The notes beneath the pieces are model-generated. The model ran no database searches, had not been told where the DNA came from, and saw only the letters and a list, made by a program, of their open reading frames with translations. From a virus: a stretch of DNA of 35,013 bases. Below, in pieces: positions 1-35,013 of this stretch; the stretch's first letter is position 1, and each line of letters begins with the position of its first letter. The translations under genes were made by a program, and so were the position numbers. The DNA lies in IMG/VR virus record IMGVR_UViG_3300013306_000038, positions 1-35,013 of that record; one strand, 5' to 3'.

Positions 1-215
1 AATTGTTCAGAAATTTTCGGGATCGAGCGTTGCGCCGCCGCGCGCTGTGCTGCCATGTCGGTCAAAAACAGGTTGAACGTTCCTAGCGTCTCTGTGTGAC
101 CGTCAGCGAAACGCACCGTGACCGATCCGTTCACTTCGTCAGCAGTGGACACAACCGGCGTCACCTTGCCGTTGCTGCTGACGAAGAAAAGGCGGGTATT
201 AACGCTTACCGGCAT
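1..215 (-). CDS. Hypothetical protein, partial (runs off the left edge)
   Basis: The minus-strand frame is open from an ATG at 215 to the window edge (71 codons visible), so only the N-terminus is seen. The start overlaps the last 17 bases of the Nudix gene upstream, as is usual in this operon. The visible part begins MPVSVNTRLFF, looks beta-rich (short alternating hydrophobic strands with polar turns), then turns into an alanine/arginine-rich helix. No family is recognised. Its place after the holin and Nudix genes would fit a late or virion-associated role, but this is only position. Confidence 0.65.
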   Translation of the reverse strand, partial: MPVSVNTRLFFVSSNGKVTPVVSTADEVNGSVTVRFADGHTETLGTFNLFLTDMAAQRAAAQRSIPKISEQ

Positions 216-918
216 CCGTGCCCCCGATGATCGAAATGATTGCAGCGTGATTCAGACCAAGTACGATGCGCGACCAGCTTTCGAGCGGCATATCGGCCTT
301 CGCTTGCTTCAGATCATCGGCACCAAACATGCCAATCGTTTCAAGTTCTGGTTCACTGCATGAGATCGTGTAGATCGGCGGCACTTCGAGGAAGAACAAA
401 GCGCCATAGTGCACGCGTCCAACCGGGTCGCTTGCATCGTTGATGATCCCGGCAAAGATTGGTCGATGACCATCGAGGTACGTCAGTAAAAGACGATCGC
501 CGATTTCATCGGTAGCGATGTTGATTTCTTCACCAAGCTCGCGGCGGATTGCATAATCGATCAACCGATCGAAATCGATCGCGCTTTCTTCCGTGCTCGC
601 ATGAAGCGCATCGTTCAGATCCACATGACCGCCGACGCCGATACTGTATGCACCGGCAAGGCGCGACTCGCCGATGCCCTTCCCGCGTTGATACGTGAAG
701 AACTTCAGGTTGCCGCTGACCTTCGAGCGCTGGAACAACACGATGTACGGCAAAAGCTGACCGTATCGTTCATCCGTTTCGAGTTCTGCCCGGCGCATGA
801 TCACGAGCGAACCGCCTGCCTGATCCTTGAACTGGTTGAAGGGCATGAAGTTAAACGGGCTCGCGATCTTGCCGAACCGATCCTTTTCAAATGCAACGAT
901 GTGTTCGCCGTGTTTCAT
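199..918 (-). CDS. Nudix-family hydrolase (COG4112-like predicted phosphoesterase)
   Basis: This 239-residue protein has a degenerate Nudix signature. A glycine-rich strand, SIGVGGHVD (about residues 92-100), is followed after a roughly 25-residue helical stretch by RRELGEEINI (125-134), which matches the RE-U-x-EE core that binds the metal in MutT-type hydrolases. The wider pattern (Y-Q-R-G-K, then G-E-S-R-L, then S-I-G-V-G-G-H) is typical of the predicted phosphoesterase branch COG4112. The substrate is unknown; members cleave nucleoside diphosphates linked to other groups. The spacing between the two halves of the Nudix box is longer than the classical 23-residue motif. Its ATG overlaps the holin stop codon (TAATG), so the two are probably translationally coupled. 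Confidence 0.75.
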   Translation of the reverse strand: MKHGEHIVAFEKDRFGKIASPFNFMPFNQFKDQAGGSLVIMRRAELETDERYGQLLPYIVLFQRSKVSGNLKFFTYQRGKGIGESRLAGAYSIGVGGHVDLNDALHASTEESAIDFDRLIDYAIRRELGEEINIATDEIGDRLLLTYLDGHRPIFAGIINDASDPVGRVHYGALFFLEVPPIYTISCSEPELETIGMFGADDLKQAKADMPLESWSRIVLGLNHAAIISIIGGTDAGKR

Positions 919-1616
919 TAGCTGCCTCGATAAATTTGGTTGGGGTTGTTGTCTGCATCAGGCGGCGGGTTGTTGATCGCGACCGCTGGCGATCCGCCTT
1001 GTGGTGCATTGATGTTGACCGTCGATGATGGCGTGGGCGCGGCAAGGGCCGGATAGCTGCTTACGCTTCCGGGCGAAATTGCGAAGTCGGTCACTTTGGA
1101 CGTTTGCGCGGAGCCGATGCGGGTCGATCCATACTCGTAGTTCATCACTGCCGCCCAAGCCGTGCCAAGCGAGCCAATCATGAGATACACGACGGGGCCG
1201 TTTGCTTTTGGGATCTCGACGAAGCAAAGCATTGCGAGCGAGCCAAAGAACCCAAGCGTGACGAAGATCGCGAGCGCGCTAGGGAACCAGTCCTTGGTTT
1301 CCATCTGACGCTTTCGGGCATCCTTTCGATCATCGACTTCAGTCGCATACGCGTTGTTCGCGGCGGTCAATTGCGCGAGCGTATCCGCCGCTTGGATCTG
1401 CTGAAGTTGAACTTTCGCGTTGATCTGCAGTTCTGCGATCTTTTCCGCTGCTGCCGGATCGGTCGCCAGCGCTGCAGAAACCGCGTCAGGCGTGTTCGCC
1501 GTGCCAAGCGCGGCAGAGATAAGACCGCCGACCGCGCCGCCCAAGGGACCGCCTACGAGCGTTCCGAGAATCGGCGCTGCTTTGCCGATGTCGTTCTTCA
1601 AATCTGACCATTGCAT
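918..1616 (-). CDS. 3-TM holin (GTA-holin-like)
   Basis: This 232-residue membrane protein has three hydrophobic segments: a glycine/alanine-rich one at about 13-38, SALAIFVTLGFFGSLAML at about 112-129, and VVYLMIGSLGTAWAAVM at about 140-156. Between the first and second lies a charged helical stretch containing a D-R-K-D-A-R-K motif. This layout matches the 'holin of 3TMs' family (GTA-type holins), which permeabilise the inner membrane to release endolysin. The C-terminal 60 residues are proline/asparagine-rich and probably disordered. A GGGGTGA ribosome site precedes the ATG. No endolysin gene is visible in the window, so the lysis role rests on the family resemblance. Confidence 0.75.
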   Translation of the reverse strand: MQWSDLKNDIGKAAPILGTLVGGPLGGAVGGLISAALGTANTPDAVSAALATDPAAAEKIAELQINAKVQLQQIQAADTLAQLTAANNAYATEVDDRKDARKRQMETKDWFPSALAIFVTLGFFGSLAMLCFVEIPKANGPVVYLMIGSLGTAWAAVMNYEYGSTRIGSAQTSKVTDFAISPGSVSSYPALAAPTPSSTVNINAPQGGSPAVAINNPPPDADNNPNQIYRGS

Positions 1617-1630
1617 ATTTCACCCCGTTA

Positions 1631-1659
1631 AAAAACCACGCTTTATGGGGCGTGGTTTT
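1631..1659 (-). terminator. Rho-independent terminator
   Basis: A 10-bp perfect stem (AAAACCACGC with GCGTGGTTTT, arms 1632-1641 and 1650-1659) with an 8-base loop ends in a T-run when read on the minus strand. It sits between the 1693-2058 gene and the holin, so it would end or attenuate the replication operon before the holin gene. The symmetric A/T flanks could let it work in both directions. Confidence 0.75.
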
Positions 1660-1692
1660 CGTTTCAATCTGGCCGAATCGATACTTTTCTTC

Positions 1693-2058
1693 TTAGCCCT
1701 GAATCACGGGCGGATCTTGGTTCTGCAATTGGGCCTGCTGTGCCTCTTCCACGGTCTGCACGGCAGCTTCCGGGGCCGGGTCGCCTGCAACCGTACCGGC
1801 AACGTCCGCGACGCCTGCAGCGTTCGTTTCCACGGCCTTAGCATCGCTTTCGACGGTTGCCGCGAGACCCTGAACCCATTTCACGCCAGCTTCGAACGCT
1901 TCGCTGATCGAGATATCCTGACCGCTCTTCGAGGAAAGAAACGCTTGTTCGGCATCCTTCAGGTTTTCGACGGTGATTTCAACCTTCGATTCCGCTGCCT
2001 TTGCCTTCTCGAACAACGACTCGATGTCGTCTTTGATTTCGCTGAAAATCTTGAGCAT
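1693..2058 (-). CDS. Hypothetical small acidic helical protein
   Basis: The 121-residue product is acidic and alanine/valine-rich. Its first 90 residues are predicted helical (E-S-L-F-E-K-A-K-A-A-E-S heptad-like patterns), with a glutamine/proline-rich C-terminal tail. There is no signal peptide or membrane segment and no recognised family. The gene has a good AGGGG ribosome site. It is isolated between two intrinsic terminators (1631-1659 downstream, 2081-2113 upstream), so it is probably expressed by read-through or from its own unrecognised promoter. Confidence 0.7.
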   Translation of the reverse strand: MLKIFSEIKDDIESLFEKAKAAESKVEITVENLKDAEQAFLSSKSGQDISISEAFEAGVKWVQGLAATVESDAKAVETNAAGVADVAGTVAGDPAPEAAVQTVEEAQQAQLQNQDPPVIQG

Positions 2059-2080
2059 TACAAACCCCTTAAGTTTAAAT

Positions 2081-2113
2081 AAAAAAGACCGCCATAAAAC
2101 AATCTATGGCGGT
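2081..2113 (-). terminator. Rho-independent terminator
   Basis: A 9-bp perfect stem (arms 2088-2096 and 2105-2113, ACCGCCATA / TATGGCGGT) with an 8-base loop is followed on the minus strand by CTTTTTT. It lies just after the stop codon of the 2156-3079 gene and should end the replication-gene transcript there. Confidence 0.8.
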
Positions 2114-2155
2114 AACTCACATAATAATCCGGATTAATCCGAAATAGAGAGTTTA

Positions 2156-3079
2156 TTAGAAGCCTTCCGCTTCCTTGGGCGTGTCGGTCGCGTTGCCGGT
2201 CTCGACGTGGCCGGACTTGTTGTGATCGACTTGCACGTTTCCTGCAACGATGTCGTTATGGAACGACTTCGCTTCCTTGTAAAGCTCTGCATCGGTCACG
2301 AGGCCATCGAGCGCGAATTGAGCGCCGCTCCACGAGCCTTTGTCGTTGCTCATGCCGACCGTGGTCAGCTTGACCAGATTCGCGAACGTCGGGGGCGTGC
2401 GCTTCACGCCTTGGACTTCGATCTTCTTTTGCTGAAGCGCGGTCATCAGCATCTTCGATGCCTTGGTTTGCGTCGCGGCGAGAGACAGAATCACGCGGCC
2501 CGTTTCGTTCGTATCCGGATCGATCGTGATCAGGAAGTGCGAACGCGTGTCGGCGTAATAGCTGCTTTTCTTCTCGTTCACGCTGCCGTCTTGTTCCGGC
2601 TTATACGAGCGGCCTTCGATCGTCATCACTTGCGCCGGATCGGACTTCAGCGCTTCGAATTGCTCGACCGTGAATTCACCTTGGAAACCGCCATCGCCTT
2701 CGCGACCGCCCCAAAGGATGAAAGTACGCTTGTATGCGCATGGGATCACGATCAAACCGGCTTTGCCGTCATACAGCTTCTTGGTGACCGTGTTGATCAG
2801 CATACCGGCCTTCGCGCCTTCAACATATGCGCCGTCGTCTTCATCGACCATCGGCGACATTTTTTGCAGGATCTGCAAGAAGGGAATCGCAAACGATTCG
2901 GCATCCGCGCCTTCGAAACCGCCGCCGAAATCCGACGCGTCCATAAATTCGGGAACGTTGGCGAGTGCCGTGTTCTCGACCTTTGCGACTTCAGTCGATT
3001 CTTTCTTTTCGACGGGAGCCTTTTCAGCTTCAACTTTTTTGATCACGCTGGAAGTTCCTTTAGCTTGACGGGTTGCCAT
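2156..3079 (-). CDS. Conserved phage replication-module protein, possible ssDNA-binding/recombination partner
   Basis: The start chosen is the ATG at 3079 (307 residues, MATRQAKG...), because an AGAAAGGAAAG ribosome site lies just upstream; the frame stays open further upstream without one. The N-terminal 60 residues are lysine/glutamate-rich and low-complexity. The core, starting around A-D-A-E-S-F-A-I-P-F-L-Q-I-L-Q, has a pattern I know from many phages (IPFLQILQKMSP, then G-x-x-x-x-x-x-x-N-T-V-T, then ILWGGREGDGGF). That family is usually annotated as hypothetical, sometimes as ssDNA-binding. The acidic C-terminus and position beside helicase, nuclease and polymerase genes would suit an SSB-like protein, but no OB-fold motif can be proven by eye. 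Confidence 0.7.
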   Translation of the reverse strand: MATRQAKGTSSVIKKVEAEKAPVEKKESTEVAKVENTALANVPEFMDASDFGGGFEGADAESFAIPFLQILQKMSPMVDEDDGAYVEGAKAGMLINTVTKKLYDGKAGLIVIPCAYKRTFILWGGREGDGGFQGEFTVEQFEALKSDPAQVMTIEGRSYKPEQDGSVNEKKSSYYADTRSHFLITIDPDTNETGRVILSLAATQTKASKMLMTALQQKKIEVQGVKRTPPTFANLVKLTTVGMSNDKGSWSGAQFALDGLVTDAELYKEAKSFHNDIVAGNVQVDHNKSGHVETGNATDTPKEAEGF

Positions 3080-3146
3080 GATGATTTTCTTTCCTTTCTG
3101 ATGATGTGGATTTAATCGCCGACTTGACGATGGGGAGAAGCTTAGT

Positions 3147-3737
3147 TCACTTTTTCTTTTTTGGCAATGTAATTTTCGCTTGCCGGAATTCGTACACGCC
3201 GAAAAGATCCATGGGGATGTTGGTCCCCGCTTCAAGCTGTTCTTTGACGAACGCCTTCAGGGTTTGCGCATGTACGCCTTCGTCGATCGAGGGTGGAAAC
3301 CCGATCTCTTGCAGCGCCTTCGAGACACGCTCAACGTTCGCTTCTTCGCCCTTGCCGAATTCGAGCAACACCTTTGTCTTCAGGATGCCGCCGAAATCGT
3401 TTTCCTTCAACCACGCATGCGCGGCGGGTTTGTGCTCGACTGTGATCGACGCCTTCACGTCTTCCTTCACAGCAATTTTCGATCCATCCGTAAGAGTGTA
3501 GGACTCCATGCCAAGCGTGAGCATCACGCCGGGGATTTCCGACATCAGGATTCGATTGTTCTCGCCCTGAAGCTCTGCAAGCGCCACGTTCGCCGCGCTG
3601 ATCAGTTCTTCGAGTTCCTTCGAGCGTTCGGCAAGCTGCGAAAGCCGTTCGAGTGTTGCCGGTTGCTCTTCTGGCGCTGGATCTTCGATACCCTCGAAGT
3701 AATCGATGACCGGCTTGTTTTCTTCATTCATGTTCAT
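3147..3737 (-). CDS. Conserved phage protein with coiled coil, replication module
   Basis: The product is 196 residues from the ATG at 3737; GTG at 3743 or ATG at 3731 are alternative starts, and AGAAAAG lies at suitable distance for 3737. Residues about 25-65 form a helical coiled coil (L-E-R-L-S-Q-L-A-E-R-S-K-E-L-E-E-L). They are followed by a conserved region with the pattern EIPGVMLTLGMESYTLTDGS, an H-A-W-L-K-E-N motif, and a C-terminal block Q-T-L-K-A-F-V-K-E-Q-L-E-A-G...P-M-D-L-F-G-V-Y. This arrangement recurs in phage proteins next to replication genes, with unknown function. The lysine tail could contact nucleic acid. It lies between the SSB-like gene and the SNF2 helicase group. Confidence 0.75.
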   Translation of the reverse strand: MNMNEENKPVIDYFEGIEDPAPEEQPATLERLSQLAERSKELEELISAANVALAELQGENNRILMSEIPGVMLTLGMESYTLTDGSKIAVKEDVKASITVEHKPAAHAWLKENDFGGILKTKVLLEFGKGEEANVERVSKALQEIGFPPSIDEGVHAQTLKAFVKEQLEAGTNIPMDLFGVYEFRQAKITLPKKKK

Positions 3738-3747
3738 TCTCACTTTT

Positions 3748-4083
3748 CTAGGGGTTGATTTCCAAACGGATGTAAATCTTCGAACGATTATCCCACTTCA
3801 ACATCGACAACGTTTTGCGGCGGCGAAGGATCAGGCCGCAACAAATTCCAATCACGGACGGGTCACCAACCGCGAGAAGGTGATCATGATCGCCGAAATC
3901 TTCGAGCGCTTCCCGGATCTTTGGCGTGATGCGAGCCAAGTACATCGGATTGTCTTCCGGACCAAGGATCGGCGTTAGCTGCCCGAACTGCGCGGCGGGA
4001 CTGAAGTCGTGAACGGGTACATGCCGACCCGTGGAGGGATCGATACGCTCGACGATTTGCGGAATAAATACACGTTCTATCAT
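3748..4083 (-). CDS. Hypothetical protein linked to the SNF2 helicase gene
   Basis: The product has 111 residues: MIERVFIPQIVERIDPSTGRH at the N-terminus, then a central helix (T-P-K-I-R-E-A-L-E-D-F) and a C-terminal basic stretch R-R-R-K-T-L-S-M-L-K-W. No known domain is recognised. An AGAAAGGTAAAG ribosome site precedes the ATG. A TGAACTAG box (4114-4121), related to the promoter boxes elsewhere in the window, lies in the short gap before the gene. It is probably co-transcribed with the helicase upstream. Confidence 0.7.
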   Translation of the reverse strand: MIERVFIPQIVERIDPSTGRHVPVHDFSPAAQFGQLTPILGPEDNPMYLARITPKIREALEDFGDHDHLLAVGDPSVIGICCGLILRRRKTLSMLKWDNRSKIYIRLEINP

Positions 4084-4125
4084 GGTTCTTTACCTTTCTT
4101 GGTGAAACAATATTGAACTAGCATC

Positions 4126-5604
4126 TTACGCCTTGGTGTGATTCTTGTCGATGATCTCGAACGCAATTTTGTTCTTTAGTGTGAGCGAACGAACAACGTC
4201 TTCATCAATTGTGTCTTCCGCAACTAGATCAATGTAGTTCACACTTTTTGTGGTCCCGATTCGATGGTTGCGGTCTTCAGATTGCAACCTTAGTTCATTA
4301 TCGAACGAGCATGAATAGTAAATTGCCGTCGTCGCGGCAGTGAGCGTGATCCCGATTCCTGCCGCTGCAGCGTGACCGACGAACGCGGTAATCTTCCCGG
4401 CTTGGAAGTCGTCGATCGCGCGCTCGCGGTCTTCCTTTGATGTCTTGCCGTAGTAAGTAACGGCAGATATACCGGCGTCCTTTAGCGCCGCGACAACCTG
4501 ATTGATCTCTTCCTCGAACATCGCCCAAACAATGAATTGGCCGTCGATGTCTTCGATCGCTTCCTTGAAGGCATCCATGCGCGGATTCACGCCCGGGTCA
4601 ACCAGTTCCGGATTGCCTTCGATGTTGATAAAGCCGGATGTGACTTGCTTGAGCTTCGTGCGCGTGGCGATTGCCTCAAAGCTCAGATCTTCATCGTCGT
4701 GCACATAGTGGTAATCATGCTTGAGCTTGTCGTATGCCTCGCGCTGCTTGCCTTCCAAGGCGAAATAGATCGTCTGATACACCTTTGGCGGCAGATCCAA
4801 GCAATCTTCCTTTCGGACCCGGTAACTGTGCGGCGCGATCATTGCCGCGAGCTTATCGAGGTTCTTATACATCGGCATGCCGTTGTCGTCGCGCTCGACG
4901 ATTTGAGCAAATGCAGCGCGCGGACCCATTTTCTGAATCAGTCCCTTACCCTTGGGCGAACCCATGTCCATCAAAACCGAGTATTCCGCGACGAACGCGC
5001 GGTAACTCGTGGTTCCAAGTAAGCCGGGTTTCAGAAAATCGAATTGACTGAAAAGATCGGTCGGCGCTTTGGTGACTGGCGTACCGGTCAAGATCCGACG
5101 AGCTTCCGCAAGCCTTCCCGCTTTGTTCACTTTCTTGGTGCGCTGTGCATCCGGGTTCTTGATCCGCGTCGATTCATCGACAACCATCATCACCTTGAAC
5201 GATCGCAAAAACTCTTCCGCTGCTTCGAGCCCTGCCGTCGTGTTCATCTGGTTAATCGAGATCGAGAGCACGCGAAGCGGAGCCATGCCGTTCGCGTAGT
5301 GCCGACCATACAGGCGATCGAACGCGGCCTTGTCTTTCTTCGTGGTCGGTTTCTTTGACCATGCAAACGCTACATACGGGACTTCCAAGTGCGTCGGGAT
5401 CTCGCGGCGGACCCAATTTGTATGCACGCCGTTAGGTGCAACCACGAGCAACGCATCGATCTTGTTACCGATGAAACAGCGTTCGGCGTCGGCGAGTGTT
5501 TCCCATGTCTTGCCGGTTCCCTGTTCCATCAGGAAGGCGAAGTTTCGCTTTCCTTCCGATCGAGCGAGGCCAACGATCTGATGATCCATCCCTTTAGTTT
5601 TCAT
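4126..5604 (-). CDS. SNF2/DEAD-type superfamily 2 DNA helicase/translocase
   Basis: This 492-residue SF2 ATPase has both RecA-like lobes. Walker A is EQGTGKTW (about 27-34), motif II is VVDESTRIKN (141-150, a DEAD-box variant DEST), and motif III is ILTGTP (171-176). In the second lobe, an A-G-I-G-I-T-L-T-A-A motif V is followed by QSEDRNHRIG (441-450), the arginine-finger motif VI of SNF2-like enzymes. Such phage proteins probably translocate on duplex or forked DNA during replication or recombination. The start codon shares ATGA with the stop of the VRR-NUC nuclease gene upstream, so the two are coupled and probably act together. Length is normal for the compact phage form without accessory domains. 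Confidence 0.92.
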   Translation of the reverse strand: MKTKGMDHQIVGLARSEGKRNFAFLMEQGTGKTWETLADAERCFIGNKIDALLVVAPNGVHTNWVRREIPTHLEVPYVAFAWSKKPTTKKDKAAFDRLYGRHYANGMAPLRVLSISINQMNTTAGLEAAEEFLRSFKVMMVVDESTRIKNPDAQRTKKVNKAGRLAEARRILTGTPVTKAPTDLFSQFDFLKPGLLGTTSYRAFVAEYSVLMDMGSPKGKGLIQKMGPRAAFAQIVERDDNGMPMYKNLDKLAAMIAPHSYRVRKEDCLDLPPKVYQTIYFALEGKQREAYDKLKHDYHYVHDDEDLSFEAIATRTKLKQVTSGFINIEGNPELVDPGVNPRMDAFKEAIEDIDGQFIVWAMFEEEINQVVAALKDAGISAVTYYGKTSKEDRERAIDDFQAGKITAFVGHAAAAGIGITLTAATTAIYYSCSFDNELRLQSEDRNHRIGTTKSVNYIDLVAEDTIDEDVVRSLTLKNKIAFEIIDKNHTKA

Positions 5605-6020
5605 CGGTGTTCCAAGTTCATAAGGTAATCAACGATTGAAGACATGCCAAGAGCAAGCGAATATTTCACAATATCGTCCCGTGTCATATCAACGATTTCT
5701 ATGTTTTCTTTCGGGTTCAACAAAAATGCTTCTTTTCCTACTTTCAGTAGAACAAATGCGTTACCTTTAAAACGCATCCAAGCTTTCAGAAAAGGAATCT
5801 GCCCGGGCTCGAACGCATCTTTCATTGGTTTAGTTGTATCCCGTGCAGGCCACGCATGCAAGGCTTTCGACTCGATCCAGAAGACAACCCCTAGTCGGTT
5901 CTTGCCGATGATGTCGGGCATTCCCGTGCCGACTAGGTTTTCAATGCGGTGAAGCGTCAGGCGGTCTGCGTTGGCACGCTTGAGTCCATCCCATGCAAGC
6001 TGTTCTTTTAAGCGTGCCAT
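5601..6020 (-). CDS. VRR-NUC domain (PD-(D/E)XK) nuclease
   Basis: The protein has 139 residues. The VRR-NUC core is visible: an N-terminal helix with E6, G-T-G-M-P-D at 31-36 (catalytic D36), F-W-I-E-S-K at 47-52 (E50, K52, the E-x-K part), and Q74 in E-P-G-Q-I-P-F-L, the usual trailing helix. VRR-NUC proteins are structure-specific nucleases or Holliday-junction resolvases, often paired with SNF2 helicases in phages and bacteria. The 4-base overlap with the helicase gene matches that pairing. A role in resolving replication or recombination branches is inferred from family and context. Confidence 0.9.
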   Translation of the reverse strand: MARLKEQLAWDGLKRANADRLTLHRIENLVGTGMPDIIGKNRLGVVFWIESKALHAWPARDTTKPMKDAFEPGQIPFLKAWMRFKGNAFVLLKVGKEAFLLNPKENIEIVDMTRDDIVKYSLALGMSSIVDYLMNLEHR

Positions 6021-6024
6021 ACAG

Positions 6025-6258
6025 TTAGAACGTTGTTGGTTTGGCGATCGAGCGGATCACGGACATGAAGCCTTTTTGAAGATCGGTCTTGCCAGTCTCC
6101 AACCAGCGCGGGTCTGCATTCCACCCGGGGCGACCGTCTTCGAGCTTTTCAATCCATTCGCCAACTTGAACGGCAAGTGCCTTGCCTTCGTTCATCAGAT
6201 CGATTTCGTCTTGCGACAGATCACGATAACCTTTGATTTGCTTATGCTGATTGTCCAT
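6025..6258 (-). CDS. acb2: Acb2-like anti-CBASS cyclic-nucleotide sponge (Acb2/Tad1 hook domain)
   Basis: This small protein of 77 residues is almost entirely a known domain. Its N-terminus, QHKQIKGYRDLSQDEIDLMN (4-23), and C-terminus, RWLETGKTDLQKGFMSVIRS (51-70), match the conserved ends of Acb2 proteins (T4 Vs.4, Pseudomonas phage PaMx33). Acb2 forms hexamers that bind cyclic di- and trinucleotides and so block CBASS effectors; relatives in the hook-domain group act against Thoeris. The tyrosine in GYR and the lysine in the first helix that contact ligand in known Acb2 have counterparts here (Y11, K26). The middle loop is shorter than in PaMx33. The gene sits between a small membrane-protein gene and the VRR-NUC gene, inside the replication operon. 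Confidence 0.87.
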   Translation of the reverse strand: MDNQHKQIKGYRDLSQDEIDLMNEGKALAVQVGEWIEKLEDGRPGWNADPRWLETGKTDLQKGFMSVIRSIAKPTTF

Positions 6259-6261
6259 AAA

Positions 6262-6420
6262 CTACCCCTTGTAAATCTGTTCGAACCCGCCGCCAGCGAT
6301 TGCCGCGACGATGAACAGAAAAATGATAAGCAACACCATCACGAAGTATTCACGGGCGAGCCATAAGGCCACGAAGGTGACGCCCATAAGTGCAAAAATC
6401 AGCGCAACAGCGATTCCCAT
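6262..6420 (-). CDS. Small two-segment membrane protein (52 aa)
   Basis: An ATG at 6420 preceded by GGGGTGA (spacing suitable) opens a 52-residue frame ending with TAG at 6262. The product is mostly hydrophobic: a first segment from I3 to about L21 (G-V-T-F-V-A-L-W-L) and a second from about V27 to I41 (M-V-L-L-I-I-F-L-F-I-V), joined by A-R-E-Y, with a short polar tail. It lies tightly between the polymerase stop codon (6424) and the acb2 start (6258). No family is recognised; very small holin-like or membrane-anchoring roles are possible. Confidence 0.7.
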   Translation of the reverse strand: MGIAVALIFALMGVTFVALWLAREYFVMVLLIIFLFIVAAIAGGGFEQIYKG

Positions 6421-6423
6421 ACG

Positions 6424-9345
6424 TCACCCCTGCATTTCCATTAATGGGCCGTCCTTACGTTCTTCTGGCGGTTTGTCCAACCACTTCAGCTTTTTGACGA
6501 TGAACATCGAGATTTCAGGGATCTTCCAAGCGCGCATCAGAAACCATGAGTTGACCGGCGCGCGCTCGACGACTTCCTTAGCAAGCTCTTCGAAGCGTTC
6601 CGGCCTGACTCGAAAGCGAACCGCGTTGTCGGTTGAATCATCGACCATCCACATATCAAGGATCTGCGAAGGGCCTTCATATCGCCGACCGTGGCGCTTC
6701 TTGATTCGGGCCGAATCGTTTTCGTCCAAGATCTCTTTCTTGATCAACTTCGCGATGATCAGAACGTCGCCTTTCTGCCCGTCCTTTGCATCGTTCATAC
6801 CAATGATTTTATCGCCATTGGTGACGCCGACCAAGCGCGGATTTTTATAGAGATGCCCCCATTTCGTGTGCGCTTCAGACAGATCCGCATACTGCACTTC
6901 CGCATTCGCTAGGCTTTCCATCGCCTTCATGATCGCCTTGTGCTCTTTCTTAGGAAGCGGCCCGATCGAAAGCTTCTCGCGACTCTGAATGTATTTCATC
7001 GCCTTGACCGGACCGTATCCCTTCGCGTTCATGATGCCGCCGATCAAGCGCCCGTCCGCGACCTTCCAGTTCATATCTGAAAACGCCGGATCAATCGCGG
7101 TATAACTCACGCCTTCCTTCGCAAGCTCGCGCAAGATCGCAATGGTCTGTTCGTGATCCTTCGCTGATCGTAAGCACGCGGCGGCGAACTCAAGCTTGTG
7201 ATAGCGCTTCAGGTAACACGTCCAATAGGTGACGATTGCATACGAAACCGAGTGCGACAAATTGAACCCGTATGCGCCGAACGTTGCCATCTCTTTCCAA
7301 AGGTTTTCCGCCTTGGGTTCGGGAACGCCGCTTTCAATCGCGCCTTTAACGAAGTCGCCTCGCCACTGGTTCAAATACTCTTCGCCCTTGGACTTGGACA
7401 TGCCCTTACGCACTTCCGATGTCTTCGCCCAATCGAAGCGACCAACCTCGCGCAAGATCGCCATCAATTGCTCTTGATACACGATCACGCCGAACGTGTC
7501 TTTCAAGAACGGTTCAAGCTGTGGCACGTCGTATTTGACCGCGCTCTTCCCATTCGATCGGTTGATGTACGTCGTCGCCATATTCGAGCCCAACGGACCC
7601 GGGCGCGCAAGTGCGGTCAAGTTCACGATCTTGTTGAACTCATCGACCGCGTTCATCTGCTTGGTGACGCCACGCAATGCGCTGCCTTCGAACTGGAATA
7701 CCCCTGAAACCTTGTCGTCGGTCAGGATCTTCAATACTTCAGGGTCATCGAGCTTGAGCGAATAAAGCTCTTCAGCGGTGACAACGTTCGCATCTTCGAT
7801 GATGCCAAGCGTGCGCAATCCCAATGCATCGATCTTCAACAGGTTCAATTGTTCCGCGTCAACCTTATCGATCTGCGGAATGCCTTCCTCGCTCACGGTG
7901 CAATAGTCGCTCACGGGATCGTTACAGACGATGATCCCCGCCGCATGAACGCCACTGTGGGATTCGTGAAGCTCGATGCCAACCATGCACGCGGCGGCAG
8001 CAGGATAGCGTTTCTTGAACGTCTGCCCTTGCGGCGTCTTTTCAAAGGTATCTTCGAGCGCATGACCGTATCGCGGATCGCCTTGCGGATATTCGATCAG
8101 GGCGTTTACAACCTGAAAATTATCGTCGATAGGAATCCGGAACTTCTTTCCAACTTGCGGCATGATCGAGCGCGGTTGCAAGGTGCTGACGCTGCCAAGT
8201 TTCGAGACGCGATCGACCCCATATTTTTCTTTCAGATAATCGAACACCATGAAGCGCTTCGTGTCCGAAAAATCGATATCGATATCAGGCCAATCACTGC
8301 GCGACACGTCAATGAAGCGCTGGAACAAAAGCTTGTGCGGGATCGGGTCAACCTCCGTGATCCCGATCAGATAGCAAACGAGAGAACCTGCAGAACTGCC
8401 GCGCGCTGGCCCGACTAGCATATGCTGTTTCGCGAACTGAATCAGGTCGGCGACCACGATAAAATAACTATCGAATCCCTTCGCCTTGATCTGCTTAAGC
8501 TCTTCCGCGAGACGATCCTTGTATTCCTTTGTCCACTTGTCGATGTGACCACGCTTCAGGCGCGACTTGCGACCGACTTCACACAGCGCAGCAAGATCGC
8601 CTTCAACGTTGATGATCGGCGCGCGCTGCAGCTTTGTATCTTTGAGCAAGTCTTGGATCTTGAACGCGTTCTCGATGCCGGAATCGAACTCTTCGCGCGT
8701 CATGATGTGTTTAAGCTGCGACCAGATCTCTTCAACGGTCGCGATATGGCGCATGCCAACCGACTCGCGGACTTCCCACGAGTACGCGTTCGAGCGATGC
8801 GCCGTCGATGGCATGTCGTTGTAAGACGTAATGACGATCGGGATTCCGGTCACGCGATGATGATAAATGCCACGTGCGGCAAGCAAGAAGCTCGACGGAT
8901 TGATGTCGATGAAATCGTAATCGCCATAGTGCAGCGAATCGATCGCGCCGCCCGGGAACTTGATCAACCCGCCGTCTTGCATGAAGCCCGGTTGCACGCC
9001 AAACACGTCTCGCGTCAGACCCTTGGTCTTCGCTGATAGCGTGGTCAGGTTATAGAGCGCTTTCGTATCCTTCGCCAAGACCCAAGCGAGGGGCTTGGCG
9101 GTCTTCGGGTCGCCTGCTTCGTCCATCGTCACGATCGGGATCTCGCAACCGTACAGCGGCACGATTCCGGCCTTTCCCGCCGCCTTCTCGAACTTGGCAT
9201 GACCCCATGTATTGAAATCAACGATCGCCGCGCTGGTTGACCCGATCGCTTTCAGGTGCTCGACCACTTCCGGGATGCGTCCGTATGCGTGGCGGAAAGA
9301 AAAACCGGTTCGAACGCGCAGTTGGGGGAAATTATTGGAAGGCAT
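6424..9345 (-). CDS. DNA polymerase III alpha subunit (C-family replicative polymerase)
   Basis: The start chosen is the ATG at 9345 (973 residues), with GGAA upstream and a 14-base overlap with the exonuclease gene; the open frame upstream has no homology-like sequence. C-family motifs are complete: G-P-A-R-G-S-S-A-G-S-L-V (312-323), the acidic pair in P-D-I-D-I-D-F-S (353-360), the third acidic residue in L-L-K-I-D-A-L-G-L-R-T-L (D506), A-R-P-G-P-L (580-585), V-I-V-Y-Q-E-Q-L-M (620-628) and Y-G-F-N-L-S-H-S-V-S-Y-A (692-703). The N-terminal PHP domain (1-75) lacks the metal-binding HxH motif (it reads L-R-V-R-T), so it should not proofread. The protein is shorter than E. coli DnaE (1160). 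It is the main phage replicase, with proofreading supplied by the neighbouring exonuclease. Confidence 0.95.
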   Translation of the reverse strand: MPSNNFPQLRVRTGFSFRHAYGRIPEVVEHLKAIGSTSAAIVDFNTWGHAKFEKAAGKAGIVPLYGCEIPIVTMDEAGDPKTAKPLAWVLAKDTKALYNLTTLSAKTKGLTRDVFGVQPGFMQDGGLIKFPGGAIDSLHYGDYDFIDINPSSFLLAARGIYHHRVTGIPIVITSYNDMPSTAHRSNAYSWEVRESVGMRHIATVEEIWSQLKHIMTREEFDSGIENAFKIQDLLKDTKLQRAPIINVEGDLAALCEVGRKSRLKRGHIDKWTKEYKDRLAEELKQIKAKGFDSYFIVVADLIQFAKQHMLVGPARGSSAGSLVCYLIGITEVDPIPHKLLFQRFIDVSRSDWPDIDIDFSDTKRFMVFDYLKEKYGVDRVSKLGSVSTLQPRSIMPQVGKKFRIPIDDNFQVVNALIEYPQGDPRYGHALEDTFEKTPQGQTFKKRYPAAAACMVGIELHESHSGVHAAGIIVCNDPVSDYCTVSEEGIPQIDKVDAEQLNLLKIDALGLRTLGIIEDANVVTAEELYSLKLDDPEVLKILTDDKVSGVFQFEGSALRGVTKQMNAVDEFNKIVNLTALARPGPLGSNMATTYINRSNGKSAVKYDVPQLEPFLKDTFGVIVYQEQLMAILREVGRFDWAKTSEVRKGMSKSKGEEYLNQWRGDFVKGAIESGVPEPKAENLWKEMATFGAYGFNLSHSVSYAIVTYWTCYLKRYHKLEFAAACLRSAKDHEQTIAILRELAKEGVSYTAIDPAFSDMNWKVADGRLIGGIMNAKGYGPVKAMKYIQSREKLSIGPLPKKEHKAIMKAMESLANAEVQYADLSEAHTKWGHLYKNPRLVGVTNGDKIIGMNDAKDGQKGDVLIIAKLIKKEILDENDSARIKKRHGRRYEGPSQILDMWMVDDSTDNAVRFRVRPERFEELAKEVVERAPVNSWFLMRAWKIPEISMFIVKKLKWLDKPPEERKDGPLMEMQG

Positions 9346-9871
9346 TGTAAATTCCGATTTTCTTGCAGATCTCGTGAAGGCGCAAAACGTCATCCATGCC
9401 TCGATGCTTCTGTTCGTATTCGCCGACCAGTTCACGATAAAGATCGATCAGCTTCACGCGCTTTCCATACTGATGGTAGGTTTGCTCGACCGTGCAGATT
9501 TCGATCTTGGGAAAGTGAATCGATTCGAGCGTGAGATCGCGGCGGGTCAAATCGAAATACAACATCGATTTATCGAAGTTGGCGTTGTGGGCGATCGATG
9601 CATCGGCTTGAACGAAGAACCCGCCAAGCTTGCTGACGTACTCGCCGATGTCGGGCTTGCCCTTCAAGTCTTCGTTCTTAAGGCCCGTGATTTCAGTAAT
9701 GATGTCTTCGATCGCGATACCCGGATCACAAATGAATTCGAGCGTATCGATCACAGAAACGCCGTCAGTGATGATGCCGCCGAACTCGATGATCCGGGGT
9801 TGCTGTTCAATGGGCGCGTCGGGATGATCCGGTAATCCAGTCGTTTCAGTGTCGTATACGGCGAAGAGCAT
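9332..9871 (-). CDS. DnaQ-like DEDDh 3'-5' exonuclease
   Basis: This 179-residue protein has all three exonuclease motifs. Exo I is Y-D-T-E-T-T-G-L (D7, E9), Exo II is A-H-N-A-N-F-D (D100), and Exo III is H-R-G-M-D-D (H156, with D161 at the usual H-x4-D spacing). This makes it a DEDDh enzyme like the epsilon proofreading subunit of Pol III. It directly precedes, and overlaps by 14 bases, the alpha subunit gene whose PHP domain looks inactive, so it very probably serves as that polymerase's proofreader. An AGAAAAGGAA ribosome site and a small leader hairpin (9899-9914) precede it. Confidence 0.92.
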   Translation of the reverse strand: MLFAVYDTETTGLPDHPDAPIEQQPRIIEFGGIITDGVSVIDTLEFICDPGIAIEDIITEITGLKNEDLKGKPDIGEYVSKLGGFFVQADASIAHNANFDKSMLYFDLTRRDLTLESIHFPKIEICTVEQTYHQYGKRVKLIDLYRELVGEYEQKHRGMDDVLRLHEICKKIGIYNAFQ

Positions 9872-9898
9872 GGTGTTCCTTTTCTGTGTGTTCTGTGA

Positions 9899-9914
9899 GC
9901 GGCATCTCTGCCGC
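9899..9914 (-). promoter_or_regulatory. Leader hairpin before the exonuclease gene
   Basis: A perfect 6-bp stem GCGGCA/TGCCGC with a 4-base loop lies in the 61-bp gap between the 9933-10130 gene and the exonuclease start, about 28 bases before the ATG. There is no T-run, so it is more likely a leader structure or mRNA-stability hairpin than a terminator. Confidence 0.4.
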
Positions 9915-9932
9915 CCGTGATTCTACTGCATC

Positions 9933-10130
9933 TTACTGTTCGAGCGCGCTTTCAGTCCACCACGCTTCAACGGCGCGACCGTCCGCCGCCTTGTAGCGAA
10001 CCAGATAGCTGTTTTCCGCCGTGGTGTATTCGGCGCGCCCGATGACGGTTCCCGCTTCGTCAGACGCCTGCAGCTTGACCGATGAACCGAGATCGAATGC
10101 GAAGATGCTGCCTTGATTGATACCCGTCAT
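9933..10130 (-). CDS. Hypothetical small beta-rich protein (65 aa)
   Basis: The sequence alternates short hydrophobic strands and turns (S-S-V-K-L-Q-A-S-D, G-T-V-I-G-R-A-E-Y, N-S-Y-L-V-R-Y-K-A, A-V-E-A-W-W-T-E-S-A-L), which suggests a five-strand SH3/KOW-like barrel. That reading is inference from pattern only. Small beta-barrel proteins of this kind are common in phages with no assigned role. It sits 9 bases downstream of the first HAD phosphatase gene and is probably co-translated with it. Confidence 0.7.
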   Translation of the reverse strand: MTGINQGSIFAFDLGSSVKLQASDEAGTVIGRAEYTTAENSYLVRYKAADGRAVEAWWTESALEQ

Positions 10131-10139
10131 GTGATGCTC

Positions 10140-10979
10140 CTAGTTGTTGAGGGATTTTGCGCCACGGATTGCGATTTGTAGCGCGTCTTCGAGATCGAAC
10201 GTGTTTGGCGTTGCGACCTGAATATGAAAAGTGATCGACCCAAGCTTATACGCGATCGAGATCACTGTTTTGTCATCGGCTTCACGCGCCAGATCGTGAC
10301 CGATCATCAGCGGTTCTTGCTTTTCTTCGAGACCGGGGCGCTTGAGAAGTTCATCGAGCGGCGCGCTCGTGTCCTTTCCTTGTTGGTTCCCCGTGTCATG
10401 ACGCCCTTCGTTCGGGTCGGTATCGAACGACGCCGGATCGAATTCGTGACTGAACGGTGACGGTGCAATTCCGTCCTTGTTCGCAAGGATCGCCGGGATC
10501 TTGTTGTTTGCGAACATCATCAGGTTCTCGTTCAGATCGTCATAGGCCGCGATGACCTTGAACCCGCTGAATTTGTTGCGAGCAACGATCTCGCGCAAGT
10601 GCTTTGCCTTCACAAACGGCGCTTCAGAAAGATCGCCTTCCGGACGCATGCAAAGCTGATACTCGCCAACCGATACCCCGGCCTGTTCGTGCAACCAGAT
10701 CACGGTTTGTTCTGCATACATGATCGGGCGTGCCGTCGATATAACAATCGTGTCACCCCGTTCAAGGTGTTGATGAAGGCGCTCGACGTTTTGCGTGATC
10801 GGTGGATCTTGCAATAGAGCTTCGTTGTATTCGCGGTAGTTTTCGGGAGTGTGCGTTTCGCCGGAGTTGACCGGCTTGACAAGATGAAGGCGCTTCGTGT
10901 GATCGCTTAAGCAACCATCGATATCAAAAAATACTATCGATCCGGACTGCTTATTATTTCTCTTTTTCATGGTGAACAT
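10140..10979 (-). CDS. HAD-superfamily phosphatase (polynucleotide 3'-phosphatase-like)
   Basis: From ATG 10979 the protein has 279 residues; ATG 10970 is an equally possible start, since AAAGG lies close to the first and far from the second. HAD motifs are clear: F-F-D-I-D-G-C-L (D19, D21), I-S-T-A-R-P (80-85) and A-Y-D-D-L-N (D147, D148). The segment C-M-R-P-E-G-D is shared with the next HAD protein, so the two are paralogs. The pattern is that of phage 3'-phosphatases related to the C-terminal domain of T4 Pnkp, acting on DNA or RNA ends. After a disordered linker (about 170-230) an extra C-terminal alpha/beta segment of about 50 residues is unidentified. No kinase domain is present. Confidence 0.85.
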   Translation of the reverse strand: MFTMKKRNNKQSGSIVFFDIDGCLSDHTKRLHLVKPVNSGETHTPENYREYNEALLQDPPITQNVERLHQHLERGDTIVISTARPIMYAEQTVIWLHEQAGVSVGEYQLCMRPEGDLSEAPFVKAKHLREIVARNKFSGFKVIAAYDDLNENLMMFANNKIPAILANKDGIAPSPFSHEFDPASFDTDPNEGRHDTGNQQGKDTSAPLDELLKRPGLEEKQEPLMIGHDLAREADDKTVISIAYKLGSITFHIQVATPNTFDLEDALQIAIRGAKSLNN

Positions 10980-11013
10980 TGACCTTTGGTCTAGGGATAT
11001 TGCGGAGTTTGGT

Positions 11014-11634
11014 TCAGAAGTTGCCGGGCGCGACTTGAAAGCAAGTAACGCCTTCAGCGCGCCACATCGCAACAACCTTATCGCGGTCATCGAACACGCC
11101 TGCAAGGCGCTTGCGCGTCGGTTTGGACATCAGGTTAAGCCACTTGCGCTTAAGCTGTTCATCGGGCGTAAAGTCGCCTTCAGGCCGCATCGTCAGCATG
11201 TCATCGATCTGCTTACGTGGGATGCCAAGAAAGACCACGAGCCAATTCAGTGTTTGCGCGCGAACCTTCGAGTCGCGACCAGACCATATAAGAATCTGGT
11301 TCCCCATGGAGTAAAGCTGAAGGAACATACCGATCACGCCAGCATTCGGCATGTCATCAACGCAAGCTTCGAAGAACGCGTTCCAATCGGGTTTGAATGT
11401 GCGGTCTTTCCAGCGGCCCTTACCGACGCAGTGACGGCAATCGCCATTCCAAGCGCGAAGTTCGCCGTCAGCAGTCTCGCGCCCAATCTTGCTAAACGTG
11501 CCGGTTCCGTTGCAATACGGGCATTCAATGATTGGGGGCTCTACGAGGTGACGGCGATGATCGATCAGCGCGAGCGTGCCATCGAGATCAAAGATATAAA
11601 GCGGGGGTTGCCTCTCAACGTTTGTATGTTGCAT
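11014..11634 (-). CDS. HAD-superfamily phosphatase with DnaJ-like zinc insertion
   Basis: The ATG at 11634 (206 residues) has a strong AAAGGAAAG site and was preferred over upstream in-frame codons. HAD motifs: Y-I-F-D-L-D-G-T-L (D16, D18), I-W-S-G-R-D (116-121) and G-V-F-D-D-R-D (D182, D183). Between motif I and motif II is a pair of C-x2-C-x-G-x-G motifs (C38/C41 and C66/C69) like the zinc-binding repeats of DnaJ, placed where HAD cap domains insert. The shared M-R-P-E-G-D segment marks it as a paralog of the neighbouring HAD protein. It probably removes phosphates from nucleic-acid ends or nucleotides; the substrate is not known. Confidence 0.87.
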   Translation of the reverse strand: MQHTNVERQPPLYIFDLDGTLALIDHRRHLVEPPIIECPYCNGTGTFSKIGRETADGELRAWNGDCRHCVGKGRWKDRTFKPDWNAFFEACVDDMPNAGVIGMFLQLYSMGNQILIWSGRDSKVRAQTLNWLVVFLGIPRKQIDDMLTMRPEGDFTPDEQLKRKWLNLMSKPTRKRLAGVFDDRDKVVAMWRAEGVTCFQVAPGNF

Positions 11635-11797
11635 CTTTCTTTCCTTTGTCAATGGATTCTTGTCGTTCTTTCTCGCAACGTTCATAGATCATCGCGGCCT
11701 TTTGATTATCCTTCAATTCAAGCGCCGCGTATAGTTCAGAATTTGGTGCGGCCCATGTATCTTTGAAAGGTAAGCACTTCTTACGGTTGACTGGCAT
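11615..11797 (-). CDS. Hypothetical small charged protein (60 aa)
   Basis: The ATG at 11797 is preceded by AAGGA at good spacing and overlaps the upstream gene by 17 bases; the stop overlaps the HAD start by 20 bases. The product begins M-P-V-N-R-K-K-C and is rich in lysine and glutamate, with one predicted long helix (E-L-Y-A-A-L-E-L-K-D-N-Q-K-A-A-M-I-Y-E-R-C-E-K-E). No family is recognised. Coupling suggests it is made together with the HAD phosphatase. Confidence 0.65.
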   Translation of the reverse strand: MPVNRKKCLPFKDTWAAPNSELYAALELKDNQKAAMIYERCEKERQESIDKGKKDATYKR

Positions 11798-12359
11798 TTT
11801 TAAGATCCTTGTAATAGCGCTTGATTGCTGCGACGCCGGGATCGTCGGGCGAGATCTCGCCATCAGCAGCTTTGATCACAGCGTCAGTGAATTGTTTCGC
11901 ATCGTAGGCGCGGCAAAGATTCTTGTCGTTGCCAATCACAATAAACCAGCGATCCGCCGCGAGCGAGTGAAAAATCGTGATCTTCGATTCTGGTTCCATG
12001 TTGATGTCGCGCATGGCAACGCCGCGAAGCAAGCCCATGAAACTATCAATGAACGCGTCGGATTTCCAAGTGACGCTTTTCGGCGCTGGCGGTTTGTGTT
12101 TGGGCGTATCGCGAAACCACTTGTAAGGGTCTGGAACTTCACGATCAGGCGCGCCGACCGCGCGAAACTCGATCACATTTTGACCACGAATATGAAATGG
12201 AAAAGGGCGCGGTGACGATACCCATGTAATGCGACGCTCGATCACTTCGAGATAGCGACGCTCGCCGGGCGCAACCTCACGCGGCAGGATCGCGAAAAAC
12301 GGATGCCACTTTGCCAACCGGGCGCGCTCTTGCGCTTCAGTTTCGAAGGTTTGTTTCAC
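11781..12359 (-). CDS. Hypothetical protein (192 aa)
   Basis: The GTG start at 12359 was chosen because AGGA lies at good spacing and because the open frame further upstream crosses an intrinsic terminator (12383-12416), which rules out earlier starts. The protein contains a tryptophan/arginine-rich N-terminal half (W-H-P-F-F-A-I-L-P-R, R-R-Y-L-E-V-I-E-R-R-I-T-W) and a C-terminal part with a possible beta strand pair (K-I-T-I-F-H-S, R-W-F-I-V-I-G-N). No known domain is recognised. It is the first gene after the terminator in this sub-operon. Confidence 0.7.
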   Translation of the reverse strand: MKQTFETEAQERARLAKWHPFFAILPREVAPGERRYLEVIERRITWVSSPRPFPFHIRGQNVIEFRAVGAPDREVPDPYKWFRDTPKHKPPAPKSVTWKSDAFIDSFMGLLRGVAMRDINMEPESKITIFHSLAADRWFIVIGNDKNLCRAYDAKQFTDAVIKAADGEISPDDPGVAAIKRYYKDLKNASQP

Positions 12360-12382
12360 GGTGAGTCCTATTCTTTGGTTTC

Positions 12383-12416
12383 TAAAAAGAGCCCCGACGC
12401 CTGAGAACGTCGGGGC
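12383..12416 (-). terminator. Rho-independent terminator
   Basis: A 9-bp GC-rich perfect stem (arms 12391-12399 and 12408-12416, GCCCCGACG/CGTCGGGGC) with an 8-base loop is followed on the minus strand by TCTTTTTA. It ends transcription after the 12447-12797 gene. Genes further left must then use read-through, antitermination or another promoter. Confidence 0.85.
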
Positions 12417-12446
12417 GAACTTCAATCTTGACCTTGCAGGGCGATT

Positions 12447-12797
12447 CTACTCTTCCTGAGTGATCAGATCCAGATGGTTCATTTCTTCCATCTTGAACAG
12501 ATAGACGCGAATGTCCACGCCGCCAAGCAGCGCTTCGCATTGCTTTTCGATGTCATCGATCGGATAAATCTTGCCGACCTTATAGTTCGCGCGCAAATAT
12601 GCGAGGATTTGACCGCGCGTTGAAATTTCCTGCATTTTGCTGAAAGCGTGCTTTGGCGAAATCAGCTTGATATGCGTCGCACGCTTGCGGCGATGACCGT
12701 TCCCGATCTTCTTGGCTTCCTTGCGCGCGGCAATATCTTGATCACGCTTCAGGTTCGCCGCGATGCGCGCTTGCCGTCGTTCTTCTACGGTTGACAT
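12447..12797 (-). CDS. Hypothetical basic protein, possible winged-helix DNA-binding domain
   Basis: The product has 116 residues. The first 45 are very basic (R-R-Q-A-R-I-A-A-N-L-K-R-D, K-E-A-K-K, H-R-R-K-R). The C-terminal half, from about S58 (S-T-R-G-Q-I-L-A-Y-L-R-A-N-Y-K-V-G) to L-F-K-M-E-E-M-N-H-L-D-L-I, has the helix-turn-helix-like spacing of a small winged-helix domain. That is inference from pattern. A GGGGT ribosome site precedes the ATG, and a promoter with palindromic sequence lies immediately upstream (12827-12857), so it may be a separately controlled regulator. Confidence 0.7.
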   Translation of the reverse strand: MSTVEERRQARIAANLKRDQDIAARKEAKKIGNGHRRKRATHIKLISPKHAFSKMQEISTRGQILAYLRANYKVGKIYPIDDIEKQCEALLGGVDIRVYLFKMEEMNHLDLITQEE

Positions 12798-12826
12798 GAT
12801 TACCCCGATGTATTTTCTATGAAATC

Positions 12827-12857
12827 CGATTCTATCAATTGTTCACGAACTGAACAA
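12827..12857 (-). promoter_or_regulatory. Putative promoter with GTTCA...TGAAC palindrome
   Basis: On the minus strand a TTGTTC -35-like box (near 12852-12857) and a TAGAAT -10 box (12827-12832) frame a spacer holding the dyad GTTCA-CGAAC-TGAAC (12841-12855). The spacer is near the upper limit for sigma-70. The TTCA/TGAA half-sites recall the boxes of the other phage promoters. It would drive the basic protein gene ending at 12447. Confidence 0.4.
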
Positions 12858-12862
12858 TCCGA

Positions 12863-13069
12863 TTATTCAGATTTTTGATTCTTGATCCGTTCGAGCGCGA
12901 ACGATGTGTAAGCAGCGCCGAACCCGGCTCGAAAGCAATATTTCACATCATCGAGCCCGTTATCGGTTCCAGCACCAACCCGGATTCCCCATTTTGTGAA
13001 CATGTACTCAATGAAGCCGGGAAGAAAGATCTCAAGCGCCGCTTCGCATGCCTTCTGTTCATCGTTCAT
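12863..13069 (-). CDS. Hypothetical protein (68 aa)
   Basis: The ATG at 13069 shares ATGA with the stop of the winged-helix-like gene upstream. The product is helical and aromatic-rich (E-I-F-L-P-G-F-I-E-Y-M-F-T-K-W-G, then F-R-A-G-F-G-A-A-Y-T-S-F-A-L-E-R-I). Similar short phage proteins ending in A-x-x-x-G-x-x-A-A are common and unassigned. No domain is recognised. Confidence 0.75.
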   Translation of the reverse strand: MNDEQKACEAALEIFLPGFIEYMFTKWGIRVGAGTDNGLDDVKYCFRAGFGAAYTSFALERIKNQKSE

Positions 13070-13320
13070 AGCTTGCCTATCCTTCCCTTTAGATAAACGT
13101 ATCGGCGACCATCAGACCAAGTGTGATCCGAGATTTCTTCGCCCATTTCACGAAGCGCTTTTGATAACGCCATGTAGCAACCGGGCGGACCGCCGTTCGC
13201 TTGATATCGAAATGCTTTCGGGTAGTCGTCTTGCGGAAAGACTTGATAGGCAAGCTCAAAATACGAAAGCCGTCCGTTCGAAAGCGCGGCGCGAATCCGA
13301 TCCTTGATCTTCATTTTCAT
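13066..13320 (-). CDS. Small winged-helix-like DNA-binding protein
   Basis: The start is ATG 13320 (84 residues, M-K-M-K-I-K-D-R-I-R-A-A-L), two bases after the helicase stop codon; the longer open frame upstream overlaps the helicase and is not supported. Helix-turn-helix followed by a wing is suggested by D-R-I-R-A-A-L-S-N-G-R-L-S-Y-F-E-L-A-Y, then Y-M-A-L-S-K-A-L-R-E-M-G, then W-S-D-G-R-R-Y-V-Y-L-K. That pattern is typical of phage winged-helix proteins. Its DNA target is unknown. It ends in an ATGA overlap with the next gene. Confidence 0.75.
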   Translation of the reverse strand: MKMKIKDRIRAALSNGRLSYFELAYQVFPQDDYPKAFRYQANGGPPGCYMALSKALREMGEEISDHTWSDGRRYVYLKGRIGKL

Positions 13321-13322
13321 GG

Positions 13323-14474
13323 TCAAGCCCGGTACATGGTCAAGCGCAAGATTGCGCGAGTAATGCCCGTATACATCAACTCCGCGTAATTCCCTCGCAT
13401 CGACTCTTCGATCAGCAGGACGTTTTCCCATTCGCTCCCTTGCGACTTGTGAATCGTAAGCGCGCCGCCGAAATCGAATGCGCCCGTGGCCTTGCGTGCT
13501 GGCCCGGCGATGTCTTCGTTCGGGTCGAAACATTGCGGGTTGAACTTGAGCGTGCGGTTCCTGCCGTCCGTGAGCGACCGAATGATGATTCGCTCGCCCG
13601 TGTCTTCATCGTCGTCTTCCCGCTCATAGTCGGGAGCTTTGTCGTATCCGAGAACAATCCCTTGCTCGCCGTTCATGAAGTTCGCGGCATGCTGATTGAA
13701 CAGGCAAACAACCTTTTCGCCGACCATCGGCAATTGCTCGAAATACCCGCGAGCTTTACGAACCTTCTGATTCAGAAAAGTTCGCGTGCTGTTATACCCG
13801 CACAAAATCACGCTGTTTTCCTCGTAGTGTTCCATGAGTTGATCGAGCGGCGCGGCCCCTTGACGAACTCGAACGTCGTCATACTCGCGAACTGGCAGGC
13901 GCTTGCCTTCACGCACGAACATGGACGCCCGAACAATGTTGCCAGTGTTGCGCTCGATCTTGGTCAGCATGAAATCGACGGAATCTTTCTTGAAGAACGG
14001 CGCGGCCTTGACCGGTTGAAGCTGCCCCGTATCACCAAGACCAAGAACCGGGATGCCATGGTTCAACAGCGTGCGCGCGTCATACTCGCCAACCATCGAC
14101 GCTTCGTCACAGATCACGAGCACTGGCCTTTCTCCCAACGAGCCCTTCGCGGCAAAGATCGGATCGCCTTCAGAATCCTCGCCTCGCACGTTATAGACGA
14201 ACTGATGCAGGGTCTTCGCGTACTTACAACCCTTCTGGCGCAAGCGGGAAGCGGCCTTGCCGGTCGGCGCGATGAAGGCGACTTTGAGTTGTCCGCCGCA
14301 CCGTTCCGCGATCTCTTGCGCGACCGATGTTTTACCCGTACCGGCGAACCCGGCGAGAAAGAACGATTGCTTGCGATGCTTCCTGTCATGCCATCCGCGA
14401 AACCACGCAACAACCGCTTCGATTGCGGCCTTCTGGTCTTCGTTGAAATCGACTGCTTTTACATTGGCGTCCAT
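13323..14474 (-). CDS. RecD/Dda-like SF1B DNA helicase
   Basis: This 383-residue helicase has the motifs G-F-A-G-T-G-K-T-S (42-50, Walker A), A-P-T-G-K-A-A-S-R-L (69-78, motif Ia), C-D-E-A-S-M-V (122-128, Walker B), G-L-G-D-T-G-Q-L-Q-P-V (145-155, motif III), T-I-H-K-S-Q-G-S-E-W (motif V region) and Y-T-G-I-T-R-A (368-374, motif VI). These define an SF1B 5'-3' helicase of the RecD2/Dda type. T4 Dda acts in origin firing and in removing proteins from the fork. Here it lies in the same operon as the phage polymerase and probably assists replication or recombination. Length is normal for Dda-type enzymes. Confidence 0.92.
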   Translation of the reverse strand: MDANVKAVDFNEDQKAAIEAVVAWFRGWHDRKHRKQSFFLAGFAGTGKTSVAQEIAERCGGQLKVAFIAPTGKAASRLRQKGCKYAKTLHQFVYNVRGEDSEGDPIFAAKGSLGERPVLVICDEASMVGEYDARTLLNHGIPVLGLGDTGQLQPVKAAPFFKKDSVDFMLTKIERNTGNIVRASMFVREGKRLPVREYDDVRVRQGAAPLDQLMEHYEENSVILCGYNSTRTFLNQKVRKARGYFEQLPMVGEKVVCLFNQHAANFMNGEQGIVLGYDKAPDYEREDDDEDTGERIIIRSLTDGRNRTLKFNPQCFDPNEDIAGPARKATGAFDFGGALTIHKSQGSEWENVLLIEESMRGNYAELMYTGITRAILRLTMYRA

Positions 14475-14502
14475 TTGGAGCTTCCTTGCTTGTGGTTAGG
14501 GG

Positions 14503-14997
14503 TTATTTTTCGTTTCTGAACTTGAACCGCGAGTGCGGATCGTAATCAAAATCTTCCGGGTCAACATGTGAAAAACGGGCGTGCGGATCATCCAATATCG
14601 ATTTGGGTTTCGTGTTGGCGCGTTCCCACTTCGCGAACTCTTCGATGTCTTCGGGAGAGATCGAGTTGTAATTGATTCTCGGCGTTATCGTGCTATAGAC
14701 CGGCTCTGCTTGCGGCGGTTGATCGTTGACCCCTTGGATCAATTTGTGAATGTCTTGCTGGATGTCGGCGAGTGAAAGCGAGCGAACATTAATGTGATCC
14801 GACACGCGGATCGTCGGGCCGGTGAATCGCTTCTCTTTCTTCCAACGCTCGTGACGATTGAAGTCAAGATTTCCCTGACGATCCCATGTCATTTTGCGCG
14901 ACCACGTAGAGCGACTACGGCGCTTCTTGAGATCACGCACCTTGCGGGTCTTGCCTTGCCGCTCGTGCTCGCGGCGGTTGCGGTTAATGGTTACCAT
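14503..14997 (-). CDS. Hypothetical protein with highly basic N-terminus
   Basis: The product has 164 residues. The first 60 are strongly basic and arginine-rich (N-R-N-R-R-E-H-E-R-Q-G-K-T-R-K-V-R, K-K-R-R-S-R-S-T-W-S-R-K), suggesting nucleic-acid contact. The rest is polar, with short acidic repeats near the end: D-D-P-H-A-R-F-S-H and D-Y-D-P-H-S-R-F-K-F share the pattern D-P-H-x-R-F. No known family. The start overlaps the DUF7352 gene by 14 bases. Confidence 0.7.
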   Translation of the reverse strand: MVTINRNRREHERQGKTRKVRDLKKRRSRSTWSRKMTWDRQGNLDFNRHERWKKEKRFTGPTIRVSDHINVRSLSLADIQQDIHKLIQGVNDQPPQAEPVYSTITPRINYNSISPEDIEEFAKWERANTKPKSILDDPHARFSHVDPEDFDYDPHSRFKFRNEK

Positions 14998-15298
14998 TGG
15001 GTAGCTCCTCGAAGACGTGAAAGAAATATTGTCCGCCGCCTGTTACCGCCGTGCCGATAAACTTGCGCTTGAATTCGGGATGCTCTTCGAAATCCCAACC
15101 AGTTCCAAGGATGCGGAAATGGCGGTTTTCATCGGGTCGATGCGACGGGTTCACTTCAACCCATACGACAACCTTCAAGCCTTGTCCGCCGACACTCAAA
15201 ACCTTCGCGCCCCATGGCAACGAAACCTTCGTGCGCCCTAGCTCTTCCGGCTTGTCCTGACTGATGTCGGTAAGTTCAAATTTCCAGATGGATAACAT
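14984..15298 (-). CDS. DUF7352-like phage protein
   Basis: The ATG at 15298 (104 residues) is preceded by AGGGA at good spacing and overlaps the upstream stop region (TGATATG). The pattern matches a small phage family: M-L-S-I-W-K-F-E-L at the start, L-P-W-G-A-K-V-L-S-V-G-G-Q-G in the middle, a V-W-V-E-V-N-P strand, then F-R-I-L-G-T-G-W, and Y-F-F-H-V-F-E at the end. The function of this family is unknown; it is widespread in phages of proteobacteria. Confidence 0.78.
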   Translation of the reverse strand: MLSIWKFELTDISQDKPEELGRTKVSLPWGAKVLSVGGQGLKVVVWVEVNPSHRPDENRHFRILGTGWDFEEHPEFKRKFIGTAVTGGGQYFFHVFEELPNGNH

Positions 15299-15299
15299 A

Positions 15300-15530
15300 T
15301 CAATCCCTATTGAGTAGTTCATCGAGTAAAAAGCAGAACAGACGCCAGCATGCGCCTTTGGCCTGATCCGGATCTTTAAACTGACCGACCGGATGCACCA
15401 CGCCGCCAAGCATGACGGCGGCGAAATACTTGTTCGAGCTTACATCCCATTCGATCACGGCATGCTGAATTCCGCCTTCAAAGCCTATGAAGCGCTTCCC
15501 GTTGGCGCGTGACTCCCATTGCATCGGCAT
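15300..15530 (-). CDS. Hypothetical protein, first gene of the leftward operon
   Basis: The frame opens from 15602, but the preferred start is ATG 15530 (76 residues), which has AAGGAAG about 8 bases upstream and lies downstream of the likely transcription start; ATG 15524 is also possible. The product starts M-P-M-Q-W-E-S-R-A-N-G-K-R-F and contains strands (H-A-V-I-E-W-D, F-A-A-V-M-L-G-G) and a C-terminal helix R-L-F-C-F-L-L-D-E-L-L. No family is recognised. It is the promoter-proximal gene of the replication operon. Confidence 0.65.
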   Translation of the reverse strand: MPMQWESRANGKRFIGFEGGIQHAVIEWDVSSNKYFAAVMLGGVVHPVGQFKDPDQAKGACWRLFCFLLDELLNRD

Positions 15531-15573
15531 GTATCGGTCTTCCTTTTCTGTGCATTCTGTTAGTTCAGAAAGC

Positions 15574-15603
15574 ATGTTACCCGGTGCGCAGCATTTGAAC
15601 AAG
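15574..15603 (-). promoter_or_regulatory. Leftward sigma-70 promoter of the replication operon
   Basis: TTGTTC (15598-15603) and TAACAT (15574-15579) are separated by 18 bases on the minus strand, 44 bases before the first gene's ATG. A TTAGTTCA box (15560-15567) lies just downstream of the -10, where a repressor could act. It faces the rightward promoter at 15625-15653. Confidence 0.6.
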
Positions 15604-15624
15604 GATTTTACGCTAAAATGAGCG

Positions 15625-15653
15625 TTGCCTAGTTCACTTTTTAGGGCTAGAAT
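15625..15653 (+). promoter_or_regulatory. Rightward sigma-70 promoter of the primase operon
   Basis: TTGCCT (15625-15630) and TAGAAT (15648-15653) are spaced by the ideal 17 bases, 30 bases before the GTG start of the primase gene. A CTAGTTCA box (15629-15636) overlaps the -35 and spacer, matching the box family found at the right-arm promoters. A short dyad ACGCT...AGCGT (15610-15625) lies between the two divergent promoters. Confidence 0.7.
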
Positions 15654-15682
15654 GACTTCGCATCCATAGAAAGGAAAGAATT

Positions 15683-16795
15683 GTGAATGATTTGCAGAAA
15701 ATGACGGCGGACGCTGAAACGTTTTTGTTCGAGCTTGGCAAGTTCTTGCCGGAAGAAGAACGCGTGATGGTTGGATATGCAGCAGACGCGACCGTGAAGA
15801 TCGACGCCAACGGGCGCAAGCTCAACGCGGGATGGTGGCCTGCCGCCTACAAACCGGGCAAGGCGATCGACGTCAATAAGAACTGCTATGCCTGCATCAG
15901 TTCATCAAAGAAAACACCCAACCCGAAAACCGGCGTGCTGCGTTACTGGCGCGGCGAAGAATCGTTTGGTCATGGGCTCGCGCTCATGGTCGATGACATC
16001 GGCAGCGGTAAGGGTTCGAAGGGCGGACTGACCATTGAGGATCTGAGTAATGTACTGTTCCCTACTGCGATTATCGAGACCAGTCCGGACAACTATCAGT
16101 TATGGTATTTCATGGACGTTCCGGAACCGTCGCTTATCCGCTTCAAGGCTTTTCTCTATGCATTCGTCGCAAACGTCCTTAAGAAAGGGGGCGATAACAC
16201 GATCAAGGACATCTCCCGGTACGGTCGCATGCCATGCGGATACAACAATAAACGGGTCAGCGGCGAAAACAATGCCGCGCTCAAGTACGCCGATTCAAAG
16301 GGTAAGCCGTGGCGTGTTCAAATTCGTGAAGCGAACTATGACATTCGTTACACGATCGACGAAATAGCGGACGCTTTCAAGTTCCAGATCGAGCTTCCCG
16401 TTAAACGTGAAGTGAAGGTTGTTGAAGGCGAGTATCGGTTCGATAGCGCTTGGCTTAAGATGGCCGATCGAATTCTGAGCAAAGCGAAACAGGGCGAAGG
16501 TTCGGGCGGCGAAGTTCGCATGAACATGAGCGGCAAGTATCGTATCGCCTGCCCTTGGGGTCACGAGCACACAAACGGCGATCCATACGGCGCATATTTT
16601 CGCGGCCCGATCCCGGGGGCGGAACATGAGTTTGTGTTCGGTTGCGCGCACGATACCTGCCGCAAGATCAACCGGCGAACGTGGTCGGCATTTGTCGATG
16701 AAGTGGTGATGCCTTATGTCGTCATGAAGTTGGATGAAGCGAGTCAAAACGATCAGTGGTATTTCGAAACTCTTGGAGAAACGCATGACGCCTGA
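15683..16795 (+). CDS. AEP-type DNA primase with C-terminal zinc-binding motif
   Basis: The start is GTG 15683 (370 residues), with AAAGGAAAG just upstream. Features of archaeo-eukaryotic-type primases found in plasmids and phages are visible: L-A-L-M-V-D-D-I-G (99-107, the metal-binding acidic pair D104/D105), I-I-E-T-S-P-D-N-Y-Q-L-W-Y (130-142), and D-I-S-R-Y-G-R-M-P-C-G (176-186), the usual S-R-x-x-R-x-P-G-like motif. The C-terminal part has a C/H cluster, C-P-W-G-H-E-H (290-296) and C-A-H-D-T-C (321-326), which probably binds zinc and contacts template. It would lay primers for the phage Pol III. It is the first gene of the rightward operon and overlaps the next by 11 bases. Confidence 0.8.
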   Translation: MNDLQKMTADAETFLFELGKFLPEEERVMVGYAADATVKIDANGRKLNAGWWPAAYKPGKAIDVNKNCYACISSSKKTPNPKTGVLRYWRGEESFGHGLALMVDDIGSGKGSKGGLTIEDLSNVLFPTAIIETSPDNYQLWYFMDVPEPSLIRFKAFLYAFVANVLKKGGDNTIKDISRYGRMPCGYNNKRVSGENNAALKYADSKGKPWRVQIREANYDIRYTIDEIADAFKFQIELPVKREVKVVEGEYRFDSAWLKMADRILSKAKQGEGSGGEVRMNMSGKYRIACPWGHEHTNGDPYGAYFRGPIPGAEHEFVFGCAHDTCRKINRRTWSAFVDEVVMPYVVMKLDEASQNDQWYFETLGETHDA

Positions 16796-16958
16796 AGAAC
16801 TGCAGGAAAAGAAAAAGGAACTGCTTGACGCGATTCACAAAGCGGAAATTCTCGCATTCGCCTATGCGCGCGAACTCGAAGTTGGCGATCAGCGAACGGC
16901 GGCGTTCGAGGTAGCGGAGAACCTTCGTTGTGCAACGCGCGTTCGAGTGAGGGCATGA
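16785..16958 (+). CDS. Hypothetical small helical protein (57 aa)
   Basis: ATG 16785 has GGAG at good spacing and lies inside the primase 3' end; the longer upstream frame is not used. The product is one or two charged helices (E-E-L-Q-E-K-K-K-E-L-L-D-A-I-H-K-A-E-I-L-A-F-A-Y-A-R-E-L). No family. It ends in an ATGA overlap with the next gene. Confidence 0.72.
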   Translation: MTPEELQEKKKELLDAIHKAEILAFAYARELEVGDQRTAAFEVAENLRCATRVRVRA

Positions 16959-17164
16959 TCGTCTTCAAGGTTGCACGCGGTCATGGCGGGGCGCGCGTGT
17001 TCTACGATCGCAAGCGCAACAAAGACGGTTCCCGCTGGCGCGGTTATCACTATCTGGCGGTAACCGTTTGCGTTTATTCAAAGGGCTCGTTCTGGCGAGT
17101 CATTATCGGGCCGCTTGCCATATGCTTTTTGGCACGGAACACCAAAGGAGAAAGGAAGAAATGA
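16955..17164 (+). CDS. Hypothetical small basic protein with hydrophobic C-terminal half (69 aa)
   Basis: ATG 16955 overlaps the previous stop (ATGA). The N-terminal 30 residues are basic (H-G-G-A-R-V-F-Y-D-R-K-R-N-K-D). The later part, Y-L-A-V-T-V-C-V-Y and V-I-I-G-P-L-A-I-C-F-L-A, is hydrophobic and may be a membrane hairpin or buried beta sheet. No family is recognised. Confidence 0.7.
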   Translation: MIVFKVARGHGGARVFYDRKRNKDGSRWRGYHYLAVTVCVYSKGSFWRVIIGPLAICFLARNTKGERKK

Positions 17165-17463
17165 GAGCGAAATTCCCAACACCATTACCGCGCGTCAGGC
17201 TTGACCACTTGCCCGGGGTTTCGGGCGGCAGTTTGAACGGATATCAGATCAGAACTGTAACGGAAGGGTTGACGGTTCTGACCGGCTTTACGCGCGTGAT
17301 AACTCACGTCGGAGATCGTGGCGGCGTTGTCATCTGGAAAGATGATGACGGTTGGTTTCACTGTGAGTTCCACGTTAAACGTGTCACGATTGCATCCGGC
17401 GAATACAAGTTCAAATATTGCGTTAAGGAATTTTTACAGGACTATATCCCGGCATGCCACTAA
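17161..17463 (+). CDS. Hypothetical beta-rich protein (100 aa)
   Basis: ATG 17161 follows a strong AAAGGAGAAAGGAAG site and overlaps the upstream stop by ATGA. The central part is a run of likely strands (Y-Q-I-R-T-V-T, L-T-V-L-T-G-F-T-R-V-I-T, G-G-V-V-I-W-K, F-H-C-E-F-H-V-K-R-V-T-I). A near-parS sequence inside it was examined and rejected. No family is recognised. Confidence 0.75.
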   Translation: MRAKFPTPLPRVRLDHLPGVSGGSLNGYQIRTVTEGLTVLTGFTRVITHVGDRGGVVIWKDDDGWFHCEFHVKRVTIASGEYKFKYCVKEFLQDYIPACH

Positions 17464-17732
17464 AGAAAACAGTACAGCGGATCTCGAAGCAACGGCGGCA
17501 GGCGCTTCTTGAAGATAGCATCTACAAAATAGAGCGCGTGGTGACTGACGAATGCGCCCGACAGTTCGCGCAACGCTTCGATGTCGTGATCCATCATCAT
17601 CCGCACCTCTCGATGATGGCGATGGTCGCCACGCGTCAGGATGGAATCGAATTCACGAATGATCAGGTCGCTTGGCTTCGTGGCTTTGACGCCGGGATAC
17701 TGACCGCTAAGGAGGCGTTGCGAAATGTCTAA
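17454..17732 (+). CDS. Hypothetical protein (92 aa)
   Basis: ATG 17454 overlaps the preceding gene by 10 bases. The N-terminus is basic (K-K-T-V-Q-R-I-S-K-Q-R-R), followed by helices and a histidine-rich strand (V-V-I-H-H-H-P-H-L-S-M-M-A-M-V). The C-terminus, Q-V-A-W-L-R-G-F-D-A-G-I-L-T-A, is a short pattern seen in several phage small proteins. Function unknown. Confidence 0.73.
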   Translation: MPLKKTVQRISKQRRQALLEDSIYKIERVVTDECARQFAQRFDVVIHHHPHLSMMAMVATRQDGIEFTNDQVAWLRGFDAGILTAKEALRNV

Positions 17733-17949
17733 TGCATCCTACTGGTTGAAAGGGCAGAAGTTCAAGCAGGCCGGGCGTAATGGTGTATGCATCCGGTTCG
17801 CACTTGGCGGGTTTGGCGCGGCAACCACGACTTACAACCATTCGATGACGCCAGAAAATAAAAGTGAAATAGCACGTCGCATCGTTGCCGCGCTCAACTA
17901 TACTAGCGACTTGACAATCGAAGAAATTGAGAAAGGAAAGAACCCATGA
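17725..17949 (+). CDS. Hypothetical protein (74 aa)
   Basis: ATG 17725 overlaps the previous gene by 8 bases and has AAGGAGG-like sequence upstream (CTAAGGAGGCG), the best ribosome site in this stretch. The product has an aromatic/glycine-rich first half (F-A-L-G-G-F-G-A-A-T-T-T-Y) and a helical second half. No family is recognised. A TGAAATAG box copy occurs inside the gene near 17868, probably by chance. Confidence 0.73.
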   Translation: MSNASYWLKGQKFKQAGRNGVCIRFALGGFGAATTTYNHSMTPENKSEIARRIVAALNYTSDLTIEEIEKGKNP

Positions 17950-18284
17950 CACAAAGCATTGCAAAATTAGTTCAGATCTTGCGCGATGAACAAACGTTTC
18001 TCGCGAACTCGCGCGAGCAATGCGACGACTACGAAGGCGAGCGTTGGGATCGGATCGAGTCGATCATTTCGTATCTGCAGGTTGACGCTGCAGAGAACGA
18101 GCTTGATTCAGAACGCCTGACCGCGTTGATCGGGCACGCGTGGGAGTTGGACGCTTACTCAAAGAAAAACGGCAACCCGCAAAAGCTTTTGGTCAGAGCT
18201 TGGAACACCGCTAAGCGACGGGAATCCGATCAAAAAGACTTCCGTAAGTCGATCGACGCTTTTATTGCGGGGTGCGGGGAATGA
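17946..18284 (+). CDS. Hypothetical helical protein (112 aa)
   Basis: The start shares ATGA with the previous stop and has GAAAGGAAAG upstream. The product is acidic and almost entirely helical (I-A-K-L-V-Q-I-L-R-D-E-Q-T-F-L, R-I-E-S-I-I-S-Y-L-Q-V). No cysteine motif other than single residues, no membrane segment and no recognised family. Confidence 0.75.
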   Translation: MTQSIAKLVQILRDEQTFLANSREQCDDYEGERWDRIESIISYLQVDAAENELDSERLTALIGHAWELDAYSKKNGNPQKLLVRAWNTAKRRESDQKDFRKSIDAFIAGCGE

Positions 18285-18601
18285 CCAACACGCCACTTTC
18301 ACAAGCTGCTGAAGCGCTCGAACAAGCTTATCTCGATGTCGCGAACGGCGTCGTCAAGCCTAACAAAATGCCGCTTGAGCCGTTGGTTCGAGCCGTGCAA
18401 GCGATGCGCACGCAGGAACCGAACTGGATCAATACACGCGACGAAGTTCCGGTTGGCTCTCAAGACGTGTTAGTTCGCGGAATCTATCACGGGGCTCTGA
18501 AGCATGACATTGCAGGGCTCTTTAATGGCGTTTGGAAATCTCAGGTGACAGAAGACGAAGTTCGGTTTGTTGTTCTTGATTGGATGGTGATCCCATTATG
18601 A
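18281..18601 (+). CDS. DUF551-like phage protein
   Basis: ATG 18281 (106 residues) overlaps the previous stop (ATGA). The second half has the DUF551 layout: P-N-W-I-N-T-R-D-E-V-P at the start, V-L-V-R-G-I-Y as first strand, G-V-W-K-S in the middle, and a terminal V-L-D-W-M-V-I-P-L resembling the usual V-T-H-W-M-P-L-P ending. The domain is common in phages and its function is unknown. The N-terminal 45 residues are helical and outside the domain. Confidence 0.72.
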   Translation: MTNTPLSQAAEALEQAYLDVANGVVKPNKMPLEPLVRAVQAMRTQEPNWINTRDEVPVGSQDVLVRGIYHGALKHDIAGLFNGVWKSQVTEDEVRFVVLDWMVIPL

Positions 18602-18930
18602 AACGCAAAGAAATCATCGCGGAGTGCATTGAAGTGCTGCAGGATATCGGCTATTCGGAACTTGCCGAAAGCCTTGCAAAGCTCGAACGCCCGTTCAAAG
18701 TATCGGTTGGCACTTTGACCGCATCCAACGGCGTGACCCATGTCGTATTGCTCGATTCGTTCGATCGCCCGGCAGAAGCCAAGGGGTATGACTCGATCGG
18801 GCGCATCGAGGCGTTCGCCACGCCTTCACGTGAAAACGCCGACATCGAAGCGGCAGTTTGGGAAGCGTTCTTGAACGGTGAAGGCGATACGAGCAATACC
18901 CGGGCGCGCAAGACGTTGGGGGAATCGTGA
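18598..18930 (+). CDS. Hypothetical protein (110 aa)
   Basis: ATG 18598 overlaps the upstream stop (ATGA). It has an N-terminal helical region (E-I-I-A-E-C-I-E-V-L-Q-D-I-G-Y-S-E-L-A-E-S-L), then strands (F-K-V-S-V-G-T-L, H-V-V-L-L-D-S-F). No family is recognised. It contains a CACGTG core with TTCACGTGAA symmetry near 18827, too diverged to call parS. Confidence 0.72.
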   Translation: MKRKEIIAECIEVLQDIGYSELAESLAKLERPFKVSVGTLTASNGVTHVVLLDSFDRPAEAKGYDSIGRIEAFATPSRENADIEAAVWEAFLNGEGDTSNTRARKTLGES

Positions 18931-19418
18931 AGCGCGATAAGGGTCCATCGCTCAAAGCAACCGGGGAAATGGTCGGCGATGCCGTGATGGAGTTCCTAGC
19001 ACGTCAAGGCGGAGTCGTTCCGCCGCCTAAGGGCGAATGCCGATGCATGGTGACATGCCAAGGCTACACGGAAGGTTGCCGGGGACTTAAGAAGCTCGAT
19101 GATCTCGCCGCGTCGGCAGGCGTGAACGTGGAGAAGATGAACGCAATAATCAACGCCAAGGAAGACACGGAAGTGAAGACCGATCCAGTTCCTAACGCCC
19201 TGTACAGCGCGGCGGACGTGGAAAAGCGCGAGAAGCAATTACGGCGCGAGCAAGAACGCAGAGAGTTCGAGGAACGCGTTGCAAAAGCTGTTGAAGAGTC
19301 CGCGCCGATCCGGTCATTGCTTGTCGATCTCGCACGAAAAATTCTCGATGGTTCAGTGGATAACGAACAGGCTGATCGAGTTCTTAAAATTGTGGATATG
19401 TGGAAGGAATTGACATGA
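18927..19418 (+). CDS. Hypothetical protein with cysteine cluster and coiled coil (163 aa)
   Basis: It starts with GTG 18927 in a GTGA overlap. Residues 38-52 hold a cysteine cluster (E-C-R-C-M-V-T-C-Q-G-Y-T-E-G-C) that may bind metal. Residues about 100-130 are a long charged helix (E-K-R-E-K-Q-L-R-R-E-Q-E-R-R-E-F-E-E-R) typical of a coiled coil. No family is recognised. Confidence 0.73.
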   Translation: MKRDKGPSLKATGEMVGDAVMEFLARQGGVVPPPKGECRCMVTCQGYTEGCRGLKKLDDLAASAGVNVEKMNAIINAKEDTEVKTDPVPNALYSAADVEKREKQLRREQERREFEERVAKAVEESAPIRSLLVDLARKILDGSVDNEQADRVLKIVDMWKELT

Positions 19419-19705
19419 GCACAAAACGAGCTTGGGTTTATGAACTTGCGCATGCGCGCGATAATCTCGTTTGGTGCAATTGGGTTTGGCATCTAAGCGA
19501 CTCAAAGCCAAACGTTCCGGAAGGTTCGATTCGAAATCTCAGTGAGCTTATTTCAGTAAGTGAAGTAGATGAACTTCGAACGGTTCGGGATGAAGTCGCG
19601 CTTTCGATCGGCGATGTCATGTGGGATAGTCACGCGGAGATCACGAAACGCACGCTCAAGCGTTGGCATAAAATTATTGACAAGGTTATCAAGGGGGAAG
19701 GATGA
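19415..19705 (+). CDS. Hypothetical protein (96 aa)
   Basis: ATG 19415 overlaps the upstream stop (ATGA). The sequence is tryptophan-rich near the N-terminus (R-A-W-V-Y-E-L, V-W-C-N-W-V-W-H-L) and helical later (H-A-E-I-T-K-R-T-L-K-R-W-H-K-I-I). No known domain is recognised. Confidence 0.73.
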   Translation: MSTKRAWVYELAHARDNLVWCNWVWHLSDSKPNVPEGSIRNLSELISVSEVDELRTVRDEVALSIGDVMWDSHAEITKRTLKRWHKIIDKVIKGEG

Positions 19706-19938
19706 AAACTCTACCGACACTCGCGCTAGGCGAGGAATTCATTTGTGATTCAGGTTGCGGCACGACGACGCCGGTATTGAAAGAGTTCGAGTATTCGCGC
19801 GAAGAGTTCGATGACGGACACGTGATCTCGAAGACCCGACCCGAATGGTTTTCGTCGTGCTGCAGTTCGAACGTCTGTGTGTATCGACCCGACGATTCGA
19901 TCGTCGATATTGAAGACTATGTTCAGAAGGTGAGCTAA
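19702..19938 (+). CDS. Hypothetical zinc-ribbon-like protein (78 aa)
   Basis: ATG 19702 overlaps the upstream stop (ATGA). The arrangement C-D-S-G-C (residues 15-19) and S-S-C-C-S-S-N-V-C (51-59) would suit a zinc ribbon, with an acidic stretch between and after. No family name can be given. Confidence 0.73.
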   Translation: MKTLPTLALGEEFICDSGCGTTTPVLKEFEYSREEFDDGHVISKTRPEWFSSCCSSNVCVYRPDDSIVDIEDYVQKVS

Positions 19939-20585
19939 TGGAATTGAAAGATACATTCAACGGCAACGATAAACATCTCGTGGCCTGCATCAAAGCGCTG
20001 CTTGAGATGGACGAAACCGGCGCGCTCGTGCCGCATGGCGTCGGCGGTCAGGCTCGCGTGATGTTGAGCGCAGCAGCGGTTCGACTCGATGCATACCGAG
20101 AGGCGAAGTCAAACAAAAACATCGGTAGTAATTTCGATGACTTCCTCGCCGACGAAGGGATTCTTAAAGAAGTGACCGACGTTGCTAAAAAGCGAGTTGA
20201 AGGTTTATGCAATCTCGGTATGGAATGCGAAAAGCATGGCGTTTGCTACGCGGAAGCACAAGGCGCACCGGAAAAGTGCGGTAAGTACGATGCTTTTGAA
20301 GCTGTTGTTCGAGCTTACGGCGAAGCATGTCGTCGATCGACAAGCGCCACGGAGATGAACGAAAAGTTGAAAATGGTTCTCGCTTTCCACAACCCGGACG
20401 GCGTTGCATCATGCGTCGCGGCGATTCAGTTCGCGATCGAGAACGAGTTCGATGAAGGCATGCAGTTCTTACGATGCTGGAACGAAGCCAATTTTGAAGC
20501 CTGCCGCGAAGAGTGGCCGGAAGCGCCGGATGAATGCTACATTGGGGCCGATCAAACTTTCAAACCCAAGTGCGCGGAGGGTTGA
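19938..20585 (+). CDS. Hypothetical protein carrying a common phage helical motif (215 aa)
   Basis: ATG 19938 overlaps the preceding stop (TAATG). Around residue 65 the segment N-F-D-D-F-L-A-D-E-G-I-L-K-E-V-T resembles a short helix motif widespread in phage and antitoxin-like proteins (S-N-F-D-D-F-L-x-E-E-G-I). The middle has several cysteines (C-N-L-G-M-E-C-E-K-H-G-V-C). The rest is helical. Function unknown. Confidence 0.75.
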   Translation: MELKDTFNGNDKHLVACIKALLEMDETGALVPHGVGGQARVMLSAAAVRLDAYREAKSNKNIGSNFDDFLADEGILKEVTDVAKKRVEGLCNLGMECEKHGVCYAEAQGAPEKCGKYDAFEAVVRAYGEACRRSTSATEMNEKLKMVLAFHNPDGVASCVAAIQFAIENEFDEGMQFLRCWNEANFEACREEWPEAPDECYIGADQTFKPKCAEG

Positions 20586-20588
20586 ATA

Positions 20589-20948
20589 ATGGGATGGAGC
20601 ATCGGATACGATAGCAATTGGAAGCGCGACATTGGGTACGGTGTTCCGGCAGTATGCGACCATCCAGATTGCAACCATGACATCGATCGCGGCCTTGCCT
20701 ATGTTTGCGCCAATCAAGAGCCATACGGCGGTGATGACGGTTGCGGACTCTACTTCTGTCACGAGCATTTGTCGGGCGGTAAGTGCGAGCGATGCGCGTT
20801 GATCACTGACGATAAATATGTAAAATCGTTCGAGGCAAAGCCTGATGTTCAGAAGTGGATCGATTGGAAACTGAATCATCCAAGCTGGCAACAATGGCGC
20901 GAAGAAAATCCAGACGAAGTAAAGCGCATAAAGGAATCACAAAAATGA
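20589..20948 (+). CDS. Conserved cysteine-rich phage protein (zinc-binding)
   Basis: The 119-residue product begins M-G-W-S-I-G-Y-D-S-N-W-K-R-D-I-G-Y-G-V-P-A, a start I recognise from many phage hypothetical proteins. A dense Cys/His array follows: C-D-H-P-D-C-N, Y-V-C-A-N, G-C-G-L-Y-F-C-H-E-H-L and K-C-E-R-C, probably two zinc sites of a RING/treble-clef kind. The remaining C-terminal 40 residues are helical and tryptophan-rich. No function is known for this family. It ends in an ATGA overlap. Confidence 0.8.
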   Translation: MGWSIGYDSNWKRDIGYGVPAVCDHPDCNHDIDRGLAYVCANQEPYGGDDGCGLYFCHEHLSGGKCERCALITDDKYVKSFEAKPDVQKWIDWKLNHPSWQQWREENPDEVKRIKESQK

Positions 20949-21082
20949 CAGAATATCAACGATGCGCGCTTGCGCTGCTTGCCATCATCGCCGGGGAACT
21001 CGCCGTGCTTATCGTGCTGCGTTTCGTGCGCCGCAACCCGCCGCGTCACTTGCTTGATTATGATGAAGAGGAAGCATCGTGA
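20945..21082 (+). CDS. Small single-pass membrane protein (45 aa)
   Basis: ATG 20945 overlaps the preceding stop (ATGA). Residues 7-27 are a clear transmembrane helix (C-A-L-A-L-L-A-I-I-A-G-E-L-A-V-L-I-V-L), followed by R-F-V-R-R (positive-inside) and an acidic tail. It ends in a GTGA overlap with another membrane-protein gene, so the two may form a pair. Confidence 0.72.
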   Translation: MTEYQRCALALLAIIAGELAVLIVLRFVRRNPPRHLLDYDEEEAS

Positions 21083-21324
21083 ACGAGTCTATCTTGGTCA
21101 CCATCACGTTATGGATTGGCTCTAGCGTGATGGTTGCTGGCGGCGTTGCAGTGATTGCTTTCCTAATCGCTTTCGCCGTCGAGCATGCCGGGCGCGCGTG
21201 GCGATCAGGCATGACGTGGGCGTATTTCACCAAAGCCGTGAACGAGTACGGAAACAACCATCCGGAAGAACGTCGGCGCGCGGAAAAACTCAACCACATA
21301 TACCGGGATGATAATTCTGAATAA
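21079..21324 (+). CDS. Small membrane protein (81 aa)
   Basis: It starts with GTG 21079 in a GTGA overlap. One or two membrane segments cover residues 6-34 (I-L-V-T-I-T-L-W-I-G, V-A-G-G-V-A-V-I-A-F-L-I-A-F-A-V), and the rest is a charged soluble tail. A spanin role is conceivable from shape but nothing specific supports it. Confidence 0.72.
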   Translation: MNESILVTITLWIGSSVMVAGGVAVIAFLIAFAVEHAGRAWRSGMTWAYFTKAVNEYGNNHPEERRRAEKLNHIYRDDNSE

Positions 21325-21327
21325 TTG

Positions 21328-21354
21328 TGATATAGTGGGCGCGTTGTGAAATAG
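21328..21354 (+). promoter_or_regulatory. Putative extended -10 promoter with TGAAATAG box
   Basis: TGA-TATAGT (21328-21336) forms an extended -10, without a convincing -35, in the only real gap of this operon. A TGAAATAG box (21347-21354) lies just downstream, near the expected start of transcription. It could restart transcription for the second half of the small-gene operon. Confidence 0.4.
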
Positions 21355-21376
21355 AACCCCAAGAAAAGGTGATCAG

Positions 21377-21637
21377 ATGGCAAAATTTGAAGTAGGTCAA
21401 ATCTGGCGAGCCAAGACGCCGCGCAATGTTGCGGGTCTTGTGAACGATCGCGTGATCCGATACGTCGGCATGTATAACGTTCAATACGACGGCCCAAGCG
21501 TTGCGAACGGTCGAAAGTATCCGCTGATGAAGTTCGAAGACTTCGAGAAATGGGCCGGTCGCTTGCTCGATCCTAGCGAACTGCCGCCCGGCACGTGGGC
21601 GGAATGGGATTTCAAAAATTCCAAGAAGAACAAGTGA
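21377..21637 (+). CDS. Conserved small phage protein, beta-barrel-like (86 aa)
   Basis: ATG 21377 has AAAAGG upstream. The pattern V-G-Q-I-W-R-A-K-T-P-R, N-D-R-V-I-R-Y-V, V-Q-Y-D-G-P-S-V-A-N-G-R-K-Y-P, F-E-D-F-E-K-W-A recurs in short proteins of many phages and looks like a small SH3/KOW-type barrel. Function unknown. The next gene starts in a TGATG overlap. Confidence 0.77.
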   Translation: MAKFEVGQIWRAKTPRNVAGLVNDRVIRYVGMYNVQYDGPSVANGRKYPLMKFEDFEKWAGRLLDPSELPPGTWAEWDFKNSKKNK

Positions 21638-21939
21638 TGGAAAACCAGAAACCCGGCAAGGGATATCGGTTTTGCCCGTCATGTGATGAACGAGTGCCCG
21701 TTCAATTGACCAAATGCCTGAAGTGTGAATTTGTGTTGCGCAATCATGAGCACGCTCGCATCGGATATCAAAAGGCCACGCCATGGCATGACGCGAACAA
21801 CATCGCCGGGGCGCGAACGCTGGCGTCGGTCAACGCCGTTAAACTCACGGACAACGCGCCGTTCGCGCGCGGGTCAACCCTTCATGCGGCGTACATGATC
21901 GCGCTCGCGGAATCCATCCTTAAGGAGATCAGGAAATGA
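21637..21939 (+). CDS. Zinc-ribbon protein (100 aa)
   Basis: ATG 21637 overlaps the previous stop (TGATG). Near the N-terminus F-C-P-S-C-D-E and K-C-L-K-C-E-F form a standard four-cysteine zinc ribbon. The rest is alanine-rich and mostly helical. Role unknown; ribbons of this type bind nucleic acid or protein partners. Confidence 0.76.
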   Translation: MENQKPGKGYRFCPSCDERVPVQLTKCLKCEFVLRNHEHARIGYQKATPWHDANNIAGARTLASVNAVKLTDNAPFARGSTLHAAYMIALAESILKEIRK

Positions 21940-22199
21940 AATGCTCGTGTATCAAGGATAACGAAAAGAAGATCGCAGAGATCTATACCGAACGCTTGGG
22001 CGTGCCGTGCGATGTGGAAGCTAAGGGCGTTGCATTCACGCTTGGAGCAAAGCCCGGCATGTCACCGTTCATGCCGTTCACCGTCAAAGCAGACAAGCCC
22101 GGCTTCCGTGGATCGAAGGGAAAGGAAATCAGCATGTTCTTTTCGTTCTGCCCGTGGTGCGGCGTGCGCATCGACGAAGAGGAACGGGGTGCAGCGTGA
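21936..22199 (+). CDS. Hypothetical protein with split CxC/CxxC pair (87 aa)
   Basis: The start is ATG 21936 (ATGA overlap). C3/C5 at the N-terminus (M-K-C-S-C) and C-P-W-C-G near residue 72 could form one zinc site that closes a beta-rich domain (V-A-F-T-L-G-A, F-M-P-F-T-V-K-A). The arrangement is seen in other phage small proteins. Function unknown. Confidence 0.74.
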   Translation: MKCSCIKDNEKKIAEIYTERLGVPCDVEAKGVAFTLGAKPGMSPFMPFTVKADKPGFRGSKGKEISMFFSFCPWCGVRIDEEERGAA

Positions 22200-22402
22200 G
22201 CGAGACCGTGTTGTTCCTTCTGGCGATAATCACGTTAGTGTTGACCAACGCGATTTTGTTTTGCGCGATCCTGAAGATGGATAAGCGTATCGAGCGTTAT
22301 CGCGCCCTCGTGTTGGAACTGCTTGACACGAACGAAGAGCTAACCAAGAACCTTCGCGGCGCGTCGGATATTGTTCAGAAACTAATGGAGAAACGGACGT
22401 GA
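22196..22402 (+). CDS. Small membrane protein with coiled-coil tail (68 aa)
   Basis: GTG 22196 in a GTGA overlap; the upstream extension lies inside the preceding gene. Residues 4-25 form a membrane helix (V-L-F-L-L-A-I-I-T-L-V-L-T-N-A-I-L-F). The rest is a charged helix with leucine spacing of a coiled coil. The shape resembles inner-membrane spanins or adaptor proteins; no sequence signature supports either. Confidence 0.7.
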   Translation: MSETVLFLLAIITLVLTNAILFCAILKMDKRIERYRALVLELLDTNEELTKNLRGASDIVQKLMEKRT

Positions 22403-22641
22403 CCGACAAACCAACCTTCCCCGCCGTCGTGGTCACTGAAGGGGAACCATCTCCGGAATTGTTTGCCGCGATGGACAAGGCAACGAATAAATGGACGAAG
22501 CGCGCCGCCCGGGGCGAATGCGAATGGATCTGTTCAGATTGCTGCATGGGCTTCCCGGGCGGTATGCCTGACGCGTGCGCATACGGTCATCAAAGCTGCA
22601 CGGACATTATTCAACGTGACAAAAAGGACGCGGCAGCATGA
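22399..22641 (+). CDS. Hypothetical cysteine-rich protein (80 aa)
   Basis: GTG 22399 in a GTGA overlap. The C-terminal half has W-I-C-S-D-C-C-M-G-F (43-52) and A-C-A-Y-G-H-Q-S-C (59-67), enough cysteines and a histidine for a zinc site. The N-terminal half is polar. No family is recognised. Confidence 0.72.
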   Translation: MTDKPTFPAVVVTEGEPSPELFAAMDKATNKWTKRAARGECEWICSDCCMGFPGGMPDACAYGHQSCTDIIQRDKKDAAA

Positions 22642-22742
22642 AACAACGCGCGCTTCTGGTATGTGGACGCCCTTTGTGTTGGGCGCTTTTGATTGTGTAC
22701 TTTTTATTGCATTGCAATTTATTCAAGAGGAAACCGAAATGA
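22638..22742 (+). CDS. Very small membrane peptide (34 aa)
   Basis: ATG 22638 overlaps the preceding stop (ATGA), and its own stop overlaps the next start (ATGA at 22739-22742), so it continues the unbroken chain of coupled genes. Residues 11-29 (R-P-L-C-W-A-L-L-I-V-Y-F-L-L-H-C-N-L-F) form one membrane helix, with basic residues at both ends. Its main purpose might be coupling, but the sequence looks like a real membrane peptide. Confidence 0.6.
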   Translation: MKQRALLVCGRPLCWALLIVYFLLHCNLFKRKPK

Positions 22743-24697
22743 TCAAGGAATTTTACGTTCGAAAGGCCGCGCTCGACGTGCTGCAGGGTACGACCGATAT
22801 GCACGAAGTTCGGACGCATCTCACAAAGCGCATGGTCGATGAAAACTCGATCGCATGCGTCGTGCGCGGCAACGATGCCGATACGATCTATTGGAAGAAC
22901 CTTGCGGACGGAACGCGGGAAGCGATCGTGAACCATATGAAGGCTTTGGGCCTGACTAATTTCGATGGTTGGGGTTTGCGTCAGGCCGTTGAAAAGCTCG
23001 GTCAGTTCGCTCGCCGCGAGAAAGAGCGCGCGGAGATGCATGCGAACGTCAGCGGCGAATATCACTCGTTGGCGCATACCGTCGCGCGATACGTTCATGG
23101 ACCGGATGCACGTGCACAACAATGGTCGGTTGCTTCGCTGATCTCTGCGATGGAGAAAGAAAACCATGGAGACCAGCGCGAGCTACTGAAAAACGCACGG
23201 GATCTGATCGCGGAATACTATCGCGGAGAAAACGAACAATGGGCGAGCCAGTTCGCGCTGACGCAACCGTTTCTTTCGGTCATCAAACGTCTGGTTCATG
23301 AGCTTAAAGCGGAAAACGAAATAAGCGAAGAGCGCAACGTTCAGATTGAAAAGGCGCGCGGCCTGCTTGCTGATTGGGTTGTCGCGAACCAGACGGCGGA
23401 AGAACTCTCTTCAGACACGAACCGCGAGAACATCATTCGCTATGACTTGGGTACGTCGCCTGCAGAGTGCGTGCGTTGGGTTTTGGATGCGCTCGCGAAG
23501 CATGCTGATGTAGGCGTCGATCATGAAATCGCGCGCTTGCAGGGGCAGATTGTGGCGGCGAATAGAACAATCAAAGTACGTGATGAAAGGATCGGAGTTC
23601 AGGAAAGGACGATTTCATCGTTGCAGGCGGTCATCAACGGCAAGAATTCGGCGTTGTCTGCTGCGATCACGGGGATGGAGCGCGCCGATAAAGAACGCAA
23701 GGATCTCGAAGATACCGTTGCGCTTCAGGCGAAGACGATCGGGGATCATGAAGATGCGCTTGCCGCGTTGCAAGATGAAGCAGTTTGCCTGAAGGCTCAG
23801 AAGTTGGGGACCGCTGAAGTTCTGCGCGATCGAGAAAATGAACTTGCGCGCTTGCGAGAACAGATCCTTGATCTGAACAAAACGATCGTAGAGAAAAACA
23901 AGCAGAACACGGATCTCGCCGGGGTCAACCACGATTTGCGCATGCTGCTTGAACCGCATCTCGATGCGTTTTCGGTTGGGAATGGATCGGAAGCTTATGC
24001 GATTGGGGAGCTATACAAGCTCGCGCATGGACACAAGCCGGGCGTGCTTACTGGCATGAAGCTCGATGATGTGCTGACCAACATACGCCGCATTATTCAA
24101 CCGCACAGTTCGATCATGGCGATGGAACACGCGCTTTCAGATCTGCAGATCCGGAACAAGACCCTTCAGGAACACATCGACGCGCGCGATGAACGGATTG
24201 CCAAGCTCGATGCAGAGATCGAGATCAGATCGAAGCGGGAAGCGCGGCAGGCTAACGATCTGTGCTTGCTCGCGGTTGGCGCGAAGGGCGCGGAAATTTT
24301 AAGCATTGACGATGCCTTGTCGTGTATCCGGGGAATTCTTTTGCCGCATCGGTCGATCGGTGATCTTGTGCTGTGGCGGCAATTGAAAGGAAACAATCGA
24401 TGGATTTATTCGCCGGGCGAGGTAAAGAACTTTCGATGCGTGGTGACGCCGATCGTGCCCGATGATGAAACGAAACCGGTAAAAGGTTCTACTCCGAATC
24501 CTGACGTTGGGCCTTCAGAATCGGACACGGGCGCGGCGGTTTATGACGATCTTCCGGGGTTGCCTGAACACGATGACAAGGTTCTAGGCATTGGGCGAGT
24601 GTACAGCGAAGAGAAAATGCGACTCTTCGCTGTATCAGCGCTGAATCAATTTATCGATTCGCTCGTGACTTTCGTCGGACCTAAGCGTAAGCTTTAA
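22739..24697 (+). CDS. Large coiled-coil protein with internal repeats (652 aa)
   Basis: ATG 22739 (M-I-K-E-F-Y-V-R-K-A) has AGAGGAAA upstream and an ATGA overlap; the longer open frame from 22463 lies over other genes. The protein is mostly helical. From about residue 255 to 420 it is a long coiled coil (E-I-A-R-L-Q-G-Q-I, N-E-L-A-R-L-R-E-Q-I-L-D-L-N-K-T-I). Two segments repeat: L-D-D-V-L-T-N-I-R-R-I-I-Q-P-H-S-S-I and I-D-D-A-L-S-C-I-R-G-I-L-L-P-H-R-S-I share the pattern D-D-x-L-x-x-I-R-x-I-x-x-P-H-x-S-I. There is no ATPase motif, so it is not SMC-like in catalysis. Function unknown. It closes the coupled operon before a terminator. Confidence 0.82.
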   Translation: MIKEFYVRKAALDVLQGTTDMHEVRTHLTKRMVDENSIACVVRGNDADTIYWKNLADGTREAIVNHMKALGLTNFDGWGLRQAVEKLGQFARREKERAEMHANVSGEYHSLAHTVARYVHGPDARAQQWSVASLISAMEKENHGDQRELLKNARDLIAEYYRGENEQWASQFALTQPFLSVIKRLVHELKAENEISEERNVQIEKARGLLADWVVANQTAEELSSDTNRENIIRYDLGTSPAECVRWVLDALAKHADVGVDHEIARLQGQIVAANRTIKVRDERIGVQERTISSLQAVINGKNSALSAAITGMERADKERKDLEDTVALQAKTIGDHEDALAALQDEAVCLKAQKLGTAEVLRDRENELARLREQILDLNKTIVEKNKQNTDLAGVNHDLRMLLEPHLDAFSVGNGSEAYAIGELYKLAHGHKPGVLTGMKLDDVLTNIRRIIQPHSSIMAMEHALSDLQIRNKTLQEHIDARDERIAKLDAEIEIRSKREARQANDLCLLAVGAKGAEILSIDDALSCIRGILLPHRSIGDLVLWRQLKGNNRWIYSPGEVKNFRCVVTPIVPDDETKPVKGSTPNPDVGPSESDTGAAVYDDLPGLPEHDDKVLGIGRVYSEEKMRLFAVSALNQFIDSLVTFVGPKRKL

Positions 24698-24730
24698 ACC
24701 TCGCTCGTTGTTGCGAGTTGTAACAAATAG

Positions 24731-24753
24731 GTCCGCTTCGCGCGGACTTTTTT
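24731..24753 (+). terminator. Rho-independent terminator
   Basis: A GTCCGC/GCGGAC stem (24731-24736 and 24742-24747) with a 5-base loop is followed by six T residues. It closes the small-gene operon after the coiled-coil gene. A weaker CTCGC/GCGAG hairpin lies just upstream. Confidence 0.85.
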
Positions 24754-24781
24754 ACCTAATAAATGAATAAGGTTCCAAGAA

Positions 24782-25270
24782 ATGAACAGTTCGGAAGCGT
24801 TTCTTAATTTCCATCAGATTCTTTCCCGCAACATATCCGACCGCCCCGACGATTTTCATCGACCCTGCCGCGCCCACATCGCGCGCAACAGCAGTAACAA
24901 CATCTCCCACATCACCATCGAGTTCGCCGGTCCCCGCGCCAAGTTCCTAAGCGTCATCACGTTCGACGGCAGCGGAGACATGGGAACCCGCACGACGAAC
25001 CTCTTCATGCCAAAGGTGAAGCTCGATCCACTGCCGCGCGCGTTGTCGCTTCTCACGTGCATGGATTACCTGATCTCGATCAAGCATCTTGACGCCACGA
25101 TGGATTATTTCTACGAAGTCGTGTCGTTCGAAGTTTCACGTGGAACATCGCAACTCAAAAAACGATACGAGGATCTTTGCGCGAAATCGCACGACTACAT
25201 TCAAGCGCATGAGGCAGGAGAACCATTGCCGGTTCTGCTTGCCTTGTCCGCACCCGCACACGTCAAATAA
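24782..25270 (+). CDS. Hypothetical protein (162 aa); gene contains a parS-like site
   Basis: ATG 24782 has AAGG at the long end of workable spacing. The product has a basic N-terminal third (D-F-H-R-P-C-R-A-H-I-A-R-N), a beta-rich core (I-S-H-I-T-I-E-F-A-G, F-L-S-V-I-T-F-D-G-S-G-D) and a helical C-terminus. It is not recognised. The gene lies between the terminator and the VapE-like helicase gene, so it may serve replication. A 15-of-16 match to parS (25132-25147) is encoded in the S-F-E-V-S-R-G-T-S stretch. Confidence 0.72.
   Translation: MNSSEAFLNFHQILSRNISDRPDDFHRPCRAHIARNSSNNISHITIEFAGPRAKFLSVITFDGSGDMGTRTTNLFMPKVKLDPLPRALSLLTCMDYLISIKHLDATMDYFYEVVSFEVSRGTSQLKKRYEDLCAKSHDYIQAHEAGEPLPVLLALSAPAHVK
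25132..25147. other. parS-like ParB-binding site (15/16 match)
   Basis: AGTTTCACGTGGAACA matches the reverse complement of the bacterial parS consensus (TGTTTCACGTGNAACA) at every position but the first. It lies inside a coding region, as many chromosomal parS sites do. Together with the exact copy at 28435-28450 it brackets the VapE helicase gene and the AT-rich region. Confidence 0.6.
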
Positions 25271-25282
25271 GCGGGGCGAGCC

Positions 25283-26869
25283 ATGTCAGATATGCCGGGG
25301 ATCGACGACGACGGAATCGACGGGGAATTTCTCGAAGAGGGTCTTGAAGAGGAAAAGAAAGCCGTTCTAAGGCTTTCTGAGAAAGCGAAGAAAGGAGATG
25401 CAGCGCTCGAACAGGTAAGGTTAGAGCCGAACTTGGTCAAGCGTGGCCGGGCGCTCGCGGCGCTCGAAGCCGTGAACTTCCCGGAAGTATCGAAGGTGAA
25501 GATGGGTGACGGGTACGCATACAAGACCGTCAGCACGGACGTGAACCGTTGGGCGGCCTTCGAGGCGCTGTTCGGAACCGGGCGCGGCAGGCCGCATCTG
25601 GATACCTTCAGCGGGAAACTGGTAGATCACGAAGGGCGTCATATCGATGACCACTATCCGGTTGTGGAACTGATTCACGCGCTCGCGGCAATGGGCCTGA
25701 AGACGCAGGAAGCAGCGACCGTGCGCAAATCGTTCCGTGAATGGGCGATGTATGTCAGGTTCAACGATCTGATCGAGCACGTGAACGATTCAATGCCGGA
25801 TTGGGATCAGGTTCCACGTCTCGATACTAGGCTGATTGAGTTCTTCGAAACGTTCGATACACCACTTAACCGCGAGTTCGGGCGATATTTCTGGCTCTCG
25901 ATCTACTGCCGGGCGATGTATCCGGGTTGCCTCGCGCCGTGTGCACTGTCCCTGTTCGGTCCGCAGAACGCGGGGAAGTCCTACTTCAGCAAACGGATCT
26001 GCGAGGCGCTGATCGGTCGGCAATCGGCCAATGCAGTGCAACTCGACCTGTCCAAAGATCCGACGACGTTCCTTCGAAAGATCACGGGTCATTCCGTCGT
26101 GGCAAACGTTGGCGAAATGACCGGGTTCGGAGAATCAGACCTGAACAAGATCAAGTCTTTCATGACGATGACAAGCGACATGATGGATTACAAATTTGAG
26201 GGTCATTTCGAGCAGGCGCGGCAGTGGATCACGATCATGGACGGAAACAAGTATGTCGGTCTGCAACGCGACGACACGGGTAACAGGCGGTTCTATCCGA
26301 TGTTCGCCGCTCAGATACCCGACGTTGACGGCCAACCCGCTTGGAAGCCCAACGGTCAGTTCTCTGCGAACTTTGACGGGTTCGATTGGATATTTTGGCA
26401 GATCATGGCCGAATGCCGGGAGTGGTTGAACCTGAACGATGGAATCGAAGGCTATGAGCGCTTCACGTCTACGGTGACCAAGCACGTGGAAGAGTTCTCC
26501 AAGAGCGAAATGAACCGGGACCGGGGCACGGTTCGCGATGACTATCTCGATATGTATTTGAGAAAGGCGCTCGAAAACGTGCCGAAAAAGACCGTGAGCG
26601 GATACAAGAAGTCTGGGGTGTTCTTCGAGATCGCGGAACTTAACCTTGCGTTGAAAGCGATCGACCATCGCGGCACGCTCAAGCTCAACCATCTGAAGAA
26701 CAAACTTGCCGCGCTTGGGGGTGTGCCTGAAGTGATCACGAACAAGCGCGGGTATCTCTTCCATGAAACAAAAACGGTTGAAGAGTTTGCCGCGATGCTG
26801 CGCGGGACCGACGACGACGATTTGACCATCATCGACGAGGTTCCAGATCCGGAACCAGAATCGTTCTAG
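25283..26869 (+). CDS. VapE-like SF3 replicative helicase (P-loop ATPase)
   Basis: This 528-residue protein matches the virulence-associated-protein-E (VapE) helicase layout. Walker A is L-F-G-P-Q-N-A-G-K-S (224-233), followed by V-G-E-M-T-G-F (276-282, the acidic Walker B/E-L-x-x-F region), N-K-I-K-S-F-M (288-294), and D-D-T-G-N-R-R-F-Y-P-M (330-340), the arginine-finger and sensor motif. An acidic N-terminus (1-30) precedes a helical lead domain, and the C-terminus ends in a winged-helix-like region and an acidic tail. Such helicases pair with AEP-type primases in phages and satellites, which fits the primase at 15683. The gene ends at a terminator next to the candidate origin. Confidence 0.88.
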   Translation: MSDMPGIDDDGIDGEFLEEGLEEEKKAVLRLSEKAKKGDAALEQVRLEPNLVKRGRALAALEAVNFPEVSKVKMGDGYAYKTVSTDVNRWAAFEALFGTGRGRPHLDTFSGKLVDHEGRHIDDHYPVVELIHALAAMGLKTQEAATVRKSFREWAMYVRFNDLIEHVNDSMPDWDQVPRLDTRLIEFFETFDTPLNREFGRYFWLSIYCRAMYPGCLAPCALSLFGPQNAGKSYFSKRICEALIGRQSANAVQLDLSKDPTTFLRKITGHSVVANVGEMTGFGESDLNKIKSFMTMTSDMMDYKFEGHFEQARQWITIMDGNKYVGLQRDDTGNRRFYPMFAAQIPDVDGQPAWKPNGQFSANFDGFDWIFWQIMAECREWLNLNDGIEGYERFTSTVTKHVEEFSKSEMNRDRGTVRDDYLDMYLRKALENVPKKTVSGYKKSGVFFEIAELNLALKAIDHRGTLKLNHLKNKLAALGGVPEVITNKRGYLFHETKTVEEFAAMLRGTDDDDLTIIDEVPDPEPESF

Positions 26870-26889
26870 GACGTGAAGCAGGAAAGCGA

Positions 26890-26916
26890 AGCCCCGAACC
26901 CGGGGCTTTTTCTTTT
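26890..26916 (+). terminator. Rho-independent terminator
   Basis: A 7-bp perfect stem AGCCCCG/CGGGGCT (26890-26896 and 26901-26907) with a 4-base loop is followed by a T-rich run to 26916. It ends the rightward operon after the VapE-like gene. Confidence 0.88.
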
Positions 26917-27360
26917 ATTGTGGGAAATTTTCGACGATTTGTAATGGTTCAGTAATTGTTACAAATGCAGCTTAAGCACTTACTTAAAAACAAAGTGAAA
27001 TAGTACAGCGATATTTTTCACAATGCTGAACGTGGTGCATGATTGTCAACAATTCGAGCAAAAAATACATTTCTGTATTTTCCCGGAAAGCCTTATCCAG
27101 TATAGGATTGCAGAAACAAAATACACAAATCCCAAAATACAAAGTGGTTTTCAAACCTGCTACAGCCACTTATAAATCCAACTATATCTTAAGATATAGT
27201 GCTCGTTAGTACTTATATATAATGTATGTATATTTGTATATTTGTATTTTTAGAGAATTTTAGGATTTTGAATCAATAACTTAGCGGCGATTCCTAAAAA
27301 TACATTGAAGAGTTTTGCAAAGTACTTTCCAAAAAGCCGTCATTTTTAGGGGTAAACACC
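26917..27360. other. AT-rich non-coding region, candidate replication origin
   Basis: These 444 bases hold no credible gene and are far more AT-rich than the rest of the window, with A/T tracts, repeated AAAATACA/TGTATTTT words and TATATAAT-like stretches. They contain a 20-bp perfect palindrome (27181-27200), an AAGTGG...CCACTT dyad around 27142-27172, one TGAAATAG box (26996-27003) and a TAGCGGCGAT repeat at the right edge. No exact DnaA box (TTATCCACA) was seen. Position beside the helicase gene and between two parS-like sites supports an origin, but this is inference. A regulatory or recently acquired segment is the alternative. Confidence 0.45.
27181..27200. repeat. 20-bp perfect palindrome
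   Basis: ACTATATCTTAAGATATAGT is its own reverse complement over all 20 bases. It lies in the AT-rich region and could be a protein-binding site or cruciform-forming element at an origin. Confidence 0.85.
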
Positions 27361-27370
27361 TAGCGGCGAT
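27282..27370 (+). repeat. Direct repeat TAGCGGCGAT (two copies)
   Basis: TAGCGGCGAT occurs at 27282-27291 and 27361-27370, 79 bases apart, at the boundary where the AT-rich region passes into normal composition. The sequence between contains CCTAAAAATACATT and the related ATTTTTAGG. Two copies are too few to call iterons. Confidence 0.6.
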
Positions 27371-27486
27371 CTTCGATCACCTTTGCCCTTCTGGTCTTTA
27401 ATGGCGCGGCAGATCCCGGCGTCGGAAAGGTAGGGGAGCGCGGTCGAGTAGTGGAGATCTGCCAACGAACGAGGCGGCAGGAAGCT
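27346..27486 (-). pseudogene. Possible 3' remnant of a gene (46 codons, no start)
   Basis: After the AT-rich region the GC content returns to normal. A minus-strand frame here reads like a real C-terminus (L-P-P-R-S-L-A-D-L-H-Y-S-T-A-L-P-Y-L, then I-C-R-A-I-K-D-Q-K-G-K-G-D-R-R), ending with TAA at 27346. It has no ATG and a stop codon a few codons upstream, so it would be a truncated remnant or a chance frame. The product is not recognised. Confidence 0.25.
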
Positions 27487-27518
27487 AAACGCATGAAAGC
27501 TTTAGCTATTCGTCGGTA

Positions 27519-27524
27519 TATAAT
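27519..27524 (+). promoter_or_regulatory. Putative -10 box before the terminase-like gene
   Basis: A perfect TATAAT lies 33 bases before the GTG of the 27558 gene. The expected -35 position (around 27495-27501) has no good match, so an activator or a partial promoter is likely. Confidence 0.4.
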
Positions 27525-27557
27525 CGGCGCAATTAAAAAGCGTTTTACGGGCCGAAC

Positions 27558-28334
27558 GTGAAGGATGATTTCGAAGAGGAAGACCGGGGCGCGCCAATTC
27601 CTTCGATGGAGTTCGAAGAGGAAGAATTTGCGCTTGAGAACATGAAGATGTTCGAAGAGTATGTGGAGCTTCGAGTTCGGGGCATCCCGCCGATCGTCGC
27701 ATTACCTCGCGTGTTCGGCCTGAATCAAGCCGGGGATCGATACGAGCAAAACCGGTTCAATGCGATTGAGCGCAACCCGGTTTATCGATCGCTCTTCAGG
27801 AAGCGCCTGAAAGAGATCCAGCACAATGAACTGTGGGACGGCAAGCAATCGATCTATGAGCTTCTGAGCATCGTTCGGGGGTGGAACGTCAAGGACTCCT
27901 CCCGCATCAGCGCCATCAAAGAATTAAACGTGCTGGCGGGGATCGTTATCGTGGATGAGAACGGCAAAACCAAAGTCGGGCGCTCACTCGAAGACTTTTA
28001 CAAGATGGAAGGCGTTCCAAAGGGGCACAAAGAGAACCCGCACGTGTTACCGCCTGACATTGGCGACGACAAACCGCCAGAACCCGCGCCACCGCCTGCA
28101 GCACTACCGAAAGCGCCTGAACCGATTCCCGATCGGCACGCGCATTTCATTGCGGAAGCATTGCAGGAAGTCGAGACCGTGAAACCCGTCGTGAAACAAC
28201 CTCAAGCGCCGACGCTCGCGGCAGAACCCGTAAAGCCAAAGGTGACGGTCGAGCAAGCAAGGCAGGCAAAGGCCGTGCAGAAAGCCCAAGCTGCCCCAAC
28301 GAAACGCGTCGCCAAGCTGATGAAACCGCTCTGA
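27558..28334 (+). CDS. Terminase small-subunit-like DNA-packaging protein
   Basis: The protein has 258 residues from GTG 27558; the ribosome site is weak, and ATG 27606 is an alternative. After an acidic start, residues 28-145 look like a small terminase subunit: an N-terminal helix-turn-helix region (Y-V-E-L-R-V-R-G-I-P-P-I-V-A-L-P-R-V-F-G), E-R-N-P-V-Y-R-S-L-F-R-K-R-L, a middle helix D-S-S-R-I-S-A-I-K-E-L-N-V-L-A-G-I, then G-R-S-L-E-D-F-Y. The C-terminal 100 residues are proline/alanine/lysine-rich and disordered. Small subunits recognise packaging sites and recruit the large terminase. No large subunit is visible here; it could lie on the unseen part of the genome. Confidence 0.6.
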   Translation: MKDDFEEEDRGAPIPSMEFEEEEFALENMKMFEEYVELRVRGIPPIVALPRVFGLNQAGDRYEQNRFNAIERNPVYRSLFRKRLKEIQHNELWDGKQSIYELLSIVRGWNVKDSSRISAIKELNVLAGIVIVDENGKTKVGRSLEDFYKMEGVPKGHKENPHVLPPDIGDDKPPEPAPPPAALPKAPEPIPDRHAHFIAEALQEVETVKPVVKQPQAPTLAAEPVKPKVTVEQARQAKAVQKAQAAPTKRVAKLMKPL

Positions 28335-28398
28335 AGCTGCATCGGGCCATCGAGAACCCTTCGAGCCCGTCAGAAGGCCGTTTAATCAGTCCGTCAAC

Positions 28399-28430
28399 AA
28401 AAAGCCCCGATCGCAATGTCGGGGCTTTTT
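28399..28430. terminator. Bidirectional Rho-independent terminator
   Basis: A 12-bp perfect stem AAAAAGCCCCGA/TCGGGGCTTTTT (28399-28410 and 28419-28430) with an 8-base loop has A and T tails on both sides. It separates the convergent genes ending at 28334 and 28452 and serves both. Confidence 0.9.
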
Positions 28431-28434
28431 CAAT

Positions 28435-28450
28435 TGTTCCACGTGAAACA
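28435..28450. other. parS site (exact consensus)
   Basis: TGTTCCACGTGAAACA is identical to the classical bacterial parS sequence bound by ParB/Spo0J. The symmetry extends to ATTGTT...AACAAT on both sides. It lies in the gap between the bidirectional terminator and the stop codon of the 28452 gene, so it is not constrained by coding. No parB gene is recognised in this window. Confidence 0.8.
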
Positions 28451-28451
28451 A

Positions 28452-29096
28452 TCACTTCGATGTGTCTGCAACCGCGTATTGCTTCTGACCGTTCGTATCG
28501 ACCATCACGGGTTGCGTCGGCGAGTAACCTTTCGGCTTCACCATGCACTTGCGTCCGCCCGTCATTTCTGCCGTGGCTTGGATCGCGTCATAGATCTCGC
28601 TCGATACCATGCAACGCAGGTTGAATGCGATTTGCATGTCTTGCGCTTTCAGAGCGTCGGTCGGCTCGATCACGTTCTGACGTGCGAAGTCGTTTGATAC
28701 CCAACCCTTCTGGCAGTCTTCGAGCCCGTTGCCGAATCCGAAATAGATCGATGCGCCCGGCCCTGCTGCCCCGGCTTGTGCTTTCGTGCCGTAGCAGTTG
28801 TATTGCGAACCGCCTGCCCCGTATGCGCCAGCAATCGGCGCGGAGACGTTGAGGATCGTTTCGGTTGTGTGCGCCGGATTGGCGTTGAACGTTTGCCCGG
28901 CGATTGCGCTCGATCGAGCATCGGCGTTTTGGTTTGCGACCGCGTTCGCAGATTGACCCGGCGTCGCGCCCGGCGATCCAGTCAGCGCGGCAGATGGCCC
29001 AATCGTGGGCGTGCCGACTGCTTGAGCGCTTGCCAGCGCGGAAAACATCAGCATCGTCGAGGCGAAGGCCGCGATAAACAAATTCTTGAGTTTCAT
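28452..29096 (-). CDS. Secreted/periplasmic phage protein with signal peptide (214 aa)
   Basis: The N-terminus is a classical signal peptide: M-K-L-K-N-L, a hydrophobic core (L-F-I-A-A-F-A-S-T-M-L-M-F-S-A-L), then A-S-A-Q-A with likely cleavage at about residue 23-25. The mature part is alanine/glycine/asparagine-rich at first, then has four cysteines (Y-N-C-Y-G, E-D-C-Q-K, L-R-C-M, R-K-C-M) that could form two disulfides in the periplasm. The C-terminal pattern C-Y-G...D-C...L-R-C-M resembles secreted proteins seen in other proteobacterial phages, of unknown role. A GGAAG site precedes the ATG. It pairs with the next gene, another secreted protein. Confidence 0.75.
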   Translation of the reverse strand: MKLKNLFIAAFASTMLMFSALASAQAVGTPTIGPSAALTGSPGATPGQSANAVANQNADARSSAIAGQTFNANPAHTTETILNVSAPIAGAYGAGGSQYNCYGTKAQAGAAGPGASIYFGFGNGLEDCQKGWVSNDFARQNVIEPTDALKAQDMQIAFNLRCMVSSEIYDAIQATAEMTGGRKCMVKPKGYSPTQPVMVDTNGQKQYAVADTSK

Positions 29097-29196
29097 GTTT
29101 CTTCCGATTCTTATCAGTTTGGAAAGTGGAAGGGCGCAACGCCTTAACCCCGATCAGACGCCGCGCCCCTCGTTCTGCAACCAGATCGACGCGAGC

Positions 29197-29643
29197 TTAG
29201 AAGCCGGTCGAATAGTTGATGCCACTGTAAGCCGTGGACGAATAATCGCCGCCGCCGCCAGACTTGCCCGTGCCGTATGCATCGCCCGTCGTCTTGCCGA
29301 CTGCGTTCGCATACGAGTCCGCCGCGCCACCGTTTACGCTTTGGCTGAAACCGCCTGCAGCGCCGATTCCTGCAGCAGCGCCCGGGGCATAACCGCCGAC
29401 CGCGCCAGCGCCGACCACGATCACGGTTCCGGCGTAGGACGTGGCGTTGCCGCCGCTGTTCGCTTGCTGATACGACTTGCCGTTGCCGTTCGTGCCTGCC
29501 GTCGAGCCAGCGCCGCCGCTGAAGTCAACCGATGAATTCACGCCGCCAGCGAACGAACCTGCAGCTTGAGCATGACCGGTGAAGACCAGCGAAGACAGAG
29601 CCAGTGCAGCAGCGATCGAAGACATGCGAAATGCGTTTTTCAT
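29197..29643 (-). CDS. Secreted glycine/serine-rich protein with signal peptide (148 aa)
   Basis: The signal peptide is M-K-N-A-F-R-M-S-S-I-A-A-A-L-A-L-S-S-L-V-F-T-G-H-A-Q-A with cleavage after A-Q-A. The mature chain is low in charge and rich in G, S, A, N and Y (G-G-V-N-S-S, Y-Q-Q-A-N-S-G-G-N-A-T-S-Y-A), a composition like surface fibres or amyloid-prone proteins. The middle has a hydrophobic A/G segment (V-I-V-V-G-A-G-A-V-G-G-Y). No cysteines. A GGAG site lies at good spacing. Function unknown. Confidence 0.75.
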   Translation of the reverse strand: MKNAFRMSSIAAALALSSLVFTGHAQAAGSFAGGVNSSVDFSGGAGSTAGTNGNGKSYQQANSGGNATSYAGTVIVVGAGAVGGYAPGAAAGIGAAGGFSQSVNGGAADSYANAVGKTTGDAYGTGKSGGGGDYSSTAYSGINYSTGF

Positions 29644-29704
29644 TTTTGAAACTCCACAAGGTTGAGATTGGTTTTGATTTGCCCGTGGTCCCGACAGGCG
29701 GCAG

Positions 29705-29738
29705 GTTCTTCTACTGACTTAGCCCCAATGAAGGGGCT
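29705..29738 (-). terminator. Gene-end hairpin with repeated flank (copy 1)
   Basis: An AGCCCC/GGGGCT stem (29721-29726 and 29733-29738) follows the stop codon of the 29744 gene on the minus strand. It is flanked by GTTCTTCTACTGACT (29705-29719), which recurs exactly at 30250-30264. There is no T-run, so it may terminate weakly or stabilise the mRNA end. Confidence 0.5.
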
Positions 29739-29743
29739 TGAGG

Positions 29744-29980
29744 TTATGAAAATTGAGCGAGAACTTTAGGGTCTAGGTTTCTTGCTATCGTCGTATCGAC
29801 GACAAGCTCTGTTACCTGCTGGCCCAACAAAACGTGAGAAACCTCATACTCGATTCGAACGATTTCATCCTTGCTGTTCTTCGTGATCAAGATGTCGGTA
29901 ATCGTTTCTTGCCGTGCAACCTTGCGGCCTTGTGAGCGCATGAACGAAAGGCCGATCGGGAAGCGTGCTTTGCGAATCAT
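29744..29980 (-). CDS. Hypothetical protein (78 aa)
   Basis: The ATG at 29980 has AAAAGGATAG upstream and was preferred over a longer frame that runs through the 5' leader. The product is basic at the start (M-I-R-K-A-R-F-P-I-G, R-S-Q-G-R-K-V-A-R) and beta-rich after (I-T-D-I-L-I-T-K-N, I-V-R-I-E-Y-E-V-S-H-V-L). No family is recognised. It is driven by promoter P2 (30036-30064). Confidence 0.7.
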   Translation of the reverse strand: MIRKARFPIGLSFMRSQGRKVARQETITDILITKNSKDEIVRIEYEVSHVLLGQQVTELVVDTTIARNLDPKVLAQFS

Positions 29981-30035
29981 TTTTCTATCCTTTTCTTTGG
30001 TTTCTGGTCGGGTCTTGCTGCAACCCATGACTAGA

Positions 30036-30075
30036 ATCTTACTTTTTATGAACTAGCAACGCAAGCACTATTTCA
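30036..30075 (-). promoter_or_regulatory. Promoter P2 with TGAAATAG box
   Basis: Minus-strand TTGCGT (30059-30064) and TAAGAT (30036-30041) are 17 bases apart. A TGAAATAG box (30068-30075) lies three bases upstream of the -35, and CTAGTTCA (30049-30056) is in the spacer, so the two boxes face each other as an inverted pair. The transcript would begin near the GATTCTAGTCATGGG leader shared with P3. Confidence 0.65.
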
Positions 30076-30109
30076 GAAATATTTGTTCTTTTTGCAACAT
30101 CTCGAAAAG

Positions 30110-30250
30110 CATCAATAGCGCACGTTTGTCTTTTCCACTAGAACAGATCCGGATCGACATTCTAGGGTGCAGAAAATTTGTCGCGGCGCTTGCCGGGTGT
30201 ACAGGCCGGTTCCGCTTCCCGACTCGTTTTCCAAACGTGCGCTATTGATG
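30110..30250. repeat. 141-bp non-coding element bounded by 19-bp perfect inverted repeats
   Basis: CATCAATAGCGCACGTTTG at 30110-30128 is the exact reverse complement of 30232-30250. The 103 bases between contain a nested dyad, CTAGAA (30138-30143) with TTCTAG (30160-30165) around the palindrome GATCCGGATC (30146-30155). No coding frame with a ribosome site covers it. It could fold as a long stem-loop RNA, or be a MITE-like or invertible element. No flanking target duplication was seen. It fills the 308-base gap between genes at 29981-30289, together with promoter P2. Confidence 0.75.
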
Positions 30251-30283
30251 TTCTTCTACTGACTAAGCCCCGTCTGGCGGGGC
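30250..30283 (-). terminator. Gene-end hairpin with repeated flank (copy 2)
   Basis: A GCCCCG/CGGGGC stem (30267-30272 and 30278-30283) follows the stop codon of the 30290 gene on the minus strand. The flank GTTCTTCTACTGACT (30250-30264) is identical to that at 29705-29719. Its last base abuts the inverted-repeat element. Confidence 0.5.
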
Positions 30284-30289
30284 GTTGGG

Positions 30290-30508
30290 TTACTTTTTGA
30301 TTTTGTTGAACCGTTCGATAACTTCGTTGCGCGTTCCTTTGAAGTGAAGGAGCCATTTCCCGACCATGCGACCCGAACGATAGTTTTCACGGAACACATA
30401 AATACCGTAAGACGAACCCGTCAATTCGCACACTCGCTTTGCAGCGATGATCTTTTCACCCTTGCCGTTTTTGCCTACACATTCGGCGATGGTCAGAAGT
30501 GTGCTCAT
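30290..30508 (-). CDS. Hypothetical basic protein (72 aa)
   Basis: ATG 30508 has an AAGGGGAAA site. The product is basic and compact: strands around I-I-A-A-K-R-V-C-E-L-T-G and Y-G-I-Y-V-F-R-E-N, then K-W-L-L-H-F-K-G-T-R-N-E-V-I-E-R-F as a C-terminal helix. No family is recognised. It is controlled by promoter P1 and closed by a hairpin, so it is a single-gene unit. Confidence 0.73.
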   Translation of the reverse strand: MSTLLTIAECVGKNGKGEKIIAAKRVCELTGSSYGIYVFRENYRSGRMVGKWLLHFKGTRNEVIERFNKIKK

Positions 30509-30544
30509 TTCGTTTCCCCTTGCTCGTTTCGTTTCAGTGACTCT

Positions 30545-30585
30545 AGTATCGTCGAAAGTGAACTAAGCCGTCAACACTATTTCAC
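30545..30585 (-). promoter_or_regulatory. Promoter P1 with TGAAATAG box
   Basis: TTGACG (30569-30574) and GATACT (30545-30550) are spaced by 18 bases on the minus strand. TGAAATAG (30578-30585) lies three bases upstream of the -35, and a TTAGTTCA box is in the spacer. A third box, TGAATTAG on the plus strand, lies near 30596. It drives the 30290-30508 gene. Confidence 0.65.
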
Positions 30586-30618
30586 AAATATTTTTGAATT
30601 AGTGGACTAGGGGAAACA

Positions 30619-30918
30619 CTACCCCTGATAGTACAGACCATCGTTGTCCCGATCGCGCTCATGTTTCAGTTCGAGATGGAACGCTTCCGGGGTTTGCGAA
30701 TCCCAACGAACCATGCGCCTCCTGCTTTCAGAGCGCTGGATATCAAGCCCGATTAGCTGCGCGGCAGTGCGTTCCGTTGCGCCCAATCTGTGCAGAACTT
30801 CTGTGTAAATTTGAGCGGTCCGCGCGACGCTCAACCGATGTTCAGCAGCGATTTCCGAAAACGTCTTGCCGTGCGCGTGGTCGATTGAGATCCGCAGATC
30901 CCGGCGTGAGATCAGCAT
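30619..30918 (-). CDS. Helix-turn-helix protein, sigma-region-4-like (99 aa)
   Basis: ATG 30918 overlaps the upstream stop (TAATG). Residues about 8-40 (I-S-I-D-H-A-H-G-K-T-F-S-E-I-A-A-E-H-R-L, then S-V-A-R-T-A-Q-I-Y-T-E-V) match the helix-turn-helix of sigma-70 region 4 and related regulators (E-I-A then S-x-x-R-x-x-Q-I). The second half is arginine-rich (Q-R-S-E-S-R-R-R-M-V-R-W). It may be a transcription regulator acting on the phage promoters of this arm; that role is inference. Confidence 0.68.
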   Translation of the reverse strand: MLISRRDLRISIDHAHGKTFSEIAAEHRLSVARTAQIYTEVLHRLGATERTAAQLIGLDIQRSESRRRMVRWDSQTPEAFHLELKHERDRDNDGLYYQG

Positions 30919-31160
30919 TACCAAGCCCCGCAATCGAAATGGCAGTGATCAGACAAAGCGATGACGCCCGATTGCCGTTCCGTGACCGTTGTATCGCGGC
31001 GCATATGCGAAGGGTCTTCCGGTTTCATCGCATAGATGTTTCCGCCTGCCTCGAAGTAGAGATGCGAGCCTTCACCGTGTTCTTTCTCAAGAGCTTCATG
31101 AAGTTCGTTGATCTCGATCGCGAGCTTATCGAGGCGCTTTTGCAATTGAGCTTTGGTCAC
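30918..31160 (-). CDS. Hypothetical protein with N-terminal coiled coil (80 aa)
   Basis: GTG 31160 overlaps the preceding stop (GTGA). Residues 3-35 are a charged helix (Q-L-Q-K-R-L-D-K-L-A-I-E-I-N-E-L-H-E-A-L). The rest is polar and ends H-C-H-F-D-C-G-A-W, a small Cys/His cluster. Function unknown. Confidence 0.7.
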   Translation of the reverse strand: MTKAQLQKRLDKLAIEINELHEALEKEHGEGSHLYFEAGGNIYAMKPEDPSHMRRDTTVTERQSGVIALSDHCHFDCGAW

Positions 31161-31321
31161 TTGACCCCCTTCGCATCCCGGTAACCCATGAGGTAAGCGA
31201 TCGACGGAACCGCGCGTTGCGTGCGCTTCATCATGGCGTCGTTCCATCCCCGGCAGTAGTCCATGTTGCGTTGAACTTCTTGCTGCTGCCCGTTCAGTTT
31301 CTTGATTGCTTCCATTTTCAT
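31157..31321 (-). CDS. Hypothetical small protein (54 aa)
   Basis: ATG 31321 overlaps the upstream stop (ATGA); ATG 31315 is also possible. The product is a helical, basic and glutamine-rich N-terminus (M-E-A-I-K-K-L-N-G-Q-Q-Q-E-V-Q-R) followed by Y-C-R-G-W-N-D-A-M-M and S-I-A-Y-L-M-G-Y-R-D-A. No family is recognised. Confidence 0.68.
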   Translation of the reverse strand: MKMEAIKKLNGQQQEVQRNMDYCRGWNDAMMKRTQRAVPSIAYLMGYRDAKGVK

Positions 31322-31506
31322 TTCACCAATGTAACGCCGATGTACGGCATGAATGTTCGAGCTTGCGAGGGGATCGCGAGACCGCGTTCGTTGATCGGAT
31401 ATCCTTTCGTGCCTGACACTTTGATGAAGAGCCGATGCGGGTTCGCAACCGTCGATTCGCATCGAAAGATTTGCCCTTGGATCAGGTCCGCGAATGTGAG
31501 AGTCAT
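31318..31506 (-). CDS. Hypothetical beta-rich small protein (62 aa)
   Basis: ATG 31506 lies two bases from the upstream stop. The sequence is a run of short strands (G-Q-I-F-R-C-E-S, R-L-F-I-K-V-S-G, F-M-P-Y-I-G-V-T-L-V) with an R-C-E-S turn, likely a small beta barrel of the kind seen at 21377. Function unknown. Confidence 0.7.
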   Translation of the reverse strand: MTLTFADLIQGQIFRCESTVANPHRLFIKVSGTKGYPINERGLAIPSQARTFMPYIGVTLVK

Positions 31507-31508
31507 GA

Positions 31509-31742
31509 TCAGTTTTTACTCTTGTGATAGATGACTGCCTCGATCAGATCGTGCGCCATCTGAAGCGCTTCGTCGGGCGTCATGTGCAGCTTCAGACCAG
31601 ATCCAAGCATTTCAGGATGCGAGTTATGCACGGCGCTAAACTCGATCATGATCCCCTTCGCGTCTGAGCGCGGAACACGAATGAACCGGTTAACGTCGAT
31701 CAGCTTCGCCGCGCGCTTGTTGAATTTTTCGTCGATGACCAT
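31509..31742 (-). CDS. Hypothetical protein (77 aa)
   Basis: ATG 31742 overlaps the stop of the small membrane-protein gene (TAATG). It contains strands (F-I-R-V-P-R-S, G-I-M-I-E-F-S-A-V) and a C-terminal helix (P-D-E-A-L-Q-M-A-H-D-L-I-E-A-V-I). No family is recognised. Confidence 0.73.
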   Translation of the reverse strand: MVIDEKFNKRAAKLIDVNRFIRVPRSDAKGIMIEFSAVHNSHPEMLGSGLKLHMTPDEALQMAHDLIEAVIYHKSKN

Positions 31743-31864
31743 TACGCGATCCCTTCAAGGTAAGCTTCGAACCCCGCCAACACGACGGCGCTCGCAGTGA
31801 TGATGATCGAGGCGAACACAAAGACGCTCGCTTGATACGCTGTGATGTTGGCGAGAATAAGCAT
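31742..31864 (-). CDS. Small single-pass membrane protein (40 aa)
   Basis: ATG 31864 is two bases from the upstream stop, and the TAA stop overlaps the next start (TAATG), so the frame is held by coupling on both sides. Residues 12-31 (A-S-V-F-V-F-A-S-I-I-I-T-A-S-A-V-V-L-A-G) form one membrane helix. Function unknown. Confidence 0.65.
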   Translation of the reverse strand: MLILANITAYQASVFVFASIIITASAVVLAGFEAYLEGIA

Positions 31865-31866
31865 GA

Positions 31867-32169
31867 TCAGGCGTTCGTCGAGTTGTCGAGCGCTTCCATT
31901 GCGCTTTCGAGCGTATCGAGATCGATCAGACCATCGAGCGCTTCCATTGCTTCATCGAGATACTGCACGGCCTGTTCTGCCGCCTGACCCTTGTCGCCAC
32001 CTTGCAACGATTCCGGCATGTTGTCGTAATACTCTTGTTCTTCGTCGCGGATCGATTCGAGATCGCCCTTGATCTCTTCTGCTTGGGCCTTGATCAAATC
32101 GATCTGTTCGTTCAATGCTTCCATGCGCGTATGCACGGCGTTGATTTGTTTGCGGCGATCGTTGTTCAT
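31867..32169 (-). CDS. Acidic coiled-coil protein (100 aa)
   Basis: The product starts M-N-N-D-R-R-K-Q-I and is one long acidic helix pair (M-E-A-L-N-E-Q-I-D-L-I-K-A-Q-A-E-E-I, then Q-Y-L-D-E-A-M-E-A-L-D-G-L-I). Similar proteins with the Q-Y-Y-D-N-M-P-E-S-L-Q-G-G-like central loop are common in phages (here Y-Y-D-N-M-P-E-S-L-Q), with unknown role. It is the first gene of this sub-operon; AAAAGGACATC lies upstream. Confidence 0.78.
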   Translation of the reverse strand: MNNDRRKQINAVHTRMEALNEQIDLIKAQAEEIKGDLESIRDEEQEYYDNMPESLQGGDKGQAAEQAVQYLDEAMEALDGLIDLDTLESAMEALDNSTNA

Positions 32170-32202
32170 GATGATGTCCTTTTCTATAGGGTCTGGTACT
32201 GG

Positions 32203-32222
32203 AAAAGCCCCAACGAAGGGGC
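32203..32222 (-). terminator. Terminator hairpin with short T-run
   Basis: A GCCCC/GGGGC stem (32207-32211 and 32218-32222) with a 6-base loop is followed on the minus strand by TTTT. It closes the 32230 gene. The loop and stem are nearly the same as in the 29721-29738 hairpin. Confidence 0.6.
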
Positions 32223-32229
32223 AGTGTCT

Positions 32230-32445
32230 TTACTCGCCGCGACGAATGCCGCGATGGTCGATTTCTTCCTGAACACCCTCGCGGCATTGCGCGATGATGT
32301 CGGCGGCAGTGTATTCGCGCGAATCGACCAGTGTCGAGATTGCAGCGCTCATGCGGTCGCGATACGTGAACAGGTCTTCGTTCGAGAGAACGGCAACGTT
32401 CTTGCGCGTTGCATCCTTCAGCGTGATTTCGATCTTGTCTGCCAT
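32230..32445 (-). CDS. Hypothetical helical protein (71 aa)
   Basis: ATG 32445 follows an AGAAAGGAAAG site. The product starts M-A-D-K-I-E-I-T-L-K-D-A-T-R and is mostly helical (D-L-F-T-Y-R-D-R-M-S-A-A-I-S-T-L, A-A-D-I-I-A-Q-C-R-E-G-V-Q-E-E-I). Promoter P3 lies 48 bases upstream, and a terminator follows, making it a single-gene unit. Function unknown. Confidence 0.75.
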   Translation of the reverse strand: MADKIEITLKDATRKNVAVLSNEDLFTYRDRMSAAISTLVDSREYTAADIIAQCREGVQEEIDHRGIRRGE

Positions 32446-32492
32446 GATTCTTTCCTTTCTGGTTAGAGGGGCGCGTTCACCCCATGACCAGA

Positions 32493-32533
32493 ATCATATA
32501 ATTTTCTGAATTAGCGCGTCAACCACTATTTCA
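32493..32533 (-). promoter_or_regulatory. Promoter P3 with TGAAATAG box
   Basis: TTGACG (32517-32522) and TATGAT (32493-32498) are spaced by 18 bases on the minus strand. TGAAATAG (32526-32533) lies three bases upstream of the -35 and includes the stop codon of the 32531 gene; CTAATTCA is in the spacer. The leader GATTCTGGTCATGGGG is shared with P2 and starts a GGGG...CCCC hairpin. Confidence 0.7.
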
Positions 32534-32950
32534 CAAATTTTTGACGAAAGTTCCATCTTCTAGGATTGTGGCGAACGAGGCGACGAAATCAACCTCGTGT
32601 TTCACCTTGACCGCTACACGAGAGCCGTCTTCGCTCACGCGCAACGTGTCGATCGTCCAACCGATTTTAGCGGCCTTGACGCACGTCGGAACCTGACAAT
32701 CTTTCAGCAGCATCGCGGCATTGATCGCCGCCGTCAGGTTCGCCATGAACGGCCCGGTCTGGTTCACGCATCCGGAAGACGCATCGAGCCCAAGCGCCTG
32801 AAGTAGCGTCGTCGCGCGCAGGCGTACCGGGTCGGGATAGGTGACGATCACGCCGCTCATGGGATCGACGCGCTGCCATTCATTCAGGCCGTCGATGTGC
32901 TTCATCTGGTCGAGCATGGCGATATACGGCATGCGTGCGGGATCGATCAT
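32531..32950 (-). CDS. Hypothetical protein (139 aa)
   Basis: ATG 32950 overlaps the previous stop (ATGA). The protein has helical segments (R-M-P-Y-I-A-M-L-D-Q-M-K-H, A-T-T-L-L-Q-A-L-G-L, A-A-I-N-A-A-M-L-L) and beta strands near the end (R-V-A-V-K-V-K-H-E-V-D-F-V). The stop codon lies inside the P3 box. No family is recognised. Confidence 0.73.
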   Translation of the reverse strand: MIDPARMPYIAMLDQMKHIDGLNEWQRVDPMSGVIVTYPDPVRLRATTLLQALGLDASSGCVNQTGPFMANLTAAINAAMLLKDCQVPTCVKAAKIGWTIDTLRVSEDGSRVAVKVKHEVDFVASFATILEDGTFVKNL

Positions 32951-33144
32951 ATGATTTCTTCCAAATTTCCATAGGGCTTCGAGGGAACCAGATAGTTCGC
33001 CATGAAGTTCGGAAGATTGCAAGCGTAGTTCCAACCGCAATCCCAATGCAACAGGTGACCGGCAACCGGGCAATTGCAGCGTTCGAGATCATCGCTAGAA
33101 GGCGCGAGACCGGTCGCTTCCTGAAAGTGTTGTGCCGTGATCAT
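32947..33144 (-). CDS. Hypothetical protein with Cys/His cluster (65 aa)
   Basis: ATG 33144 overlaps the upstream stop (ATGA). It contains C-N-C-P-V-A-G-H-L-L-H-W-D-C-G-W-N-Y-A-C, a dense Cys/His array that suggests zinc binding. Function unknown. Confidence 0.73.
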   Translation of the reverse strand: MITAQHFQEATGLAPSSDDLERCNCPVAGHLLHWDCGWNYACNLPNFMANYLVPSKPYGNLEEII

Positions 33145-33347
33145 TGCGTGCTCTTTTCGATTGAATCAAGCTCGCGGCGAAGAACCTCGATCGAGACTTG
33201 AAATTGATAGATTGTTTCGCCGCCGCACGATGACTTAGGCCCTGACAATCGATAACCGCTGTTCATGTCACCGATCGATAGGTACGGGCCTTCAGATCCC
33301 CCAACAACGTTAATAAGGGCGTTCCCGGGTTTCAGATCGACGGTCAT
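33141..33347 (-). CDS. Hypothetical beta-rich protein (68 aa)
   Basis: ATG 33347 overlaps the upstream stop (ATGA). Short strands dominate (A-L-I-N-V-V-G, Y-L-S-I-G-D-M, Y-Q-F-Q-V-S-I), with a C-terminal helix E-V-L-R-R-E-L-D-S-I-E. No family is recognised. Confidence 0.72.
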   Translation of the reverse strand: MTVDLKPGNALINVVGGSEGPYLSIGDMNSGYRLSGPKSSCGGETIYQFQVSIEVLRRELDSIEKSTQ

Positions 33348-33547
33348 TGCGTCGAATCCAAGACAAGCTGAATCACGGCAGCTTCGAAGCGCGCGAACCT
33401 GTCATCAGTCGGAGCCCATTTCCCAAACCACATTGCAATGTCGCGTTCAGCGCCGTTGCAGATCGATTCGACAAGAGCCTTTTGATCTGCCGTGAAATCC
33501 GTATCGCGGATCTCAAGCAGTTCGCTTTCGCGTGCCGTGATAGTCAT
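33344..33547 (-). CDS. Hypothetical helical protein (67 aa)
   Basis: ATG 33547 overlaps the upstream stop (ATGA). It has an acidic helical character (R-E-S-E-L-L-E-I-R-D-T-D-F, A-L-V-E-S-I-C-N-G-A-E-R, F-E-A-A-V-I-Q-L-V-L). No family is recognised. Confidence 0.72.
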   Translation of the reverse strand: MTITARESELLEIRDTDFTADQKALVESICNGAERDIAMWFGKWAPTDDRFARFEAAVIQLVLDSTQ

Positions 33548-33945
33548 TTTCCACTCACTTTTTGAAAGAAATCGCGCACGTCGTTGAACGGCCCGATGTA
33601 GTCAGATTCAATTTCCCAAACGAACCACGTGTTGGGCGCGCGAACAGTTCGCTCAACTTCATACTTCGTGTATGAAAGCATCGGCGTTTGCGTCACCTTC
33701 TTATCGATGATGCGAATCTTCCGCTCGAAGGTAATGCCGTACAGCCCTTCATAGCGGTTGCCGACCACGAGCAAGGCGAAGCGTCCCGGAACCTGATGCA
33801 ACGCGATCATATGGCGGGGAAGCTCGCCAAACCGCCCGATCATCGCGGCCTTGATCGGTTCCGGAATATCCTCTTCCTTCAAGCCGGGTTCATTCTCGTT
33901 CACGTTGACCGGCTTACCATACAGATTGATTGGTATCAGGGTCAT
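33544..33945 (-). CDS. Hypothetical protein (133 aa)
   Basis: ATG 33945 is the best start (M-T-L-I-P-I-N-L-Y-G-K-P-V); the longer frame overlaps the small membrane gene. The product has beta strands (F-A-L-L-V-V-G-N-R, I-T-F-E-R-K-I-R-I-I) and a C-terminal W-F-V-W-E-I-E-S-D-Y-I-G. No family is recognised. Confidence 0.7.
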   Translation of the reverse strand: MTLIPINLYGKPVNVNENEPGLKEEDIPEPIKAAMIGRFGELPRHMIALHQVPGRFALLVVGNRYEGLYGITFERKIRIIDKKVTQTPMLSYTKYEVERTVRAPNTWFVWEIESDYIGPFNDVRDFFQKVSGK

Positions 33946-34036
33946 GAGGTTTGTTCCAAGTTCGATGTATGTCGAAAAGAAGTGCCACGAGCGCCAGCGC
34001 TGCAACGCTCGAAGCGATGAATGCGAGCGTGTTCAT
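33914..34036 (-). CDS. Small single-pass membrane protein (40 aa)
   Basis: ATG 34036 shares ATGA with the stop of the secreted-protein gene. Residues 3-21 (T-L-A-F-I-A-S-S-V-A-A-L-A-L-V-A-L-L-F) form a membrane helix, followed by a polar tail. It overlaps the next gene by 32 bases. Coupling and codon use favour a real gene; function unknown. Confidence 0.6.
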   Translation of the reverse strand: MNTLAFIASSVAALALVALLFDIHRTWNKPHDPDTNQSVW

Positions 34037-34392
34037 TGCGCCCAGGTGATAGAAGACGACTGCATGACGCGCGCCGTTCCATCACTCCATGAGATCGTCA
34101 CGATTCGACCATTGCGGACATAGCAACCGAATGCGATTGCATTTCCGTTCGGGTCAAGCTGCGACATTCCGAGCCCTTTCGACTCTCGAAGGAACTGTTT
34201 CACTTTCTTGGATATCCCCGGATCTGATTCGCTCAGTTCTCCAAGGGTCGAGCACGGGAAGTTGGAAAACACCATTTGCGACCCGTCGAAACCGACGCCG
34301 CGCGTTGTGGTCTGCATGTAACCGATGTATTCCGCCTGAGCGTGACCAACGACGCCAAGAGCCAAAGCGAGCATTGCAAAAATTTTCTTCAT
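34033..34392 (-). CDS. Secreted/periplasmic protein with signal peptide (119 aa)
   Basis: Its signal peptide is short and clear (M-K-K-I-F, A-M-L-A-L-A-L-G-V-V-G, H-A-Q-A, cleaved before E-Y). The mature part has two cysteines (F-P-C-S-T and F-G-C-Y-V) that could form a disulfide, and beta strands (I-V-T-I-S-W-S-D-G-T-A-R-V-M). An AGGAAG site precedes it. No family is recognised; it could modify the host envelope. Confidence 0.75.
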   Translation of the reverse strand: MKKIFAMLALALGVVGHAQAEYIGYMQTTTRGVGFDGSQMVFSNFPCSTLGELSESDPGISKKVKQFLRESKGLGMSQLDPNGNAIAFGCYVRNGRIVTISWSDGTARVMQSSSITWAQ

Positions 34393-34413
34393 GATTTTCT
34401 TCCTGTTCTGGTT

Positions 34414-34435
34414 GAGAAAGCCCGGTTCCCCGGGC
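34414..34435 (-). terminator. Terminator-like hairpin
   Basis: A GCCCG/CGGGC stem (34420-34424 and 34431-34435) is followed by TTTCTC on the minus strand. It lies between the 34443 gene and the secreted-protein gene and would reduce read-through. Confidence 0.5.
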
Positions 34436-34442
34436 GCTTGGT

Positions 34443-34841
34443 TTAGTAGCGGTTGACCACGTGAGCAACGCTATCAAGACACTTCTGACAACCTTCTTTC
34501 ATGGCCTTGAAGTACCCGGCATCTGAACGGCTCGATTCTGCAAGCGCGTAGTGATGCACAGTGTCAACATAGTGTTTGATTTCATTCAAACGGTAAGCTT
34601 CGCCGCGCGCAAGAGCTTCAGAAGTCGGGTCGGCGAGTTCGCTGACAAGAATCATGTTTTTCATTTGGCCGGGATACACCCGGCTTTCGATGTTTTGACC
34701 GTCGATGACTTGAATCGCCGTGCCTTGCTTCTTTCCCATGCTGGTAAGCGTGATCTTTGAAACAACGCAACCGCCCTTGCGATCCCAATCTCCGAATAAC
34801 CAAACCGTATCGCCTTTCTTGAAAGTTGTCGTTTTCGTCAT
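34443..34841 (-). CDS. Hypothetical protein (132 aa)
   Basis: ATG 34841 has GGAGAAAAG upstream. The N-terminal half is beta-rich and KOW/SH3-like (F-K-K-G-D-T-V-W-L-F-G-D-W, G-G-C-V-V-S-K-I-T-L-T), and the C-terminal half is helical (Y-R-L-N-E-I-K-H-Y-V-D-T-V-H-H-Y). A C-Q-K-C pair lies near the end. No family is recognised. It is driven by promoter P4. Confidence 0.73.
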   Translation of the reverse strand: MTKTTTFKKGDTVWLFGDWDRKGGCVVSKITLTSMGKKQGTAIQVIDGQNIESRVYPGQMKNMILVSELADPTSEALARGEAYRLNEIKHYVDTVHHYALAESSRSDAGYFKAMKEGCQKCLDSVAHVVNRY

Positions 34842-34877
34842 GATCTTTTCTCCGTGGTTTGCGCTGCCATGTAGAGA

Positions 34878-34936
34878 AATATACAGGACACTAATTCAGA
34901 AAACAATGCTATTTCACAAATTTTTCTGAATTAGTG
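34878..34936 (-). promoter_or_regulatory. Promoter P4 with 15-bp perfect inverted repeat
   Basis: TTGTTT (34901-34906) and TATATT (34878-34883) are spaced by 17 bases on the minus strand. TGAAATAG (34909-34916) lies two bases upstream of the -35. CACTAATTCAGAAAA (34889-34903) and its exact reverse complement (34922-34936) flank the -35 and the box, a typical layout for a dimeric operator. Confidence 0.7.
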
Positions 34937-35013
34937 TTGCTGTGTCGCACAAACTCAACATCTGCCGGGATCTGGAACGAACCGAGCAACGTCCGCTTGT
35001 TCATGATGAAGAC
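34909..35013 (-). CDS. 3' end of a gene entering from the right edge (partial)
   Basis: A minus-strand frame from the edge to TAG at 34909-34911 reads like coding sequence (R-T-L-L-G-S-F-Q-I-P-A-D-V-E-F-V-R-H). It contains an in-frame ATG near 35004 without a ribosome site, so it is more likely the tail of a longer gene. Its stop lies in the P4 box, as the 32531 gene's stop does in P3. Too short to identify. Confidence 0.4.
   Translation of the reverse strand, partial: VFIMNKRTLLGSFQIPADVEFVRHSNTNSEKFVK

What the first reader, a model, noticed from the sequence alone, without database searches (positions are those of the whole stretch)
30110..30250. 141-bp element bounded by 19-bp perfect inverted repeats
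The two 19-bp arms match exactly, and a second nested dyad (CTAGAA...TTCTAG around GATCCGGATC) lies inside. No gene covers the element, and it sits between a gene-end hairpin and promoter P2. It could be a structured non-coding RNA, an invertible switch or a miniature mobile element. This is the strongest unexplained structure in the right arm.
Basis: seen in the sequence. Interest (0 to 1): 0.7.

Follow-up and report, generated by a model that had tools for sequence, protein, structure and literature searches.

The report
Orphan long hairpin between phage genes
A phage carries one real, non-random 141-base non-coding stretch whose ends can pair into a long RNA or DNA stem, but no other copy or relative of it was found, so it is most likely an mRNA-processing or boundary hairpin, and its function is unproven.

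Summary
The 19-bp arms 30110-30128 and 30232-30250 match perfectly. They extend to 25 nt at 92%, and this is the longest inverted repeat in the window. Simulated sequences never exceeded 14 bp. The nested dyad exists, but a 6-bp arm is chance-level, and the 103-nt interior folds no better than shuffles (z -0.4 and -0.6); the whole signal is the outer stem.

The window is a 35-kb piece of a myovirus related to Bcepfunavirus and PB1-like phages. The element lies on the leftward early transcript, between an intercistronic hairpin ending the 72-aa gene and the promoter of the 94-aa gene.

No copy was found in IMG/VR, INPHARED, 17 related phage records or 398 genomes of a Pseudomonadota sample. A GTDB-wide scan for one arm gave three isolated hits. 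The element is absent from the compared relatives that carry the neighbouring genes. There is no target-site duplication, and no recombinase or transposase was seen among the proteins scanned. A mobile element or invertible switch is therefore unsupported.

Best guess (about 0.35): a long-stem intercistronic RNA element acting as a processing, stability or transcription boundary. The main rival is a recent neutral inverted duplication. Covariation could not be tested because no homologue exists.

The parts
30232..30250 (-). 5' arm of the long stem on the leftward transcript (19 nt perfect; weaker extension to 30256)
30110..30128 (-). 3' arm of the long stem on the leftward transcript (19 nt perfect; weaker extension to 30104)
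30129..30231 (.). 103-nt interior; can fold into two side hairpins, but not better than shuffled sequence
30138..30165 (.). nested dyad CTAGAA...TTCTAG around the palindrome GATCCGGATC; chance-level
30250..30285 (-). intercistronic hairpin (GCCCC...GGGGC) with tail TTAGTCAGTAGAAGAAC, no U-tract, directly upstream of and overlapping the extended 5' arm
30290..30508 (-). 72-aa early gene just upstream; homologues in Karil-Mokiny-1 and Maja, unknown function
30545..30593 (-). promoter P1 upstream of the 72-aa gene: AT-rich box AAATATTTGTGAAATAGTG, TTGACG-18-GATACT
30040..30084 (-). promoter P2, 26 nt downstream of the element: AAATATTTCTGAAATAGTGCTTGCGT...TAAGAT
29744..30028 (-). 94-aa gene downstream of P2; homologues in Karil-Mokiny-1 and one IMG/VR contig

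Best explanation
A long-stem intercistronic element of the leftward early transcript. Shown: the perfect 19-bp (imperfect 25-bp) inverted repeat, its place after the 72-aa gene and before P2, and its stable predicted stem. Inferred: RNA polymerase from P1 reads through the upstream hairpin, which has no U-tract, and the 141 nt fold into a long double-stranded stem closing a loosely folded loop of about 100 nt. That stem then serves as a processing or boundary site: cleavage by an RNase III-type enzyme, or a block to 3' exonuclease decay or to read-through. It would separate the 72-aa mRNA from the P2 transcription unit and might release a roughly 100-nt RNA as a by-product.
For: Inverted repeat far above chance. 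It lies between two same-strand transcription units with recognisable promoters. Full-length fold z about -5.7 (minus) and -6.3 (a slightly shorter stretch, plus), with the arms predicted paired with probability 1.0; the stem persists in a 639-nt transcript model. The neighbouring hairpin lacks a U-tract and a copy of it lies at 29705-29742 upstream of a gene with no obvious promoter, so read-through is plausible.
Against: No relative carries it, so conservation and covariation are untested. The interior fold is chance-level. A stable fold on both strands follows automatically from perfect arms and says nothing about RNA. No expression data. Relatives with the 72-aa gene do without it.
Confidence: 0.35

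Rival explanations
1. A neutral, recent inverted duplication: a replication template switch copied about 19-25 nt in inverse orientation about 100 nt away in an intergenic region, and it has no function.
For: Perfect arms with an unremarkable interior; no copy or relative found; absent at the homologous genes of related phages.
Against: No close relative is available to show the state before the event. Such long perfect arms are rare: in 1.44 Mb of phage loci, arms of 16 bp or more with 40-300 nt spacers occurred only in a few places, mostly repetitive arrays.
Confidence: 0.27
2. A discrete small non-coding RNA with a functional fold (three-way junction closed by the long stem), acting on host or phage targets.
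For: The MFE folds show two side hairpins on the closing stem, best defined on the plus strand.
Against: Interior z-scores of -0.4 and -0.6; no Rfam match; no promoter of its own was found near it on either strand apart from P1 upstream.
Confidence: 0.13
3. A miniature mobile element (MITE or IS remnant) with 19-bp terminal inverted repeats.
For: Size (141 bp) and terminal inverted repeats fit the general anatomy.
Against: No flanking target-site duplication at any tested boundary except a trivial palindromic GCGC inside the arms. No second copy in the window, IMG/VR, INPHARED or plasmids (one weak 32-nt hit). A one-arm scan of GTDB genomes gave 3 isolated exact hits in unrelated taxa; 398 genomes of one phylum gave only short partial hits.
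Confidence: 0.08
4. A DNA-level site: a paired binding site or cruciform controlling P2 or replication.
For: It ends 26 nt upstream of the P2 AT-rich box.
Against: The arms are not themselves dyads and occur nowhere else, including the other promoters of the same type. The AT-rich region after the primase is a better origin candidate.
Confidence: 0.1
5. An invertible switch recombined at the 19-bp arms.
For: Inverted arms flanking a segment.
Against: No site-specific recombinase among the window proteins scanned; no promoter or gene inside the segment.
Confidence: 0.02

Closest known systems
RNase III processing stalks and intercistronic processing hairpins of phage early mRNAs (such as those of T7; from general knowledge)
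   Same: Long double-stranded RNA stem between early genes on one transcript
   Different: T7 sites are compact imperfect hairpins; here a perfect stem closes a 103-nt loop, as in pre-rRNA stalks. Cleavage is not shown.
Miniature inverted-repeat transposable elements
   Same: Small size, terminal inverted repeats, no gene
   Different: Single copy, no target-site duplication, no family found
Intergenic inverted repeats next to phage primases (seen here in L020, L037, L050 and others)
   Same: Long inverted repeats with spacers of about 60-90 nt in related or functionally similar phages
   Different: Those are built of short iterated units and lie just after the primase gene; this one is not iterated and lies in the early-gene arm

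Membership tests
MITE / IS-derived element | terminal inverted repeats | tested here: met
   19-bp perfect arms
MITE / IS-derived element | target-site duplication | tested here: not met
   none at any boundary offset except a palindromic 4-mer within the arms
MITE / IS-derived element | multiple copies in the phage or host genomes | tested here: not met
   single copy in the window and in the collections searched; the actual host is unknown
Invertible DNA switch | cognate recombinase nearby | tested here: not met
   none among the window proteins scanned with Pfam or PHROGs; the window is a fragment, so one elsewhere is not excluded
Invertible DNA switch | both orientations found | not testable with these tools
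   no reads available
Described structured RNA family | match to an Rfam covariance model | tested here: not met
   no match at gathering threshold for the window, none relevant at E up to 5 for the region
Functional structured RNA | pairing conserved by covariation | not testable with these tools
   no homologous sequence found
Functional structured RNA | interior fold more stable than shuffles | tested here: not met
   z -0.40 and -0.56
Intrinsic terminator | GC-rich short-loop stem followed by a U-tract | tested here: not met
   103-nt loop; only CUUUUC follows the 3' arm, and part of it pairs; not reported by the scan
RNase III-type intercistronic processing site | stem of about 20 bp or more of double-stranded RNA in a transcript | tested here: met
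   by prediction only: 19-25 bp stem in the transcript model
RNase III-type intercistronic processing site | cleavage in vivo | not testable with these tools
   needs RNA ends

The most novel reading that the evidence does not exclude
A phage-specific small RNA of about 100 nt, released from early mRNA by cleavage of its own long closing stem, with a regulatory or host-directed role.
Probability: 0.1. Interest if true: 0.55.

Novelty: new member of a known kind. Interest (0 to 1): 0.22.

Why it matters
If transcribed and processed, it would be one more phage-borne long-stem element that organises early mRNA in a phage group whose transcription is little studied. It also marks a good place to look for an early small RNA. 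If it is a neutral inverted duplication, it matters little.

Tried and rejected
Exact-arm scans of IMG/VR (none) and GTDB genomes (three isolated hits in unrelated taxa). Blastn of the element against phages (none) and plasmids (one 32-nt hit in an efflux gene). Element against 17 related phage records (nothing significant) and 398 genomes of one phylum (short partial matches, several inside long open reading frames, treated as chance). Relatives of the two flanking proteins in IMG/VR (one distant locus). Homologous genes in Karil-Mokiny-1 and Maja were read and carry no such element. tRNA and Rfam searches were empty. Target-site duplication rejected. A search by primase alignment gave relatives, none with an equivalent inverted repeat in the early arm. 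A tentative loop-tail pseudoknot in the neighbouring hairpin was considered but allows only about 3 pairs, so I do not claim it. Literature searches turned up no description of such an element; one PB1-like phage paper (PMC3008698) reports predicted sigma70 promoters, terminators and AT-rich intergenic motifs only.

Full report
Observation. The pairing continues outward for six more positions with one mismatch and one G-T, giving 25 nt at 92%. It is the longest perfect inverted repeat in the window. Sixty simulated sequences with the same trinucleotide statistics never gave an arm above 14 bp for spacers up to 300 nt, and extrapolating the observed fall of about 3.5-fold per base puts a 19-bp arm in the range of one in a few thousand windows or rarer. 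The arm motif occurs nowhere else in the window even with three mismatches. The inner dyad is real but trivial: six-base arms and a ten-base palindrome are expected many times in 35 kb.

Context. The window is a 35,013-bp virus record. Its DNA polymerase III alpha subunit and primase/helicase are closest to Luteibacter phage Pluto, Burkholderia phages WTB, Maja, Karil-Mokiny-1 and BcepF1, and Xanthomonas phages XcP1/Carpasina, at about 40-60% identity. It is therefore about half of a PB1-like/Bcepfunavirus-like myovirus genome of the 60-72 kb size class. The right arm reads leftward. Reading the minus strand: promoter P1 (AAATATTTGTGAAATAGTG, TTGACG-18-GATACT; 30593-30545), the 72-aa gene (30508-30290), a hairpin GCCCC/GGGGC with tail TTAGTCAGTAGAAGAAC (30285-30250), the 141-bp element, promoter P2 (from 30084), the 94-aa gene (30028-29744), and a second copy of the hairpin-tail module (29742-29705). 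A third promoter of the same type lies at 32542-32493.

Is it RNA structure? With its arms the element is far more stable than shuffles on either strand (z -5.7 minus, -6.3 plus), and the stem persists when 639 nt of the presumed transcript are folded. But perfect arms guarantee this. The interior alone is not more stable than shuffles (z -0.40 and -0.56). So the evidence supports a stem, not a structured core. Rfam and tRNA searches were empty.

Is it mobile? No second copy was found: window, IMG/VR, INPHARED, plasmids, 17 related phage records. A GTDB-wide scan for one arm gave three isolated hits in unrelated taxa. A sample of 398 genomes of one phylum gave only short partial matches, several of them inside long open reading frames. 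No target-site duplication flanks the repeat. The true host is unknown, so a host-restricted family is not fully excluded.

Is it invertible? No promoter or gene lies inside, and none of the window proteins scanned looks like a recombinase or transposase. The scan did not cover every small ORF, and half the genome is missing.

Is it conserved? The 72-aa gene has homologues in Karil-Mokiny-1 and Maja and the 94-aa gene in Karil-Mokiny-1 and one IMG/VR contig. In Karil-Mokiny-1 the two genes lie about 10 kb apart. In Karil-Mokiny-1 and Maja the gene is followed within a short distance by another gene, without the element. Searches with the primase alignment and with the flanking proteins brought no closer relative. 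Covariation is therefore untestable at present.

Mechanism. I commit, at about 0.35, to a long-stem intercistronic RNA element: P1 transcripts read through the U-tract-less hairpin, the 141 nt form a 19-25 bp duplex, and that duplex is a processing or stability boundary between the 72-aa mRNA and the P2 unit. The stem is predicted; read-through, cleavage and any released RNA are inferred. A neutral template-switch duplication explains perfect arms, an ordinary interior and a lack of relatives almost as well (0.27). The scores are judgements.

Rarity. The element is therefore unusual, but unusual is not the same as functional.

Noticed in passing
29705-29742 and 30250-30285 (minus strand); L004, L095-L099, L111-L114: An intercistronic hairpin, typically AAGCCCC-N6-GGGGCTT, followed by a conserved unpaired tail G(T/C)CAGTA and no U-tract, recurs just before genes in unrelated phages (Pseudomonas Otagovirus and Plaisancevirus, several other Pseudomonas phages, Streptomyces SF3). 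The tail's conservation is unexplained.
   Followed up: partly
32542-32493, 30593-30545, 30084-30040 (minus strand); L022:3030(-), L030:3086(-): A shared promoter type with an AT-rich upstream box ending GAAATAGTG directly before TTGACG (TTGCGT in P2), also present in two related full-length phage contigs.
   Followed up: partly
26870-27557; L006 ~16690-17020, L007 ~16584-16911, L020 ~11612-11717, L037 ~11051-11170, L050 ~2048-2167: A 688-bp AT-rich (GC 0.40) non-coding stretch with inverted repeats follows the primase gene. Other phages with related primases carry long inverted repeats, some made of iterated units such as GGTTACAAG, GTGACAAG or GGAACAAG, at about the same place: a candidate replication origin.
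   Followed up: partly
34888-34937: A 16-bp perfect inverted repeat ACACTAATTCAGAAAA (spacer 18) overlapping a promoter-like AT box facing right near the contig end.
   Followed up: no
28452-29096 and 29197-29643 (minus strand): Two adjacent early-arm genes encode small proteins with signal-peptide-like starts, one of them very glycine/alanine-rich; no Pfam or PHROGs match.
   Followed up: no
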